NCBI RefSeq assembly: GCF_003702705.1
Contig: NZ_QZMN01000001.1
Location: 124,001-188,000 of the forward strand
Length of the DNA stretch: 64,000 bases
Source: Ornithinimicrobium cerasi
GTDB lineage: Bacteria; Actinomycetota; Actinomycetes; Actinomycetales; Dermatophilaceae
Direction: 5' to 3'
The number at the start of each line of letters is the position of its first letter. The stretch's first letter is position 1. Position numbers and translations under genes: made by a program. Positions 1 to 64,000 of the stretch are shown piece by piece. The notes beneath the pieces are model-generated. The model had not been told where the DNA came from. It saw nothing but the letters and a program-made list of their open reading frames with translations, and did not search any database.

Positions 1-1
1 G

Positions 2-433
2 GACCGGTCGGTCGACAAGACCTACCACGCGCTCGTGCAGGGTCTTCCGGACCCGCACGAGGGCACCATCGACGCGCCGATCGGTCGGCACACGGGGCAC
101 GACTACCGCTTCGCCGTGCGCAAGGACGGCCGGCCGAGCATCACCCACTACGAGCTGATCGAGGCGCACCGGTCGGCGAGCCTGCTGGAGATCCATCTGG
201 AGACCGGCCGCACCCACCAGATCCGGGTGCACTTCGCCGCGCTGAACCACCCGTGCGTCGGGGACCTCACCTACGGCGCTGATCCGACGGTGGCCAAGCG
301 GCTTGGCCTCGAGCGACAGTGGCTGCACGCCGTGAAGCTCGGCTTCGATCACCCGGGCAGCGGTGAGCACGTCGAGTTCGACTCCCCCTATCCAGATGAC
401 CTCGAGCTAGCGCTGGAGCGCGTCCGCGGCTAG
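2..433 (+). CDS. RluA/RluD-family pseudouridine synthase, C-terminal part
   Basis: The reading frame is open from the left edge (codons begin at base 2), so the true start and the catalytic Asp loop lie outside the window. What remains is about 143 codons. It contains TYHALVQG at the beginning and the family signature [16 protein letters not shown], followed by VGDLTYGAD, which is typical of the C-terminal half of the RluA/RluC/RluD catalytic domain. These enzymes isomerise uridine to pseudouridine in 23S rRNA or tRNA. The exact target cannot be told from this fragment. In actinobacteria this gene often follows lspA; that region is off the edge. Confidence 0.9.
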
Positions 434-468
434 AGCAGAACCGGCCTCAATCGGCGTAGGTTCGTGCC

Positions 469-1143
469 ATGGGATTCCTCGACCGACTTCTCGGACGCCA
501 GCCGCAGCAGCAACCGCCCCGTGCCACCGGTGGCTGGGAGCCACCGACCGTGCCGGGTCAGCAGCACCGGATGCGCCCCGGGGGCGACGCGGTCGCCTCG
601 GAGGACGAGCGCGCCGTTGCCCGGTACAAGTACCTGCTGCGCACCGCCCCGCCTGAGCGGCTGGAGGAGGTGCATGCGGAAGCGTTCGCCCAGCTGTCGC
701 CCCAGCAGCGCCAGCAGCTCCTGGAGCAGCTGAGCCGGGACCTGCCCGCGGGGGAGGCACCTCGATCGGAGGACCCGCAGGACCTCGCCCGCGCCGCGAC
801 CCGTGCGGAGATGCGTCAGCCCGGATACCTGCAGGGGGCCTTCGCCGGCCCGGGCATGGGTTCGATGATGGCCGGGTCGATGATGGGCACGATCGCCGGC
901 GTGGTCGTCGGCAGCGCCATCGCCCAGTCCTTGTTCGGCGGCTACGACGCGTCGCCGGAGGCGGAGGGCGTCGGTGAGGCGAGCGCCGACGGGGGTGGGT
1001 ACGAGGACGCGGGCGGTGGTGAGGGTGACCCGGGTGCAGAGCCCGGTGGCGATATGGGTGGCGAGGGCGGAGGGGACTTCGGCGGAGACCTGGGTGGCGG
1101 TGACTTCGGCGGCGGTGACTTCGGGGGCTTCGGGGACTTCTGA
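469..1143 (+). CDS. Conserved hypothetical protein with glycine-rich tail
   Basis: 224 residues from an ATG, with a short N-terminal segment MGFLDRLLGR. A charged helical region (about residues 40-95) contains YKYLLRTAPPERLEEVHAEAF. A small hydrophobic Met/Gly-rich stretch at about 125-150 could pack in or near the membrane. The last 70 residues are Gly/Asp/Phe repeats of the type GGDFGG. I recognise the overall architecture from actinobacterial hypothetical proteins but know no function. It ends 9 bases before the convergent solute-binding/VWA gene, with no clear terminator between them. The low-complexity tail suggests a flexible or aggregating region. Confidence 0.7.
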   Translation: MGFLDRLLGRQPQQQPPRATGGWEPPTVPGQQHRMRPGGDAVASEDERAVARYKYLLRTAPPERLEEVHAEAFAQLSPQQRQQLLEQLSRDLPAGEAPRSEDPQDLARAATRAEMRQPGYLQGAFAGPGMGSMMAGSMMGTIAGVVVGSAIAQSLFGGYDASPEAEGVGEASADGGGYEDAGGGEGDPGAEPGGDMGGEGGGDFGGDLGGGDFGGGDFGGFGDF

Positions 1144-1152
1144 CCGCCCTGC

Positions 1153-2897
1153 CTACGGCGCGCGGCGGGCCACGATGTCCACGAAGACCTGGGGCAGCTC
1201 CAGGGCGTCCCGCAGGACGAACGACTCGCCGCCCGCGGCCTCCGCCAGCCGCTCCAGCGCCGCCTCGTCGACGTCGGGCCCCATGCCGATGAGCACGACG
1301 GTGACCGGGGAGTCGCTGGACTGACGGCCCTGCTCGAGCAGCGAGGCGACCTCGTCCTCGGTGAGTCCGCCGGTCGAGTCGTCGTTGATGCCGTCGGTGA
1401 GCAGCAGCACCGAGCTGATGGTGTCGGGGGTCTGCTGGTCGCTCATGTACTCGTACGCCGTCCAGAGCGAGTCGTGCAGGCCGGTGTCGCCGGTGAGCGT
1501 CTGCAGGCCCAGTTCGTCGGTCACCTCGAGGAGAACCTCCCGCTGAGAGCGACCGTCCCCCGCGTCCTTACCGAGCTCGCGCAGGGGCACCTGCTCAGCG
1601 TGGTCCGCCGCGCCTTCCAGGGCCGTCGAGAAGTACCACAGGCCGATGGCTGTCTGGTCGGGGATCACGGCCAGGGCCGCCTGCACGGCGCTGCGGGCGA
1701 GGTCGATGCGCGTCGTGCCCTCGATCTCCGCCTCCATCGAGCCGGAGATGTCGACCACCGTCAGGATCCGGGACTGGGGCGCGACGGCGGCCCAGGTCTC
1801 GGCCGTCGTCGCGACGGCCTCCGCCTCTGGAGCACTGGCCGCGACGGTCAGATTGTCGGGAGCGCGGGCACGTCGGGCGCCGCGCCGTCGGCGCCGGCGC
1901 GGAGGCCGAGCGCAGTGAGCTCGCCCGAGACGTCGGGCGAGAGGAGCTGCTCCTGGAGCGCGTCGACCGCGTCGGCAGAGCCGCCGCCGGCCAGGCGCAC
2001 GAGCGGCAGCTGGACGATGCTCGCGTCACCGGCGAGCGGGACTGCCGTCAGGTCCGCACCGTCCTGCACCGCCTGGGACAGCTGCTGCTCGGTGGCAGGG
2101 ACGAGCGTGGTGGGCTCGGACTGGACGGCTGAGAGGGGGTCTCCCTGCACCGCGGTCTGCGCGAGCCGCACGAGGACCTCACGTGACTCCGGGATGTCCT
2201 CGGCCCAACCGCCGGGCTCCTCGCTGGTGCCGGCAAGCAGGGACATCGTGGCCGCGTCGACCCGGGGGTCACCCGTCCGCAGGGTGACGGGAGCGTCCCC
2301 ACCCGCGGCGAGCTCGCGGTAGGTGCTCGTGACGTCGGCGAAGGTGACGTCGGCGCCGATGCCGAGCTGGGCAAGGGTGTCAACCGTGCCCGGTGCCGTC
2401 GCCAGCACGACCGGCGACGAGGCGATGACCGGCCCGATCTCCAGGTCGATGCCCTCCTGGGCGGCGAGCTGGGGCCAGGAGGTGGATCCGGGGACCCAGG
2501 CGTCGGGCACGTCTCCGCCGCGCAGGGTGTTGAGCGCGGTCGCCGTCTCCCGCTCCTCGACGGTGAACGTGAAGCAGTCGTCGGTCGCGCGGTCCGCGGC
2601 ACCCTGCACCACCGGCAGGATCTCCGGGGCGGCCCAGACCGTCACCGGCGAGCAGTCGGCCGGGGACGCCGTCGCGGTGCTCCCGGTGTCGTCGCCGTCC
2701 GTGGTCGCGGCAGCCCCGTCGGAGGGGCCCGTCGGATCGGCCGCCAGATCGTCCTCCCCGCCCCCGCGCGTCAGCGCCCACACGCCAAGGGCCACCGCCA
2801 GCAGAAGTACCAACGCACCCACGATGAGCAGGGGCGACAGTGGTCGCCGGTCAAGGTTGGGTCGGTCGTGCTTGGCCACCTCCGCAAGGTAACGCAC
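1153..2897 (-). pseudogene. Substrate-binding plus VWA-domain membrane protein, frameshifted
   Basis: Two minus-strand frames together make one protein of about 580 residues. The upstream frame (2897 down to a TGA at 1850-1848) has a membrane anchor at about residues 22-43 and an extracellular solute-binding-like domain. The downstream frame (1857 to 1153) continues with a linker and a von Willebrand A domain carrying the MIDAS motif DISGS, a TGDTG segment and LLTDG. The frames join near 1850-1860 if one base is restored; the VWA frame lies one nucleotide back from the upstream frame. No X-XXY-YYZ slippery heptamer is present at the junction, so programmed slippage is unlikely. The two domains occur fused in one chain in actinobacterial homologues. 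The start (GTG 2897) is uncertain; a GTG at 2879 is an alternative. Confidence 0.7.
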
Positions 2898-2940
2898 GGA
2901 GGGTTGCCGCGGGCACCGGCGCTCCTCGGCCGGCCGGCGC

Positions 2941-3552
2941 TCAGGCGACGGTGCTGGTCTGCGTCGACCGGTCCGCGGGGAATCCCGTGGGCGACACGAG
3001 GAGGGGCGCTGTCCGCGCCAGGGTCAGGCCGAGGGTCCCGTAGGCCACGGCGAGGTAGAGGCCCATCACGAGGTCGCGCACCTGGTCGGACGCGCCGGAG
3101 GCCGCCACCGCGATGTCGACGGGGATGAGCAGCGAGGCGGCGAGCGGGAGCCAGCGCAGCGGCGAGGGCCACTGGTGGGCCACCACGACCACGATCCCGA
3201 CGACGACCAGCCCGGCCATGCTCAGCGGCCAGAACGCGTCGAGCACCACGAGCAGGCCGGTGGTCGGCCGGTTGGCGTCGACGAGGTAGGGCACCGTCCA
3301 GGCGATCGCGAGGACCACGGCCACGGTCTCGGCGGCGAGGAGGCCCCGCGCCGCGCGCCCGGTGCCGGTGGCCCGCGTGACCCACATGACGGCCAGAAGT
3401 GCGAGCAGCCCGAGCTGGAACACCGCGCTGGCCCAGATCTCCACCTGGCTGTTGGCGCCCTCCCGGGACGGGCTGAGGATCCAGCTCACCCCCCACAGGA
3501 CGCCACCGGTCGCGACCAGGGCTCCGAGGGTGCGGATCGTCGCGCTGCTCAT
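2941..3552 (-). CDS. Multi-pass membrane protein, function unknown
   Basis: 203 residues from an ATG preceded by GAAGGAG at good spacing. The open frame extends much further upstream, antisense to the kinase gene, but the ribosome binding site fixes this start. About six hydrophobic helices are visible, for example at residues 7-25, 40-60, 75-95, 105-128, 138-155 and 165-188, and no catalytic motif stands out. It is transcribed divergently from the sensor kinase/response regulator pair at 3727-5525, which makes it a likely target of that system. A similar arrangement recurs at 25.1-27.8 kb. Family unknown; a small DUF4386-like or transport-associated protein is possible. Confidence 0.75.
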   Translation of the reverse strand: MSSATIRTLGALVATGGVLWGVSWILSPSREGANSQVEIWASAVFQLGLLALLAVMWVTRATGTGRAARGLLAAETVAVVLAIAWTVPYLVDANRPTTGLLVVLDAFWPLSMAGLVVVGIVVVVAHQWPSPLRWLPLAASLLIPVDIAVAASGASDQVRDLVMGLYLAVAYGTLGLTLARTAPLLVSPTGFPADRSTQTSTVA

Positions 3553-3726
3553 GGCTGCTCCTTCGTCGTGGATGGTCCCCCCAGTCTCGGGACGGCGCAG
3601 GGTCCGCGTCGTCCACCGCCGTGCTGGTCCTGCCGGGTAGGCCGTCCGCCGCGCGACGGACCTCCCCCCGGCAGGGTCATCCTCGGTGGGGACCCCTCCG
3701 GGTCCCGCCTCCGCTAGCGTCGGGAC

Positions 3727-4869
3727 GTGCGTCCGGTCCGTCCCGATGTGGCGTTGGCCCTGCTGCTCGCGGTGGGCGGCCTGCTCGAGCTCGCCCTGAC
3801 CGACCTCGACCCCGCCCGTCCGGCAGCCGCGGTCGGGCTGTCCCTCTTCGGTGCCGCAGCCATGCTGCTGAGGACGACCCGCCCGCTCGCGTGCCTTCTC
3901 GTCACCGTCGTGCTCGTCGTCCTGGCGCACGTCGCCGCCCTCGGTATGACGCTCACCGGCACCCTGGTCGTCGCGTTCCTCCTGGCCCTCGCGAGCGTGG
4001 GGCGGTACGTGCCCGACCGGGTGAGCCTGGCGGCGGTGCTGGGGTCGGCGACGCTCTTCGTCGTCGGGAGCGCCTTCGTCGGGCGGCCGTGGGACGTCGT
4101 CGTCGCGCTCATGGCCTGCGCCGCCGCGTGGACGGCGGGGAGGCTGCTGCGGGGTGAGTCGCGGCGCAGCGCCCGGCTCAGCTCGCTGGCCGACGAGCTG
4201 GCGACGCAGCAGGAGCAGCGGACCCGGGAGGCGGTCCAGGGGGAGCGGATGAGGGTCGCCCGCGAGCTGCACGACAGCGTCGCTCACCTGGTCAGCGTCA
4301 TGACGCTGCACGCCGGCGGGGTCCGGCGACGCCTGGACGACGACCCGGAGCGTCAGGAGGAGCGGGACGCGCTGCTGGAGGTGGAACGGCTGGGCAGGGA
4401 GGCGGTGGGTGAGCTGCACCGCATACTCGGTGTCCTCCGGACCGACGACGAGCCGGCGACGTCCGGGGTGACCAGCCCGCAGCCGCGCCTGGCCGACCTG
4501 CCGCAGCTCGTCGCCAGGGTGGCCGCCGCCGGCGTCCCGGTGGACCTGGCTGTCGACGGGGAGGAGGCGCAGCTCTCGCCGGGGGCGGAGCTGGCTGCCT
4601 ACCGCGTCGTGCAGGAGGCGCTGACCAACGTGCTCAAGCACGGCGGAGGCGCGCGGACCCGGGTCAGTGTGACCTACCGGCCCGCGGACGTGGAGGTCCT
4701 CGTGCAGGACGACGGCAGGGCGGCCGGCCCGGGGGACGGGGCGAGCACGGGGCTGGGTCTGGCGGGGATCAGGGAGCGGGTGGCGCTGCACGGCGGGCGG
4801 GTCGAGGCAGGCCCGACCCCCGCCGGGTTCCGGGTGCGGGCGACGCTGCCGGTCGAGGAGGACGCGTGA
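3727..4869 (+). CDS. NarL-type sensor histidine kinase
   Basis: 380 residues from a GTG. The N-terminal ~135 residues are several membrane helices with almost no extracellular loop, as in DesK/LiaS-like kinases that sense membrane state. A coiled region leads into the HisKA_3 dimerisation helix ERMRVARELHDSVAH, with the phosphoacceptor His at about residue 182. The ATPase domain follows, with the N box EALTNVLKH, DDG at about 325 and GLGLAGIRERV. The last codons overlap the response regulator start (GTGA), so the pair is translationally coupled. Signal unknown. Confidence 0.92.
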   Translation: MRPVRPDVALALLLAVGGLLELALTDLDPARPAAAVGLSLFGAAAMLLRTTRPLACLLVTVVLVVLAHVAALGMTLTGTLVVAFLLALASVGRYVPDRVSLAAVLGSATLFVVGSAFVGRPWDVVVALMACAAAWTAGRLLRGESRRSARLSSLADELATQQEQRTREAVQGERMRVARELHDSVAHLVSVMTLHAGGVRRRLDDDPERQEERDALLEVERLGREAVGELHRILGVLRTDDEPATSGVTSPQPRLADLPQLVARVAAAGVPVDLAVDGEEAQLSPGAELAAYRVVQEALTNVLKHGGGARTRVSVTYRPADVEVLVQDDGRAAGPGDGASTGLGLAGIRERVALHGGRVEAGPTPAGFRVRATLPVEEDA

Positions 4870-5525
4870 GCATCCGGGTCCTCCTCGCCGACGACGAGGC
4901 CCTCGTGCGCGCCGGGCTGCGTCTGGTCCTGGAGCCCGAGCCGGACATCGAGGTCGTCGGCGAGGCCTACGACGGTTTCGTCGCGGTGGAGGCGGCCCGG
5001 CGGCTGCGTCCCGACGTCGTCCTCATGGACCTGCGGATGCCGCGGCTCGACGGTCTCGGAGCCACGCGCGCCGTGCTGCGTGAGTGCCCGGGGACGCGGG
5101 TCGTCGTCGTGACGACCTTCAACGACGACACGCTGGTGCGGGAGGCGCTGCGGATCGGGGCCAGCGGGTTCGTGCTCAAGGTGGCGCCGCCCGAGCGGCT
5201 CGCCGAGGCGGTGCGGGTCGCGGCGAGCGGTGACGCGCTGCTCGACCCGCTCGTCACCCGTGGCGTCATCGAGGCTCTCGTCTCGGCGACCGAGGCGCCG
5301 GTACAACCGCCCGCCGCGCTGGCGCTGCTCACCGCGCGCGAGCGCGAGGTGCTCGGCCTGATGGGCCGTGGCCTGTCCAACGCCGAGATCGCCGGGGCGC
5401 TCGTGCTCGGCGAGGCGACGGTCAAGACGCACGTCGGGAGGGTGCTCGCCAAGCTCGGGCTGCGGGACCGGGTGCAGGCGGTGGTGTTCGCCTACGAGCA
5501 CGGTCTGGTGCAGCGCGAGGGCTGA
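4866..5525 (+). CDS. NarL/FixJ-family response regulator
   Basis: 219 residues. The receiver domain has the acidic pair DDE near residue 10, the phosphoacceptor Asp in VLMDLRMPRLDG (about residue 55), and the switch Thr and Lys in TTFND and VLKV. The C-terminal LuxR-type helix-turn-helix covers residues 150-212 (LTAREREVLGLMGRGLSNAEIA, with TVKTHVGRVLAKLGL). The GTG start overlaps the stop of the kinase gene. A direct target is probably the divergent membrane protein gene at 2941-3552, by position only. Confidence 0.93.
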   Translation: MSIRVLLADDEALVRAGLRLVLEPEPDIEVVGEAYDGFVAVEAARRLRPDVVLMDLRMPRLDGLGATRAVLRECPGTRVVVVTTFNDDTLVREALRIGASGFVLKVAPPERLAEAVRVAASGDALLDPLVTRGVIEALVSATEAPVQPPAALALLTAREREVLGLMGRGLSNAEIAGALVLGEATVKTHVGRVLAKLGLRDRVQAVVFAYEHGLVQREG

Positions 5526-5583
5526 GCTGCAGGTCAGCGCGGCGACCGTGGGGGGACGCGAGAGGCGCGGCATACCTGTCGGT

Positions 5584-5604
5584 GGGTCGATCTAGGATCG
5601 ACCC
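5584..5604 (+). promoter_or_regulatory. Perfect 9-bp inverted repeat over the dnaE -10 box
   Basis: GGGTCGATC, TAG, GATCGACCC reads as an uninterrupted dyad ending one base before the dnaE ATG (5606). The box TAGGAT (5593-5598) inside it has the right spacing from the start codon for a leaderless actinobacterial promoter. A protein bound here would block transcription. Operator function is inferred from symmetry and position only; the palindrome could also form a hairpin at the 5' end if transcription begins further upstream. Confidence 0.5.
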
Positions 5605-5605
5605 G

Positions 5606-8600
5606 ATGTCCACCGCCCCCAGCCCCGGTCCCGAGCAGAACTTCGTCCACCTCCACAACCACACCGAGTACTCCATGCTCGACGGGGCCGCGAGGATCGA
5701 CGAGCTGATGGCGAGCGCCGCCGAGCTGGGGATGCCGGCGATCGCGACGACCGACCACGGCTACATCTTCGGCGCCTACGAGTTCTGGAAGGCCGGGCGC
5801 AAGCACGGGGTCAAGCCGATCATCGGGCTCGAGGCCTACCTGACCCCGGGCACGCACCGGACCGACCGGACGCGGGTGAAGTACGGCGACGGGGGGCGGG
5901 ACGACGTCTCCGGAGGTGGCGCCTACACCCACATGACGATGCTGGCCCGCAACAACAACGGGATGCACAACCTCTTCCGGATGTCCTCGTTGGCCTCGAT
6001 GGAGGGCTACTACTTCAAGCCGCGCATGGACCGCGAGCTGCTCGAGCAGTACGGCGAGGGGATGATCGTCACCACCGGCTGCCCCTCGAGCGAGGTGCAG
6101 ACCCGGCTGCGGCTGGGGCAGTGGGACGCGGCGATGCAGTGGGCCTCCGACCTCAAGGACATCTTCGGGGCGGGCAACGTCTACTGCGAGCTCATGGACC
6201 ACGGCATCGACATCGAGCGCCGGACCCGCACCGACCTCCTCAAGCTGGCGCGCGAGCTCGACCTGCCGCTGCTGGCGACCAACGACCTGCACTACACCCG
6301 GCAGGCCGACGCGACCGCGCACGCCGCGCTGCTGTGCGTGCAGTCCGGCTCGACCCTGCAGGACCCCAACCGGTTCAGGTTCGACGGCGACGGCTACTAC
6401 CTCAAGACCGCCGAGGAGATGCGCCACATCTGGCGCGAGCTGCCCGAGGCGTGCGACAACACGCTGCTCGTCGCCGAGCGGTGCGAGGTGTCGTTCACGG
6501 AGGGGGAGGGGCGCTACATGCCCAAGTTCCCCGTCCCGGAGGGCGAGGACGACGTCAGCTGGTTCGTCAAGGAGGTCGAGAGCGGCCTGCGCCGCCGCTT
6601 CCCTGAGGGGGTGCCGGACTACGCGAGCAAGCAGGCGGCGTATGAGACGCAGGTCATCTCCGAGAAGGGCTACTGTGCGTACTTTCTCGTCGTGGCCGAC
6701 TTCATCAATTGGGCGAAGAAGAACGGGATCCGGGTCGGGCCGGGGCGCGGGTCGGGCGCCGGCTCGATGTGCGCCTACGCGATGGGGATCACCGATCTCG
6801 ACCCGATCCCGCACGGGCTGATCTTCGAGCGTTTCCTCAACCCTGAGCGCATGTCGATGCCGGACTTCGACGTCGACTTCGACGACCGGCGCCGCGCCGA
6901 GGTGATCCGCTACGTCACCGAGAAGTACGGCGACGAGCGGGTCGCGATGATCGTCACCTACGGCACGATCAAGGCCAAGCAGGCGCTCAAGGACGCCTCA
7001 CGGGTGATGGGCTACCCGTTCGCGATGGGGGAGAAGCTCACCAAGGCGATGCCGCCGGACGTCATGGGCAAGGGCCTGCCGCTGTCCGGGGTCTTTGACC
7101 CCGACCACAAGAGGTATGGCGAGGCCGGCGAGTTCCGCGACGTGCTGGCTGAGGACGCGCACGCGATGGAGGTGTTCGAGACTGCGCGCGGCCTGGAGGG
7201 GCTGAAGCGGCAGTGGAGCGTGCACGCGGCCGGCGTCATCATGAGCAGCGAGCCGCTGATCGACCTCATCCCGATCATGCGCCGCGAGCAGGACGGCCAG
7301 ATCATCACCCAGTTCGACTACCCCTCGTGCGAGACGCTGGGGCTGGTCAAGATGGACTTCCTGGGGTTGCGCAACCTCACCGTCCTCGACGACGCGATCG
7401 ACAACATCCGCGACAACCGGGGCGAGGAGATCGACCTCGACGCGCTGTCGAAGGACATGAGCGACCCGAAGACCTACGAGCTGCTTGGGCGCGGTGACAC
7501 CCTCGGCGTGTTCCAGCTCGACGGCAACGGGATGCGCCAGCTCCTGCGGCTGATGCGGCCGGACAACTTCGAGGACATCTCCGCGGCGCTCGCGCTCTAC
7601 CGCCCCGGCCCGATGGGCGTCAACGCGCACACCAACTTCGCGCTGCGCAAGAACGGTCAACAGGAGATCGTCCCCCTCGACCCCCAGCTCAAGGGCAAGC
7701 TGCAGCCGCAGATGATCGAGGCTCTCGAGCCGATCCTGGGCACGACATACGGGCTCTGCGTGGCCGGCGACACCTTGGTCACCGACGCCGACACGGGCGA
7801 GCGGGTGCGCATCGACGAGCTCGAGAAGCGGGTGACCGAGGGGTTCTTCACGTTCGGCGTCGACGAGCGCGGCAAGGTCGTGCGGCGTCAGGTGACGCAC
7901 TGGTGGCAGATGCCGCCCAAGCCGGTGCTCACCGTGCGCACCGCGTCTGGCCAGGAGCTGCGGCTGTCAGCTGACCACAAGGTCCTGACCCCGCGGGGCT
8001 GGGTGCCCGCCGGCGAGCTGGTCGAGGGGGACGACTCGATCGGCCAGGTGCCGGGTGAGGGGGAGGCGACGCACGCGGCATACCCCGAGGAGGGGGATCG
8101 TCCCTATGCGGCGCTCGACTGGGAGACGGTTGAGGAGATCAGCGTCGGCGAGGCCGAACCGGTCTACGACATCACCGTGGACGACGTCCACAACTTCGTC
8201 GCCGACGGCCTGGTGCTCTCGAACTGCATCTACCAGGAGCAGGTCATGGAGATCGCGCAGAAGCTGGCGGGCTACACGCTGGGCAGCGCGGACCTCCTCC
8301 GCCGCGCGATGGGCAAGAAGAAGAAGGAGGTGCTCGACGCCGAGTACATCCCCTTCTCCGACGGTATGAAGGCCAAGGGCTACAACGAGGAGTCGATCGC
8401 CTCGCTGTGGGGCGTGCTCGTGCCGTTCTCGGACTACGCGTTCAACAAGGCGCACACCGCGGCCTACGGGCTGATCTCCTACTGGACCGGATATCTCAAG
8501 GCCAACTACCCCGCGGAGTACATGGCTGCCCTCCTGACGAGCGTCGGCGACGACAAGGACAAGACCGCGCTCTACCTCGCCGAGTGCCGGCGGATGGGCA

Positions 8601-9664
8601 TCGCGGTGCTGCCGCCGGACGTCAACGCCTCGATCGCCAACTTCGCCGCGGTCGGTGACGACATCCGCTTCGGGCTGTCGGCGGTGCGCAACGTCGGGCA
8701 CAACGTGGTCGCGGCGGTCGCCGGCGCGCGTGAGGAGAAGGGCGCGTTCACCTCGTTCGAGGACTTCCTGCGCAAGTGCCCCGCGGTCGTCTGCAACAAG
8801 CGCACCATCGAGTCGCTCGTCAAGGCGGGCGCGTTCGACAGCCTGGGCCACACGCGCCAGGGGCTCGTCAGCGTCCACGAGAGGTATGTCGACGCTCTCG
8901 TCGACGAGAAGAAGCAGGAGGCCATCGGTCAGGACAGTCTCTTCTCCGGGTTCGGCTTCGGCGACGAGGACGGCCCGGGGGAGGCGATGCAGATCGTCAC
9001 GCTGCCGCCGGTGCCGGACATCGAGTGGGAGAAGACCGCGCGGCTGGCGTTCGAGCGCGAGATGCTCGGGCTCTACGTGTCCGACCACCCGCTCAACGGG
9101 ATCGAGCACATCCTGTCCCAGCACGCGAGCGCCTCGATCCTGGAGCTCGTCGCCGAGGACGGCGCGAAGGACGGGGACTTCGTGACCGTGGCGGGTCTGA
9201 TGACCAACCTGCAGCTGAAGCGGACCAAGAACGGCGACCCCTACGCGCGGCTGTCGGTGCAGGACATGGCCGGGTCGGTGGACGTCGTGTTCTGGCCGAA
9301 GACCTACATGACGATCTCGACGATGCTCGCCGAGGACACGGTCGCCGTCATCAAGGGGCGGCTGAAGAAGGGCGACGACGGTGCCGAGCTCCTGGCCAAC
9401 GAGCTGATGCTGCCGGACATCAGGCAGGGCCCGCGGGGGCCGGTCGTCCTGACGATGCCGCTGACCCGGGCGACCGACGGGCTCGCGCACAAGCTCAAGG
9501 GCGTGCTGGCCAACCACCCGGGCGGCACCGAGGTGCACGTCAAGCTCACCCAGCCGGGCCGGACCGTGATGCTGCGGCTCGACGAGACGCTGCGGGTGGC
9601 TGCGTCGCCCGAGCTGTTCAGCGAGCTGAAGGCGCTGCTCGGGCCGGCCTGCATCGCCGGTTGA
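5606..9664 (+). CDS. dnaE: DNA polymerase III alpha subunit, with intein
   Basis: Replicative DNA polymerase. The precursor has 1352 residues, of which about 1196 remain after removal of a 156-residue intein. The PHP domain starts at once (HLHNHTEYSMLDGAARI). The nucleotide-binding loop GPGRGSGAG is at about residue 377 and the catalytic acidic cluster PDFDVDFDD at about 419-427. The intein interrupts the conserved segment TYGL/C-I-YQEQVM at residue 718. An OB-fold follows (about 1190-1280), containing VAGLMTNLQLKRTKNG. An in-frame ATG lies 24 bases downstream of an earlier possible start at 5582; the ATG at 5606 is preferred because TAGGAT sits at leaderless spacing. The gene stops 4 bases before the convergent cyclase gene. 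Confidence 0.96.
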   Translation: MSTAPSPGPEQNFVHLHNHTEYSMLDGAARIDELMASAAELGMPAIATTDHGYIFGAYEFWKAGRKHGVKPIIGLEAYLTPGTHRTDRTRVKYGDGGRDDVSGGGAYTHMTMLARNNNGMHNLFRMSSLASMEGYYFKPRMDRELLEQYGEGMIVTTGCPSSEVQTRLRLGQWDAAMQWASDLKDIFGAGNVYCELMDHGIDIERRTRTDLLKLARELDLPLLATNDLHYTRQADATAHAALLCVQSGSTLQDPNRFRFDGDGYYLKTAEEMRHIWRELPEACDNTLLVAERCEVSFTEGEGRYMPKFPVPEGEDDVSWFVKEVESGLRRRFPEGVPDYASKQAAYETQVISEKGYCAYFLVVADFINWAKKNGIRVGPGRGSGAGSMCAYAMGITDLDPIPHGLIFERFLNPERMSMPDFDVDFDDRRRAEVIRYVTEKYGDERVAMIVTYGTIKAKQALKDASRVMGYPFAMGEKLTKAMPPDVMGKGLPLSGVFDPDHKRYGEAGEFRDVLAEDAHAMEVFETARGLEGLKRQWSVHAAGVIMSSEPLIDLIPIMRREQDGQIITQFDYPSCETLGLVKMDFLGLRNLTVLDDAIDNIRDNRGEEIDLDALSKDMSDPKTYELLGRGDTLGVFQLDGNGMRQLLRLMRPDNFEDISAALALYRPGPMGVNAHTNFALRKNGQQEIVPLDPQLKGKLQPQMIEALEPILGTTYGLCVAGDTLVTDADTGERVRIDELEKRVTEGFFTFGVDERGKVVRRQVTHWWQMPPKPVLTVRTASGQELRLSADHKVLTPRGWVPAGELVEGDDSIGQVPGEGEATHAAYPEEGDRPYAALDWETVEEISVGEAEPVYDITVDDVHNFVADGLVLSNCIYQEQVMEIAQKLAGYTLGSADLLRRAMGKKKKEVLDAEYIPFSDGMKAKGYNEESIASLWGVLVPFSDYAFNKAHTAAYGLISYWTGYLKANYPAEYMAALLTSVGDDKDKTALYLAECRRMGIAVLPPDVNASIANFAAVGDDIRFGLSAVRNVGHNVVAAVAGAREEKGAFTSFEDFLRKCPAVVCNKRTIESLVKAGAFDSLGHTRQGLVSVHERYVDALVDEKKQEAIGQDSLFSGFGFGDEDGPGEAMQIVTLPPVPDIEWEKTARLAFEREMLGLYVSDHPLNGIEHILSQHASASILELVAEDGAKDGDFVTVAGLMTNLQLKRTKNGDPYARLSVQDMAGSVDVVFWPKTYMTISTMLAEDTVAVIKGRLKKGDDGAELLANELMLPDIRQGPRGPVVLTMPLTRATDGLAHKLKGVLANHPGGTEVHVKLTQPGRTVMLRLDETLRVAASPELFSELKALLGPACIAG
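7757..8224 (+). other. Mini-intein inside DnaE (156 residues)
   Basis: In-frame protein-splicing element. Block A is CVAGDTLV with the nucleophile Cys1. Block B holds the conserved His in LSADHKVLTPRGW. Block F is VYDITVDDVHNFVADGLV. The element ends LSN and the next extein residue is Cys (CIYQEQ). There is no LAGLIDADG or HNH endonuclease, so it cannot home by itself. The penultimate residue is Ser, not the usual His. The cyanobacterial split DnaE intein also ends in SN before Cys, and the segment from ELEKR to LSADHK resembles that intein (EKR, GN, DHK positions). Removal would leave the usual uninterrupted DnaE sequence with Cys at the splice site. Confidence 0.93.
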
Positions 9665-9667
9665 GGC

Positions 9668-10990
9668 TCACGTCTCGGAAGGGTGTGGTCGGGCGGCGAC
9701 GAGCACGAAGGTCTTCATCAGACCCTTCCCCCTCACCTGCGAGGTGCCCCTGGACTGCACGACGAAGCTGTCGTCCAGGGCGGCCGCGACCCGCGGGGTG
9801 ACCTGGATGTCTCCCGGCAGCGCGGACGACTGCATGCGGCTGGCGGTGTTGACGGTGTCGCCCCACAGGTCGTAGGCGAACTTGCGGCGGCCGATCACCC
9901 CGGCCACCACCGGACCGGTGTCGATCCCGATCCGGACCTGGAGCCAGGTCTCCCCGGTCTCGGCGCAGAGGGTCGCGATGTCCGCCCTCATGGCCAGCGC
10001 CATCCTGGCGACCGCCGCGACGTGCCCGGACCGGGGCTCCGGCACCCCGCCCGCGACCATGTAGGCGTCCCCGATGGTCTTGATCTTCTCCAGGCCCTCC
10101 TCGTCGGCGCGGCGGTCGAACTGGGTGAAGATGCGGTCGAGGAGAGCGACCAGGGCCTCAGGCGCCATGACCAGCGCGTGCTCGGTGAAGCCGACCAGGT
10201 CGGCGAAGAGCACGGTGGCGCTCCCGTGCCGTTCGGCGATCACCCCGGTGCCGCCCTTGAGCCGGTCGGCGATCGGCTGCGGCAGCACGTTGAGCAGCAA
10301 CCGCTCCGACCGTTCCCGCTCGACCTCGAGGGCGCGGTGGGCCCGGGCACGCTGCTCCACGAAGTAGGCGAGCATCACGTAGGCGCTCAGGGTGACGCCC
10401 AGGACGTTGAGGACGAAGAACCAGACCACGAGGTTGCGGGGCAGCTGCGCGGCATACCCGAGGAAGAAGGGGTCCAGCGCCGCGAGGAGCGCGAGCTCGG
10501 CGAGGAAGGCGACCAGCCACACCAGCGAGTGCCGCACGCCGACCAGGGCCAGCGCGGCGAGCGGGACGAAGAGCCCCCACAGCACCATGCCGCTCGAGGC
10601 GACGAAACCGCCGAGGGAGACCTGGAGGAGCGCCGGCAGGACCAGCATCGTCAGCAGCTGGGTGCGGCGGAAGATGTCGAAGCGCCGCGTCCGCGTGAGG
10701 ACGACGAGCCCCGCCACGGTGACGAGCTGGTAGAGCGCCGGGATGGCCGCGGAGCGGGGGTAGCCGAACACGAGATAGGTGCTCACCCAGACCACCGAGA
10801 GCACCGCGATGAGGACCGACGCGAGGATGAGGGTGCCCGCCCGCAGGCGCTCGTCGCGGGTGTCTTCCGGGCGTGCGCCCAGCTCCGAGAGCCGGGAGAC
10901 CAGCTCGACGACGCGTTCCCTGGGCCCCCGCGGTGCGGGAGCGGTGGGAGCCCTGCCGGAGGCCACGGTCCACACTACGACGCCGTTCAC
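9668..10990 (-). CDS. Membrane-bound class III adenylate cyclase
   Basis: Makes 3',5'-cyclic AMP from ATP. About 440 residues from a GTG at 10990; GTG codons at 10975 and 10966 are alternatives. Some six membrane helices occupy residues 45-235. A signalling helix follows (EQRARAHRALEVERERSERLL, with the typical LLNVLPQPIADRL), then the cyclase homology domain. Metal-binding Asp residues are in LFADLVGFT and KTIGD. The adenine-specifying Lys (EKIKTIGD) and Asp (YDLWG) and the transition-state pair in NTASRM are intact, which favours ATP over GTP. It is convergent with dnaE and divergent from the broken SRPBCC gene. A possible cAMP-receptor-type site lies near 49.12 kb. Confidence 0.9.
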   Translation of the reverse strand: MNGVVVWTVASGRAPTAPAPRGPRERVVELVSRLSELGARPEDTRDERLRAGTLILASVLIAVLSVVWVSTYLVFGYPRSAAIPALYQLVTVAGLVVLTRTRRFDIFRRTQLLTMLVLPALLQVSLGGFVASSGMVLWGLFVPLAALALVGVRHSLVWLVAFLAELALLAALDPFFLGYAAQLPRNLVVWFFVLNVLGVTLSAYVMLAYFVEQRARAHRALEVERERSERLLLNVLPQPIADRLKGGTGVIAERHGSATVLFADLVGFTEHALVMAPEALVALLDRIFTQFDRRADEEGLEKIKTIGDAYMVAGGVPEPRSGHVAAVARMALAMRADIATLCAETGETWLQVRIGIDTGPVVAGVIGRRKFAYDLWGDTVNTASRMQSSALPGDIQVTPRVAAALDDSFVVQSRGTSQVRGKGLMKTFVLVAARPHPSET

Positions 10991-11087
10991 CGAGCAGGCT
11001 GAACTCTGTCGGGGAGATGGTGGGAAGGACCCGTTCCCAACCAGCCGGCCGCCCGTCATGGGGTGGTGCCGGTGTGAAGGAGAAGTC

Positions 11088-11801
11088 ATGACGACGAACG
11101 TCGAGAAGTCCATCATGGTCAACGTGCCCGTGAGCACCGTCTAGAACCAGTGGACCCAGTTCGAGGAGTTCCCCCACTTCATGGGTGGGGTCACCAGCGT
11201 CTCCCAGCTGGGTGACGACCGCCTGGAGTGGGTGGCCGAGATCGCCGGGGTCAAGCGCCGCTGGGAGGCGAGGATCCTCGAGCAGGTGCCGGACCAGAAG
11301 GTGGCCTGGGCCGCGACCGAGGGTGCGACCAACGCCGGCGCCGTGACGTTCCAGGACGTCGGTGGCGGCCAGACGTCCGTGCACCTGTCGCTGTCCTACG
11401 AGCCCGAGGGCGTCGTCGAGAAGATCGGCGACAAGCTCAACGTCGTGGAGAAGCAGGCCGAGGGCGACCTCGAGCGCTTCAAGAAGTTCATCGAGGACGA
11501 GGGTTACGCCACCGGCGCCTGGCGCGGGTCGGTCAACGAGGGTGCTCCGGTCGGGACGCCCGACGTCCTCGACGCGGCCGCCTCGCAGGGTGACAGCGGC
11601 AAGGCCGGGATCTCCGGCAAGGCCGCCGCGGCAGGTGTGGGCGTCGCCGCCGTCGCCGCGGCCGCGATGGCGAACAAGAAGAAGAAGGACACGCACGACG
11701 AGGTCGACACCCAGGCCGACGCCGAGGTCGACATGGTCGTGACCGAGGTGGAGACCGTGGTCGTCGTCGAGCCCGACGACCTGGGGACCCCTCGCATCTG
11801 A
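11088..11801 (+). pseudogene. SRPBCC-family (polyketide cyclase/dehydrase-like) gene with amber codon 19
   Basis: A clear start (ATG 11088 behind GAAGGAGAAGTC) encodes MTTNVEKSIMVNVPVSTV and then TAG at 11142-11144. The same frame continues as NQWTQFEEFPHFMGGV, the normal start of a START-like lipid-binding fold. Homologues have Tyr at the stop position (TAC), so one base change explains it. The body (to about residue 150) keeps the fold, followed by an Ala-rich segment and an acidic tail ending LGTPRI. A shorter protein could begin at ATG 11181 but would lack the first strand and helix. Alternatives are sequencing error or low-level readthrough. A strong terminator follows. Confidence 0.8.
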
Positions 11802-11810
11802 GGACGGGAC

Positions 11811-11844
11811 GACGCGGGGCGGTGCGCCTGCACCGCCCCGCGTC
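11811..11844 (+). terminator. Rho-independent-type hairpin after the SRPBCC gene
   Basis: A perfect 15-bp stem, GACGCGGGGCGGTGC pairing with GCACCGCCCCGCGTC, with the 4-base loop GCCT, 9 bases after the stop codon. There is no U tract, as is usual in actinobacteria. Confidence 0.75.
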
Positions 11845-11931
11845 GGCGTGCCGGGCGCGGCTCGCGGTCGCGGCTCCGACGTCGGTCCCGCGGGTGACGC
11901 GCACGGCATACCAGCGGGTAGCGTTGGTCCG

Positions 11932-14064
11932 GTGACTGTCGACAGCCCCCGACCGACCCCGCCCACCGCCGCGCGGCGTGACATCGTCCGCACCCACCAC
12001 GGCGAGGAGGTCACCGACTCCTACGAGTGGCTGCGCGACAAGACCGACGCCGACGTCGTCGCGCACCTCGAGGCGGAGAACGCCTACACCGAGGCGATGA
12101 CCGGCCACCTCGAGGGCCTGCGGACGCGCATCTTCGAGGAGATCAAGGGGCGCACGCGGGAGACCGACCTCTCGGTCCCGGTCCGGCACCGCGACTGGTG
12201 GCACTACACGCGGACCATCGAGGGCGAGCAGTATGCCGTGCACGCGCGGATCGCGGTGGGCGACTCCCCGGAGCGACCGGTGCTCGACGCCGGCAGCGTG
12301 CCCGAGGGGGAGGAGATCCTGCTCGACGGCAACAAGGAGGCGCAGGGCCTGGAGTTTTTCTCCCTCGGGGTCTACGACGTCAGCCCCGCCGGTGACCTGC
12401 TCGCCTACGCCGTCGACACCTCCGGCGACGAGCGCTTCGACCTGCGGGTCAAGGACCTGGGCACCGGCGAGGTCGTCGACGAGGCGGTGACCGGGATCGG
12501 CTACGGCAGCGCCTGGTCCGCCGACGGCACCTACCTCTTCTACACCCGCGTCGATGACGCCTGGCGCCCGTTCCAGGTCTGGCGGCACGAGGTCGGCACG
12601 CCCGCCGACGCCGACGTCCTCATCTACCAGGAGGACGACGAGCGCTTCTGGATGGGGGTCGGCACCTCGCGCGACGACCGCCAGGTCATGATCGGCCTCG
12701 GCAGCAAGAACACCTCCGAGGTCCGGCTGCTCCCGGCGCACGACCCGCTCGGCGAGTTCCGGGTCGTCGCCCCCCGCGAGGAGGGCGTGGAGTATGACGT
12801 GGAGCCCGCCGCCGAGCACCTGTGGGTCGTGCACAACAAGGGGCACCGCGACTTCGAGCTGGCGGTCGCCCCGATCGGGTCGACGTCGGCCGACGACTGG
12901 CGCACCGTGGTGCCGGGGGAGGAGGGCGTGCGCATCAGCGGCGTCGACGCCTTCTCCGGGCACCTGGCCCTCTCGCTGCGCCGGGAGGGCCTGACCCAGC
13001 TGCAGATCCTGCCGCTGTCCGCCGACGGGCGACCGGTCGGGCAGGGCTACCAGGTGCCGGTCGAGGAGGAGGTCTACTCGATCGAGACGGCCGCCAACCC
13101 GACCTACGACACCGACACGCTGCTCGTGGTGATCGAGTCGCTGGTGACGCCGAGCAGCATCTACGAGCTGGACCTCGTCTCCGGGGAGCTGGAGCTGCTC
13201 AAGCGGCAGCCGGTCCTCGGCGGCTACGACCCGGCCGACTACCAGCAGCACCGGCTGTGGGCGACCGCGCAGGACGGGACGCGCATCCCGATCTCGCTCG
13301 TGGCGCGCCGCGGGGTGTCGCCCGACGGGACCAACCCCGGCCTGATCTACGGCTACGGCTCCTACGAGATCTCCATCGACCCCTACTTCTCGGTGTCACG
13401 GCTCTCCTACCTCGACCGCGGTGTCGTGTATGCCGTCGCGCACGTCCGCGGCGGCGGCGAGATGGGGCGTGGCTGGTACGAGCAGGGTCGCCTGGAGCAC
13501 AAGCGCAACACCTTCACCGACTTCGTGGCGGCCGCCGACGAGCTGGTGACGTGCGGTTGGGTCGCGCCCGACCGGCTCGCCGCGGAGGGTCGCTCGGCCG
13601 GCGGCCTGCTCATGGGCGCGGTCGTCAACCTGGCGCCGGAGAAGTTCCGGGTCGTGCACGCCGGCGTGCCCTTCGTGGACGCGCTGACCACGATCCTCGA
13701 CCCCTCGCTGCCGCTGACGGTCGGCGAGTGGGAGGAGTGGGGCAACCCCGTGGCGTCGGCCGAGATCTACGAGATCATGCGCGGCTACACGCCCTACGAG
13801 AACATCCGCGAGACGGCATACCCGGCGATCCTGGCGACGACCGGGCTCAACGACACCCGGGTGTTCTTCGTCGAGCCGGCCAAGTGGGTCGCCCGGCTGC
13901 GCGAGACGGTGACGAACGACCCGGCCGAGCGCCCCATCCTGCTCAAGACCGAGATGGTGGCCGGGCACGGCGGCAAGACCGGGCGCTACGACGCCTGGAA
14001 GGAGACCGCGTTCGAGGTGGCGTTCATGGTCGACCAGCTGGGCGCGACGGAGCTCCACGGCTGA
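11932..14064 (+). CDS. ptrB: S9 family oligopeptidase B (protease II)
   Basis: 710 residues from GTG 11932; the frame is open further upstream but only this region matches the family. A seven-bladed propeller covers about residues 70-420. The alpha/beta-hydrolase domain follows, with the oxyanion-side sequence GYGSYEISIDPYFS. The nucleophile Ser is in GRSAGG (about residue 555), the acid in TGLNDTRV and the His in GHGGKTGRYD. Oligopeptidase B cleaves short peptides after Lys or Arg in the cytoplasm, and no signal peptide is visible. The gene stands alone between a terminator and a convergent lipoprotein gene. Confidence 0.92.
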   Translation: MTVDSPRPTPPTAARRDIVRTHHGEEVTDSYEWLRDKTDADVVAHLEAENAYTEAMTGHLEGLRTRIFEEIKGRTRETDLSVPVRHRDWWHYTRTIEGEQYAVHARIAVGDSPERPVLDAGSVPEGEEILLDGNKEAQGLEFFSLGVYDVSPAGDLLAYAVDTSGDERFDLRVKDLGTGEVVDEAVTGIGYGSAWSADGTYLFYTRVDDAWRPFQVWRHEVGTPADADVLIYQEDDERFWMGVGTSRDDRQVMIGLGSKNTSEVRLLPAHDPLGEFRVVAPREEGVEYDVEPAAEHLWVVHNKGHRDFELAVAPIGSTSADDWRTVVPGEEGVRISGVDAFSGHLALSLRREGLTQLQILPLSADGRPVGQGYQVPVEEEVYSIETAANPTYDTDTLLVVIESLVTPSSIYELDLVSGELELLKRQPVLGGYDPADYQQHRLWATAQDGTRIPISLVARRGVSPDGTNPGLIYGYGSYEISIDPYFSVSRLSYLDRGVVYAVAHVRGGGEMGRGWYEQGRLEHKRNTFTDFVAAADELVTCGWVAPDRLAAEGRSAGGLLMGAVVNLAPEKFRVVHAGVPFVDALTTILDPSLPLTVGEWEEWGNPVASAEIYEIMRGYTPYENIRETAYPAILATTGLNDTRVFFVEPAKWVARLRETVTNDPAERPILLKTEMVAGHGGKTGRYDAWKETAFEVAFMVDQLGATELHG

Positions 14065-14119
14065 GGCTTCCGGGGCTGGCGCGGCCGAGGGCCAGGACAC
14101 GGCCGGGCCGGGGTCCTGG

Positions 14120-14680
14120 TCAGGGCGGGAAGCCGCCCACGGCGGTCGCCTGCTCCCACACCACCTGCCAGTCCTCGGACCCGCGCTCGTAGACGTAGGT
14201 GTGCCACGCGTCGTGCTCGAGCTCGCCCTGGCCCGCGGCGTCCAGGTGGATCTGCGAGCGGTAGGTGAGCACGGCTGTCGCACCGTCGACCGTGACCTCG
14301 ATCTCCGACACCGGCTCGAAGAGCAGGTAGTCGATGTCACCGGCCGCCACGGCCCCGAGGTAGTCGTCACGGTCCAGCTGGGTCCCGGGTGGCGGGACCA
14401 GCCGGAAGTCTTCGGCGTGAAGGACCTCCAGCACCTCCAGGTCCGCGTCGACCAGCGCCTGCAGACGGCGCATCTCGAGGCCCCGGAGGCTCTGCGCGAC
14501 CTCGGCCGGGGAGGGCCCGGTCGTGGTCGCGGCGCCGCCCCCCGGCTCGGCGTCGTCGGCCGACCCTGCGCTCTGGCACCCCGCCACCAGGAAGGCGAGG
14601 AGCAGAAGCCCCGGCGTGACCGGGTGCGTCCTCCTCGCCGTCCGCCGGATGTGCCGCTGTGTGCTGACGGTGGTTCGCAT
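14120..14680 (-). CDS. Lipoprotein with NTF2/SnoaL-like domain
   Basis: 186 residues from ATG 14680, preceded by GGGGAGGG at good spacing. A basic N-region and hydrophobic core end in the lipobox FLVAGC, so the product is predicted to be a membrane-anchored lipoprotein. The rest (about residues 55-186) looks like the SnoaL/DUF4440 NTF2-like cone fold: a helix with EVLEVLHAEDFRLV, DYLGAV, then strands ending WHTYVYERGSEDWQVVWEQATAV. DUF4440-type proteins bind small ligands or act as enzymes; no catalytic residue can be assigned here. It is divergent from the LuxR regulator at 14820. Confidence 0.75.
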   Translation of the reverse strand: MRTTVSTQRHIRRTARRTHPVTPGLLLLAFLVAGCQSAGSADDAEPGGGAATTTGPSPAEVAQSLRGLEMRRLQALVDADLEVLEVLHAEDFRLVPPPGTQLDRDDYLGAVAAGDIDYLLFEPVSEIEVTVDGATAVLTYRSQIHLDAAGQGELEHDAWHTYVYERGSEDWQVVWEQATAVGGFPP

Positions 14681-14756
14681 GTGCCCTCCCCTGGTCCTGG
14701 TCGGCTGCCGGCCGGGCGGGCCCGGCCGGCCGGGCGGGCAGGCCGCCCCTTCCTCA

Positions 14757-14801
14757 GCGTGATCGCTCACGCGGGGCGGAGCCATCCCAGAACTCTGGGA
14801 T
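14757..14801. promoter_or_regulatory. Two palindromes between lipoprotein and LuxR genes
   Basis: GCGTGA-TCGC-TCACGC (14757-14772) and ATCCCAG-AACT-CTGGGAT (14784-14801) lie in the divergent promoter region. The second, an 18-bp dyad, ends 18 bases before the regulator's GTG, a usual position for an autoregulatory operator. Binding by the adjacent LuxR protein is inference. Confidence 0.45.
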
Positions 14802-14819
14802 CTGTCCTACCCTGGACGG

Positions 14820-15938
14820 GTGGCGACCGTCGGTGCACGGACGCGCAGCCGCGAGCGGCTCGAGCGCCTCGCCGCCTCCGGGGTGAGCAGCGAGGAGCTC
14901 CAGCGCGAGACCGTCGCGGAGCTGCAGAGGGTCGTCGGGTTCGACCGGTGGTGCTGGCCGAGCGCTGACCCGCTCACCCTCTTGCCGGGGCAGGGCCTCG
15001 CCGAGCACGACTTCGGCCCCCACCTTCCGCGGGTGCTCGACCGGGAGTACTCCGGGTCGGACGTCGCGACCAAGGAGCAGGCGGCGCGGGCCGGGTCGTC
15101 CCTCGTCTGCCTGAGCAGGCTCACGGGACGCGACCTGGCGCGGTCGGGCCGGTGGGACGACGTGCTGCGGGCCGTCGGCATCGGGGACGTGGTGGTGCTG
15201 GCCTGCCGTGACCGGCACGGCTGCTGGGGGTGGGTGGAGGCCTACCGGGACCAGGCGGACGGCCCGTTCGCGACGGCCGACCTGGGGATGCTCGCCGAGC
15301 TGGCGCCGGTGCTCGGGGCCGCGATGCGGCGGCGCGCCGCGGCCTCCTGGGACCAGGGCTCGGAAAAGGCCTCCCCCGACGGTGGCCGCGAGGGCGAGAC
15401 CGACGCCGAGATGGGCACACCCGCCGGGGTCGTGCTGCTCGACAGCACCCTGCGGCTCGTGGGATCGACCCCGACGGCCAGCCGGTGGGTCGACGCCCTG
15501 CCTGCCGCCCGGTTGTTCGCCGGGTGGGGCATCCTGCCTCCCGCGGTCTACGCGGCGGCGTCGCGGGCCCGGACCGGCGCGGACCGGACCGCCCGCCACC
15601 TGGGGCCGTCCGTCGACGGTGGGTGGGTCCAGGTCGAGGCGGCACGGGTGTCCGGGAGCGACCAGGTCGCGGTGACGCTGCGAGCTGGGACGGAGCGGGA
15701 GATCTTCTCCCGCGCCGCCAGAGCTCACGGCCTCAGCGCCCGCGAGCGCCAGGTCGCCTCGCTCCTGGTCGCCGGTCACGACACCTCGCAGATCGCCCGT
15801 GCGCTCGTCATCTCCCCGTGGACGGTCCAGGACCATCTCAAGTCCGTGTTCGCCAAGCTGGGCGTGCACAGCCGTGGCGGGGTGATCGCCAGGCTGGGCG
15901 GCCCCCGCCCGGTCGGGGTGCCGGGCGAGTCGACCTGA
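14820..15938 (+). CDS. LuxR-family transcriptional regulator with GAF-like sensor region
   Basis: 372 residues from GTG 14820. Residues 20-180 resemble a GAF-type fold (VVGFDRWCWPSADPLTLLPGQ near the start; CRDRHGCWGWVEAYRD; FATADLGMLAELAPVLGAA). A middle PAS-like segment contains LDSTLRLVGSTPTASRWVDAL. The C-terminal LuxR helix-turn-helix (about 305-365) has LSARERQVASLLVAGHDTS and WTVQDHLKSVFAKLGVHSR. There is no receiver domain, so ligand-controlled one-component regulation is likely. The flanking dyads suggest it controls itself and the divergent lipoprotein gene. Confidence 0.85.
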   Translation: MATVGARTRSRERLERLAASGVSSEELQRETVAELQRVVGFDRWCWPSADPLTLLPGQGLAEHDFGPHLPRVLDREYSGSDVATKEQAARAGSSLVCLSRLTGRDLARSGRWDDVLRAVGIGDVVVLACRDRHGCWGWVEAYRDQADGPFATADLGMLAELAPVLGAAMRRRAAASWDQGSEKASPDGGREGETDAEMGTPAGVVLLDSTLRLVGSTPTASRWVDALPAARLFAGWGILPPAVYAAASRARTGADRTARHLGPSVDGGWVQVEAARVSGSDQVAVTLRAGTEREIFSRAARAHGLSARERQVASLLVAGHDTSQIARALVISPWTVQDHLKSVFAKLGVHSRGGVIARLGGPRPVGVPGEST

Positions 15939-15975
15939 CCGCCGGCACCGGCGCGGGACATGGTGGGCCGGACGG

Positions 15976-16680
15976 TCAGGACCCGGGTGGGCCCGGCGCG
16001 CGCAGAGCGGCGCGGCCCGCGGCATACCTCGGGCGCCCGACCCAGCGCCAGACCAGCCGCACCGGCGCGGGCAGGTGCTTGCGCAGCCACTCGTCCCCGC
16101 CGTCCGGCTGGGCCGCGAGGATCTCGCCGAGCTGCTGCCAGGTCTTGCCCCTCGGGGTCGCGCGGCGCCCGTGCTCGCCCGCCTCGTCGATCTCGCGCTG
16201 GGTGAGGACCTGCTCCATCGCCGGGACGATGTGCTCCTCCTCGTCGGGGAGGTGGACCGCCAGCCCGGCGTTGACGCCGTCGAGCGCCTCCAGCACCGCG
16301 GCCCCGTCGCTCGCCCGTCCGCTCGCCCGCCAGGCCGGGAGTGCCGCGTCCAGCGCGCGAAGGTGGACGAGCATCGCCGCGTGCTGCTCCTTCATCCGCC
16401 CCACGTGCAGGGCGCACGCGGGGGCCCGCTCGTCGAGGGTGTCCCAGAGCCGGTCGTCCTCGAACTCGTGGTGCGCGTGGAGGCTGACCGAGAGCATGCC
16501 CAGGTGGTCGCCCACCACGTCGGCGTGGGTGGCGTCACCGTCGGCGACCCCGCGGACGAGGCTGGGCGCCTCGCCGAAGGAGGTGCGGTACATGCGGTGG
16601 ATCTCGATCATCCCGCTCGCGTCGCACGGCCCCCGGCGCGGTCCGGGTGCGTCGCCCGGGGAGTGGTCGGTCATGCGCAT
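15976..16680 (-). CDS. Hemerythrin-like HHE domain protein
   Basis: About 234 residues from ATG 16680; ATG 16674 is equally possible. The helical bundle carries the spaced His/Glu ligands of hemerythrins: HRMYRTSFGE, DHLGMLSVSLHAHHEFEDD, MKEQHAAML and LPDEEEHIVPAME. Such proteins bind a di-iron centre and handle oxygen or nitric oxide, or serve in iron handling. The C-terminal tail after residue 165 is Arg/Trp-rich and ends in a low-complexity Pro/Gly segment. It lies downstream of, but 142 bases from, the alcohol dehydrogenase on the same strand. Confidence 0.85.
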   Translation of the reverse strand: MRMTDHSPGDAPGPRRGPCDASGMIEIHRMYRTSFGEAPSLVRGVADGDATHADVVGDHLGMLSVSLHAHHEFEDDRLWDTLDERAPACALHVGRMKEQHAAMLVHLRALDAALPAWRASGRASDGAAVLEALDGVNAGLAVHLPDEEEHIVPAMEQVLTQREIDEAGEHGRRATPRGKTWQQLGEILAAQPDGGDEWLRKHLPAPVRLVWRWVGRPRYAAGRAALRAPGPPGS

Positions 16681-16822
16681 CGTGCGGCCGCCCTTCGCTG
16701 GCTGGGACCCATGAGGCTCCACGATAGGGAATGCCGACCCGGCCGCGCAGCGTCATCGGTGACCACTGACGACGCGCGCGGACCGGGTGGACGATGCGCG
16801 ACGGTATGCCGCGTGGTCACCG

Positions 16823-17869
16823 TCAGGCGGTGACGATCACCTTGAGCGCGTGCTCGTCGGCGGCCCGCGAGAAGGTGTCGTAGGCCTCCTCCCACTGGTC
16901 GAAGGTGAACCGGTGGGTGACGAACTTCTCCGGTGCGATCTTGCCCGCGGTGATGTCGCCGAGCAGCTGCTCGGTCGTCGTGGCGTTGACCAGGCCGGTG
17001 GTGATCGTGATGTTGTTGATCCAGTCGCGCTCGATCGGGAAGCTGACCGGGGCGCCGTGCACGCCGACGTTGGCCACGCGGCCGCCGGGGCGGATCGCGT
17101 CCAGGCAGGTGGTGAAGGTCTCGGGGATACCGACCGCCTCGATCGCGACGTCGACGCCCGCTCCGCCGCGGCCCATCGCGCGCAGCTGCTCGAGCGCCTC
17201 GGGGCCGGCCTCGAGGGTGTCGGTCGCGCCGAAGTCGCGCGCCGCCTCGAGGCGGAACTTGTTGCCGTCCACCGCGATCACCTTCGCGGCGCCCGCGGAG
17301 GCGGCCGTCATGACGGAGGCGAGGCCGACCGGTCCGGCGCCGATGACGGCGACCACGTCGCCCTCCTTGACCGCGCCGTACTGCACGCCGATCTCGAACC
17401 CGGTCGGGAGGATGTCGGAGAGCATCGCGCCCTGCTCGGCGGTGACGCCGTCGGGGAGCGGGATGAGGCCGTTGTCGGCGAACGGGACGCGGACGTACTC
17501 CGCCTGGGTGCCGTCGATGAGGTGACCGAAGATCCAGCCGATGCCGCCGAGGGTCTGGCAGTGGGAGGTCAGCCCCTCCTTGCAGTAGTCGCACTCCATG
17601 CACTTGCTGATGCAGGAGATGATCACGCGGTCGCCGACCTTGACCTTGGTGCAGGCCTCGCCGACCTCGGTGACGACACCGACGCCCTCGTGGCCGAGGA
17701 TGCGCCCGTCGGTGACCGCGGGCACGTCGCCCTTGAGGATGTGCAGGTCGGTGCCGCAGATGGTGGTGGTCTCGACCTTGACGATGGCGTCCGTGGGGTC
17801 CTGCAGGACAGGGTCAGGGACGTCCTCCCACGCCTTGGTGCCGGGACCGTGGTAGACGAGCGCCTTCAT
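16823..17869 (-). CDS. Zinc-dependent alcohol dehydrogenase
   Basis: 348 residues from ATG 17869 with AAGGAAG upstream. It is a medium-chain dehydrogenase: catalytic zinc ligands in TICGTDLH and GHEGVG, four structural-zinc cysteines in CMECDYCKEGLTSHC, and the NAD-binding Rossmann motif VIGAGPVGLA. Close relatives oxidise short-chain or threonine-like alcohols with NAD, and I cannot assign the substrate. The long 5' region contains a hairpin (about 17902-17924) and an inverted repeat near 17951-17974, suggesting regulated expression. Confidence 0.9.
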   Translation of the reverse strand: MKALVYHGPGTKAWEDVPDPVLQDPTDAIVKVETTTICGTDLHILKGDVPAVTDGRILGHEGVGVVTEVGEACTKVKVGDRVIISCISKCMECDYCKEGLTSHCQTLGGIGWIFGHLIDGTQAEYVRVPFADNGLIPLPDGVTAEQGAMLSDILPTGFEIGVQYGAVKEGDVVAVIGAGPVGLASVMTAASAGAAKVIAVDGNKFRLEAARDFGATDTLEAGPEALEQLRAMGRGGAGVDVAIEAVGIPETFTTCLDAIRPGGRVANVGVHGAPVSFPIERDWINNITITTGLVNATTTEQLLGDITAGKIAPEKFVTHRFTFDQWEEAYDTFSRAADEHALKVIVTA

Positions 17870-17947
17870 CGCGCTTCCTTTCGACGTCGCGGCCCAGCGG
17901 CGGTCGGCGGGAGCCCCGCCGACCATCGGCGTCCGGGCTGCGGTCCT

Positions 17948-17974
17948 ATCCTACCGTGTGTAGTAGAGCGGTAG
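17948..17974 (-). promoter_or_regulatory. Candidate promoter and inverted repeat of the alcohol dehydrogenase gene
   Basis: CTACCG (17951-17956) and CGGTAG (17969-17974) form an inverted repeat with 12 bases between. On the minus strand TAGGAT (17953-17948) could be a -10 box overlapping one half-site. This would place an operator on the promoter, about 80 bases upstream of the start codon. Confidence 0.35.
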
Positions 17975-18070
17975 TCAGCCGCGATCGACGATCCGCGATA
18001 TCTGCCCGTACCCCCATGCGTGGGACTCGTCGGGCAGGGCGCCGGGCGAGCTCCGTGCCATCATCAGGCG

Positions 18071-18484
18071 GTGGACTGCGAGTTCTGCCGGATCGTGAGC
18101 GGAGACGAGCCGGCCGAGATCGTGCTCGACACGGACGGCGTGGTCGGCTTCCTCGACACCCGACCCGTGTTCAAGGGGCACGTCCTGGTGGTGCCGCGTG
18201 ACCACATACTCACCCTGACCGAGCTGCCGGACGACCAGGTGACGCCCCTGTTCTCCGCCGCGAGGGGGGTGGCGGCGGCGGTGCGGGACGGGCTCGGCGC
18301 GCAGGGGTCGTTCGTCGCGATGAACAACACGGTCAGCCAGTCCGTGGCGCACCTGCACGTGCACGTGGTCCCGCGCACCAAGGGGGACGGGCTGCGCGGT
18401 TTCTTCTGGCCACGGACGAAGTACGCCGAGGGCGAGGCGCAGGAGTATGCCGCGCGGTTGCGGGCCGCGTTGGCGACCCCGTGA
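18071..18484 (+). CDS. HIT-family nucleotide-binding protein
   Basis: 137 residues from GTG 18071. The N-terminal CEFCRIVSGDEPAEIV is the usual HIT start with a possible zinc Cys pair, and the His triad is in VAHLHVHVVPR near residue 100. HIT proteins hydrolyse or transfer nucleoside monophosphates from substrates such as AMP-lysine or dinucleoside polyphosphates. The ATG-less upstream extension is not needed. No operon partner: the next gene follows after 75 bases with its own ribosome binding site. Confidence 0.9.
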   Translation: MDCEFCRIVSGDEPAEIVLDTDGVVGFLDTRPVFKGHVLVVPRDHILTLTELPDDQVTPLFSAARGVAAAVRDGLGAQGSFVAMNNTVSQSVAHLHVHVVPRTKGDGLRGFFWPRTKYAEGEAQEYAARLRAALATP

Positions 18485-18559
18485 AGGGCTCGCCCGGAGG
18501 CTGCGCGGGGGCCTCGGTCGGCACTACTGTCGGAGCACGCCTACCGACAGGAGGACCTG

Positions 18560-19705
18560 ATGGATCTGATGAGCCGTGCAGAGTTCGACGAGCTGGTGGG
18601 GGAGGGGGACGGGCCACGTGTGTCCTTGTTCGCTCCCACGCACCGGGTGAGCGGCACCAAGGAACGTGACCAGGACCGGCTGCGGTGGAAGAACCTGCTG
18701 ACGGCTGTGGAGCACGCGCTCGCCAAGGACGGGCTGGAGCGCCCGGAGGTCGAGGAGCTGCTGGCGCCGGCGCGCGAGCTGCACGGTGACGGGATGGCGT
18801 GGAGCCACATGGCCGAGGGGCTGGCGATGTTCCTGCGCAAGGGGTGGAGCGCGTCATACCGGGTGCCGCTGGACCTGCCCGAGCTCGGCGCGGTCGGACC
18901 GGGTTTCGTCCTGGCTCCGCTGCTGCCGCTGCTCACCGACCAGAACTACGTCGTCCTGACCCTGAGCCAGAAGAACGTGCGGGTGCTGCGGGGGAGCCGT
19001 GACCGCATCGGCGAGCTGGACCTGCCGTCGGTGCCGACGGCCTTCGACGACGTCTTCGAGGCGGACGGTCCGCAGAGCGACTCGGTGCCACGGCCCAATG
19101 CGTCGGGGCGGCTGGGGCGCACCGGCGCCGCGGTGTACTACGGCGCGGACGCGCTGGACAACGCGCACAAGGAGGACGTGGTCGAGTTCTTCCGCGAGGT
19201 GTCGCGCGGCGTCGAGGAGCACCTCGCCGGGCGCACGATCCCGATGATCCTCGCCGGGCTGCCGGAGTGGGTCGCGGTCTACCGTGAGCTCAGCTCCTAC
19301 CCGCACCTGGTGGACGGGGCGATCGAGCACAACCCCGACGGCATGAGTGACGACGACCTGCGGACCGGGGCGTGGCGGCTGGTCGAGGAGCGGCTGGCGG
19401 AGGAGGGCGCCAAGCTGGTGGACCGCTTCCACGAGCAGCGGGCTCGGGGGACGGGAGCGCTCGGTGCCGACCAGGTGCTCACCGCGGCCAACGAGGGGCG
19501 CGTCGACACGCTGATGATGACGGCCGACGGCTGTTACACGGGTGGCAACGGGGGCCCGGAGGTCGTGCTGCCCCTGCGGGACCGCGAGGACGTGTGCGGT
19601 CTCGCGGACGCCGCCGCCCGCGCGACCCTGCGCAACGGTGGTGCCGTGCGGGTGCTCCACGAGCTCCCGGGACACGCGCCCGTGGCGGCGGTGCTGAGGT
19701 ACTGA
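18560..19705 (+). CDS. baeRF-type (bacterial archaeo-eukaryotic release-factor-like) protein
   Basis: 381 residues from an ATG with ACAGGAGG upstream. The sequence MDLMSRAEFDELVGEGDGPRV begins a mixed domain, and YVVLTLSQKNVRVLRGSRD and FFREVSRGVEEHL occupy the middle. The last 130 residues have the eL30/L7Ae-like end (VDRFHEQRARGTGALGADQV, VDTLMMTADG, LRNGGAVRVLHE). The family has been proposed to act in translation stress or ribosome-associated reactions; its function is not established. The last 34 bases of the gene region are duplicated just downstream. Confidence 0.7.
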   Translation: MDLMSRAEFDELVGEGDGPRVSLFAPTHRVSGTKERDQDRLRWKNLLTAVEHALAKDGLERPEVEELLAPARELHGDGMAWSHMAEGLAMFLRKGWSASYRVPLDLPELGAVGPGFVLAPLLPLLTDQNYVVLTLSQKNVRVLRGSRDRIGELDLPSVPTAFDDVFEADGPQSDSVPRPNASGRLGRTGAAVYYGADALDNAHKEDVVEFFREVSRGVEEHLAGRTIPMILAGLPEWVAVYRELSSYPHLVDGAIEHNPDGMSDDDLRTGAWRLVEERLAEEGAKLVDRFHEQRARGTGALGADQVLTAANEGRVDTLMMTADGCYTGGNGGPEVVLPLRDREDVCGLADAAARATLRNGGAVRVLHELPGHAPVAAVLRY

Positions 19706-19749
19706 GCGCCCCGCGCCGGGACACGCGTCCGTGGCGGCGGTGCTGAGGT
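19667..19749 (+). repeat. 34-bp direct repeat duplicating the 3' end of the baeRF gene
   Basis: Copy one (19667-19700) covers the end of the coding sequence, starting CCGGGACACGCG and ending GGTGCTGAGGT. Copy two (19716-19749) differs at one base (C to T). Copies are offset by 49 bases. This resembles the target duplication left by insertion at a gene end or a slippage product, and matches the pattern at 24.8-25.1 kb. Confidence 0.85.
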
Positions 19750-19765
19750 CTTGGGCGCGTCTGCG

Positions 19766-19840
19766 GATGCCTGTGCCGGGCTGTCGTGTCGCAGGCGTCG
19801 CCCTGGCGTTCGTCGTGGCACGACAGCCGCGCACAGGCAT
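19766..19840. repeat. Palindromic hairpin repeat, copy A
   Basis: 75-bp imperfect palindrome: the left arm GATGCCTGTGCCGGGCTGTC mirrors the right arm GACAGCCGCGCACAGGCAT. It shares its arms with copy B at 20908-20982, in the same orientation. The two copies agree except for a variable 10-base stretch (19789-19798), one base near the left arm, and the extreme right end. Together they bracket the AbiEi/DUF559-like gene. Confidence 0.85.
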
Positions 19841-19855
19841 GGGTGCGCGCGCCGG

Positions 19856-19864
19856 TTGTCCACA
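19856..19864 (+). promoter_or_regulatory. Isolated DnaA-box match
   Basis: TTGTCCACA is an exact match to the actinobacterial DnaA-box consensus, 54 bases before the AbiEi-like gene start. A single box is not an origin; it could titrate DnaA, influence transcription or be chance. Confidence 0.35.
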
Positions 19865-19917
19865 GTCCGCGGCCGTCGCGCAGCGGCGGCAGCCCGCCCT
19901 CGGCCATGCTGCACCCC

Positions 19918-20886
19918 ATGTCACACCAGGAGCGAACCTTCCCCCACATCGAGGGCCAGCGCGGCCTGGCCACCGTGGCGCAGCTGCTCGAGGCCGGCTG
20001 GACGACGTCGTCCCTGCGGCATGCGCGCCGCACCCGCTTCCAGGAGCCGATGCCCCGCGTCGTGGCACCGCACCGGGGCCGCGTGGACGGCGCGACCGCC
20101 CTCGTCGCGGCCGCGCTCTGGGCGGGTCCGCGCGCCGTCCTCACCGGCGGGGTGGCTCTCGGCCGGCTGGGGATCGAGGTGCCGCCGCAGCACGTGGCGA
20201 CCTTCGTCATACCCGAGACCGGGCGCGCGCGTGAGCGCGCCCGGGCCCGGCTGATCCGGTCGACGCGTGAGCTGGAGGTCGTACGCCGCTCCGGGCCGGT
20301 GGTGGTCACCGGTGCCGCGCGGGCGATCGCGGATGCTGCCGTCCACGAGTCGCACCGCCCCGAGGATCTCGAGCACTGGTCGATCACGGTGCTCCAGCGG
20401 GGGCTCACCGCGCCCGGGGTGCTCGAGCAGGAGCTGTGGCTGCGCCCCCGCGCCAAGGTCGAGGCGGTATGGCGTGGGCTCGCCGGGTTCGTCGACGGCG
20501 CCTGGTCGCGCCCCGAGGTGGCGCTGCGCAGGGAGGTCGACGGCGACGGCGGCTTCCCGCCGCTGCTGACGAACTGCCGGCTCGAGACCCTCGCCGGGCA
20601 GCTCCTCGGGACGCCGGACGGCTACCTCGAGGAGGCGGGGACCGCGATCCAGGTGCACTCCCGGGCGCACCACCAGGGGTTCGACGACGCCGGCGGCGAC
20701 CTGTGGGGTCGCACCGTGGAGAAGGACGGCGACCTCGTGGCGGCGGGGGTGCGGGTGGTCGGGGTGACGCCGTGGACCCTGTACACGAAGCCGCGGCGGT
20801 TCCTCAACCTGCTCCGCAAGGTGGTCGCGCTCGGGTTGGAGTCGCCGCGACCCGCTGTCCGGGTCGTCCGGCGCGACGCCGCGTGA
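19918..20886 (+). CDS. AbiEi-like N-terminal domain fused to degenerate DUF559/Vsr-like domain
   Basis: 322 residues from ATG 19918; ATG 19906 is an alternative. The N-terminal ~90 residues (RGLATVAQLLEAGWTTSSLRH, then RVVAPHRGRV) look like the winged-helix AbiEi antitoxin-type domain found in many actinobacterial proteins. The C-terminal region (about 245-305) follows the DUF559/Vsr endonuclease-like pattern: LEEAGTAIQVHSRAHHQGF, then DGDLVAAGVRVVGVTP. The usual acidic residue of the strand E-x-D is replaced (Q-V-H), so nuclease activity is doubtful. No partner toxin gene is adjacent. The gene sits between two matching hairpins inside an otherwise core region, suggesting an inserted cassette. 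Confidence 0.6.
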   Translation: MSHQERTFPHIEGQRGLATVAQLLEAGWTTSSLRHARRTRFQEPMPRVVAPHRGRVDGATALVAAALWAGPRAVLTGGVALGRLGIEVPPQHVATFVIPETGRARERARARLIRSTRELEVVRRSGPVVVTGAARAIADAAVHESHRPEDLEHWSITVLQRGLTAPGVLEQELWLRPRAKVEAVWRGLAGFVDGAWSRPEVALRREVDGDGGFPPLLTNCRLETLAGQLLGTPDGYLEEAGTAIQVHSRAHHQGFDDAGGDLWGRTVEKDGDLVAAGVRVVGVTPWTLYTKPRRFLNLLRKVVALGLESPRPAVRVVRRDAA

Positions 20887-20907
20887 GGTGAGGACAGCGG
20901 CATACCT

Positions 20908-20982
20908 GATGCCTGTGCCTGGCTGTCGTGCCACGGTCAACGCCCTGGCGTTCGTCGTGGCACGACAGCCGCGCACATCGAT
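20908..20982. repeat. Palindromic hairpin repeat, copy B
   Basis: Second copy of the 75-bp element. Its core pairs GGCTGTCGTGCCACG with CGTGGCACGACAGCC, and the flanking AACGCC/GGCGTT extends the stem to about 24 bp around a CTG loop. The hairpin starts 22 bases after the AbiEi-like stop codon, so it may also act as that gene's terminator. Confidence 0.85.
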
Positions 20983-21057
20983 CCGCGGGCCCCGCGCGGC
21001 GTGCCTGAGGATGCTGGTGAGGCTGCTGTGGCGCACCGCGAGCCCCCCGGACACGTT

Positions 21058-21092
21058 GGCGGCCCGGTGCTGAACTCAGCAACCGGGCCGCC
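21058..21092 (-). terminator. Terminator hairpin of glnA
   Basis: GGCGGCCCGGTGCTG and CAGCAACCGGGCCGCC pair with one bulged base and a short loop, 71 bases beyond the glnA stop codon. The position fits transcription from the right. Confidence 0.7.
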
Positions 21093-21162
21093 TCCGAAAC
21101 TACGCCGGGTAGGGTGGCGCGCGCGTCGAGCAGCCACGCCCTCCCCGTCCCTCACCCGCGGG

Positions 21163-22587
<1,425 letters not shown>

Positions 22588-22640
22588 TGTGCCTCCTGGT
22601 GGGACCCGAACTCGGTCGTCGTCGACCCTACGTCGCAGCG

Positions 22641-22678
22641 GTTAACGCTCCGTCACCCAGGTGTTTCCGACGTGTTAC
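22641..22678 (-). promoter_or_regulatory. GlnR-type nitrogen operator upstream of glnA
   Basis: On the minus strand the blocks GTAAC-N6-GAAAC-N6-GTGAC-N6-TTAAC follow with exact 6-base spacers (22678 to 22641). The known actinobacterial GlnR box is gTnAC-n6-GAAAc repeated with 6-base spacing, so site one is perfect and site two weaker. It lies 54-91 bases upstream of the glnA start. GlnR itself is not in the window. Confidence 0.85.
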
Positions 22679-22698
22679 GCAGACTACAGTTGGGCGCC

Positions 22699-23124
22699 GT
22701 GACCACCCCCAGCCATCAGGGCGCCGCGCTCGGCCTCCCGGAGGACGGCCCCGGCGCCGTCGCACCGCTCGGCCGCCGCGCCGTGGCGCTCCTCGTGGAC
22801 TGGGTGCTGTGCCAGCTGATCGCGATGAGCTTCTTCGGTATGGAGTGGGGCCAGGTGAGCGGTGCCGGCGCCTTCGTGCCGCTCGGGCTGCTCCTGCTGG
22901 CGAACCTGCTCCTCGTGCCGACGATCGGCACGACGGTCGGTCACCGCCTGCTCGGGCTGCGCGTGGTCGCCGTCGACGGTGACGGGACCCAGCCCCCCGG
23001 CCTGGTCCACGCCGCCTACCGGGCGGTGCTGCTCTGCCTGTTCGTGCCCGCCCTCATCATGGACGCCGACACGCGCGGGCTGCACGACAAGGCCGCCCGC
23101 TCCGTCGTCGTCCGCACCCGCTGA
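22699..23124 (+). CDS. RDD-family membrane protein
   Basis: 141 residues from GTG 22699. The family Arg and Asp appear in LGRRAVALLVDWVLCQL, with a second helix pair after it and the conserved TTVGHRLLGLRVVAVDG. It ends DADTRGLHDKAARSVV, typical of the RDD C-terminus. About three membrane helices. RDD proteins next to glnA are common in actinobacteria, but the function is unknown. The gene shares the GlnR-box intergenic region with glnA, so nitrogen control is possible. Confidence 0.88.
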   Translation: MTTPSHQGAALGLPEDGPGAVAPLGRRAVALLVDWVLCQLIAMSFFGMEWGQVSGAGAFVPLGLLLLANLLLVPTIGTTVGHRLLGLRVVAVDGDGTQPPGLVHAAYRAVLLCLFVPALIMDADTRGLHDKAARSVVVRTR

Positions 23125-23135
23125 GCGACGCCCCG

Positions 23136-24839
23136 GTGCTGCTGCTCGTCCCCCTGGCCCTGGTGCTGAAGTCCGTGATCGTGGCGGCGGCCGTGCTCGA
23201 GCCCGACGGCTGGGCGGCGCTGGTCGTGCTCACGGCCGTCCCCCTCCTTCTCCTGCTGCTCAGCCCGGCCCTGCTCCTGCACGGGCGGGCGCGCACGGCA
23301 TACCTCGTCGGCGTCGACCTCCTCGTCACCCTCCTGCTCGTGGGAGACCTCGTCAACGCACGCGTCTCCGGCCGCCTGCTCAGCGTGCACATGCTCAGCG
23401 CCGCCGGCACCTTCGAGGGGCTCGGGTCCTCGGTGCTGGACGCCGCCGACTGGCCCGACCTGCTGCTCTTCGCCGACCTCCTCGCCGTGGCGGTGCTGGC
23501 GCTCGCCGCCCGCGGGCGGGACCGGCGCGCGGCACGGACGGGCTCCGTCCCCCGGCTCCGGGCACGGGGTCGGGCGGTGGCCGTCGTGGCCCCCGTGGCA
23601 CTGCTTGCCTTCGTCGCCCAGCTGCTCCTCCAGACCTCCGACCCGGGGCTGCGCGTCGCCGTGCTCTCCCCGCTCGGGACGCACGCCCACCAGGCCTGGG
23701 ACCAGCTCATCGACGACAACGAGGCCCTGACCCCGGAGGAGCGGGAGCGGGTTTCCGACTGGTTCGCGGCCAACGCCGCCTACCACCAGGCCGCTCCCGA
23801 GCACGAGGACCTCGTCGGGCTGCTCGAGGGGCGGGACGTCTACCTCGTGGTCCTCGAGTCGCTGGAGCAGGTGGTGCTCGGGGCGCGACCGTACGGGCAG
23901 GAGGTGACGCCGACCCTCAACAGCTGGGTGGAGGAGAGCCTCGTCTTCGACGCCGTGCAGGAGCAGGTGCGCGACGGCAACAGCTCCGACGCCGAGCTGC
24001 TCATGCTCGCCGGGGTCTACCCGCTGCGGTCCGGTGCGGCTTTCCTGAGGTTCCCGGACAACGCGGGCTACACCACACTGCCCGGCCTGCTGGCCGAGGA
24101 GGGCTACCGGCCCGTGGCGCTGCACGCCGACGCTGCGACCTTCTGGAACCGGCACGTCGTCTACCCGCACCTGGGCTTCGAGCGCTACGTGGCCGAGGAC
24201 GACTTCGCGGTGGGCGGGCGCGAGGTGGGGATGGGGCTGGCCGACGAGGACCTCTTCGACCAGGCGCTCCGCGAGGTGGACCGGCTGCCCTCGCCGCGGT
24301 TCCTGCACCTCGTCACGCTGACCTCGCACACGCCCTGGCACCTGCCGGAGGACCTGCAGGGGCTGGAGCTGCCGGACGACGACGCGACCAGCCGCTATCT
24401 GCAGTCGGTGCACTACGCCGACGCCGCGCTGGGCGAGTTCGCCCGGCAGCTCGACGAGCGGGGGCTCCTCGACACGGCGGCGATCGTCGTGGTGGGCGAC
24501 CACCGGGGCCCCCACAAGTACGCCCGCGAGGACGAGCGCTGGCTCACCGGCGACGACGGCCGGGTGCCCTTCCTCGTGCACGTGCCGGGGATGGACGGCC
24601 GCCGGATCTCCACCCCCGGCGGTCAGGTCGACGTGCTGCCGACCCTGGCGCAGCTGCTCGGGATCCCGGCCGAGCGCTACGCGGGGTCGGTGATGGGCCG
24701 GACCCTGCTCGGCACGCACTCGGGGTCGGCCGTGACCCCCGACGGCACGGTGCTGCCCGGCGCAGACGGCGCCGGGCAACTGGCCGAGGCCTACGAGATC
24801 GCCGACCTCGCGGTGTCGGGGGACTGGTTCACGCAGTGA
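23136..24839 (+). CDS. LTA-synthase-like membrane sulfatase/phosphoglycerol transferase
   Basis: 567 residues from GTG 23136, 12 bases after the RDD stop, so probably one operon. Four hydrophobic helices occupy residues 1-165. The extracellular alkaline-phosphatase-fold domain begins with DVYLVVLESLEQVV. The expected metal and nucleophile motif reads RDGNSSDAELLML; in LtaS the segment is GKTSDSE, so the nucleophile Thr is Ser here. HADAATFWNRH, LTSHTPWHLP and VVGDHRGPHKYA provide the other metal ligands. It likely transfers or hydrolyses phosphoglycerol or similar groups on envelope polymers; the substrate is unknown. The last 52 coding bases recur exactly at 25054-25105. Confidence 0.8.
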   Translation: MLLLVPLALVLKSVIVAAAVLEPDGWAALVVLTAVPLLLLLLSPALLLHGRARTAYLVGVDLLVTLLLVGDLVNARVSGRLLSVHMLSAAGTFEGLGSSVLDAADWPDLLLFADLLAVAVLALAARGRDRRAARTGSVPRLRARGRAVAVVAPVALLAFVAQLLLQTSDPGLRVAVLSPLGTHAHQAWDQLIDDNEALTPEERERVSDWFAANAAYHQAAPEHEDLVGLLEGRDVYLVVLESLEQVVLGARPYGQEVTPTLNSWVEESLVFDAVQEQVRDGNSSDAELLMLAGVYPLRSGAAFLRFPDNAGYTTLPGLLAEEGYRPVALHADAATFWNRHVVYPHLGFERYVAEDDFAVGGREVGMGLADEDLFDQALREVDRLPSPRFLHLVTLTSHTPWHLPEDLQGLELPDDDATSRYLQSVHYADAALGEFARQLDERGLLDTAAIVVVGDHRGPHKYAREDERWLTGDDGRVPFLVHVPGMDGRRISTPGGQVDVLPTLAQLLGIPAERYAGSVMGRTLLGTHSGSAVTPDGTVLPGADGAGQLAEAYEIADLAVSGDWFTQ

Positions 24840-24841
24840 CC
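24788..24841 (+). repeat. 54-bp direct repeat, original copy at the sulfatase 3' end
   Basis: Covers the end of the sulfatase coding sequence including its TGA and two further bases. It is identical over 54 bases to 25054-25107. It begins GGCCTACGAG and ends CACGCAGTGACC. Confidence 0.95.
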
Positions 24842-24854
24842 CGGCGCGCCGTGG

Positions 24855-25041
24855 GTGCATAACCGGTGCACCTGCGGGGGTCGTACACGGCATACCTGCG
24901 GTGGGGCGTGCATAACCGGTGCACGTGCGGGGGTCGTGTGCGGCATACCCGCGGTGGGGCGTGCATAACCCGTGCACCTGCGGGGGTCGTGCACGGCATA
25001 CCTGCGGTTCGGCGTGCACAACCGGTGCACGTGCGGGGTCG
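24855..25041. repeat. 53-bp tandem repeat, about 3.5 units
   Basis: Units start at 24855, 24908, 24961 and 25014, the last truncated after 28 bases. Each begins GTGCATAACCGGTGCAC (an inverted repeat, GTGCA with TGCAC) and continues with TGCGGGGGTCGT and the 8-mer GGCATACC. Units differ at a few positions. Repeats are contiguous with no unique spacers. No convincing gene is encoded. The array is flanked by the two copies of the sulfatase gene end. Confidence 0.95.
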
Positions 25042-25053
25042 CGCGCTGGCGAC

Positions 25054-25107
25054 GGCCTACGAGATCGCCGACCTCGCGGTGTCGGGGGACTGGTTCACGC
25101 AGTGACC
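25054..25107 (+). repeat. 54-bp direct repeat, downstream copy
   Basis: Exact copy of 24788-24841. Its palindromic end TCACGCAGTGA supplies the stop codon of the convergent membrane-protein gene at 25095-25799, so the copy defines that gene's C-terminus. With the first copy it brackets 212 bases made up mostly of the tandem array, as an inserted element would. Confidence 0.95.
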
Positions 25108-25799
25108 TCGTTCCGGCGCGTCGCAGCGCCGATAGCGGCTGCCGCCCCGGCCTCCGCCTCGGTCCGCCAGTGCGCCGGCGACGAGCGAAGCACCGCGACC
25201 GCCAGGGTGACGAGGGCCAGCAGGAGCAGCGCACCCGAGGCGACGCCGGCCCACCGGGAGAAGTTCGACCCGACGAACTCCAGGAGGACGAACGCGACGA
25301 GCGCGGGCCCGACCCAGCGCGGTCCCACGTCCGCCCGCCACAGCGCGGCGGCCAGGAGGAGCAGGCCGAGCACGGTGCCCAGCAGCCCAGCCGCCATGAA
25401 GGGCAGCATCGTCCCGGTCTCGAGTCGGTCCAGGACGGCCACGTGGGCCTCGACCGCGCCAAGGTCCTCGGCCATCGCCAGCATCGCGAGGTTGACCCCG
25501 CCGTAGACGGCGTGGCCCAGCGCGCCCAGACCGAACAGCACGGCCGCCAGGGTGGCGAGCACGGGCGCCCGCCCCCGCGCGAGGTGCGCGACGCCGACGA
25601 CACCCAGGCCGAGGAGCGGCTGCGACAGCACCCAGGTCAGGGCCGACAGCGCGGCGCGGGGGCTGGCGGCGACCGCCTCGAGCCTGGCGGCCTGGTCGCC
25701 GGAGAAGTCGGGCATCGTGGCGACGCTGACGACGGTCAGGGCGGCACCGACGGCGAGCGAGCCGGCGACGGCGGCCCGGGTGAGGTGGGCGGTGTCCAT
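25095..25799 (-). CDS. Multi-pass membrane protein, function unknown
   Basis: 234 residues from ATG 25799, with AAGGAG five bases upstream. Six hydrophobic helices are visible (about 8-28, 55-75, 80-105, 128-152, 158-178, 182-200). FSGDQAARLEAVAASP forms an extracytoplasmic or loop segment after helix one. No known motif; DUF4386-like proteins have a comparable pattern. The C-terminal residues (NEVTA) are encoded inside the 54-bp duplicated segment, so the end may have been replaced by the insertion. It is divergent from the sensor kinase at 26005, like the membrane protein at 2941-3552. Confidence 0.75.
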   Translation of the reverse strand: MDTAHLTRAAVAGSLAVGAALTVVSVATMPDFSGDQAARLEAVAASPRAALSALTWVLSQPLLGLGVVGVAHLARGRAPVLATLAAVLFGLGALGHAVYGGVNLAMLAMAEDLGAVEAHVAVLDRLETGTMLPFMAAGLLGTVLGLLLLAAALWRADVGPRWVGPALVAFVLLEFVGSNFSRWAGVASGALLLLALVTLAVAVLRSSPAHWRTEAEAGAAAAIGAATRRNEVTA

Positions 25800-25991
25800 G
25801 AGCACTCCTTGGGGTCCGGGCCGCCCGCGGCGGGTGGCCTCACCACGACGCTAGGAGCGGGGGCGGTCGCTCGTCGTCGCCCGCCGGGCGCGCGGCAGGT
25901 GGCGCGGAGGAGGAGGTGCGGCCCGCGGCATACCTCTCATGACGCCGCGGGTGTCACCGCGAGGATGACGACACGCGACCCGGGGCGACCC

Positions 25992-25997
25992 TAGATT
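25992..25997 (+). promoter_or_regulatory. -10 box of a leaderless kinase transcript
   Basis: TAGATT ends seven bases before the GTG at 26005, the spacing expected if transcription starts at the start codon. No Shine-Dalgarno sequence is present in front of that codon. Confidence 0.5.
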
Positions 25998-26004
25998 GGC
26001 GACT

Positions 26005-27159
26005 GTGACGACGATGACGCGCGGGAGGTGGCTGGCCGACGCCGGCCTGGCCGCGCTCGTCGCCGTCCTCGGGCTCGTCGAGGTGTGGCTGCCGATGGAG
26101 TCGGTGATGGGTGACGGGTCCCCGGTGGTGAGCACGCTGGGGATCCTCTGGTTCGCCGGGCACCTGAGCCAGCGGCGCGCGCGGCCGTGGGTGGCGCTCG
26201 CCGGGTTGCTCGTGTGGCCGGTGCTCGGCACCGTGCAGGGCGGTGCGATGCAGGTCCTCTTCTTCGGCCAGCTCGTGCCGGTGATGGTCCTCGTCTACTC
26301 CCTCGCCCGCCACGGCCGGGGGCGCATACGCTGGGTGGGACCGGTCTGCGGTGCGGTCTTCGTGACGGTCGCGGACCTGTTCATCCCGCTGCTGCAGTCG
26401 CCCAACGAGCTCATCTTCCACTGGGGGGTCCTCACCCTGAGCTTCCTCGTGGGGCACGCCCTCCGCGTGTCGGAGGACCGCGCCGGCCGGGAGGCGGTGC
26501 GCGCGCACGCGGCGGAGGCTGAGGCGCGCGAACGGGCCCTGACCGCGGTGTCGGAGGAGCGCGCCCGCATCGCCCGCGAGCTGCACGACATCGTCGCCCA
26601 CTCGGTCGGGACGATCGTCGTGCAGGCCGGTGCCGCGGAGCAGGTCGTGGAGGAGGACCCGGCGTTCGCCCGGCAGGCGCTCGGCACGATCCGCACCACC
26701 GGCTCCTCCGCCCTGGCCGAGATGCGACGGCTGGTCAGCGTGCTCCGCGACCCCGACCTCGGCGCGGACTTCGCGCCCCAGCCGGGGCTGGCGTCGCTGC
26801 CCGACCTCGTCGAGCGGGCCGGGGAGGCGGGGCTGGAGGTGCGTCTGAGGGTGAGCGGGGACCGCGGCGCGCTGCCCACCGGGGTCGACCTCGCGGCATA
26901 CCGGATCGTGCAGGAGGCCCTGACCAACGTGCGCCGGCACTCGGCGGCGACCTGCGCGGACGTCAGCCTCGACCTCGGCGCGGAGGTGCTGCTCATCGAG
27001 GTCAGCGACGGCGGGCCGGCGCGCGAGCGCACCGGCCCGCCGGGGCACGGGCTGCTCGGGATGCGCGAGCGCGCCGCGCTCTACGGCGGGCGGGTCCGGG
27101 CGGCGCCCGAGGGCCCGGGCTTCGCGGTCCGCGCCGAGCTGCCCCTGGAGCGGGTATGA
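26005..27159 (+). CDS. NarL-type sensor histidine kinase
   Basis: 384 residues from GTG 26005. About five membrane helices in residues 8-150 with short loops, then the linker SEDRAGREAVRAHAAEAEARE. HisKA_3 is SEERARIARELHDIVAHSVG with the His at about residue 194. The ATPase domain has the N box EALTNVRRH, SDGGP and GHGLLGMRERAAL. It overlaps the response regulator by ATGA. Similar in design to the kinase at 3727 but only moderately alike in sequence. Confidence 0.92.
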   Translation: MTTMTRGRWLADAGLAALVAVLGLVEVWLPMESVMGDGSPVVSTLGILWFAGHLSQRRARPWVALAGLLVWPVLGTVQGGAMQVLFFGQLVPVMVLVYSLARHGRGRIRWVGPVCGAVFVTVADLFIPLLQSPNELIFHWGVLTLSFLVGHALRVSEDRAGREAVRAHAAEAEARERALTAVSEERARIARELHDIVAHSVGTIVVQAGAAEQVVEEDPAFARQALGTIRTTGSSALAEMRRLVSVLRDPDLGADFAPQPGLASLPDLVERAGEAGLEVRLRVSGDRGALPTGVDLAAYRIVQEALTNVRRHSAATCADVSLDLGAEVLLIEVSDGGPARERTGPPGHGLLGMRERAALYGGRVRAAPEGPGFAVRAELPLERV

Positions 27160-27845
27160 CGTGGCGCGGGCCGGGCGGTCCCGGCACCCCGCTCCGGGTG
27201 GTCCTGGTCGACGACCAGGAGCTGGTCCGGGTGGGTTTCCGGCTGATCCTGGAACGGGCCGGGCTGGTGGTGGTGGCCGAGGCCGAGGACGGGGTGGAGG
27301 CCGTCGAGGCGGTGCGCCAGGAGCGCCCCGACGTGGTGCTGATGGACATCCGGATGCCGCGGCTGGACGGGGTCGAGGCGACCCGCCGGATCATGGCGCT
27401 GGCCGGTGAGCGGCCCCGGGTGCTGGTGCTGACGACCTTCGACCTGGACGAGTACGTCTACGAGGCGGTGCGCGCCGGGGCCTCGGGCTTCCTGCTCAAG
27501 GACGTCGCCCCGGACGACCTCGTGCACGCCGTGCGGGTGGTGGCGCGGGGGGACACGATGCTCGCGCCGGCGCTGATCTCGCGGCTGCTGGAGCGGTTCA
27601 CGGCGCGGCCCCCGGCGGGGGCGCTGCCGCCGGAGCTGACGGCGCTGACCGAGCGGGAGGTGGAGGTGGCGCGGCTGGTGGCGCGGGGGTTGTCCAACGC
27701 CGAGATCAGCGTGCGGCTCTACCTGTCCGAGGCGACCGTGAAGACCTACGTCTCGAGGCTGCTCACCAAGCTGCAGCTGCGGGACCGGGTGCAGATCGCG
27801 GCGCTGGCCTACCGGAGCGGGCTGGTGGGCGCCGAGGACGAGTGA
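27156..27845 (+). CDS. NarL/FixJ-family response regulator
   Basis: 229 residues. The receiver has DDQ near residue 18, the phosphoacceptor Asp in VLMDIRMPRLDG (about 64), TTFDLDEY and LLKD. The LuxR helix-turn-helix follows from about residue 160 (LTEREVEVARLVARGLSNAEIS, TVKTYVSRLLTKLQL). Translationally coupled to the kinase. Convergent with DUF4191 after 5 bases. The divergent membrane gene at 25095-25799 is the natural candidate target. Confidence 0.93.
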   Translation: MTWRGPGGPGTPLRVVLVDDQELVRVGFRLILERAGLVVVAEAEDGVEAVEAVRQERPDVVLMDIRMPRLDGVEATRRIMALAGERPRVLVLTTFDLDEYVYEAVRAGASGFLLKDVAPDDLVHAVRVVARGDTMLAPALISRLLERFTARPPAGALPPELTALTEREVEVARLVARGLSNAEISVRLYLSEATVKTYVSRLLTKLQLRDRVQIAALAYRSGLVGAEDE

Positions 27846-27850
27846 ACCCC

Positions 27851-28642
27851 TCAGCGGCCGCGCAGGGCCTTGCGGCTCATCCGCGGCGTGCGCGAGGGGT
27901 CCATGCCCGCGGGGATCGGCGGGCGGTTGCGGCCACCGAGGGCTTTCATCCGCTGCTGGATCACCGCGGCCTCGTCGTTGGTCAGCTTCTTGGGGAAGCC
28001 CTTGACCGTCCTGACCACCTGACGGAGCGGGACCAGTCCCTCACCGGTGCCGACCATGACGGTGTGGACCGGGACCTCGTCGCCCACGACGCGGGCGACC
28101 TTGCGGCGCTCGGCGGTCACGAGGCGCTGCGCCGCACCCTTGGGGCCCTCGGCCAGCAGGACGACACCCGGCTTGCCGACGGCCCGGAAGACCATCGCCG
28201 CGTTGTGCAGGTCGCGCATGCCGCGCATCGTGCCCCCGGCCTCGGCGGCGACCGGCTCCTGGTCGTAGTACCACCCGCGGCGCAGCTGGCCCAGCACCGC
28301 GGACGTGGCGCCCGGCTGGCCCTCGATCTGGGCGAAGGCCGCGCGCTCGGCCTTGCGGCCGAGGATGAGGACCGCGGCCAGCAGGGCCAGCGGCAGGCCG
28401 AGGATGATGAGGTAGATGAGCTGGTCGAGCCACAGTCCGATGAGCACGGCGACGACCATGACGGCGAGCGCCGCCAGCAGCATCCACCACACCGCGGACG
28501 GGTCGGCCTTGCGGGTCATCGCGAAGACCTGGCGGATCTGGGCGATCTGACCCGGCTTCTTCGGGTCCTTCACCTTCTTGCGACGGCCGAAGAGGCCCTT
28601 CTTCTGCGGGGCGTCGCCGGCGGGCGTGGTGCTCGTGGACAT
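27851..28642 (-). CDS. DUF4191 membrane protein
   Basis: 263 residues from ATG 28642. A basic, Lys-rich N-terminus (KKGLFGRRKKVKDPKKPGQ) precedes two closely spaced membrane helices (about 52-95). A soluble domain follows, with RGWYYDQEPVAAEAGG and KPGVVLLAEGPKGAAQRLV, and the tail is basic. DUF4191 proteins are widespread in actinobacteria and usually sit next to lipA, as here (5 bases from lipA, same strand), so the two genes form an operon. Function unknown. Confidence 0.88.
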   Translation of the reverse strand: MSTSTTPAGDAPQKKGLFGRRKKVKDPKKPGQIAQIRQVFAMTRKADPSAVWWMLLAALAVMVVAVLIGLWLDQLIYLIILGLPLALLAAVLILGRKAERAAFAQIEGQPGATSAVLGQLRRGWYYDQEPVAAEAGGTMRGMRDLHNAAMVFRAVGKPGVVLLAEGPKGAAQRLVTAERRKVARVVGDEVPVHTVMVGTGEGLVPLRQVVRTVKGFPKKLTNDEAAVIQQRMKALGGRNRPPIPAGMDPSRTPRMSRKALRGR

Positions 28643-28647
28643 GGGGA

Positions 28648-29757
28648 TCAGGATACGTGGGCGACGGCGGTCTCCCCGACCGCCCGACCCGCCGCGGAAC
28701 CTGCCGCCCGCGCGCGCGGCATACCCTCCGCCTGGCCGGTCCGGCCCGCGGCGAGCAGCGAGGCTGCCTCCTGGCGTGCGGGCACCCCCGCCTCGGCCTG
28801 CGCGGCGAGGTGGGCCAGGTGCTCGGGGACCGGACGCCCCCAGCGCTTCATCGCCTGGGCGTAGAGCTTGCCCGCACGGTAGGAGCTGCGGACCAGCGGC
28901 CCGGCCATCACGCCCTTGAAGCCGATCTCCTCGGCCAGCTCCGACCAGTGGACGAACTCCTCGGGCTTGACCCAGCGGTCGATCGGGTGGTGGAGCTTGG
29001 AGGGGCGGAGGTACTGGGTGATCGTGAGGATGTCGCAGCCCGCGTCGTGGAGGTCGCGCATCGCCTGCTCGATCTCCTGCTCCTCCTCGCCCATGCCGAG
29101 GATGAGGTTGGACTTGGTGACCAGCTCGTTCTCGCGCGCCATCGACAGCACCCGCAGCGACTTGTCGTAGGTGAAGGCCGGGCGGATCGTCTTGAAGATG
29201 CGCGGCACGGTCTCCAGGTTGTGCGCGAAGACCTCCGGCCGGGCGTCGAACACCTGCTGCACCAGCTCCGGCACCGCGCCGAAGTCGGGCGGCAGGATCT
29301 CCACGCCGGTGCTCGGGTTGAGCTCGTGGACCTTGCGGATGACCTCGGCGTAGAGCCAGGCGGCGCCGTCCTTCTGGTCGTCCCGGGCCACGCCGGTGAT
29401 GGTGGCGTAGCGCAGGTCCATGGTGCGGATCGACTCCGCGACCTTGCGGGGCTCCTCCATGTCGAGAGGGTTGGGGCGGCCGGTCGCGATGTCGCAGAAG
29501 TCGCAGCGGCGGGTGCAGATGTCGCCGCCGATGAGGAAGGTTGCCTCGCGGTCCTCCCAGCACTCGAAGATGTTGGGGCAGCCGGCCTCCTGGCACACGG
29601 TGTGCAGACCCCCGGACTTCACCATCGAGTGCAGCTCCTGGTACTCCGGGCCCATCTTGGCGGTGGTCCGGATCCAGGACGGCTTGCGCTCGATCGGGGT
29701 CTCCGCGTTGCGGGCCTCGACCCGCAGCAGACGGCGTCCCTCAGGTGCGATGGTCAC
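28648..29757 (-). CDS. lipA: Lipoyl synthase
   Basis: Radical-SAM enzyme that inserts two sulfurs into protein-bound octanoate to make the lipoyl cofactor. 369 residues from GTG 29757 with AAGGGAG upstream. The auxiliary iron-sulfur cluster ligands are in [13 protein letters not shown], the radical-SAM cluster in CTRRCDFC, and the conserved C-terminal Ser in VRSSYRAG. The last ~45 residues (from [12 protein letters not shown]) extend past the usual core end and are Ala/Gly-rich. Works with LipB (32113-32757) on SucB and other lipoyl domains encoded nearby. Confidence 0.96.
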
Positions 29758-29884
29758 TGGTGCTCCCTTGGTCGAGATGTGCGGCGTAGGCGTCCTAGGG
29801 CGCAACGCGCAGTCCTCCCAGACTATGCCTGCCCGGTTGCTGCCCCGAAACGCACCCCGTCATCGACGCGCGGCATACCCCTGG

Positions 29885-30865
29885 TCAGTCGAGGTCGGAG
29901 CGGCGGAACCGGAGCCAGCCCAGCAGCATGATCACCGCGAGCAGCAGGCCCAGCTCGACCGCCCCGTGCGTGAACGACAGCTCGTGCCGGATCGGCCGGC
30001 ACTCCTCGAACGGGCCGCAGCTCATCGGCCACGACTCCCAGACGGTGCCGTTCTGCACCCACGCGGCGATGTTGCGGGTGAGCGCCAGCTTGCCCAGCGG
30101 CCCTCCGCCGGCGCCGGCGACGAACGTCTCGACCAGGACGAGGTAGCCGACCATGATCCCGATGACCATCCCGCTGTGCCGGACCAGGAAGGCGGCGGCC
30201 GCCCCCAGGGCTGCGGCGAGCATGGTGATGGTGATGATGCGCAGGGCCATCCACCCCAGCGAGACCCACTCGGCACCGGTCACGGCGTCGTCGATCCGGA
30301 ACCACCGGAACACGGCCGGTATGCCGAGGAGCAGGGTGGTCAGCCCCACGAGGACGTGGGGGATCGAGGCCAGCGCCGGGGCCAGCACCTTGGCCGCGAA
30401 GACGGGCGTGCGCCGAGGCACGAAGGTGAGCAACGAGCCCATCGTCCGGTGCGCGAACTCCGCCGCGACAGCCGTGGACCCCATCGCCAGGGCGAGGAAC
30501 ATGAACGCGTAGGACGAGCCGGACAGGAGGGTGCGGTACTGGTCGTTGAGGGAGGGCATCTGGCCGTACATCTCCTCCAGCGTCGGGACGACGATCCCCT
30601 CGCAGCCGAAGTCGACGGAGGGGTCGCCCGTGCGGCGACGCTCGCGCTCCTCCTCGACCTGGCACGACTCCCGGTCCCGCTCGACCTGCTCCACCATCTG
30701 CTCGTAGTCCTGGTTGAGCCCGGCCCTCGCCTGGTCGATCGACCGGGCCTGCAGGAAGACGCCGCTCACGGTGAGCAGCCCGATCGCGAGGGCCGCCAGG
30801 ACGGTCAGCCAGACGACCTTGCGCGCGATGAGGCGGTGCAGCTCGACGCGCAGCAGGCGGGTCAT
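29885..30865 (-). CDS. ABC-2 type transporter permease
   Basis: 326 residues from ATG 30865, overlapping the ATPase stop by ATGA. The first helix (about 18-38) is followed by a large extracytoplasmic loop of ~85 residues, rich in charge and containing two Cys. Five more helices follow (about 125-145, 170-195, 210-235, 240-262, 300-318). Before the last helix there is a second loop with CGPFEEC. The topology is that of daunorubicin/antibiotic-type exporters or their relatives. Substrate unknown. Confidence 0.85.
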   Translation of the reverse strand: MTRLLRVELHRLIARKVVWLTVLAALAIGLLTVSGVFLQARSIDQARAGLNQDYEQMVEQVERDRESCQVEEERERRRTGDPSVDFGCEGIVVPTLEEMYGQMPSLNDQYRTLLSGSSYAFMFLALAMGSTAVAAEFAHRTMGSLLTFVPRRTPVFAAKVLAPALASIPHVLVGLTTLLLGIPAVFRWFRIDDAVTGAEWVSLGWMALRIITITMLAAALGAAAAFLVRHSGMVIGIMVGYLVLVETFVAGAGGGPLGKLALTRNIAAWVQNGTVWESWPMSCGPFEECRPIRHELSFTHGAVELGLLLAVIMLLGWLRFRRSDLD

Positions 30866-31953
30866 CGGTCCCCCTCCCCGCCGGGACGGGCGACCGAGGG
30901 CGGGGGTGGACCCGCCTGGCCGCCGGACGCGTCGTGCGTCGGCCTGTGGGCGGACGGGGCCGGCAGCCCCTCGCCCTGGGTGAGCTCGAGGAAGATCTGC
31001 TCCAGACCGCGGCGGCTCGGCACCAGCCGTTCCACCCACAACCCCTGCTGGCCGAGCACCCTGGAGATCTCGACGGGCTCCGCGCCGATGACCTGGAGCA
31101 GGCCGTTCTCCTCGTCGGGGTCCAGGCCGCGCAGTGCGTCGGCGGCGTCGGCCCCGCGGGGACGGGCGAGCCACTCGGCGGTGAACCCGGCCTCGCGCAG
31201 GATGCGGACGGCGGCGCCGGGGTGTCGCACGCCGACCTCGACCGTGCCACCGCCACCGCCGATCAGGCCGGCGACCGACCCCTGCGCCAGGACGCGCCCC
31301 CGGCCGATGATGGAGACCGTGTCGGCGATCTGCTCGACCTCGGACAGGATGTGGCTGCTGACCAGGACGGTGCGGCCCTCGTCGGCGAGCCGGCGCATCG
31401 TCCCGCGGATCTCGGTGATGCCGGCCGGGTCCAGGCCGTTGGTGGGCTCGTCGAAGATCAGCAGGTCCGGCGACTTGAGCAGCGTGGCCGCGATGGCGAG
31501 GCGCTGCTTCATCCCGAGGCTGAAGGCCCGGAAGGTGTCCTTGCCCCGGCCGCCCAGGCCCACCTCCTCGAGGACCTCGCCCACGCGGCTCCTCGGCGTG
31601 CCGATGGCCTCGGCGAGCAGGCCCAGGTTGCGCTCGGCGCTGAACGTCGGGAAGAACTTGGGGGACTCCACGATGGCGCCGACCCGGTTGACGACCTCCG
31701 GGAGCCGTTGCGGCACAGGGGTCCCGAAGATGTGCATGGTCCCGGAGTCCGCCGGGGACAGCCCGAGGAGCATGCGGATGGTGGTCGTCTTCCCCGAGCC
31801 GTTCGGCCCGAGGAAGCCGTGCACCCCGCCCGAGGGGACGTCGAGGTCGAGCCCCTGGACCGCGACCCTCGTGCCCCGCACCGTGCGGAACGTCTTGCGC
31901 AGTCCCCTGGTGGTGACCGCCATCCCCTCGTCAGCCGCCACGGCGACGCTCAT
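30862..31953 (-). CDS. ABC transporter ATP-binding protein
   Basis: 363 residues from ATG 31953. Walker A is LGPNGSGKTTTI, the signature FSLGMKQRLAIA, Walker B LLIFDEPTNGLDPAG, and the switch His is in VSSHILSEVEQ. The ~90 residues after the ATPase core include a regulatory-like domain, and the tail ends in a Pro/Gly-rich low-complexity stretch. It pairs with the permease at 29885-30865 to form an exporter. The two genes are inserted between lipA and lipB, which in many actinobacteria are closer together. Confidence 0.93.
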   Translation of the reverse strand: MSVAVAADEGMAVTTRGLRKTFRTVRGTRVAVQGLDLDVPSGGVHGFLGPNGSGKTTTIRMLLGLSPADSGTMHIFGTPVPQRLPEVVNRVGAIVESPKFFPTFSAERNLGLLAEAIGTPRSRVGEVLEEVGLGGRGKDTFRAFSLGMKQRLAIAATLLKSPDLLIFDEPTNGLDPAGITEIRGTMRRLADEGRTVLVSSHILSEVEQIADTVSIIGRGRVLAQGSVAGLIGGGGGTVEVGVRHPGAAVRILREAGFTAEWLARPRGADAADALRGLDPDEENGLLQVIGAEPVEISRVLGQQGLWVERLVPSRRGLEQIFLELTQGEGLPAPSAHRPTHDASGGQAGPPPPSVARPGGEGDR

Positions 31954-32112
31954 CGGTGCTCCGTCCTGACGGTCCCCATGACCGACCCTGCGCCTGACAG
32001 TCAACACCCCTTAGTGTCGCGGGAGGCCCAGGTGTTGCAGCGTGTCCTCAGTCGGGGACGAGGAGGTCCAGCGGCGGGGTGGCTCCGCGCACCAGCCTGC
32101 GGGCGACCCGGG

Positions 32113-32757
32113 TCAGCGGACCCCGGCGCCCTCGAGCACCCGCTCGAGGTGCGCGGTCGCCAGCGGGAGCACCTCGGCCACGGGGACGTCCCGCCCGAGC
32201 TCGTGCGAGAGCGAGGTGACGCCCGCGTCGGTGATGCCGCAGGGGATGACGACGTCGGCGTACCCGAGGTCGTTGTCGCAGTTCAGCGCGAACCCGTGCA
32301 TGGTCACGTCCCGGCTGACCCGGATGCCGATCGCGCCGATCTTGCGCTCGGGGAGGGTGGCGGTGGCGGGCAGCCAGACCCCGGAGCGGCCCTCGACGCG
32401 CGTGGTCTCCACCCCCAGCTCACGGCATACCCCGATCATCATGTCCTCGAGGCGGCGCACGTGGGCGACGACGTCGACGGGGCCGGGCAGCCGCACGATC
32501 GGGTAGCCGACGAGCTGGCCAGGGCCGTGCCAGGTGATCTTGCCGCCGCGGTCCACGTCGATGACCGGCGTGCCGTCGAGGGGGCGCTCATGCGCCTCGG
32601 TGCGCCTGCCCGCGGTGTAGACGGCCGCGTGCTCGAGCAGCAGCACGGTGTCGGGGAGCTCCCCGGCCACGACCTTCGCGTGCACCTCGCGCTGGTGGTC
32701 CCAGGCCTGCTGGTAGTCGACGTAGGCGGGGGCGAAACCAAGGTGCTCGACACGCAT
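32113..32757 (-). CDS. lipB: Octanoyl-[ACP]-protein N-octanoyltransferase
   Basis: Transfers octanoate from acyl carrier protein to the lipoyl-domain Lys, the first step of de novo lipoylation. 214 residues. The active-site Lys is in [13 protein letters not shown] and the acyl-Cys in [33 protein letters not shown] is the family signature. Its substrate SucB and partner LipA are in the same window. A DnaA-box match lies 23 bases upstream, shared with the kinase promoter region. Confidence 0.96.
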
Positions 32758-32779
32758 GGCAGCACTCTACGCCGGGGGC

Positions 32780-32788
32780 TGTGGACAA
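32780..32788 (-). promoter_or_regulatory. Isolated DnaA-box match
   Basis: TGTGGACAA is the reverse complement of TTGTCCACA, an exact consensus match between the divergent lipB and kinase genes. Single box, significance uncertain. Confidence 0.35.
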
Positions 32789-32845
32789 CTTCTGCGGCGA
32801 GGTGGAGGGAGGTGGCAGGGTCGGGCGGGACGGAGGAGGTCCAGG

Positions 32846-34528
32846 GTGGAGGAGCTGCCGGCAGTTCCGGGGTATGACGTGCTCGCCCGTCTGGGAGGGG
32901 GAGCCAGCTCGACCGTCTGGCGTGCCCGGCGGCACGCCGACGGGCTGGTCGTCGCGCTCAAGGTGCTGCGTCCTGCCGACGGGGACGTGGGGGCCGGCCT
33001 GCGGGAGGCGGGGCTGCTGGCGCGGGTGCGCCACCCGCACGTGGTGCACCTCTACGACGTGCTTCCGCTGCCGGACCCGGCCACGGGGATGCCCGCCGCC
33101 GTCGCGCTCGCCACCCAGCTGGCCGGGGGAGGGTCGCTCGCGCAGCTCCTGGCGCGGCGGGGGATGCTCTCGCCGGGCGAGCTGGTGACGGTGCTCCAAC
33201 CCGTGTCCTCGGCGCTGGCCGACCTGCACCGCGCCGGGGTGGTGCACGGTGACCTGTCGGCGGGCAACGTGCTGTTCCTGCGCGACGGCATGCCGGTCAT
33301 CGGGGACCTGGGCGCCAGCCGGATCACCGGTCAACCCGCCGCGGACGTCGTGGGGACCGGTGCTGCCGAGGGGATGGTCGCTCCGGAGGTGACGGAGGGG
33401 TTCGCGCCGACGCCCGAGTCGGACGTCTACCAGGTGGGGTCGCTGGGGTGGCTCTGCCTCACCGGCGTCGCTCCCGGCCCGGGGTACGCACGGGAGTCGC
33501 TGACCGAGGTCGCGACAGGTCTGCCGGCCGGGCTCGCCGACCTCGTCGAGCGGTGCCTGGCGCCGCAGCCGGAGGACCGGCCGGACGCCGAGGAGGTGGC
33601 GGCGGCCCTGCTGGCGACGGCGGTGCCGGAGCCGGTGGAGGTGGCGCCGGACGCCGACCCGGGGCGGGGTCTGACCGAACGGCTGCGGCAGCAGGCCAGG
33701 GAGGTGTCGGTGGCGGAGGGGACGTCGCCGCCGCGACGTCGGTGGCTGGCGTCCCGGTCAGGCTCGCACCGTCCGGAGCAGGTCGCGGGTGGGACCCGTG
33801 GGAGGTCGGGCGGGGGCACCGGCCGGGGCGGGAGGGCACTGGTCGTGGGTGCCGCCGTGCTCAGCGCTCTGGCCCTCGTCGCGGTGGTGGCCGCGCTGCT
33901 GAGCCCGGGGCTGGCCATCTGGCCAGGCAGCTCCGTGGACGCCCTCGGCCGGTCGTCGGGGGAGCCAGTCGCGCCGACGGTGCCGGCAGCGGGTGGGGTC
34001 GGGCCGGTGACGCCGGAGCCGGAGCCCGCAGAGGCAGGGCCGCCGGCAGCGCCGGGTGCGGCGTCCGCGGGGACGGGCGAGGTGGACGGCATACCCGAGC
34101 GCGGTGCGGTGGTCGCTGACGCGGGCACCGCGACGCCGGACGCGGAGGAGGTCCGGCAGACCGTGCAGGACCTGGTGGACGGGCGTGGCGTGGCGTGGGA
34201 GGACGTGGACGAGGCCGCCCTGGTCTCGGTCATGGCCCCGGGCTCACCGGCCCTGGAGAGCGAGACGCGTCAGCTGGAGCGGGTGCGCGCGCAGGGGTTG
34301 TCCTACGCCGACGTGACGTTCCGGGTCGAGGACACCACGGTGGTCGAGGCCGCCCCCGACCGTATGGTCGTGGCCGCGACGGTCAGCCGCGCACCCCTGA
34401 CCGGGCGGGATGCGTCAGGGGAGCGGCTGGTGAGCTCGCGCACGCGGACCGACTCGGTGGAGATGGTGCTCACCAGCGTCGACGGCAGGTGGCTGCTGTG
34501 GTCGTGGGGGGACGCCGGCGCTCGCTGA
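32846..34528 (+). CDS. Serine/threonine protein kinase with extracytoplasmic domain
   Basis: 560 residues from GTG 32846, with GGAGGAGG upstream. The kinase domain (about 8-265) has the glycine loop LGGGASSTVW and the ATP-binding Lys in VVALKVL. The catalytic loop is HGDLSAGNVLF, with HGD in place of HRD. The metal loop reads GDLGASR (DLG in place of DFG), and VAPEVTEG is the APE-like end. These are permissive changes seen in some active kinases. A basic juxtamembrane region and one membrane helix (about 332-355) lead to an extracellular Pro/Ala-rich stalk and a ~120-residue C-terminal domain of unknown fold. No PASTA repeats are seen. Confidence 0.85.
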   Translation: MEELPAVPGYDVLARLGGGASSTVWRARRHADGLVVALKVLRPADGDVGAGLREAGLLARVRHPHVVHLYDVLPLPDPATGMPAAVALATQLAGGGSLAQLLARRGMLSPGELVTVLQPVSSALADLHRAGVVHGDLSAGNVLFLRDGMPVIGDLGASRITGQPAADVVGTGAAEGMVAPEVTEGFAPTPESDVYQVGSLGWLCLTGVAPGPGYARESLTEVATGLPAGLADLVERCLAPQPEDRPDAEEVAAALLATAVPEPVEVAPDADPGRGLTERLRQQAREVSVAEGTSPPRRRWLASRSGSHRPEQVAGGTRGRSGGGTGRGGRALVVGAAVLSALALVAVVAALLSPGLAIWPGSSVDALGRSSGEPVAPTVPAAGGVGPVTPEPEPAEAGPPAAPGAASAGTGEVDGIPERGAVVADAGTATPDAEEVRQTVQDLVDGRGVAWEDVDEAALVSVMAPGSPALESETRQLERVRAQGLSYADVTFRVEDTTVVEAAPDRMVVAATVSRAPLTGRDASGERLVSSRTRTDSVEMVLTSVDGRWLLWSWGDAGAR

Positions 34529-34608
34529 GCTTGCCTGCGCCTGCGGACGGGTCGCCACGGCCCGCGCCGGGCCTCGGCCCCAGAGGCAGAGGCAGAGGCA
34601 GCGGCAGA

Positions 34609-34653
34609 AAACTGACGTCGTGCGGCGGTGGGGACCGCGCACGACGTCAGTTT
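34609..34653. terminator. Bidirectional terminator between kinase and sucB
   Basis: A perfect 16-bp stem, AAACTGACGTCGTGCG with CGCACGACGTCAGTTT, around a 13-base loop. The A and T runs at the two ends allow function in both directions, suiting the convergent genes. Confidence 0.85.
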
Positions 34654-34672
34654 CTCTGCTTCAGCGGGAGGG

Positions 34673-36751
34673 TCAGACCTCGAAGTTGCCCTCCTCGAGG
34701 CGCTCCTTCATCGTCGTCAGGAAGCGGGCGGCGTCCGCACCGTCCACGACCCGGTGGTCGTAGCTGATCGCCAGGTAGACCATGTCCCGGATCGCGATGG
34801 TCGAGCTGCCGTCCTCGTCCGTCACGACGACCGGCCGCTTGACGACGGCCCCGGTGCCGAGGATGGCGACGTTCGGCATGTTGATGATCGGCGTGTCGAA
34901 CAGCGCACCGCGGGAGCCGGTGTTGGTCAGCGTGAAGGTGCCACCGGACAGCTCGTCCGGGGTGACCTTGTTGTCACGCGTCCGCTCCGCCAGGTCGGCG
35001 ATCTTGCGGGCCAGCCCGGCGATGTTGAGGTCGCCGGCGTCCTTGATGACCGGGACGAGCAGGCCGCGCGGGGTGTCGACCGCGACACCGAGGTGCTCGG
35101 CGGCGTGGTAGACGATCGTGTCGTCCTCCACGCTGGCGTTGACGATCGGGTGCGCCTTGAGCGCCTCGATCACGGCCATCGCGAAGAACGGCATGAACGA
35201 GAGCTTGACGCCCTCGCGCTGGACGAAGTCGTTCTTCGTCCGGTTCCGCAGCCGGGCCACCTTGGTGACGTCGACCTCCACGACCGTCGTCAGCTGCGCC
35301 GAGCTCTGCAGCGACTCGACCATGCGCGTCGCGATGACCTTGCGCAGGCGCGACATCTTCTCGGTGGTGCCGCGCTTGGCCGCGGCGTCACCGCCGGCGG
35401 CCGACCCGGAGGACGCAGCCGGGGCTGCGGCGGGCCCACCGCCGGCAGCCTGCTGGTCCCCGCCGGACGCCGGCTGGCCGGAGGCGGCCTGCTCCGACGG
35501 TGCCGGGGCGGCCTTCGCCGCCTCGGCAGCCTTGGCCGCGTCGAGCACGTCCTGCTTGCGGATGCGGCCACCGACCCCGGTGCCCTCGAGGGCGTTGAGG
35601 TCGACGCCGTGCTGCGCCGCGAGCTTGCGGACGAGCGGCGTGACGTAGGCGCTGACGTCCTGACCGCCCTGGGGGGCTGCGTCGCCGGACGCCTGGCCCT
35701 CGCCGGTGCCCTGGGCCTGTGCCTCGCTGGAGTCCTTGTGCGAGGTGCTGCCGTTGTCGGCCGACTCGGTGCCGATGCCCACGGCGGGCTCGGGCTCCTG
35801 CATGTCCGGAGCCTCGTCCTCCTTGGCCGTCGACTCCTGGGCGGCGGCCTCGTGCAGCTCCTGCTCGCCCCCGAGGTCCTCCTCGGACGCGTCGGCCGGG
35901 GCGTCGTCGGCGGTCGGGGCCTGGGACTGGGACTCCCCGGTCGAGCCTGTCTCGTCCGACGAGTCCTGCGCGGGGGCCTGGTCGGTCGACGACGCGTCGG
36001 CGCCCTCGTCCGAACCGTCGGACCCGGAGCCGCCCGCCTCGCCGCCGACGACGCAGAGCTCGCCACCGACCTCGACGGTCTCGTCCTCGCCGGCGATGAT
36101 CTTCGTCAGCACGCCCGCGACGGGGGAGGGGACCTCGGTGTCGACCTTGTCGGTGGACACCTCCACGAGCGGCTCGTCGACCTCGACGGTGTCGCCCTCG
36201 GCCTTGAGCCAGCGGGTGATGGTGCCCTCGGTGACGGACTCGCCGAGCGCGGGCATCGTGACGGTCTCCCCGCCACCACCACCGCCACCGCTGCCGTCCG
36301 ACGACCCACCGGCGGACTCGCCGGAGGCCCCGGACTCCGGGCTCGGCGGCTCGTCCTCGGCACGCTGCTGGGCCGGCGCCTCGTCGGCCGCCTGCTCCGG
36401 CTGGTCGGCGCCGTCACCCTCGGCGGCGTCCTGGGCCGACGTGTCCTCGGCGGGCTCCTCCGGCTCCTCGGCCGCGGCACCCTCGTCGGAGCCGCCGGAC
36501 GACGACCCCTCGGACCCGTCCCCGATCACGCACAGCTCACCGCCGACCTCGACGGTGTCGTCCTCCTCGGCGAGGATCTCCTGCAGCACACCGGAGACAG
36601 GCGAGGGGATCTCCGTGTCGACCTTGTCGGTCGAGACCTCCACCAGCGGCTCGTCGACCTCGACGGTGTCACCGATGCTCTTGAGCCAGCGGGTGACGGT
36701 CCCCTCGGTGACGGACTCACCGAGGGCCGGCATCGTTACGCGTTCCGACAT
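34673..36751 (-). CDS. sucB: Dihydrolipoamide acyltransferase (E2), two lipoyl domains
   Basis: 692 residues. Lipoyl domains lie at about 1-78 and 165-245, each with the modified Lys in [11 protein letters not shown]. Long acidic Glu/Asp/Ser/Ala linkers separate them. The E1/E3-binding domain is at about 380-420 ([28 protein letters not shown]). The catalytic domain (about 465-692) ends with the active-site [15 protein letters not shown]. It is usually annotated SucB, but in mycobacteria the corresponding protein (DlaT) is the E2 of pyruvate dehydrogenase; the sequence alone does not decide. Downstream of lpd on the same strand, 72 bases apart. Confidence 0.95.
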
Positions 36752-36823
36752 GTCTGTAACTCTCTCCTCGTCCGGGGATTGGCAGTCTATGCGTGAATCT
36801 TCGCTCGGGTCAGGGCCAGCGGC

Positions 36824-38203
36824 TCAGGCGTGGGCGTGCAGCGGCTTCCCCGCCAGGGCCAGGTGCGCCTCGCCGAGGGCCTCGTTCTGCGTGGGGTGGG
36901 CGTGCACGAACTGCGCCACGTCCTCCGGCAGCGCCTCCCACCCGACGATGAGCTGAGCCTCGCCGATCTGCTCGCCCATCCGGGCGCCGACCATGTGGAC
37001 GCCGACGACCGGACCCTGCGGACCGGAGCGCACCAGCTTGACGAACCCGGCCGTGCCGAGGATCTGCGACTTGCCGTTGCCGCCCAGGTTGTACTCGTAG
37101 ACCGAGACGTCGTCGCCGAACTTGTCCCGCGCCTCCTGCTCGGTGAGACCCACGGTCGCGATCTCGGGGTCGGAGTAGGTGACCTTGGGGATGAGGACGT
37201 CGTCGACCGGCACGGGATCGAGCCCGGCCAGGTCCTCGGCCACGAAGATGCCGTGCGCGAAACCGCGGTGGGCCAGCTGCGGGCCGGGCACGATGTCCCC
37301 GACCGCGCGGACGCCGTCCACGGAGGTGCGCAGCCGCGCGTCGGTGGTCACGAAGCCACGCTCCGTCACGACGCCCGCCTCCTCGTAGCCGAGGTCGGCG
37401 GTCCGGGGCCCCCGGCCGACCGCCACGAGCAGCAGGTCCGCCTCCAGCACCTCGCCGCCCTCGAGCTCGACGCGGACGCCGTCGTCCGACTGCGTCGCCG
37501 AGGCGACCTTCACCCCGGTGCGGACGGAGATCTTGCGCTTCTTGAACCCTCGCTCCAGCGCCTTGGAGATGGCGGGGTCCTCCACCGCCACGAGCCGGTC
37601 GAGCGCCTCGACGACCGTCACCTCCGCGCCGAAGCTGCGCATGACCGAGGCGAACTCCACCCCGATGACACCCCCGCCCAGGACGATGATCCGCCCCGGG
37701 ACCTCGTCCAGCTCCAGCGCCTCGTCGCTGGTCATGATCCGCCCGCCGATCTCGACGCCGGGCAGGGTGCGGGCGTAGGACCCGGTGGCCAGGACCACCG
37801 TGCGACCGACGAGCTCCCGGTCACCGACGCTCACCGTCGTCGCCGACGCCAGCCGGCCCTCGCCCTCGACGTAGGTGATCCCGTCCGCCGCCTTCACCAG
37901 ACCCTGCAGCCCCTTGTACAGCCGGCCGACGACGCCGTCCTTGTAGGTGTGGACGGCCGGCATGTCGATCCCGCCCAGGGTGGCGAGCACGCCATACCTC
38001 GACCCGTCACGCACGCTGTCGGCGACCTCGGCCGAGTGCAGCAGCGCCTTGGTGGGGATGCAGCCCCGGTGCAGGCAGGTGCCGCCGAGCTTGTCCTTCT
38101 CCACGAGGGCGACCCTCTGCCCGAGCTGCGCGGCGCGCAGCGCGCAGGCGTACCCGCCGCTGCCGGCACCCAGGATGACGATGTCGAACTCTTCCGCAGG
38201 CAT
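36824..38203 (-). CDS. lpd: Dihydrolipoyl dehydrogenase (E3)
   Basis: FAD-dependent enzyme that reoxidises the lipoyl group using NAD. 459 residues from ATG 38203; a longer upstream frame is open but lacks family similarity. FAD motif ILGAGSGGYACALRAAQLG, redox disulfide GGTCLHRGCIPTKALLH, NAD motif VLGGGVIGVEFA, and the active-site His/Glu pair in VHAHPTQNEALGEA. Part of a two-gene group with sucB, giving E3 and E2 of 2-oxoacid dehydrogenase complexes. Confidence 0.97.
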   Translation of the reverse strand: MPAEEFDIVILGAGSGGYACALRAAQLGQRVALVEKDKLGGTCLHRGCIPTKALLHSAEVADSVRDGSRYGVLATLGGIDMPAVHTYKDGVVGRLYKGLQGLVKAADGITYVEGEGRLASATTVSVGDRELVGRTVVLATGSYARTLPGVEIGGRIMTSDEALELDEVPGRIIVLGGGVIGVEFASVMRSFGAEVTVVEALDRLVAVEDPAISKALERGFKKRKISVRTGVKVASATQSDDGVRVELEGGEVLEADLLLVAVGRGPRTADLGYEEAGVVTERGFVTTDARLRTSVDGVRAVGDIVPGPQLAHRGFAHGIFVAEDLAGLDPVPVDDVLIPKVTYSDPEIATVGLTEQEARDKFGDDVSVYEYNLGGNGKSQILGTAGFVKLVRSGPQGPVVGVHMVGARMGEQIGEAQLIVGWEALPEDVAQFVHAHPTQNEALGEAHLALAGKPLHAHA

Positions 38204-38317
38204 GGCGGCAATCCTGCCACCACGGGGGCCGGGCGGACACGTCGGGGCAGACGGGCACCCGGGTGGCGCCGGCACGGCATACCGGGGATAAGGCGGTGAC
38301 AAGCACGGGGTGACGTG

Positions 38318-38334
38318 CGACAGTAGAACTGTCG
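38318..38334. promoter_or_regulatory. Dyad in the DUF5302 promoter region
   Basis: CGACAGT-AGA-ACTGTCG is a 17-bp palindrome ending 28 bases before the DUF5302 start. TAGAAC inside it could be the -10 box, so it may be an operator. No named regulator can be assigned. Confidence 0.4.
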
Positions 38335-38361
38335 TTGTCCCCGAGAGAGAGGAGGTCGCCC

Positions 38362-38541
38362 GTGAGTGATTCTCCGGCCACGGAAGACGTCAAGGCGAAG
38401 TTCCGTGAGGCCCTGGCCAGGAAGCGCGCCCATGGAGGGAGCGACGTCTCGGACAACACCGAGCACGGCAAGGTCGCCGGCAGGTCCGGCGCCAAGACCT
38501 CCGCGGCGCAGCAGATGTTCAGGCGCAAGAGCGGCGGCTGA
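38362..38541 (+). CDS. DUF5302 small protein
   Basis: 59 residues from GTG 38362, with AGAGAGGAGG upstream. The ends match the family: MSDSPATEDVKAKFREALARK at the start and a basic AQQMFRRKSGG at the end, with a polar, probably disordered middle. Function unknown; small, highly charged, widespread in actinobacteria. Followed by a strong terminator and the convergent pepA. Confidence 0.85.
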   Translation: MSDSPATEDVKAKFREALARKRAHGGSDVSDNTEHGKVAGRSGAKTSAAQQMFRRKSGG

Positions 38542-38564
38542 GCCCGACGAACTCCTGACGGAGG

Positions 38565-38600
38565 CGAGGGGCACCTTCCCGGTCGGGAAGGTGCCCCTCG
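38565..38600. terminator. Bidirectional terminator between DUF5302 and pepA
   Basis: A perfect 16-bp stem, CGAGGGGCACCTTCCC with GGGAAGGTGCCCCTCG, and a GGTC loop. Confidence 0.85.
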
Positions 38601-38628
38601 TCCGTGCTCCGGGGGTATGCCGTCGGCG

Positions 38629-40152
38629 TCAGGAGGCGTAGGAGCGGGCCAGCGCCACCAGGGTGCGCACCGCCGCCCCCGTGCCGCCCTTGGGCGAGTA
38701 GCCCCAGGCCGCCTTGTCGTTGTAGGCCGGACCGGCGATGTCGAGGTGCGCCCAGGGGATGCTCGGCGCGTCGTCGCCCTCGCCCTTCCGGCCGACGAAC
38801 TCGCGCAGGAAGGTCGCCGCCACGCTGGCGCCCGCCGAGCGCTCGCCGGTGTGCTTGAGGTCGGCGACGTGGGTGTCGAGGCTGGGGCGGATCTCCTCCG
38901 GCAGCGGCAGCGGCCAGGAGGTGTCGCCGACCTCGTTGCCGAGGCGGGTGACCGTCTCGCGCAGCTCGTCGTCGTTGCTCATCACGCCGGTGGTGCGGTC
39001 GCCGAGGGCGATGATGCACGCCCCCGTGAGGGTCGCCACGTCGACGATCGCGTCCGGCTGCTGCTCGCTCGCCAGCGCCAGACCGTCGGCCATGATGAGG
39101 CGGCCCTCGGCGTCGGTGTTGATGATCTCGACGGTGCGCCCGCCGCGCATGGTGACCACGTCACCGGGGCGCTGGGCCAGGTCGCCGGTCATGTTCTCCG
39201 CCAGGCACAGGTAGGCCGTGACCCGCACCGGCAGCCCCAGCTCGGCGATCGCCAGCACGGCGGCCGCCGTGGCGGCCGCGCCGGCCATGTCCATCTTCAT
39301 GGTGATCATCGACGCGCCCGGCTTGATGCACAGGCCGCCGGAGTCGAAGGTGATGCCCTTGCCCACGAGCGCGAGGTGCGCGCCGGCCCCCTCCGGCGCG
39401 TAGCGCAGGGTGACGAGCCGAGGTCCGCGCGCCGAACCCTGCCCGACGCCGACGATGCCCCCGCAGCCCTCCTGCACGAGGCGCTCCGGGTCCCACACCT
39501 CGACCTCGACGGCGGTGCCGGAGGCGCGCTCGGTGACAGAGGTCGCCAGGGACTCGGGGTAGAGACGGTTCGGCGGGGTGTTGACGAGGTCGCGGGCGTA
39601 GCGGACCGCGTCCACGACCGCGGTGGTGGCCGCGCCCAGCGCCTGCGCCTCCCCGGCGGCGACACCCGTCACCACGGCCTCGCCCAGCGGCGTCTTGGCC
39701 GACGTCGCCTTGCCGACCCCGTGGTCCTCGGTGAAGGTGTAGGCGCCCAGCGCGGCGCCCTCGGCCACGGCCGCGGCCTCCTCGGGGGAGGCCTGGCCCA
39801 GAGCGAGCACGGCGCTGCCCCGGCCGGTGAGGGCTCGCGCGGCGACCCCCGCGGCGCGGCGCAACCGCTCCAGGCGCGGCGCGGGCCCGCCCGACGGCAT
39901 ACCCGCGACCACCACGAGCGGGGCGGCGACACCGGGGACCCCGGCGAGGCGCACGACCTCCTCGGCCCCCGCCTCGCCGCCCATCGTCGCCAGGACCTGC
40001 TCGACGTGCTCGGCGGTGTCCCCGGACAGCCCGTGGCCGTCGACGAGGCGGACGGCGTCGCCGTCCTTGGTGGCGGCGAGGACGAGGACGTCGGCCGCCA
40101 GCTCCTCGGGGGAGTCGTCGGTGAAGCGGACGGTGGTGCGCGGCGCTGCCAT
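38629..40152 (-). CDS. pepA: Leucyl aminopeptidase (M17)
   Basis: 507 residues, the usual size. The N-terminal macro-like domain (1-170) is followed by the catalytic domain with the metal ligands in LVGKGITFDSGGLCIKP, MKMDMAGAA and the signature NTDAEGRLIMADGL. It releases N-terminal residues from peptides using two metal ions in the cytoplasm and forms hexamers. Divergent from gcvT; the 77-base intergenic region shows no riboswitch. Confidence 0.96.
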   Translation of the reverse strand: MAAPRTTVRFTDDSPEELAADVLVLAATKDGDAVRLVDGHGLSGDTAEHVEQVLATMGGEAGAEEVVRLAGVPGVAAPLVVVAGMPSGGPAPRLERLRRAAGVAARALTGRGSAVLALGQASPEEAAAVAEGAALGAYTFTEDHGVGKATSAKTPLGEAVVTGVAAGEAQALGAATTAVVDAVRYARDLVNTPPNRLYPESLATSVTERASGTAVEVEVWDPERLVQEGCGGIVGVGQGSARGPRLVTLRYAPEGAGAHLALVGKGITFDSGGLCIKPGASMITMKMDMAGAAATAAAVLAIAELGLPVRVTAYLCLAENMTGDLAQRPGDVVTMRGGRTVEIINTDAEGRLIMADGLALASEQQPDAIVDVATLTGACIIALGDRTTGVMSNDDELRETVTRLGNEVGDTSWPLPLPEEIRPSLDTHVADLKHTGERSAGASVAATFLREFVGRKGEGDDAPSIPWAHLDIAGPAYNDKAAWGYSPKGGTGAAVRTLVALARSYAS

Positions 40153-40229
40153 GGAAGTCCTTCGGTGTCAGGTCGTCGTCGATTCGCCCCCGAGACTAGG
40201 CCAAACCCGGTGGGACTACCCTCGCACCC

Positions 40230-41336
40230 ATGAGCGAGCACACGACGAAGACGTCCCCGCTGCACGAGAGGCACACGGCGCTGGGCGCGAAGATGGCCGA
40301 CTTCAGCGGCTGGTCGATGCCGATCGAGTATCCCAGCGGCGGTGTCGTCGCCGAGCACACGGCGGTGCGCGAGCGGGTCGGGCTCTTCGACGTCTCGCAC
40401 CTGGGCAACGCGCAGGTCTCCGGCCCGGGCGCCAAGGACTTCCTCAACGCCTGCTTCACCAACGACCTCGACCGCATCGAGCCGGGCAAGGCGCAGTACA
40501 CGATGTGCTGCGACGAGGACGGCGGGGTGGTGGACGACCTCATCGCCTACCTGCGGGCCGACGACGACGTCCTACTCATCCCGAACGCCGCGAACACCGC
40601 CGAGGTGGTGCGCCGGCTCCGGGAGGCGGCCCCCGAGGGCATCACGATCGAGAACGTGCACGAGGACCACGCCATCCTCGCGCTGCAGGGCCCGCGCTCC
40701 GACGACGTCCTCGAGACGCTCGGCCTGCCCCACGGTCACGACTACATGAGCTTCGTCGACGCCGAGTGGGAGGGCCACCCGCTCACCGTGTGCCGCACCG
40801 GCTACACGGGCGAGCGCGGCTACGAGCTGGTCAGCGACGTCGCCGACGCCCCCGCCCTGTGGGACGCGATCATCGGGGCGATGGAACCGCACGCGGGTAT
40901 GCCGTGCGGGCTCGGCGCGCGCGACACGCTGCGCACCGAGATGGGCTACGCCCTGCACGGCAACGAGCTCTCGACGGAGATCACCCCCGTCATGGCCCGG
41001 ACGGGCTGGGCGGTCGGCTGGAAGAAGGAGAGCTTCTGGGGCAAGGAGGCGCTCCTCGCGCAGCGCGAGGCCAAGGAGAGCCGCCTGGCCGGCGGGTTGC
41101 TGGTGACCGGTCGCGGCATCCCGCGCGCCCACCAGAACGTGCTCGACGCCGAGGGCAACCAGGTCGGGGAGATCACCTCGGGCACCTTCTCGCCCACGCT
41201 CCGGCAGGGCATCGCGCTGGCCCTGCTCGACCGCGGGATCGAGGAGGGCGCCTCGGTGGTCATCGACGTGCGCGGCCGCCAGGTCGAGGCGCAGGTGAAG
41301 AAGCCGCCGTTCGTCGAGGGCGGCGCCAGCAGCTGA
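40230..41336 (+). CDS. gcvT: Glycine cleavage system T protein (aminomethyltransferase)
   Basis: 368 residues from an ATG. Typical start (LHERHTALGAKMADFSGWSMPIEY), folate-site Asp region (GLFDVSHLGNAQVSGPGAKDFL), and the C-terminal domain with ARDTLRTEMGYALHGNEL and GEITSGTFSPTLRQGIAL. It takes the aminomethyl group from the lipoyl H-protein and makes methylene-tetrahydrofolate and ammonia. The other gcv genes are not in the window. Its dependence on lipoylated H protein links it to lipA and lipB. Confidence 0.95.
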   Translation: MSEHTTKTSPLHERHTALGAKMADFSGWSMPIEYPSGGVVAEHTAVRERVGLFDVSHLGNAQVSGPGAKDFLNACFTNDLDRIEPGKAQYTMCCDEDGGVVDDLIAYLRADDDVLLIPNAANTAEVVRRLREAAPEGITIENVHEDHAILALQGPRSDDVLETLGLPHGHDYMSFVDAEWEGHPLTVCRTGYTGERGYELVSDVADAPALWDAIIGAMEPHAGMPCGLGARDTLRTEMGYALHGNELSTEITPVMARTGWAVGWKKESFWGKEALLAQREAKESRLAGGLLVTGRGIPRAHQNVLDAEGNQVGEITSGTFSPTLRQGIALALLDRGIEEGASVVIDVRGRQVEAQVKKPPFVEGGASS

Positions 41337-41362
41337 GGCCCGCCGCGGCATACCCCTCGCGG

Positions 41363-42175
41363 TCAGCCCGCCGCGGACGACTCGTGGGCGTGGAGCCAGT
41401 GGACCGCCTCGGTCCGGCTCTGCGCGCCGATTCGCTCGAAGCCGTGCTCCAGGTGCTTGCGCACCGTGCCCTCGGAGATGCCCAGCATGCGACCGATGCG
41501 CTTGTTGGGCAGGCCGAGCGCGACGAGGTGCAGGATCTCCGTCTGCCGCTGGGTGAGGACCGCCGCGGCGTCGCGGGCCGGGGCCCCTGCCACCTCTGCC
41601 CGCACGGCCTGGAGCAGGGGGAGCAGGTGCGGCTGGAGCAGCTCCATCAGGGTCAGCTCCCGCAGCCCGAAGGCGGGGGCGGTCTCGCGCGCCGTCAGGA
41701 TCCGCAGGCTGCTGCCTCCGCCGGCCGGGTAGGCCAGCAGGAGCGAGTCGACGCACCTGAGGTAGTCGATCTGCACCGGGTGGGCGGCCCACTCGCTCGC
41801 GCTGAAGAACATCCGGGTCGTGCTGAGCTGCGCGCGGCCGGTCCGGTCCACCAGGCTGCAGGGCAGCTGCCACCAGTACTTCATGATCGTGTCCGGCGGG
41901 TTCTGGCGGTCGTACTCGGCGATCTGCTCCTCGTCCAGCGCCACGTGCTCGCCGGCGACGCTCGCCTGGACGTAGGAGCGGTGCATGCTCTCGGGCCGCC
42001 CGACGTGCATCTCCTGGAAGGAGATCCCGTCCACGCGCAGGAGCACCTCGAGCAGGTCGAGGACCTCGTAGGCGACCTCGACCGGGCCGACACCGGCCCC
42101 GTGGCCCGGCCGCAGCAGAGCGAGGATGTCTCGCAGCGTGCGCAGGTCTGCTGCCGTGACGCCGACCTCGGCCAT
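41363..42175 (-). CDS. LuxR-family regulator, paralogue 2 of a tandem pair
   Basis: 270 residues from ATG 42175. The N-terminal ~195 residues are an unrecognised sensor domain with a WWQLPCSLVDRTGRAQLSTT motif and LRELTLMELLQPHLLPLL leading into the DNA-binding part. The HTH (about 205-260) reads LTQRQTEILHLVALGLPNKRI with TVRKHLEHGFERIGAQSRTE. No receiver Asp. It is 26 bases downstream of its paralogue (42202-43068), so the pair form an operon from one promoter. The two share the same layout and many identical positions; they arose by duplication. Confidence 0.82.
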   Translation of the reverse strand: MAEVGVTAADLRTLRDILALLRPGHGAGVGPVEVAYEVLDLLEVLLRVDGISFQEMHVGRPESMHRSYVQASVAGEHVALDEEQIAEYDRQNPPDTIMKYWWQLPCSLVDRTGRAQLSTTRMFFSASEWAAHPVQIDYLRCVDSLLLAYPAGGGSSLRILTARETAPAFGLRELTLMELLQPHLLPLLQAVRAEVAGAPARDAAAVLTQRQTEILHLVALGLPNKRIGRMLGISEGTVRKHLEHGFERIGAQSRTEAVHWLHAHESSAAG

Positions 42176-42201
42176 GACGCCTCCTGTGGCGTGGGTTGTC
42201 T

Positions 42202-43068
42202 TCAGGGTAGGTCCGGTGCCTGGCGGTCGGGCCTGCCCGGCTCGGCAGACACCGCACGCTGCGCACCGGACTCCTCCTCGTGGATGAGGTGCACCGCCTC
42301 GGTCCGGCTCTGCACACCGAGGCGGGCGTAGGCGTTCTCCAGGTGCTTGCGCACCGTCGCCTCCGAGATCCCGAGGTACTGGCCGATCCGTCGGTTGGGC
42401 AGGCCGAGGGCGACCAGCCGGAGGATGCTGCGCTGCCGCTCCGTCACGGGTGGGTGCGGCGGCGGGTCGGTCGCCCCGTCGTGCTCGGCGACGGCGGCGG
42501 CGAGCAGCGGGGGCAGGTGCGGCAGGAGCAGCTCGGCCAGGGTCAGCTCCCGAGGCCCGAAGGGCCGGCCGTGCGCCCGGCCGAGAAGGACGCGCAACGA
42601 CCGACCGTCGCCGCACACGTGCGCGAGGAGCATCTCGTCCGCCAGGTGCAGGCACTCGAGGTTGACGGGGTGGGTGGCCCACTCCCGCTCGCCGAAGTGG
42701 GTGCGGAGTGAGCTCACCCCGTCGCGGCCGGTGCGGTCCGGCAGGCTGCACGGCAGCTCCCACCAGAAGCGCCCGATGACCTCGGCGGTCGGGTGGGGTT
42801 GCAGGGTGCCCAGGGTCCGCCCGTCCAGCAGCCCCCGATCCCCCTGCTCGACGCTCTGGGCATGCCGGAGGACGGGCCGACCCCCAGACCTGGTGCTGAG
42901 GTGCTGGGCCTGGAAGTGGGCGAAGTCGCACCCGAGGAGGCTCTCCAGGGCCCCCAGCACCTGGTAGGTGGACTCGGTGGCCGACGCCCCGCAGCGCTCC
43001 GGTCGCGTCATCGCGACGACGTCGCGGAGCAGCGCGAGGTGCGAGCTCGTGACACCCGTCTGGTCCAT
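42202..43068 (-). CDS. LuxR-family regulator, paralogue 1 of a tandem pair
   Basis: 288 residues from ATG 43068. It has the same unrecognised sensor domain as its neighbour: WWELPCSLPDRTGRDGVSS, EREWATHPVNLECLHLADEML, RELTLAELLLPHLPPLL. The LuxR HTH contains VTERQRSILRLVALGLPNRRI and TVRKHLENAYARLGVQSRTE. The C-terminal tail is polar and 20 residues longer than in paralogue 2. It is divergent from a small secreted peptide gene; the intergenic region holds a symmetrical four-half-site dyad suitable for a dimeric or tetrameric regulator. Confidence 0.82.
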   Translation of the reverse strand: MDQTGVTSSHLALLRDVVAMTRPERCGASATESTYQVLGALESLLGCDFAHFQAQHLSTRSGGRPVLRHAQSVEQGDRGLLDGRTLGTLQPHPTAEVIGRFWWELPCSLPDRTGRDGVSSLRTHFGEREWATHPVNLECLHLADEMLLAHVCGDGRSLRVLLGRAHGRPFGPRELTLAELLLPHLPPLLAAAVAEHDGATDPPPHPPVTERQRSILRLVALGLPNRRIGQYLGISEATVRKHLENAYARLGVQSRTEAVHLIHEEESGAQRAVSAEPGRPDRQAPDLP

Positions 43069-43126
43069 CGCGACTCCCTGCGGCGGCCTGGTCCTCCAGC
43101 GTAGGACCGACCGGCGCGGGCACGCC

Positions 43127-43161
43127 ATACGCGGAACGGCGTAATGCGCCGAAGGTCGTAT
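43127..43161. promoter_or_regulatory. Four-half-site dyad in the luxR/peptide intergenic region
   Basis: ATACG-N5-CGGCG-TAATG-CGCCG-N5-CGTAT: two nested perfect inverted repeats, with centre-to-arm spacing the same on both sides. It lies 59 bases upstream of the LuxR gene start and 93 bases upstream of the peptide gene start. A plausible operator for the tandem LuxR regulators, controlling both directions. Binding is inference. Confidence 0.6.
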
Positions 43162-43254
43162 TCCGTGCCCGGAGGGAGGGGCGCGACAGTGGAGACAGCC
43201 CCGCAGCGACCGGACGTCAGGGAGCCGGGCCGGGGCGGTTCTCAAGGAGGAGAC

Positions 43255-43466
43255 ATGGACACTGGGCTTCGAACCAGGATCCTGACCGTGGTCGCCGCCG
43301 GCACCCTGCTCGGGCGCTCGGGGGCGTGGGAGCGGTGGCGTTCGCCGGGGACGTGGACACGGCCGCGAGCGACCCGACCACCTCGACGTGCACGTCGGGC
43401 AGCGGCGGGGTGGAGCTGCCCGCTCGGGGCATGGGCTTCGGCCTGACGGCTCACGCGGCGGAGTGA
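43255..43466 (+). pseudogene. Small secreted peptide gene with one-base frameshift
   Basis: An ideal start (ATG 43255 behind AAGGAGGAGAC) gives MDTGLRTRILTVVAAGTLLG and then a run of Arg/Trp that ends at TGA 43446. Restoring one base near 43313-43318 (CTCGGGCGCTC) opens a frame that ends at TGA 43464. The restored product has about 70 residues. It has a signal peptide (TVVAAGTLLGALGGVGAVAF), then AGDVDTAASDPTTSTC and VELPARGMGFGLTAHAAE. The restored frame is the better gene because it yields an export signal and a composition like other secreted peptides. The single-base loss sits in a G-rich run and might be a sequencing error. No similar peptide is known to me. Confidence 0.6.
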
Positions 43467-43479
43467 ACCACCGGCGCTC

Positions 43480-43515
43480 GGCGCACCCCGGCGGGACGTC
43501 CGCCCGGGGTGCGCC
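43480..43515. terminator. Terminator between peptide gene and cobU
   Basis: GGCGCACCCCGGCGG pairs with CCGCCCGGGGTGCGCC with one bulged base around a short loop, 13 bases past the peptide stop and next to the cobU stop. Serves the convergent genes. Confidence 0.75.
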
Positions 43516-43517
43516 GG

Positions 43518-44072
43518 TCAGCTGCCGAGGACGGGGGCCGAGCTGAGGTCGAGCACGCGCCCGGCGATGATGGCGTGGACGCGGGCGGACCCCGCCGACA
43601 CACGCTGGTTGACGTGGGAGAGCAGGTCGACGAAGAGGCGCTCGGCGGGGTCGTCCGACATGCGGACCCAGGACGGGTCCGAGGTGATGACGACGATGTC
43701 GAAGGGCATCGCCTGCAGCGCCACGGCGAGCTCGTCGAGCCGCTCGTCCACGACCTGGTGGGCCCGGTGCGGGTCCGACCACAGCTCCTGCTCGTCCAGG
43801 ACGCCCTGGAGCCAGTCGACGAGGCTGTCGATGAGCACCGGCTGCCGGGACGCCAGCAGAGCCCGGGTCAGGTCGAGGGTCTCCACCGTGCGCCAACCGG
43901 CCGGACGGCGCTCCTGGTGGGCGGCGATCCGCGCCACCAGGTCGGGATCCCCGGCGCCGTCCGGCAGCACCCGGGTCGCCACGAAGGTGACGTCGTCGAC
44001 ACCGGCGAACAGCGCCTCGGCGTGACGCGACTTCCCGCTCCGCGGACCGCCAAGCACGAGGGTGGTCGTCAT
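43518..44072 (-). CDS. cobU: Adenosylcobinamide kinase/guanylyltransferase
   Basis: 184 residues. P-loop GGPRSGKS at residues 8-15 directly after the start, RHAEAL, then VTFVATRV and RPAGWRTVE, the usual order in CobU/CobP. The C-terminal half keeps IDSLVDWLQGV and VVITSDPSW. It phosphorylates adenosylcobinamide and adds GMP, late steps of cobalamin assembly. No cobS or cobT is adjacent, so the other enzymes are elsewhere or the cell salvages corrinoids. Slightly diverged (DSLVDW for the usual DCLTLW), so activity on cobinamide is likely but not certain. Confidence 0.85.
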   Translation of the reverse strand: MTTTLVLGGPRSGKSRHAEALFAGVDDVTFVATRVLPDGAGDPDLVARIAAHQERRPAGWRTVETLDLTRALLASRQPVLIDSLVDWLQGVLDEQELWSDPHRAHQVVDERLDELAVALQAMPFDIVVITSDPSWVRMSDDPAERLFVDLLSHVNQRVSAGSARVHAIIAGRVLDLSSAPVLGS

Positions 44073-44178
44073 GGGGATGGCTCTCCTCCGTCAGCGGGAC
44101 AGACGCACGGGTCAGGGGTCGGCGCGTCAGGCCGTCAGCATAGCGACCCCGCAGAGGCGGCCGGCCGCGGCGCAGACG

Positions 44179-44832
44179 TCAGCGCCGCCCGCCGAGGATC
44201 CCGCCGAGCACGTCACCGAGGATGCCGCCACCGCCGCTCCCGCCGCGCGGGGCCTGGCCGGTCGCACCGCCCAGGGCGGAACCGAGGACGTCCTGCAGGA
44301 CCGAGGTCATGTCGACGCCCTGGTCGCCCTGGTCGGCGGGTGCCGCCTGCGGCCGCCCCTGCCCCAGCGGGCCGTCGGGCTGGGTGTCGCCGGTGGTGCC
44401 GCGCGAGGGCGGGGTCGCGGCCGCGCCGCCCCGCGCGCCTGCGCCGGTCACCTGCTTGGCCAACCAGGACAGCACGATCGGGGCCAGGATGGGCAGCAGC
44501 TTGCGCACGAGGGAGCTCGTCTGGGCCCCGCTGAGCCCGCCGAGCTGGTTGACGACGCCGTCGGTGTTGTTGCCGAACACGTGACCCAGGATCTTCTCCC
44601 CGTCGTTGACGTCGACCCGGTCGATCGCGACGTCGTCGGCCAGGCCGTCCTGGTGCTGGCCCAGGGCCTGGAGCAGCGACTGCGCGCCGTCCCGGCTCTG
44701 GGTGTTGGCGGCCAGGCCGCCGAGGAGCGCGGGCAGGGCGGCCCGGACCGCCTGGGTCGTGGTCGCCTCGTCGGCGCCGAGGGCCTGGGCGAGCTGGCCG
44801 GTGGGGATGTCGCGCATCAGCTGGTCGATCAT
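44179..44832 (-). CDS. DUF937 protein
   Basis: 217 residues. The family helices are MRDIPTGQLAQALGADEATTTQ, ALPALLGGLAANTQS and GEKILGHVFGNNTDGVVNQL, then LSGAQTSSLVRKLLPILAPI. The last 90 residues are Gly/Gln/Pro-rich, with a GGGGILGDVLGGILGGRR end. DUF937 proteins have no established function; they are often induced or secreted small helical proteins. Good Shine-Dalgarno (GGAGAG) upstream. Confidence 0.85.
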   Translation of the reverse strand: MIDQLMRDIPTGQLAQALGADEATTTQAVRAALPALLGGLAANTQSRDGAQSLLQALGQHQDGLADDVAIDRVDVNDGEKILGHVFGNNTDGVVNQLGGLSGAQTSSLVRKLLPILAPIVLSWLAKQVTGAGARGGAAATPPSRGTTGDTQPDGPLGQGRPQAAPADQGDQGVDMTSVLQDVLGSALGGATGQAPRGGSGGGGILGDVLGGILGGRR

Positions 44833-44922
44833 GGTGATCTCTCCTTCGTCCCGGCCCCTGTCTGGGACCGCTCCTGAGGCCGAGCCTAGGACAGAGGGGC
44901 GACGAGGGCCTACGTTGGACGG

Positions 44923-45138
44923 ATGAGCGACACCTACACCTGGGTCTTCCAGACGTCGGACGGCGAGTCCCTACCGGATCTCGGCCTGTCCTCGACCGCG
45001 TTCCCCACGCAGGCGGACGCCGAGGCGTGGCTCGGTCAGGAGTGGCCGACCCTCGCGGACGCCGGGGTCGAGGCGGTCACGCTGCGACGCGGCGGGGACG
45101 ACGTCTACGGCCCGATGAGCCTCTCGCCGGCCGAGTAG
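44923..45138 (+). CDS. Small conserved hypothetical protein
   Basis: 71 residues from an ATG. Pattern of a small alpha/beta protein: MSDTYTWVFQTSDGESL, FPTQADAEAWLGQEW, VEAVTLRRGGDDVYGPMSL. No catalytic motif. I recognise similar short proteins in actinobacterial genomes but no function. It is divergent from the DUF937 gene and convergent with DUF3043. Confidence 0.75.
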   Translation: MSDTYTWVFQTSDGESLPDLGLSSTAFPTQADAEAWLGQEWPTLADAGVEAVTLRRGGDDVYGPMSLSPAE

Positions 45139-45202
45139 CGAACCGGGCCAGGTCGCCAGCCCGGGGTCCGAGACATCAGGCAGCGGCGGACCCGACCTCA
45201 GG

Positions 45203-45802
45203 TCAGCGGCGGACCAGCGGGTCCCCGGGCTTGACGGCCGGTCGCGGGATGCGACTGCCGCGCATCTGGAACGAGCGCAGCACGACATACATCGCCGAAC
45301 CCTTGGACGGCTCGTGGCCGAAGGCGGTGACGAAGCGGGCCTTGGTCTGGCGCCACAGCAGCCAGGCGCCGAGGATCGTGAGCATCATCAGCGAGTAGGC
45401 GCCGACCATCGAGACCAGCCCCGCCCAGGCCTGGGGGATGAACGTGAGCGCGAGGATGACGAGCATCGCCGGCAGCAGGATCTCGCCGAACGTGCGGCGC
45501 GAGTCCACGGCGTCGCGCAGGAATCGGCGCTCCGGTCCCCGGTCCCGGGGGGTGAGGTACTTCTCGTCGCCCCGCAGCATGGCCTCGCGCGCCCGAGCCC
45601 GCTCGGCCCGGGCCCGCGCCTTGGCGTCAGGGGACTTGGAGGCCGCGGCGCCGCCCACGAGCGGACGACGGTTGGCCGCCTCGGCCTCGCGGCGCTTGGG
45701 GGTGGGCCGGCCCTTGCCGGTCGGACGGGACCCGTCCGCGGCGGCGGTCGGCGCCGCGACCGCCTGGTCCTTGGGCTCGGTCGACCTCTTGGAGAACAGC
45801 AC
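45203..45802 (-). CDS. DUF3043 membrane protein
   Basis: 199 residues from ATG 45802. The first ~95 residues are basic and Ala/Lys/Arg-rich (KGRPTPKRREAEAANRR, AREAMLRGDEKYLTPRDRGP). Two membrane helices follow (about 110-128 and 134-152), then a short basic tail with RGSRIPRPAVKPGDPLVRR. This is the DUF3043 pattern found in most actinobacteria near erpA and cta/qcr genes. Function unknown. Confidence 0.88.
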   Translation of the reverse strand: MLFSKRSTEPKDQAVAAPTAAADGSRPTGKGRPTPKRREAEAANRRPLVGGAAASKSPDAKARARAERARAREAMLRGDEKYLTPRDRGPERRFLRDAVDSRRTFGEILLPAMLVILALTFIPQAWAGLVSMVGAYSLMMLTILGAWLLWRQTKARFVTAFGHEPSKGSAMYVVLRSFQMRGSRIPRPAVKPGDPLVRR

Positions 45803-46056
45803 CGACCCAGTCTAGGTCAGGGGTATGCCGCGCCCGCCCCCAAGTCCGTCGCGGCCGCACCCCGGAGTGCGGCCGTCAGTCTGCACCCCTTAGCGGCCCC
45901 ACCCCGCCGGAGTGCGGTCGCCCTAGCAGGACCTCCATCGCGCTGGAGCATGATGACGGTCCCGTCAAGGTGACCGCACCCCCGGTGGGGTGCTCGCGGG
46001 GAGAGCCGGTCACGCTGCGGCGGCGAGCCGGTGCGTCGCTGGCTAGAGTCGGACGG
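45803..46056. promoter_or_regulatory. Intergenic region with repeated GTGCGG/CCGCAC half-sites
   Basis: Between DUF3043 and the divergent M20 gene. GGCCGCAC-N6-GTGCGGCC (45853-45874) is a perfect dyad. Another GTGCGGTC at 45912-45919 and its complement GACCGCAC at 45972-45979 repeat the half-site. These could be operators or nested hairpins. No gene was found here. Confidence 0.4.
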
Positions 46057-47454
46057 GTGAGCGACCCCACGACGACCGCCCCGACCGCCGACCCCAGCCC
46101 GTCGCACGACCTGGCCGCCCGCGTCCGCGACCTCATGCCCGGGGTCCGCTCCGACCTCGAGTCCCTGTCGCGCATCCCCTCCGTCTCCCTCGACTCCTTC
46201 GACCAGCGGCACGTCGAGGACAGCGCGCTCGCGGTGGCCGACCTGCTGCGCGCCGAGGGTCTCGAGGTGGAGATCGTGCGCGAGGGCGGGCGTCCCGCGG
46301 TCATCGGGCACCTGCCCGCGCCGGAGGGCGCGCCGACCGTCCTGCTCTACGCGCACCACGACGTGCAGCCGCCGGGGGATGAGTCCGATTGGGACACCCC
46401 GCCGTTCCGGCCCACGCTTGTCGGGGACCGGCTCTTCGGCCGGGGGGTCGCGGACGACAAGGCCGGCGTCATGGCCCACGTCGCCGCCCTCCGGGCCCAC
46501 GGTGGTCGCCCGCCGGTGGGAGTCACCGTCTTCGTCGAGGGGGAGGAGGAGGTCGGCTCGGACTCCCTGCCCACCATCCTCGAGCGGCACGGCGACCGGC
46601 TGGCCTGTGACGCGATCGTGCTCGCCGACTCGCACAACTGGAAGATCGGCGTGCCCGCCCTCACCACGACGCTGCGCGGCATGGTCCGGGTGGTCGTCGA
46701 GGTCCGCGCGCTCGACCACGGGGTCCACTCCGGCCTCTACGGAGGGGCCGTCCCGGACGGGCTCACCGCGCTCTGCCGGCTCCTGGCCACCCTGCACGAC
46801 GACGCGGGGGACGTCGCCGTCAGCGGGCTGCGCAGCTCCGAGGCCGCCGACCTCGACTACTCCGAGGACGACCTGCGCGCCGACTCCGGCCTCGCCCAGG
46901 GGGTGCGCCCGATCGGCACCGGCTCGATCCTGTCCCGCCTGTGGACCCGTCCCTCGTTGACCGTCATCGGGATCGACGCACCCTCGGTCGACAAGGCGGC
47001 CAACCTTCTGACCCCGGTCGGACGGGCCAAGCTGTCGATGCGCATCCACCCCGAGGAGGCGCCGGGGACGGCATACCTCGCCCTGAAGGAGCACCTCGAG
47101 AAGAACGCACCCTGGGGGTGCCAGGTGAGCGTGCGTCTCGACGACGAGGGGTCCGGGTTCGCCGCCGACGCGCAGGGACCGGTGTATGACGCGGCCCGCT
47201 CGGCCTTCCGCGACGCCTGGGGAGGGGTCGAGCCGGTCGACATCGGGGTCGGCGGGTCGATCCCGTTCGTCGCGGCCTTCGCGGGGCGCTTCCCTGACGC
47301 CGCGATCCTGGTCACCGGGGTCGAGGACCCCGACAGCCGCGCCCACGCGGCGAACGAGAGCTTGCACCTGGGCGAGTTCGAGAAGGTGTGCCTCGCCGAG
47401 GCGCTGCTGCTCGACCGGCTCGGGTCCACCGACAGGGAGGCACAGCATGGCTGA
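46057..47454 (+). CDS. M20-family dipeptidase/peptidase
   Basis: 465 residues from GTG 46057. Metal ligands in LLYAHHDVQPPG, GRGVADDKAGVMAHV and FVEGEEEVGSDSL, with HNWKIG and GHGVHSG-like segments (DHGVHSGLYGG) of the dimerisation and catalytic domains. Zinc exopeptidases of this subgroup act on dipeptides or N-acyl amino acids in the cytoplasm; the exact substrate is unknown. Its last 8 bases overlap the next gene's start. Confidence 0.93.
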   Translation: MSDPTTTAPTADPSPSHDLAARVRDLMPGVRSDLESLSRIPSVSLDSFDQRHVEDSALAVADLLRAEGLEVEIVREGGRPAVIGHLPAPEGAPTVLLYAHHDVQPPGDESDWDTPPFRPTLVGDRLFGRGVADDKAGVMAHVAALRAHGGRPPVGVTVFVEGEEEVGSDSLPTILERHGDRLACDAIVLADSHNWKIGVPALTTTLRGMVRVVVEVRALDHGVHSGLYGGAVPDGLTALCRLLATLHDDAGDVAVSGLRSSEAADLDYSEDDLRADSGLAQGVRPIGTGSILSRLWTRPSLTVIGIDAPSVDKAANLLTPVGRAKLSMRIHPEEAPGTAYLALKEHLEKNAPWGCQVSVRLDDEGSGFAADAQGPVYDAARSAFRDAWGGVEPVDIGVGGSIPFVAAFAGRFPDAAILVTGVEDPDSRAHAANESLHLGEFEKVCLAEALLLDRLGSTDREAQHG

Positions 47455-48400
47455 GACGAAGACCGGCAGCTACGTGGCGAAGGACGGCAGCTACGAGCGC
47501 AAGACGCGCTACATCGAGACGCGGATCACCAGGGACGGGGAGGACGGGTTCGCGGTGGAGCCGGGGCGCTACCGGCTCGTCGTGTCGCGCGCCTGCCCGT
47601 GGGCGCACCGCGCGATCCTGACGCGGATGCTGCTCGGGCTCGACGATGTGCTGTCGATGGGGGTGTGCGGCCCGGTGCACGACGAGGACTCGTGGACCTT
47701 CGACCTCGACCCCGGCGGTGTCGACCCGGTGCTCGGCATCCCCAAGCTCAAGGACGCGTATGACGCGCGGCCCGGTGGGATGACGGAGTCCGGCGTGACG
47801 GTGCCCGCGATCGTCGACACGACGACTGGTCAGGTGGTGACCAACGACTTCCACCAGATCGTCAAGGACCTGGTGACGGAGTGGACGGACTTCCAGGGGG
47901 CCGACGCGCCGGACCTGTGGCCCGAGGCGCTGCGGGTGGAGATCGAGAAGATGTCGGACCTGAACTACCGGGAGGTGAACAACGGGGTCTACCGGTGCGG
48001 GTTCGCCGGCAGCCAGGAGGCGTACGACGACGCCTTCGACCGGTTGTTCTCGCGGTTGGCGACTCTGGAGGAGCACCTGTCGTCGCGGCGCTACTTGGTG
48101 GGGGACCAGCTCACGCTGGCCGACGTGCGGTTGTGGCCGACCCTGGTGCGCTTCGACGCGGCGTACCACGGGCACTTCAAGTGCAACCTGCGCAAGCTCA
48201 CCGAGATGCCGGTGCTGTGGGCGTATGCCCGCGACCTGTGGCAGACGTGGGACTTCGGCTCGACGGTGGACCTGGAGCACGTCAAGGCGCACTATTACGC
48301 CACCCACCTCGACATCAACCCGACCGGGATCGTGCCCAAGGGGCCGGACGTGTCCGGGTGGGAGGAGCCGCACGGGCGGGAGGTCGTTGGCCCGCGTTGA
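47447..48400 (+). CDS. Xi-class glutathionyl-hydroquinone-reductase-like transferase
   Basis: 317 residues from ATG 47447, overlapping the M20 stop. The catalytic Cys is in SRACPWAHR (about residue 50), the hallmark of the xi class (CPWAHR), and the C-terminal helical domain holds LVGDQLTLADVRLWPTLVRF. In proteobacteria the enzyme reduces glutathionyl-hydroquinones with glutathione. Most actinobacteria make mycothiol instead, so the thiol partner here is uncertain. Translational coupling to the peptidase suggests linked use, but the reason is not clear. Confidence 0.9.
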   Translation: MAETKTGSYVAKDGSYERKTRYIETRITRDGEDGFAVEPGRYRLVVSRACPWAHRAILTRMLLGLDDVLSMGVCGPVHDEDSWTFDLDPGGVDPVLGIPKLKDAYDARPGGMTESGVTVPAIVDTTTGQVVTNDFHQIVKDLVTEWTDFQGADAPDLWPEALRVEIEKMSDLNYREVNNGVYRCGFAGSQEAYDDAFDRLFSRLATLEEHLSSRRYLVGDQLTLADVRLWPTLVRFDAAYHGHFKCNLRKLTEMPVLWAYARDLWQTWDFGSTVDLEHVKAHYYATHLDINPTGIVPKGPDVSGWEEPHGREVVGPR

Positions 48401-48415
48401 CACCGGGGTATGACG

Positions 48416-48445
48416 AAGGGCCCGGTCCGTGAGGACCGGGCCCTT
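48416..48445 (+). terminator. Terminator after the M20/transferase pair
   Basis: A perfect 13-bp stem, AAGGGCCCGGTCC with GGACCGGGCCCTT, and a GTGA loop, 15 bases past the stop codon. It also lies 24 bases beyond the stop of the convergent Tat-protein gene. Confidence 0.85.
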
Positions 48446-48468
48446 GCGCTGCGCCCTAGCTCAGATGC

Positions 48469-49029
48469 TCATGCACCGCAGCACAGCGTGCACTGAGCGC
48501 CCTGGATCGGTGGGGTGTTCAGGCTGCCGCTGGACGCCGAAGCACTGAGGACGAACGTACATTCGGCGTCACACTCGTAGACCGAATAGACCACGGTGAA
48601 CTCCGTGTTCTGGCTGTTGCCCGAGGGGTTCTCCGTGTCTACGTGAAGTGTGATGCTCTGGCCCGCGGTCACGCACTGACCACCGACGGCACAGGTCGCG
48701 CACGCGCAGGCGGTACCTTGAACTACGTTGACGGCGTAAGAGGGCTCAGTCACCCCGGCCACAGTGACAGAGGTGATTACGACGACGAGGTCCGTGTTCG
48801 AGGTGTTGGTCACCTCGAGCTCGAACCGGTAGCCCTTGAAGAGGTCTTGGGAGGCTCCCGGCAACTTGCAGGCGGCGCCCGTGAAGTCGACCGTGGGCGG
48901 GCAGGACAAGGGCGAGCAGGTCAATGCCTGGGCAGGAGCAGCGATGGCGATGACGGGGACGCTCCAGGCGGCGCCCTTGACGAGGGTGCGGCGGCTTGGG
49001 CTTAAGCCACCGGTGTTCTGAGAAGTCAT
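48469..49029 (-). CDS. Tat-exported cysteine-rich protein
   Basis: 186 residues from ATG 49029, behind AAGGGGAA. The N-terminus carries a twin-arginine signal (SRRTLVKGAAWSVPVIAIAAPAQA). The mature part has about 12 cysteines, paired as in an extracellular beta-sandwich (GTACACATCAVGGQC, YECDAEC, AQCTLCC), and no transmembrane tail. No family is recognised. Base composition is visibly lower in GC than its neighbours, with unusual codons, so recent acquisition or a special expression state is possible. A sigma70-like promoter and a CRP/GlxR-like box lie upstream. Confidence 0.75.
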   Translation of the reverse strand: MTSQNTGGLSPSRRTLVKGAAWSVPVIAIAAPAQALTCSPLSCPPTVDFTGAACKLPGASQDLFKGYRFELEVTNTSNTDLVVVITSVTVAGVTEPSYAVNVVQGTACACATCAVGGQCVTAGQSITLHVDTENPSGNSQNTEFTVVYSVYECDAECTFVLSASASSGSLNTPPIQGAQCTLCCGA

Positions 49030-49075
49030 GGGTTCCCCTTGATCACGGATTAGGTCGGGCGCACGCGCCGCTGTC

Positions 49076-49128
49076 AGACTATCGCCTCTGCACCGCGAGT
49101 CAACGAAAAAACTATGACCCGCGTCACA
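49076..49128 (-). promoter_or_regulatory. Promoter and CRP/GlxR-like site of the Cys-rich protein gene
   Basis: On the minus strand TTGACT (49103-49098) and TAGTCT (49081-49076) are 16 bases apart, a good -35/-10 pair. Further upstream TGTGA-N6-TCATA (49128-49113) differs at one base from the CRP/GlxR consensus TGTGA-N6-TCACA. The site is about 50 bases before the expected start of transcription. A cAMP-responsive regulator is not encoded in the window, but an adenylate cyclase is. Confidence 0.5.
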
Positions 49129-49246
49129 GACTGCTGAGAGATGCATCACGGGAACGCGCCTCACGGGCGCGCACCCCGGGACCCCCGTCGAGGACGTACA
49201 CGCCTGCGGGAAGCATACTCCACGACGTCAAGTAGCATCGCCGAAC

Positions 49247-50377
49247 GTGACCGTGCCCAGTGACCTCGTCCAGGACGACAGCGGAGAGGCCCTCGCCGAC
49301 TCCACCTCCGACGCCTCCCTCGCCCGCAGCCTCGCGCGCAGCCTCGAGATCGAGAAGCAGCTGGAGACCGACCCCGGCCGTTTCCGGATGCTCACCGGGG
49401 ACCGGCCCACCGGCCACCTCCACCTCGGTCACTACTTCGGCAGCCTGCGCAACCGCGTCGCCCTGCAGGACAAGGGCGTCGACACGTTCGTCCTCATCGC
49501 GGACTACCAGGTCATCACCGACCGCGACGGCGTCGACAGCATCCAGGAGCGCGTCTACTCCCTCCTCACCGACTACCTGTCCATCGGCCTCGACCCGGCT
49601 CGGACGACGATCTTCGCGCACTCCGCCGTGCCGGCCCTCAACCAGCTGATGCTGCCCTTCCTGTCCCTCGTGACCGACTCCGAGCTGCGCCGCAACCCCA
49701 CGGTCAAGGCCGAGCAGGACGCCACGGGCGGCCGGCCGATGAGTGGCCTGATGCTCACCTACCCGGTCCACCAGGCCGCGGACATCCTCTTCTGCAAGGC
49801 CAACGTGGTGCCGGTCGGCAAGGACCAGCTCCCGCACCTCGAACAGACGCGCGTCGTCGCCCGCCGCTTCGACGAGCGCTACGGCCGCGCCGGCGACCAG
49901 GCCGCCCCCGTCTTCCCGCAGCCCGACGCCCTGCTCTCCGAGGTCCCGAACCTGCTCGGCACCGACGGGACCAAGATGAGCAAGTCCCGCGGCAACACCG
50001 TCGAGCTGCGGATGAGCGCCGACGAGACGGCCAAGGTGCTGAAGAAGGCGGTCACCGACTCCGACCGGCGCATCACCTACGACCCCTCGAACCGCCCCGA
50101 GGTGTCCAACCTCGTGCTCCTCGCCTCGCTCACGACCGGGCGCGACCCGCACCAGATCGCCGAGGAGATCGGCGACGGCGGCTCCGGCACCCTGAAGAAG
50201 CTCGTCACCGAGTCCGTCAACGACTACCTCGCCCCTGTCCGCGCCCGTCGCATCGAGCTCGAGTCCGACCCGGCCGAGCTGCGCCGGGTCCTGGCCGAGG
50301 GCAACGACCGCGCGAACGAGGTCGCCGAGGCCACCCTCGGCGAGGTCCGCGAGGCCATGCAGATGGTCTACGGCTGA
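49247..50377 (+). CDS. trpS: Tryptophanyl-tRNA synthetase
   Basis: Charges tRNA-Trp. 376 residues from GTG 49247. Class I motifs: the HIGH-like TGHLHLGHYFGS near residue 56 and the KMSKS loop GTKMSKSRGN at about 247. An N-terminal extension of ~40 residues precedes the core. TAGCAT (49233-49238) is placed as the -10 box of a leaderless transcript. The gene has no T-box or leader peptide. An AT-rich promoter separates it from glycerate kinase. Confidence 0.96.
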   Translation: MTVPSDLVQDDSGEALADSTSDASLARSLARSLEIEKQLETDPGRFRMLTGDRPTGHLHLGHYFGSLRNRVALQDKGVDTFVLIADYQVITDRDGVDSIQERVYSLLTDYLSIGLDPARTTIFAHSAVPALNQLMLPFLSLVTDSELRRNPTVKAEQDATGGRPMSGLMLTYPVHQAADILFCKANVVPVGKDQLPHLEQTRVVARRFDERYGRAGDQAAPVFPQPDALLSEVPNLLGTDGTKMSKSRGNTVELRMSADETAKVLKKAVTDSDRRITYDPSNRPEVSNLVLLASLTTGRDPHQIAEEIGDGGSGTLKKLVTESVNDYLAPVRARRIELESDPAELRRVLAEGNDRANEVAEATLGEVREAMQMVYG

Positions 50378-50382
50378 CTCCT

Positions 50383-50390
50383 TATATACA
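50383..50390 (+). promoter_or_regulatory. AT-rich -10 element before glycerate kinase
   Basis: TATATACA is strikingly AT-rich for this genome and ends three bases before the ATG of the kinase gene. It may be a -10 box with a very short leader, or serve as an unwinding site for start selection. No Shine-Dalgarno is visible. Confidence 0.4.
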
Positions 50391-50393
50391 GGT

Positions 50394-51491
50394 ATGACGT
50401 CTCCTCCCCGGCCCCGCGTCGTCGTCGTCTCCGACGGTGCGGCCGGCCTCCCTCCGCAGCAGGCCGCAGAAGATGTCGCCGCTGAATGGGCCCGGTCCGC
50501 GCCGCACGCCGACGTCGAGGCTCACGCCAGCTCCGACGGCGGGGCCGGCTTCGGTGACGTCGTCGCCGGTGCGCTCGGTGCGGCGCGCCACCCCGTCCTC
50601 GTGCCCGGCCCCCTCGGCGAGGAGGTGCCCGCCGAGATCGCCGTGGTCGAGCGCGGCGGCGAGGTGACGGCATACCTCGACAGCGCCCAGGCGTGCGGGC
50701 GCCACCTCGTCCCCGAGGGGCGACTGGAGGACCCGTCGGGTATGTCGAGCGCCGGCGTGGGCAGGCTCGTGCGCCTCGCGCGCGAGCTGGGTGCGAGCCG
50801 CATCGTCGTGGGCGTCGGTCCGTTGGCCTGCCACGACGGTGGCGCCGGGCTGCTGGCCGAGCTCGGGGCGGGGGAGGACCTGGCCCGACTGCCGGAGGTG
50901 CGCCACGGCTGGGCCGACGTGCGGCTCGTGCTGGCGGTGACCAGGGAGTCGCCGCTGCTGGGGTTCCACGGCGCGTCGGCCACCCTCACCGAGGACCACG
51001 GCGTCGCCCCGGAGGTGAGCCAGCGCCTGGAGACGGCGCTGGGCGAGCTCAGCGACCGCGTCAACCAGCTCCTGCCCCCGGCGCGCGACCTGCTCACCGG
51101 GCTGCCCCGCCGACCCGAGCGCGAGGCCGGCTCGGGGGTCGGGGGTGGCGTGGGCTACGCGCTGCAGCTCCTCGGTGCCCGCACCGGCACCGGGGCGCGG
51201 CTCCTGCTCGAGGAGCTGGGCATCGGCCGGCGGCTGCCCGGCGGGCTGCTCGTGCTGGTGAGCGCCGCCTACGACGGGCGGACGGTGCACGACGGCGTCG
51301 TCGCCGAGACCGCCGCAGCCGCCCTGGGGACGGCCACGCCCACCGTCGTCCTGGCGGACAGCGTGGCGGTGGGGCGGCGCGAGGGGATGGCGCTGGGGGT
51401 GAGCGGGTCCTACGAGAGGCGCCCCGGGGAAGCGCTCGGGGACCTCGCCGCCCGGGTGGCCCGGACCTGGACACCCGTCCCGAGGGCGTAG
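50394..51491 (+). CDS. Glycerate kinase
   Basis: 365 residues from ATG 50394. Of the GarK/GlxK type: VVVVSDGAAGLPPQQAAEDV at the start (the DSFKGS-like region is degenerate), LVPEGRLEDPSGMSSAGVG, GVGGGVGYALQLLGA, and the C-terminal FTGEG-like strand replaced by ATPTVVLADSVAV. It would phosphorylate glycerate for entry into glycolysis. The key Asp/Ser motifs of the family are diverged, so activity is probable but not assured. Upstream of erpA, as in many actinobacteria. Confidence 0.75.
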   Translation: MTSPPRPRVVVVSDGAAGLPPQQAAEDVAAEWARSAPHADVEAHASSDGGAGFGDVVAGALGAARHPVLVPGPLGEEVPAEIAVVERGGEVTAYLDSAQACGRHLVPEGRLEDPSGMSSAGVGRLVRLARELGASRIVVGVGPLACHDGGAGLLAELGAGEDLARLPEVRHGWADVRLVLAVTRESPLLGFHGASATLTEDHGVAPEVSQRLETALGELSDRVNQLLPPARDLLTGLPRRPEREAGSGVGGGVGYALQLLGARTGTGARLLLEELGIGRRLPGGLLVLVSAAYDGRTVHDGVVAETAAAALGTATPTVVLADSVAVGRREGMALGVSGSYERRPGEALGDLAARVARTWTPVPRA

Positions 51492-51572
51492 GCTGGAGGG
51501 ACGAGGACGGGAACAACCGCACCCACCGGCGAGTTGGCACCCAGGACGACTTCCCTCACGAGAGGACACCCG

Positions 51573-51926
51573 ATGACGGACACCCAGAGCACCACCACGA
51601 CCCACGGCGTCGAGCTCACCGACGTCGCCGCCGGCAAGGTACGCAGCCTGCTCGAGCAGGAGGGCCGCGACGACCTGCGCCTGCGCATCGGCGTGCAGCC
51701 CGGCGGCTGCTCCGGTCTCATCTACCAGCTGTACTTCGACGAGCGGACCCTCGACGGGGACCTGTTCCGCGACTTCGACGGGGTCGAGGTCGTCGTGGAC
51801 CGGATGAGCGCCCCCTACCTCGACGGCGCGAAGATCGACTTCGCCGACACCATCGAGAAGCAGGGCTTCACGATCGACAACCCCAACGCGGGCAGCTCCT
51901 GCGCCTGCGGCGACAGCTTCTCCTAA
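51573..51926 (+). CDS. erpA: Iron-sulfur cluster insertion protein (A-type carrier)
   Basis: 117 residues from ATG 51573. A-type carrier fold with the three conserved cysteines: GGCSGLIYQLYFDE and the end SSCACGDSF (C-x-C). Donates iron-sulfur clusters to apoproteins such as LipA and respiratory enzymes. Shine-Dalgarno GAGAGG upstream. It is 17 bases from aat on the same strand. Confidence 0.95.
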   Translation: MTDTQSTTTTHGVELTDVAAGKVRSLLEQEGRDDLRLRIGVQPGGCSGLIYQLYFDERTLDGDLFRDFDGVEVVVDRMSAPYLDGAKIDFADTIEKQGFTIDNPNAGSSCACGDSFS

Positions 51927-51942
51927 GCCCCGACCCGCAGCC

Positions 51943-52692
51943 GTGCCGATCGAGCCCCCACCGTCCCGGTGGGGGCTCGACGCGTCCCGGGCGACGCCCG
52001 GGGAGGACCTGGTGGGGGTGGGGGCCGACCTCGAGCCGGGCACGATCCTGTCGGCCTACCGGCACGGCATCTTCCCGATGGGCCTGGGCCCCCGCGGCGG
52101 ACCTCCCCTCGGGTGGTGGTCGCCGGACCCGCGGGGCGTGCTCCTGCCGGGTGACCTGCACGTCAGCCGCTCGCTGCGGCGCTCCCTGCGCGGTCTGGAG
52201 ATCCGCCACGACACCGCGTTCGCCGAGGTGGTCGCCGGCTGCGCCGCACCCGGTCGGGACGGTGCCTGGATCACGCCGCGCATCGCCCGCGCCTACCAGC
52301 AGCTGCACCACCTCGGGTGGGCGCACTCGGTCGAGGTGTGGCAGGACGACCAGCTCGTCGGCGGCCTCTACGGGCTGGCGATCGGGCGGCTGTTCGCCGC
52401 CGAGTCGAAGTTCCACCGGGCCACCGACGCGTCCAAGGCGGCGGTGGTCGGCCTCGTCCGCGCCCTGGAGGAGGACGGCCGGCCGTGGCTCCTCGACGTG
52501 CAGTGGCGCACCGACCATCTCGCGACCCTCGGCGTGCGCGAGGTGAGCCGCTCGGCATACCTGGAGATGGTGGCCTCGGCAGTCGCTGAGGAGCTCCCGT
52601 CCCGGTGGCGTGCCACGCCCCACCACGGGGGTGCCCACGTGCGAGAATGCGCGAGTGGTGACGGTATGGTTTCACCCAGTCATGCCCGGTAG
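51943..52692 (+). CDS. aat: Leucyl/phenylalanyl-tRNA-protein transferase
   Basis: 249 residues from GTG 51943. Start EPPPSRWGLDASRATPGEDLV, then LVGVGADLEPGTILSAYRHGIFPMG, GWWSPDPRGVLLPGDL, and AYQQLHHLGWAHSVEVW, the usual order. Adds Leu or Phe to N-terminal Lys/Arg of proteins for ClpS/ClpAP degradation. The catalytic region reads FAAESKFHRATDASK; the family more often has FGESMF, so the motif differs. A strong hairpin overlaps codons 3-13 (see 51951-51979). The last 90 bases hold the promoter region of ctaC. Confidence 0.88.
   Translation: MPIEPPPSRWGLDASRATPGEDLVGVGADLEPGTILSAYRHGIFPMGLGPRGGPPLGWWSPDPRGVLLPGDLHVSRSLRRSLRGLEIRHDTAFAEVVAGCAAPGRDGAWITPRIARAYQQLHHLGWAHSVEVWQDDQLVGGLYGLAIGRLFAAESKFHRATDASKAAVVGLVRALEEDGRPWLLDVQWRTDHLATLGVREVSRSAYLEMVASAVAEELPSRWRATPHHGGAHVRECASGDGMVSPSHAR
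51951..51979 (+). terminator. Terminator-like hairpin overlapping the aat start
   Basis: CGAGCCCCCACC-GTCCC-GGTGGGGGCTCG is a perfect 12-bp stem. It follows erpA by 24 bases but lies inside the first codons of aat. It may terminate most erpA transcripts or hide the aat start region; the codons it contains are the normal family N-terminus. Confidence 0.6.
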
Positions 52693-52715
52693 TCCGAGAA
52701 GTGCGAGGTGTCCCA

Positions 52716-53639
52716 GTGCAACGGCGTAAGGATTCCCGGCCCACCGTGGTCGGAAAGCGGTGGGGGCTGGCCGCCACCGGGGTGGGCACGGCGCTGCTGC
52801 TGAGCGGGTGCGGGGAGGACTTCACCCGGGGGTACATGCCGGAGCCGGTGACCGAGGTCGGGCCGACCGTCATCAGCTTCTGGAACGCCACGTGGATCGC
52901 CGCGCTGGTGATCGGCGTGCTCGTGTGGGGGCTCATCCTGTGGAGCGTCTTCGCCTACCGGCGCCGCAGCGACAAGGACCTCCCGACGCAGTTCCGCTAC
53001 CACGTGCCGCTGGAGATCCTCTACACCGTCGTCCCGATCTTCATGGTCGCCGCGCTCTTCGGCAAGACCATCGAGGTGCAGAACGACATGCTGGCCCGCG
53101 AGGAGGACCCGGACGTCGTGGTCAACGTCGTCGGCAAGAAGTGGAGCTGGGACTTCAACTACGTCAACGAGGACGTCTACGTCACCGGGATCCAGGCCAA
53201 CGGCCTCAACGAGGGCGAGCCGGGGCTGCGCGAGACGCTGCCGACCATGGTGCTGCCGGTCGACAGCAGGGTGGAGTTCGTCCTCACCTCGCGGGACGTC
53301 ATCCACTCCTTCTGGGTGCCGCAGTTCCTGCAGAAGCTGGACATGGTGCCCGGGCGGGTGAACATCTTCCAGGTGACCACCACCGAGGAGGGCCGCTTCG
53401 ACGGCAAGTGCGCCGAGCTCTGCGGCGCCTACCACTCCGAGATGCTGTTCAACGTGGAGGTCGTGCCGCAGGCGGAGTACGACGCCTTCGTCGAGGACCT
53501 CCGCTCCTCCGGCCAGACCGGCCAGCTCGGTCAGGAGCTGGACCAGTACGAGCTCCAGCTCGACCAGCAGGACCGGCTGGTCGACCCGGACGAGGGCTTC
53601 GTCCGTGACGGCGACCTCACCGACGACGACGGTCGCTGA
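52716..53639 (+). CDS. ctaC: Cytochrome c oxidase subunit II
   Basis: 307 residues from GTG 52716; an in-frame GTG 52701 is an alternative. Signal peptide with lipobox LLLSGC (Cys about residue 32), two membrane helices, then the periplasmic CuA domain with the copper ligands in [13 protein letters not shown] and [11 protein letters not shown]. The C-terminal tail is Gln/Asp-rich and soluble. Receives electrons from the cytochrome c domains of QcrC and passes them to subunit I. First gene of ctaC-ctaD-ctaF. Confidence 0.95.
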
Positions 53640-53656
53640 GGAAAGGGACGAGACTC

Positions 53657-55426
53657 ATGGCAATCATCACCAGGCCCCGTCACGAGGCACGCACACCCAG
53701 GTCGGTCGAGGAGCGCAGCTCGTGGGTGCGCGCCTTCGTCAAGATCATCACGACGACCGACCACAAGGTCATCGGCAACCTCTACTTCGCCACCACCATG
53801 GCGTGGTTCATCATCGGCGGCATCATGGCGCTGATCATCCGCGCCGAGCTCTTCACCCCGGGGCTGCAGGTCGTGATGAACCCCGACCAGTACAACCAGA
53901 TGTTCACCATGCACGGCACGATCATGCTGCTGATGTTCGCGACCCCGTTGTTCGCGGGATTCGCCAACGCGCTCGTGCCGCTGCAGATCGGTTCCCCGGA
54001 CGTCGCGTTCCCCCGGCTGAACATGCTCGCCTACTGGATGTACTTCTTCGGCAGCCTCATCGCCGTGGGCGGCTTCCTGACCCCCGAGGGCGCAGCCAGC
54101 TTCGGCTGGTTCGCCTACCAGCCGCTCGCCGGCCCGACGCACAGCCCGGGTCTGGGTGGTGACCTGTGGGTGCTGGGTCTGGCGCTCACCGGTTTCGCGA
54201 CGATCTTCGGCGCCGTCAACTTCATCACCACGATCGTGTGCATGCGCGCTCCCGGGATGACGATGTTCCGGATGCCGATCTTCACCTGGAACATCCTGGT
54301 GACCTCGATCCTGGCGCTGATGGTCTTCCCGGTGCTGGCCGCCGCGCTCTTCGGGATGGCGGCCGACCGCATCTTCGGGTGGCACATCTTCGACCCCTCG
54401 CGCGGCGGGGCGATGCTGTGGCAGCACCTGTTCTGGTTCTTCGGCCACCCCGAGGTCTACATCATCGCGCTGCCGTTCTTCGGCATCATCACCGAGGTCA
54501 TCCCCGTCTTCAGCCGCAAGCCGCTCTTCGGCTACAAGACGCTGGTCATGGCGACGGTGGCGATCGCGGCCCTGTCGGTCGCGGTGTGGGCGCACCACAT
54601 GTACGCCACCGGCGCCATCATGCTCGAGTTCTTCACGATCATGACGATGCTCATCGCCGTCCCGACGGGTGTGAAGTTCTTCAACTGGACCGGCACGATG
54701 TGGCGCGGCTCGATCAAGATGGACACGCCGATGCTCTGGGCGGTCGGCTTCCTCGTGACCTTCCTCTTCGGCGGCCTGACGGGGATCATCCTGGCCAGCC
54801 CCGCGCTGGACTTCCACGTCACCGACTCCTACTTCGTGGTGGCGCACTTCCACTACGTGGTCTTCGGCACGGTCGTCTTCGCGATGTTCGCCGGCTACTA
54901 CTTCTGGTGGCCGAAGTTCACCGGGCACATGCTCGACGAGACGCTCGGCAAGATCCACTTCTGGATGCTGTTCTTCGGCTTCCACGGCACCTTCCTCATC
55001 CAGCACTGGCTGGGCGTGATCGGTATGCCGCGCCGGTACGCCGACTACATGCCGGACGAGGGGTTCACCTGGATGAACCAGCTGTCCACGGTGTCCTCGT
55101 TCCTGCTGGCCGCCTCGATGCTGCCCTTCTTCTTCGCCGTGTGGAAGAGCTTCCAGACGCCGAAGGTGCTGGTCGACGACCCGTGGGGCTGGGGCGGATC
55201 GCTGGAGTGGGCCACGTCCTGCCCGCCCCCGCGGCACAACTTCGAGTCGATCCCGCGGATCCGTTCCGAGCGGCCTGCCTTCGACCTGCACCACCCGGAG
55301 GTCGGCACCCTGGAGTCGCCCGAGCCGGACAAGGGCATCGCCGAGGAGCTGCTCGGCGGGCCGGACACCGACCCCCAGGGGCGGGTCGGTACCGAGAGCG
55401 GTGGCGACACCGGGAAGGGGCGCTGA
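53657..55426 (+). CDS. ctaD: Cytochrome c oxidase subunit I
   Basis: 589 residues, twelve membrane helices. Heme ligand in [13 protein letters not shown], binuclear centre [18 protein letters not shown], and heme a/a3 pair in [15 protein letters not shown]. The proton-channel motif GFANALVPL is in the usual place. The C-terminal extension after residue 520 is soluble, ending in PGGDTGKGR-like residues. It reduces oxygen and pumps protons. In many actinobacteria ctaD lies elsewhere; here it is between ctaC and ctaF. Confidence 0.97.
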
Positions 55427-55429
55427 GCG

Positions 55430-55831
55430 ATGAAGGTTGAGTCCAAGCTCTTCGGCTACCTGGTCATCTACTTCGTCGTCGTCGGCATCATCTATGCCGT
55501 CGTGACCGACTTCGGAGAGTGGGTCGGCATCGTCGGGCTGCTGCTGACAGCCGCCATGACGGCCTTCGTCGCCTGGTTCTTCTGGCTCTCGGGCCGCAAC
55601 GTCGACCCGCGTCCCGAGGACGACCTCGAGGGCGAGATCGCCGATCAGACCGGTGACTACGGTCACTTCGCCCCCTACTCGTGGTGGCCGCTGTGGCTGG
55701 GCCTGTCCACCTCGATCATGGTCCTCGGGGTGGCCGTCGGGTGGTGGCTGGTCGTCGTGACCCTGCCGTTCGTGGCGGTCGCCGTGGTCGGGTGGACCTT
55801 CGAGTACTTCCGGGGCGCCAGGGCGATCTGA
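55430..55831 (+). CDS. ctaF: Cytochrome c oxidase subunit IV (actinobacterial)
   Basis: 133 residues from ATG 55430, 4 bases after ctaD. Four membrane helices (about 8-27, 32-52, 84-103, 105-125) with the polar loop SGRNVDPRPEDDLEGEIADQ. It stabilises the oxidase in the bc1-aa3 supercomplex. Followed by a strong bidirectional terminator. Confidence 0.93.
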   Translation: MKVESKLFGYLVIYFVVVGIIYAVVTDFGEWVGIVGLLLTAAMTAFVAWFFWLSGRNVDPRPEDDLEGEIADQTGDYGHFAPYSWWPLWLGLSTSIMVLGVAVGWWLVVVTLPFVAVAVVGWTFEYFRGARAI

Positions 55832-55848
55832 CACCCGCAGCACGACGT

Positions 55849-55887
55849 CGAACCCCCGGTCCCGCAGCTGCGGGGACCGGGGGTTCG
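55849..55887. terminator. Bidirectional terminator between ctaF and trpD
   Basis: CGAACCCCCGGTCCCGCAG and CTGCGGGGACCGGGGGTTCG pair with one unpaired base, and outer bases extend the stem. Suits the convergent genes. Confidence 0.85.
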
Positions 55888-55951
55888 TCGTCGGCGGGGT
55901 CGGGGGTGGAGGGATCCGCCCCTTGCGGGGACGGGACGGACGGGGAGTAGG

Positions 55952-57046
55952 TCAGCCCAGGGCCCGGCTGGCCCCGACCCAGCGCTCCACGAGGCTGGCG
56001 GCGGACCCGTCGTCGAGCGCGGCGGCCGCACGGTCCATCCCGGACCGCACCAGGGTGTGCAGGGCGCCCTCGTCGGTGGGGTGGGCATCACTCTCACCGG
56101 CCTGCAGGAGCGCGAGCCCGGTGCCGGCGTTGAGCAGCACGGCATCACGGACGGCGCCCGTGGAGCCCCCGAGCAGACCGCGGGCCACCTCGGCGTTGTG
56201 CTCCGCGTCGCCGCCCCGCAGCGCGTCCACCGGGTGCAGGTCCAGCCCCAGCCGCCGGGGGTCGAGCGTCCACTCGTGGACGATGCCGTCCCGGCCGACC
56301 CACCACACCCGGCTCGTCGTCGCCGGGGAGACCTCGTCCAGCCCGTCGTCACCGCGGAACACCGTCGCCTGCGTGCCCCGCGCGGCGAACACCCCCGCCA
56401 TGAGGGGTGCCATGCGCGCGTCAGCCGAGCCGACGACGGCATACCTCGTGCCTGCGGGGTTGGTCAGCGGGCCCAGGAAGTTGAACGCGGTGGCGATCCC
56501 CAGCTCGCGCCGAACGGGGGCGGCGTGCCGCATGGAGGGGTGAAAGACGTTGGCGAAGGCGAAGGTGATGCCCACCTCGCCGGCCAGCGCGCCCACCTGC
56601 TCGGGGGAGAGGTCGAGCCGGACGCCGAGCGCCTCGAGCATGTCGGCCGAGCCGGAGCGGCTGGAGGACGCCCGGTTGCCGTGCTTGACGACGACCGCCC
56701 CGGCCGCCGCCATGACGATGGCGGCCATCGAGGAGATGTTGACGGTCATGGCACGGTCGCCACCGGTCCCGACGATGTCGATCGTCGGACCCTCGACGGT
56801 CAACCGGTGGGCGTGCTCGAGCATCATCGCGGCCAGACCGGACATCTCCTCGACCGTCTCACCCTTGCTGCGCAGCGCCACGAGGAAGGCGGCCAGCTGG
56901 GTCGGGGCGGCGTCCCCGGACATCACCCGGTCCATCGCCCAGGCGGTCTGCGCGCTCGTGAGGTCGGTGCCGCCGACGAGCGCGGTCAGCAGGTCGGGCC
57001 AGGTGTGGCCGGCGTCGTCCGCGGGGGAGGAGCTCGGGGAGGTCAC
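55952..57046 (-). CDS. trpD: Anthranilate phosphoribosyltransferase
   Basis: Second step of tryptophan synthesis, joining anthranilate to phosphoribosyl diphosphate. 364 residues from GTG 57046. PRPP motif IDIVGTGGDRAMTVNISS, KHGNRASSSRSGSADMLEALG, and FANVFHPSMRHAAPVRRELG. Its start overlaps the stop of the receiver-like gene (GTGA), so the two are co-translated. Not in a trp operon, as is usual in actinobacteria; next to ctaE. Confidence 0.97.
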   Translation of the reverse strand: MTSPSSSPADDAGHTWPDLLTALVGGTDLTSAQTAWAMDRVMSGDAAPTQLAAFLVALRSKGETVEEMSGLAAMMLEHAHRLTVEGPTIDIVGTGGDRAMTVNISSMAAIVMAAAGAVVVKHGNRASSSRSGSADMLEALGVRLDLSPEQVGALAGEVGITFAFANVFHPSMRHAAPVRRELGIATAFNFLGPLTNPAGTRYAVVGSADARMAPLMAGVFAARGTQATVFRGDDGLDEVSPATTSRVWWVGRDGIVHEWTLDPRRLGLDLHPVDALRGGDAEHNAEVARGLLGGSTGAVRDAVLLNAGTGLALLQAGESDAHPTDEGALHTLVRSGMDRAAAALDDGSAASLVERWVGASRALG

Positions 57047-57489
57047 CGGCGGGCGAGGTCGGCGACCGCGGTGGCCAGCCTGCGCGGGTCAACCGGACGG
57101 GGCACGGCCGCGTCGGCGAGCGACCACGTGGCCAGCCACCCGTCCACCGCCCGTCCGGTGAGGACCACGATCGGCGGGCACTGGAAGATCTCGTTCTTGA
57201 GCTGGCGGCTGATGCCCATGCCGCCGTACGGCTGCGCCTCGCCGTCGAGGACGAGGACGTCGAAGGAGTCGTCCCTGACCGCCATCAGGACTGCGTCGGG
57301 GGTGGCGCACTCGTGCCACCGCTCGATGATGACGTCGTCGGCCGGGCTGTCGCCGACACCGACCCGGACGGCGTCGCGGACGGCCCGGTCGCTGCTGTAG
57401 AGGAGCACGGAGATGCCCCGCGCGGACGACTCCCCGGCACCGGCGCCGAGGGTCGAGGAGCCGTCGTGGGTGTCGTGAGTCGCGGTCAT
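57043..57489 (-). CDS. Receiver-like (response-regulator-related) protein
   Basis: 148 residues from ATG 57489. ISVLLYSSDRAVRDAVRVGVG, then FDVLVLDGEAQPYGGM with an Asp in the phosphorylation position, and IVVLTGRAVDGWLAT, outline a CheY-like fold without an output domain. The acidic pair at the start is replaced (YSSD), so phosphorylation is doubtful. Coupled to trpD and divergent from ctaE; this layout is conserved in actinobacteria. Confidence 0.8.
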   Translation of the reverse strand: MTATHDTHDGSSTLGAGAGESSARGISVLLYSSDRAVRDAVRVGVGDSPADDVIIERWHECATPDAVLMAVRDDSFDVLVLDGEAQPYGGMGISRQLKNEIFQCPPIVVLTGRAVDGWLATWSLADAAVPRPVDPRRLATAVADLARR

Positions 57490-57583
57490 GCGCACGATGG
57501 TATTCCAGAGCTGGCGGGTGGCATCGACCCCGTCCCGGCCCGGTGCCACGCCGGGGTGGGACGGGGGTCACCCGCGCACGATG

Positions 57584-57604
57584 TTGATAAGCCATAATGT
57601 GCGG
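57584..57604 (+). promoter_or_regulatory. Promoter of the ctaE-qcrCAB operon
   Basis: TTGATA, GCC, then CATAAT (57593-57598), ending six bases before the GTG of ctaE. A leaderless transcript is likely. This AT-rich stretch is the only one in the divergent gap with the receiver-like gene. Confidence 0.5.
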
Positions 57605-58282
57605 GTGGCGACGACATCAGCAGTGACGATGACTGACGCGGAGCGCTTCCACGCGACCGCGCACGGGCCGGCGACGCGCCCGAACATGACCGGGGTGGGC
57701 ACGATGGTCTGGCTGTCGAGCGAGATCATGTTCTTCGCCGGCCTCTTCGCCATGTACTTCACCATCCGCGCGGCCTCCCCGGACCTGTGGCCCGAGCGCA
57801 CCGCCTACCTCGACCTGACGTTCGCCTCCATCAACACGCTGATCCTCGTCATCTCCTCGGTCTGGTGCCAGTTCGGTGTCTGGAAGGCCGAGCGGGGCGT
57901 CCCGCACCGGACCGGCAGCCTGCTGAAGATCGGCAACCCGTTGGGTGCGGAGGGCTGGGGGATGCGCGAGTGGTACGTCCTCACCTACCTCTTCGGGGCG
58001 ACGTTCATCGCCGGCCAGGTCTGGGAGTACGCCACGCTGACCATGGAGGGCGTGACGCCGACCGCCGACTCCTACGGCTCGGTGTTCTTCATCACCACCG
58101 GCTTCCACGGGCTGCACGTCACCGGCGGCCTGCTCGCCTTCCTCCTCATCATCGGCCGCAGCTTCACCGCCAAGCGCTACACCCACGCCCAGGCCACGGG
58201 CGCGGTCGTGACGTCGTACTACTGGCACTTCGTCGACGTCGTCTGGATCGCGCTCTTCTTCGTCATCTACGTCCTGCAGTGA
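57605..58282 (+). CDS. ctaE: Cytochrome c oxidase subunit III
   Basis: 225 residues from GTG 57605. Five membrane helices, with MVWLSSEIMFFAGLFAMYF, VWEYATLTMEGVTPT, FHGLHVTGGLLAF and SYYWHFVDVVWIALF. First gene of ctaE-qcrC-qcrA-qcrB; together with CtaCDF it makes the aa3 oxidase. Confidence 0.96.
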   Translation: MATTSAVTMTDAERFHATAHGPATRPNMTGVGTMVWLSSEIMFFAGLFAMYFTIRAASPDLWPERTAYLDLTFASINTLILVISSVWCQFGVWKAERGVPHRTGSLLKIGNPLGAEGWGMREWYVLTYLFGATFIAGQVWEYATLTMEGVTPTADSYGSVFFITTGFHGLHVTGGLLAFLLIIGRSFTAKRYTHAQATGAVVTSYYWHFVDVVWIALFFVIYVLQ

Positions 58283-58341
58283 CGAGGATGAGCGACGTCG
58301 CACCCGACTCCCCGCACCACCCGATCCGGAAGGACCGACGA

Positions 58342-59145
58342 GTGAGTTCCCCCGCCGCTCTCCGCCGCAGCCCGCTCGCGCTGCTGGTGGTGCTGTTCCT
58401 GGGGCTGTGCTTCACCGGCACCGCCTACGCCGCCCTGCAGCCGGCGGTCCCGCCCGGCACCTCCTCCTCGACCGTGTCGCCCGAGGACATCGAGGCGGGC
58501 AAGCAGCTCTTCCTCGGCAACTGCGCGACCTGCCACGGCACCAACGGCCAGGGCGTGGACCCCATCGGTCCCTCCCTCGTGGGCGTGGGGGCCGCCTCCG
58601 TCGACTTCCAGGTCTCCACCGGGCGTATGCCGCTCCCGGCACCGCAGGTGCAGGCCGACCGCAACGCCTCCCAGGTCCAGTTCTCGGAGGAGCAGATCAC
58701 CCAGCTCGCGGGCTACATCGACTCGCTCGGCCCGGGACCCGACGTGCCCGCCGAGGAGTGGCTCGACCTCGAGAACGCGGACATCGCCGCCGGTGGCGCG
58801 TCCTACCGAACCAACTGCGCGATGTGCCACAACTCCTCCGGCACCGGCGGGGCGCTGACCCGGGGCAAGTACGCCCCCACCCTGATGGGCGTGGAGGCAC
58901 AGCACATCTACGAGGCGATGGTCACCGGCCCGCAGTCCATGCCGGTCTTCAACGACCAGAACCTCCCGCCGCAGGAGAAGGAGAACATCATCGCCTTCCT
59001 CAAGAACATCGAGGAGGGCGGCAACTCCTACGGCGGCGCCGGCATCGGCAGCTACGGCCCCGCCGGGGACGCGCTCTTCGTATGGACCATCGGCATCGGC
59101 TCGCTGATCGCCCTGGCGGTCTGGATCGGACGGAAGGCAGCCTGA
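58342..59145 (+). CDS. qcrC: Cytochrome bc1 complex diheme cytochrome c
   Basis: 267 residues from GTG 58342 with GGAAGG upstream; an ATG at 58288 gives an 18-residue longer form. Signal/anchor helix (LLVVLFLGLCFTGTAYA), then two cytochrome c domains with heme sites CATCH and CAMCH and axial Met in RMPLP and SMPVF. A C-terminal helix (VWTIGIGSLIALAVWIG) anchors the protein. It passes electrons directly to CtaC, so no soluble cytochrome c is needed. Confidence 0.95.
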   Translation: MSSPAALRRSPLALLVVLFLGLCFTGTAYAALQPAVPPGTSSSTVSPEDIEAGKQLFLGNCATCHGTNGQGVDPIGPSLVGVGAASVDFQVSTGRMPLPAPQVQADRNASQVQFSEEQITQLAGYIDSLGPGPDVPAEEWLDLENADIAAGGASYRTNCAMCHNSSGTGGALTRGKYAPTLMGVEAQHIYEAMVTGPQSMPVFNDQNLPPQEKENIIAFLKNIEEGGNSYGGAGIGSYGPAGDALFVWTIGIGSLIALAVWIGRKAA

Positions 59146-59146
59146 C

Positions 59147-60220
59147 GTGAGCACCCACGACAACACCCCGGCCCTCGTCGACGACGCGCAGGACCGTTTC
59201 GCCAACCCGGGGTTCCCGCCCCACGTGCCCCGCCGGGCGGACGTCGACGAGTCGGCCGCCAACCGCGCCTCCGTCCAGGTCGTCGCGCTGTTCACGCTGT
59301 CGGCCCTGGCCTCCATCGCCTTCCTCGTGGCCTACTTCGTGATCGACCCCGAGCTGCGCGGCTCCATCATCGGCATCGGCGAGGTCAACCTCTTCCACGT
59401 CGTGCTCGGACTGACCATGGGTGTCTCGCTCCTGGGGATCGGGCTCGGGGCGGTGCACTGGGCCAAGACGCTGATGCCGGACGAGGAGATGGTCGAGCAG
59501 CGGCACTCTCTGCGGTCCAGCGACGAGGACCGCCAGGAGGTGGCGCGCCAGCTCTCCCACGGGTGGCGCGGCTCGCAGCTGAACCGGCGTACCGCGATCC
59601 TCGGCTCAGCCGGGGGGGCACTGGGTCTGTTCGCCCTGCCGCTGGTCGTCCCGGTCGTGGCCGGTCTCGGTCCCCGCCCCCGGGACGAGCTCTACACCAC
59701 CAACTGGGAGCCCGGCCTGCGGCTCATGATCGACCCGTCCGGGGCCCCCATCCGGGCCGCCGACGTCACCCAGGGCTCGGTCTTCCACGTCATGCCCGAG
59801 GGCTGGGTGGGTGACGAGGCCTTCGAGGTGCACGGCGCCGAGGAGGCGATGGCGTCCAAGTCCAAGGACCAGGTCATCCTCGTCAAGCTCGACCCCTCGA
59901 TCATCAACAGCCAGAAGCAGCGCGACTGGGGGTACGAGGGCATCGTCGCCTACTCCAAGGTGTGCACCCACGTCGGATGCCCCGTCGCGCTGTACGAGCA
60001 GCAGACGCACCACCTGCTGTGTCCGTGCCACCAGTCGACCTTCGACATGACGGAAGACTGCAAGGTCATCTTCGGCCCGGCCAAGCGGCCGCTGCCGCAA
60101 CTTCCCATCTCCGTCGACGACGAGGGCTACCTCGTCGCCGTCGACGGCTTCCGCGAGCCGATCGGCCCCAGCTTCTTCGAGCGTGAGCGTCCCGGCCTGT
60201 TGATGGAGGACGAGTCATGA
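59147..60220 (+). CDS. qcrA: Cytochrome bc1 complex Rieske iron-sulfur subunit
   Basis: 357 residues from GTG 59147. Three membrane helices (about 44-62, 76-103, 148-168) in place of the single helix of mitochondria, as is normal in actinobacteria. The Rieske cluster ligands are in CTHVGCPVALYE and CPCHQSTFD. Transfers electrons from quinol to QcrC. Overlaps qcrB by ATGA. Confidence 0.95.
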   Translation: MSTHDNTPALVDDAQDRFANPGFPPHVPRRADVDESAANRASVQVVALFTLSALASIAFLVAYFVIDPELRGSIIGIGEVNLFHVVLGLTMGVSLLGIGLGAVHWAKTLMPDEEMVEQRHSLRSSDEDRQEVARQLSHGWRGSQLNRRTAILGSAGGALGLFALPLVVPVVAGLGPRPRDELYTTNWEPGLRLMIDPSGAPIRAADVTQGSVFHVMPEGWVGDEAFEVHGAEEAMASKSKDQVILVKLDPSIINSQKQRDWGYEGIVAYSKVCTHVGCPVALYEQQTHHLLCPCHQSTFDMTEDCKVIFGPAKRPLPQLPISVDDEGYLVAVDGFREPIGPSFFERERPGLLMEDES

Positions 60221-62046
60221 GCACCACGTCCCACGTGCCCCAGGGCGCGCACCACCTCCGCGGCGACGACTCGGGCGGGGAGGCGACCACCACGGTGACG
60301 GTCCCGCCATACTCCAGCGACCAGGGCGACAAGGACGCGAAGTTCCCCAAGGTCATCGGACCGGTGGACGAACGGACCGGCCTGGCCGCAGCGATGCGCT
60401 TCGGGCTCGGCAAGGTCTTCCCCGACCACTGGAGCTTCCTGCTGGGCGAGATCGCCATGTACTCCATGGTGATCTGCCTCATCACGGGCACCTTCCTGAC
60501 CCTCTGGTTCGTCCCGAGCATGGGCCACGTCACCTACGACGGGTCCTACGTCCCGCTCAAGGGCGTCGGCATGTCCGAGGCCTACGCCTCCACGCTGGAC
60601 ATCAGCTTCGAGGTCAAGGGTGGTCTGCTGATGCGTCAGCTGCACCACTGGGCCGCGCTGTTCTTCGTCGTCGGGATCGCGCTGCACGCCGCGCGCGTCT
60701 TCTTCACCGGCGCGTTCCGCAAGCCCCGTGAGATCAACTGGGTCATCGGCGTCGTGCTGTCGCTGCTCGCGGCGATCGAGGGCTTCGCCGGCTACTCGCT
60801 CCCGGACGACCTGCTCTCGGGCACCGGCATCCGGGCGATGAACGGCTTCATGATGTCGGCGCCGATCATCGGCACCTGGCTCACCTTCTTCGTGTTCGGC
60901 GGCGAGTTCCCCGGGGAGATGATCATCCCGCGGCTCTACATCGCGCACGTGCTGCTCATCCCCGCCATCCTGGTCGGGCTCTTCGTCGCCCACCTCATCC
61001 TCATCGTCCTGCCCAAGCACACCCACTACCCCGGCCCGGGGCGGACCGACGACAACGTCGTCGGCTTCCCGGTCATGCCGGTGTATGCCGCGAAGGCGGG
61101 CGGCTTCTTCTTCGTCGTCTTCGGCATCACGGCCCTGGTCTCGGCCCTCGTCCAGATCAACCCGGTCTGGGTCTTCGGGCCCTACGACCCCACGCAGGTG
61201 ACGGCGGGGTCGCAGCCGGACTTCTACATGTGGTTCTCCGACGGCGCGCTGCGGCTGCTCCCGGGCTGGCTGGAGTTCTCGCTGTTCGGGACGGTGTGGA
61301 GCATGAACATCTTCCTCGGGTCGCTGCTGCTGCTGCCGCTCGTCTGGCTGATCCTGGGGATCTACCCCTTCCTCGAGGCCTGGATCACCGGCGACCGCCG
61401 CGACCACCACGTGCTGCAGCGCCCCCGCAACGCTCCGGTGCGCACCGCGATCGGCATGGCCGCCATCTCGATGTACCTCGTGCTGGCCCTCGCCTGCATC
61501 AACGACATCCTGGCGATCAAGCTGGGACTGTCGATCAACGACCTGACGGTCCTGTTCCGCATCTCCTTCTTCGTGCTGCCGGTGATCGTGTACTTCGTGG
61601 TCAAGCGGCTCTGCCTCTCGCTGCAGCGGCACGACCGCGAGAAGGTGCTGCACGGGTCGGAGACCGGCCGGGTCGTGCGGACGCCCGAGGGACGGTTCTT
61701 CGAGGTGCACGAGCCGCTGGACGCCTACGAGCGCTGGCCGCTGGTCTACTACGACACGCCCCGTCCGATCGGCGAGACCGTCGGTCCGGCCAGCGACCAG
61801 CACGGCGTCCGTCGCCCCCTGGCGGCGGCGGCGGGGCTGCGCCGGGCGCTGTCCTCCTTCTACTACAAGGACAGCATCTCGGCGGTCACCCCGGCCGAGC
61901 TCGCCGCCGCGCACCAGCACGGCGAGCACGAGGCGCTGGACGGTCCCGAGGTCGCCGCAGCCATCGAGCAGCACGGTGCTCCCGTGTCCGAGGCGCCCGG
62001 CGACGACTACTACCGCGACGGCATCAAGGCTGGACGTCATAGCTGA
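60217..62046 (+). CDS. qcrB: Cytochrome bc1 complex cytochrome b subunit
   Basis: 609 residues, longer than the classical subunit because of N- and C-terminal cytoplasmic extensions. Eight or nine membrane helices with the heme ligands in MRQLHHWAALFFV and RLYIAHVLLIPAIL, and the quinol-site motif PEWY replaced by the usual actinobacterial region (WVFGPYDPTQVTAGSQPDF). It is the drug target Q203/telacebec site in mycobacteria. Ends the ctaE-qcrCAB operon. Confidence 0.96.
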   Translation: MSTTSHVPQGAHHLRGDDSGGEATTTVTVPPYSSDQGDKDAKFPKVIGPVDERTGLAAAMRFGLGKVFPDHWSFLLGEIAMYSMVICLITGTFLTLWFVPSMGHVTYDGSYVPLKGVGMSEAYASTLDISFEVKGGLLMRQLHHWAALFFVVGIALHAARVFFTGAFRKPREINWVIGVVLSLLAAIEGFAGYSLPDDLLSGTGIRAMNGFMMSAPIIGTWLTFFVFGGEFPGEMIIPRLYIAHVLLIPAILVGLFVAHLILIVLPKHTHYPGPGRTDDNVVGFPVMPVYAAKAGGFFFVVFGITALVSALVQINPVWVFGPYDPTQVTAGSQPDFYMWFSDGALRLLPGWLEFSLFGTVWSMNIFLGSLLLLPLVWLILGIYPFLEAWITGDRRDHHVLQRPRNAPVRTAIGMAAISMYLVLALACINDILAIKLGLSINDLTVLFRISFFVLPVIVYFVVKRLCLSLQRHDREKVLHGSETGRVVRTPEGRFFEVHEPLDAYERWPLVYYDTPRPIGETVGPASDQHGVRRPLAAAAGLRRALSSFYYKDSISAVTPAELAAAHQHGEHEALDGPEVAAAIEQHGAPVSEAPGDDYYRDGIKAGRHS

Positions 62047-62461
62047 GTCGTCGTCCCCCGACGAGCGCCCCGTCCCTCCCCCGGAGGGCGGGGCGCCGTC
62101 GTCGGGCGACGCCCTGCACCTCACCCACGAGGAGTTCGAGGAGGCGGTCGGCGACGCCCTCGACCTCGTCCCGGTCGAGCTCATGGACCAGCTCGACAAC
62201 GTCGCGTTCTTCGTCGAGCAGGAACCGCCGCCGGAGGACCCCGAGCTGCTCGGGGTCTACGACGGCGTCCCGCTGACGGAGCGGGACCACGGCTGGGGAG
62301 GGCACCTGCCCGACCGGATCATCATCTTCTCCGGCCCCCTGCAGCGGATGTGCGAGGACCGCGAGGAGCTGCTGGAGGAGATCGCCGTCACCGTCGTGCA
62401 CGAGATCGCCCACCACTTCGGGATCGACGACGACACCCTGCACAAGCTCGGCTGGGGCTGA
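61976..62461 (+). CDS. Metallopeptidase-family (minimal zincin) protein
   Basis: 161 residues from ATG 61976 in another frame, overlapping the end of qcrB by 71 bases. The first clear family residue is at about 45 (LTHEEFEEAVGDALDLVP), and no GTG or TTG start lies nearer. The zinc motif HEIAHHFGIDD (HExxHxxG) is complete and ends the fold with LHKLGWG. This family (DUF1025-like) is short and cytoplasmic; substrates are unknown. The start is the weak point. Confidence 0.75.
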   Translation: MLPCPRRPATTTTATASRLDVIAESSSPDERPVPPPEGGAPSSGDALHLTHEEFEEAVGDALDLVPVELMDQLDNVAFFVEQEPPPEDPELLGVYDGVPLTERDHGWGGHLPDRIIIFSGPLQRMCEDREELLEEIAVTVVHEIAHHFGIDDDTLHKLGWG

Positions 62462-62479
62462 CGTCGCTAGAGTGGCCGC

Positions 62480-62761
62480 GTGATATCCGCCATCGTCCTC
62501 ATCAAGGCAGAAGTGAGCCGGATCCCCGAAGCGGCCCGCGAGATCGCCCAGATCAAGGGCATCAGCGAGGTCTACTCGGTCACCGGTGACACCGACCTCA
62601 TCGCCGTCGCCCGGGTGGCGCGGCACGAGGACTTCCACGACCTCATCGCGGACCGCCTGAACAAGGTGCCCGGCGTGCTGGAGACCAGCACGCACATCGC
62701 CTTCCGCACCTACAGCGACGAGGATCTCGACGCCGGCTTCGCGCTCGGTCTGGACGACTGA
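62480..62761 (+). CDS. Lrp/AsnC ligand-binding (RAM) domain protein
   Basis: 93 residues from GTG 62480. A stand-alone RAM domain: AIVLIKAEVSRIPEAAREIA, ISEVYSVTGDTDLIAVARV, VLETSTHIAFRTYS. It lacks the DNA-binding helix-turn-helix, so it may sense an amino acid and act on a partner. A TAGAGT box lies eight bases upstream of the start. Confidence 0.9.
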   Translation: MISAIVLIKAEVSRIPEAAREIAQIKGISEVYSVTGDTDLIAVARVARHEDFHDLIADRLNKVPGVLETSTHIAFRTYSDEDLDAGFALGLDD

Positions 62762-62764
62762 CCC

Positions 62765-64000
62765 TCAGGCGGCACCGAGGGGCAGGGCGCCCACCGGCCG
62801 CTCCAGGGGCGTCGCGGGGGAGGGGTCCCGCACGTCGACCTCGCTCCAGTGGCTCGCCTGCGGCTCCAGGACGGCCCGCGCCGCTCCCGCCCCGTCGACC
62901 GGGCAGGTCCACGTGCCGGTCAGGTGGACCAGGCGCACGCCCGGGCTCTCCAGCCACCGCAGCACCAGCTCGGTCTCCTCGGTCAGCACCACGGCCTCCG
63001 GGCCCGCGCCGGGTGGCTGGACGACCTCGGCGGTCTCCTGCAGCGCGGCGACGTAGGGGAGAGGGTCCGCTCCCGGGGGCGAGAGCGTCGTCCCCGCCAG
63101 CCGGCCGTGGCGCACGACGACGAGCTCCCAGCCGCCGCCGTCCCGGCGACGGGCGGCGACCAGCTCGGGGGTCTCGCGCAGGGGGCGCAGCCGTTGGGCT
63201 CGCGCTGCCGCCCGCACGAGGGCGAGCATCCGGTCGCGCAGAGTGGCTGCCTCCTCGAACCGCTCCTGGCCCGCCAGGGTGTCCAGACGGGCGCGCAGGG
63301 CCGCGACCACCGTCCGGCAGCTGCCGCTGAGCACCTCGGCCGCCTGCTCCGCGACGTGGGAGTAGTCCTCCACGGTCTGGGCGCCCACGCAGGGTCCCCC
63401 GCAACGCTGCATCTCCAGGAGGACGCAGGCCGAGCCCCGGGTGCCGCGCAGCGACAGCCGCGGTGTGCACTGCCGCAGGGGGACCACCTCGTGGAGGGCG
63501 GTCACCGCGGCCTCCGCGGTCCGGCGCGCGGTGAACGGGCCGGCATAGGCGGCCCCGTCGTCCTTGACCACACGCACGATCGAGAGCCGCGGGAAGGGCT
63601 CGTCGGTGAGCTTCACCCAGACCGCCTTCTCGGGCGAGCGCGAACGGCGGTTGTAGCGGGGCTTGTGGGCCGCGATCAGACGCAGCTCGCGCACCGATGC
63701 CTCCAGGGGGGTGGCGCACACGATGGGGGTGATCGACTCCGCGATCCCGACCATCTCGGTCATCCGCCGCCGGGTCTCGGAGGCGGTGAAGTAGGTCCGG
63801 GTGCGGCGCCGCAGGTCGGTCGCGGTGCCGACGTAGAGCGGCTCGCCGGCCCGGTCGCGGAAGACGTAGACCCCGGGGGCGGAGGGCATCGCGTCGGCGA
63901 GGAACCGCTTGCGACGCTGCGCGGTGCTGACCCGGGAGCTGTAGGACTGGAGCTCCTCGAGGGTGTGGACCCCGAGGTTGCCGACGCGCTCGATCAGCCC
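62765..64000 (-). CDS. Exonuclease/UvrC-like protein, C-terminal part
   Basis: The frame runs off the right edge; 412 codons are present. Starting just inside the edge it reads LIERVGNLGVHTLEELQSY and RRKRFLADAMPSAPGVYVF, followed by a GIY-YIG-type nuclease domain (YVFRDRAGEPLYVGTATDLRRR). A Cys-containing segment follows (CGGPCVGAQTVEDY), and then a UvrB-binding-like helix (LDTLAGQERFEEAATLRDRM). Full-length homologues have an N-terminal DEDD 3'-5' exonuclease domain before this region; that is inference here. It probably acts in DNA repair. No helix-hairpin-helix end as in UvrC. Confidence 0.88.
   Translation of the reverse strand, partial: GLIERVGNLGVHTLEELQSYSSRVSTAQRRKRFLADAMPSAPGVYVFRDRAGEPLYVGTATDLRRRTRTYFTASETRRRMTEMVGIAESITPIVCATPLEASVRELRLIAAHKPRYNRRSRSPEKAVWVKLTDEPFPRLSIVRVVKDDGAAYAGPFTARRTAEAAVTALHEVVPLRQCTPRLSLRGTRGSACVLLEMQRCGGPCVGAQTVEDYSHVAEQAAEVLSGSCRTVVAALRARLDTLAGQERFEEAATLRDRMLALVRAAARAQRLRPLRETPELVAARRRDGGGWELVVVRHGRLAGTTLSPPGADPLPYVAALQETAEVVQPPGAGPEAVVLTEETELVLRWLESPGVRLVHLTGTWTCPVDGAGAARAVLEPQASHWSEVDVRDPSPATPLERPVGALPLGAA

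Follow-up and report, generated by a model that had tools for sequence, protein, structure and literature searches.

A palindrome-bracketed gene for an AbiEi-like and Vsr-like protein in Ornithinimicrobium cerasi: a candidate source unit of a REP-like system of dispersed palindromes

In the draft genome of Ornithinimicrobium cerasi (G000; 3.83 Mb, 87 contigs), a single gene is enclosed by two palindromes of about 72 bp. This arrangement raises the question of what the palindromes are for: do they delimit a cassette whose cargo is moved, as a first-pass annotation had proposed, or do they move themselves, with the enclosed gene as their partner? We analysed the locus within a window of 64,000 nucleotides, which is part of contig 1 (Table 1). 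The upstream neighbour of the gene belongs to the baeRF family and the downstream neighbour is glnA in convergent orientation. Just 5' of palindrome A, a 43-nt stretch from the 3' terminus of this baeRF-family gene is duplicated in tandem (19667-19758, spacing 49, 91% identical). Further downstream, the region 24780-25107 contains a 78-nt repeat in three overlapping copies with 53-nt spacing (24855-25038) and the end of a sulfatase-family gene with a 62-nt duplication 266 nt downstream.

Table 1. Features of the palindrome-bracketed locus, in positions of the 64,000-nucleotide window.
Feature	Position	Strand	Basis
Palindrome A, 72-bp unit	19768..19839	+	Repeat match, folding; R1 model 68 bits (+), 60 bits (-)
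Gene, AbiEi-like and Vsr/EDxHD-like protein, 322 aa	19918..20886	+	Sequence and ORF, orthologs, AbiEi match, AbiEi-DUF559 profile, fold
Nuclease-like domain, about residues 191-307	20491..20841	+	Alignment of 28 sequences, profile, fold
Palindrome B, 72-bp unit	20910..20981	+	Repeat match, folding; R1 model 74 bits (+), 66 bits (-)

Palindrome A consists of an outer TGTGC/GCACA, a middle GCTGTCGTG-type block, an inner block and variable spacers, and palindrome B belongs to the same family in the same orientation. As the first-pass annotation had claimed, the two form a direct repeat around one gene (19766-19835 versus 20908-20977; 90% identity over 70 nt, start-to-start distance 1142), and their differences are about as described, namely several clustered positions next to one arm, together with a single base in an outer arm. 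Both fold far more stably than shuffled sequences (z of -4.2 and -5.4), and none of 200 shuffles equalled either palindrome; together with the dispersed copies described below, this excludes chance hairpins. Comparison with known RNA families gave only sub-threshold miRNA matches, which were taken as chance.

The gene starts at the ATG in Table 1, with an in-frame ATG at 19906 as alternative, and residue numbers are counted from codon 19921. It is a real gene, since orthologs with 66-70% protein identity likewise adjoin glnA; this neighbourhood is common to five species (O. cerasi, G017, G004, G001 and G039), and the G001 ortholog contains an in-frame stop. Both domain assignments of the first-pass annotation held. 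The N-terminus matches AbiEi in PADLOC (E 6e-9, residues 5-169), and the C-terminus is DUF559/Vsr-like according to fold and to profile comparison with AbiEi-DUF559 paralogs of the same genus (hhalign 99.6%, E 6e-25, 285 columns) rather than to Pfam. Indeed, the window protein matched no Pfam family at E<=1 and had no significant match in NCBIfam or PHROGs, and its relatives gave only sub-threshold matches to Pfam AbiEi_4, while all three AbiEi-DUF559 paralogs scanned matched AbiEi_4 (one below the cut-off) and two of them DUF559, below the cut-off. A sequence search against solved structures returned two matches (E 0.6 and 1.4), which were taken as chance.

An AlphaFold model computed with 28 sequences (pLDDT 90.5, pTM 0.83) predicts an AbiEi-like part (residues 1-191) followed by a Vsr/EDxHD-homing-endonuclease-like fold (residues 194-307) that matches 3hrl, I-Bth0305I and Vsr; this comparison, a second look at Foldseek matches, speaks to fold and not to function. 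In the nuclease-like domain, E199, D233, Q244, S247 and H251 are invariant among the 28 sequences and H246 is nearly so. The usual acidic residue is missing, as had been noted: in all 28, the sequence alignment places Q244 at the position of the DUF559 glutamate, and the family reads Q-V-H-S-xxx-H where its AbiEi-DUF559 paralogs have E-V-D-G-xxx-H or the like. The putative active site, atypical in its Q for E, leans towards Vsr, since in Vsr, according to the available text of PMC551604, (D/E)XK has given way to FxH and an additional His.

The palindromes are not confined to the locus. With palindrome A as query, BLAST returned 37 matches in the O. cerasi genome (both strands counted), and a covariance model (R1), whose training set comprised 35 gene-flanking and seven dispersed palindromes, gave 46 matches at at least 23 places, to which BLAST adds one more (C1:11757), so that the total is at least 24. 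The other 22 of these 24 copies lie outside the locus, are all unpaired, and are never less than 12 kb from one another; the first-pass annotation had itself named many unpaired copies as an outcome that would speak against a simple cassette. Similarly, R1 detected at least 20 places in O. pekingense (G001), at least nine in G004 and at least 12 in O. tianjinense (G017), two of which bracket the gene in each genome. Because the training palindromes came from the same species and were chosen for symmetry, and because 150 candidates were scored per genome, the place counts are lower bounds, and both the zeros in gene-less genomes and the covariation, strong in number but derived from symmetry-picked rows, are partly built in.

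Across 65 copies from four species, the palindrome is composed of an outer GTGC block, a variable spacer, a long middle block, a second variable spacer and an inner block; the spacer positions mostly pair in only 34-49% of copies, and the consensuses of the four species end in GTGC/GCAC, with no GTAG-type tag present. Copies of one species are on average identical to a degree of 0.67 in G000, 0.61 in G017 and 0.76 in both G004 and G001, versus 0.56-0.62 between species, the species signal being weak in G017, whose copies share 0.61 among themselves and 0.56-0.60 with those of other species. A Dcm-like CCWGG in the loop was considered as a link to Vsr and dropped, as it occurs in only 22 of the 65 palindromes and in one of 20 in G001. 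For 77 copies in eleven genomes, placed with a simple codon-usage gene caller, with shared sites counted every time, 42 were between convergent, 21 between tandem and five between divergent genes, eight were intragenic and one was at an edge. The eight intragenic copies represent five distinct sites, four of the copies being at a single one (the CydDC site, see below).

The association between gene and repeat extends to other members of the family. Palindromes enclose the glnA-adjacent orthologs of G017, G004 and G001, and that of G039 has matching flanks as well. Matching repeats also surround many homologs from Serinicoccus, Kribbia and Propionibacteriaceae, and throughout, each species and usually each paralog has a repeat sequence of its own. 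In 26 of 36 family loci (25 once the start of L052 is corrected), the upstream and downstream flanks resemble each other more than those of any of the 52 control genes in the window, and in ten (L042, L045, L050, L055, L059, L070, L071, L075, L076 and L093) they do not exceed the control maximum. When possible partners of an upstream flank are ranked by similarity, the downstream flank of the same locus comes first in 23 of 34 loci and falls among the top three in 29; flank pairs of clade A are direct, and those of more distant members are often mutually inverted (these counts and the orientation comparison include L052 at its uncorrected start). In G048, a repeat pair was spotted by repeat search and only then found to enclose a gene of the family. 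The similarity between upstream and downstream flanks also exceeds the control maximum in two of eight ordinary AbiEi-DUF559 loci (L099 and L103), and the link to repeats may therefore reach beyond this clade.

Specificity was compared within genomes that have several paralogs. The two paralogs of G045 match their own flanks with values of 66.5 and 48 versus 19 and 20 across, those of G041 with 69 and 31.5 versus 30.5 and 18, and each of the three in Propioniciclava sinopodophylli matches its own (44-59 versus 16-23 across), with further matches of each repeat type in that genome. The picture is blurred in the same-genome pair L066/L059 (30.5 across), and in G007 one locus is specific (L041, 39 versus 17) and the other is not (L055, 19 with its own and 19 with the other flank). 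No further repeat matches were obtained in the genome of L070 with a query set that did not include L070's own repeat. R1 gave a single weak match (17 bits) on nine Propionibacteriaceae loci; the repeats there are of a different type, so that the model does not count them.

Gene and palindrome also tend to occur together. Among 32 genomes of the genus, 15 possess a full-length clade-A gene, and all 15 have at least eight R1 matches (8-46, both strands counted), as opposed to one of the 17 genomes without it (Fisher p = 5.7e-8, uncorrected for relatedness or for R1 training, related genomes not being independent). Five genomes with only a clade-B relative have 14, 2, 1, 0 and 0 matches, and the twelve without any full-length member have seven in G011, which keeps a remnant of the gene, one in G008 and none in the other ten. 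The 92%-complete assembly of G003 holds 14 R1 matches at seven places (e.g. L207 and L212) and no clade-A gene, which has either been lost or is missing from the draft. No relatives were found among plasmids, phages and viral contigs, although such elements could still have contributed to the spread.

These patterns bear on the possibility that an unrelated transposase, for example of the Y1/RAYT type, disperses the palindromes in trans, and that the gene merely uses them as operators or terminators. AbiEi proteins bind inverted repeats, and the apparent preference of the copies for 3' ends, above all between convergent genes (42 of 77), would agree with such a use; against it stand the paralogs of single genomes, mostly bracketed by their own repeat type with further copies of its own, and the genomes lacking the gene, most of which gave no palindrome match. 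We consider this explanation unlikely. More plausibly, the gene between the palindromes encodes their own partner protein, which makes it a good candidate for the spreader of the repeats.

Empty sites, which the first-pass annotation had suggested looking for in relatives, were found. In G044, a palindrome at a gene end between convergent genes (L114) is absent from all four relatives that align across the site (six genomes searched), G044 having about 110 bp extra with blurred ends. In G041, a palindrome lies in frame within an ABC-transporter ATPase gene (L118) and is absent from six of six relatives; the empty site reads TGCACCA in G007 and G012, resembling the palindrome end, and differs by one or two bases in the other four, so that a target rule for insertion is only suggested. 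A second GC-rich repeat at about 1024-1125 of L118, unlike the palindrome studied here and with several dozen matches in G007, is possibly another dispersed family. The linker of a fused CydDC transporter contains the palindrome in G007, G041, G000, G001, G004 (where the translated frame shifts near it) and G017, and lacks it in G022, G040, G045 and G012. Of the 22 dispersed sites of O. cerasi, two correspond to positions that are occupied by a palindrome in another species too; in the Serinicoccus group, one site is common to six species and one to five (both by blastn on fetched loci). Finally, a palindrome pair in G007 surrounds an unrelated short gene (L180, 11400-12098), G022 having a single palindrome there and G012 none, a series explained equally well by cassette-like behaviour and by two independent insertions. 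Overall, the empty sites support the view that, over evolutionary time, members of this palindrome family come to occupy new positions.

The palindromes might alternatively serve the host as binding sites in the chromosome, with a function in structure, repair or transcription termination, and be read by a domesticated protein while moving only slowly and incidentally. The position of the gene beside glnA in five species, the CydDC linker palindrome in six, the distribution of copies at 3' ends and the lack of relatives among plasmids, phages and viral contigs could be understood in this way, but sites that are mostly lineage-specific among the fetched loci, empty in relatives and in eight of 77 copies (five distinct sites) within genes render it improbable as well. 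That the palindromes are recombination sites which capture and release arbitrary genes, comparable to integron attC cassettes in the palindrome-bracketed gene, is most improbable: the three-state site of G007, G022 and G012 would suit it, but the other copies in O. cerasi are unpaired, and the genes found between pairs in several genera are almost without exception members of one family, with one other cargo seen. Of the small mobile cassette first envisaged, palindromes that reach new sites and are tied to the gene are retained, while arbitrary cargo and a trans-acting recombinase find no support, given the 22 unpaired copies, the recurrence of one gene family and its place next to glnA in five species; the best reading is that mainly the palindrome moves and not a cargo gene.

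In its arrangement, the closest known kind is the REP/RAYT system (REPtron), with a different protein. The available text of PMC2817692 and PMC3733652 describes features that are shared: a gene placed between two copies of a palindrome that recurs elsewhere in the genome, gene types specific to their repeats, and copies near gene 3' ends and occasionally inside genes. REPs measure 20-40 bp, carry GTAG, usually number over 100 and flank RAYT genes in inverted orientation, whereas the palindromes described here measure about 62-72 bp, end in GTGC without GTAG, were found in tens of copies and form direct pairs in clade A. The AbiEi plus Vsr-like protein is not a Y1/HUH tyrosine transposase (PF01797), given that it matches no Pfam family at E<=1 and aligns with AbiEi-DUF559 proteins along 285 columns in the profile comparison. 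Rickettsia palindromic elements and other MITEs are likewise short palindromes, some in frame within genes; here, eight of 77 copies lie inside genes, of which L118 and L012 were inspected closely. For those elements the available text of PMC10969869 names no dedicated protein, in contrast to the bracketed candidate gene. I-Bth0305I and Vsr share the predicted fold of the C-terminal half; they differ from the present protein, which has the pattern D...Q-x-H-S-xxx-H, is fused to AbiEi, and is linked to dispersed palindromes instead of introns or mismatch repair. The AbiEi domain and the profile homology connect it with AbiEi antitoxins and AbiEi-DUF559 proteins, but the DUF559 acidic motif is replaced and, unlike in AbiE type IV toxin-antitoxin systems, the immediate neighbours include no AbiEii toxin gene.

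Comparison among genomes documents dispersal, lineage-specific presence and absence, matching flanks, co-occurrence of gene and palindrome, and mostly paralog-specific repeats. We think it rather probable that a REP-like system of dispersed palindromes has its source unit here, with the AbiEi plus Vsr-like protein as the partner that drives dispersal. Such a system would comprise the unit palindrome-gene-palindrome and stand-alone palindromes across the chromosome. RAYT/REP units serve as the model for the proposed mechanism: reading the palindrome arms would fall to the AbiEi half, and a protein dimer may recognise the core of roughly 62 bp with its two-fold symmetry, probably in duplex form and possibly as an extruded hairpin; a dimer of I-Bth0305I acts on a target of nearly 60 bp, which suits a core of this length. 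Nicking or cutting at the palindrome, presumably by this protein rather than another enzyme, would lead to copies at new sites, which may persist best where insertions are tolerated, for instance where two convergent genes meet at their 3' ends.

Among the records listed by searches of an open-access library, which covers few subscription papers, we found no report of an AbiEi/DUF559/Vsr-type protein linked to dispersed palindromes. There is, in our estimate, an even chance that the family represents a new class of DNA-mobility enzyme, in which the fusion of an AbiEi-derived reader with a Vsr/EDxHD-type nuclease disperses its own long palindrome without a Y1, DDE, serine or tyrosine recombinase, with repeated co-diversification of paralogs and palindromes across Actinobacteria. 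If so, a nuclease partner unrelated to RAYTs would represent a second way of solving the same problem and a testable enzyme, and a new role may exist for AbiEi-DUF559-type proteins, which on account of their AbiEi half are otherwise classed with toxin-antitoxin or defence systems.
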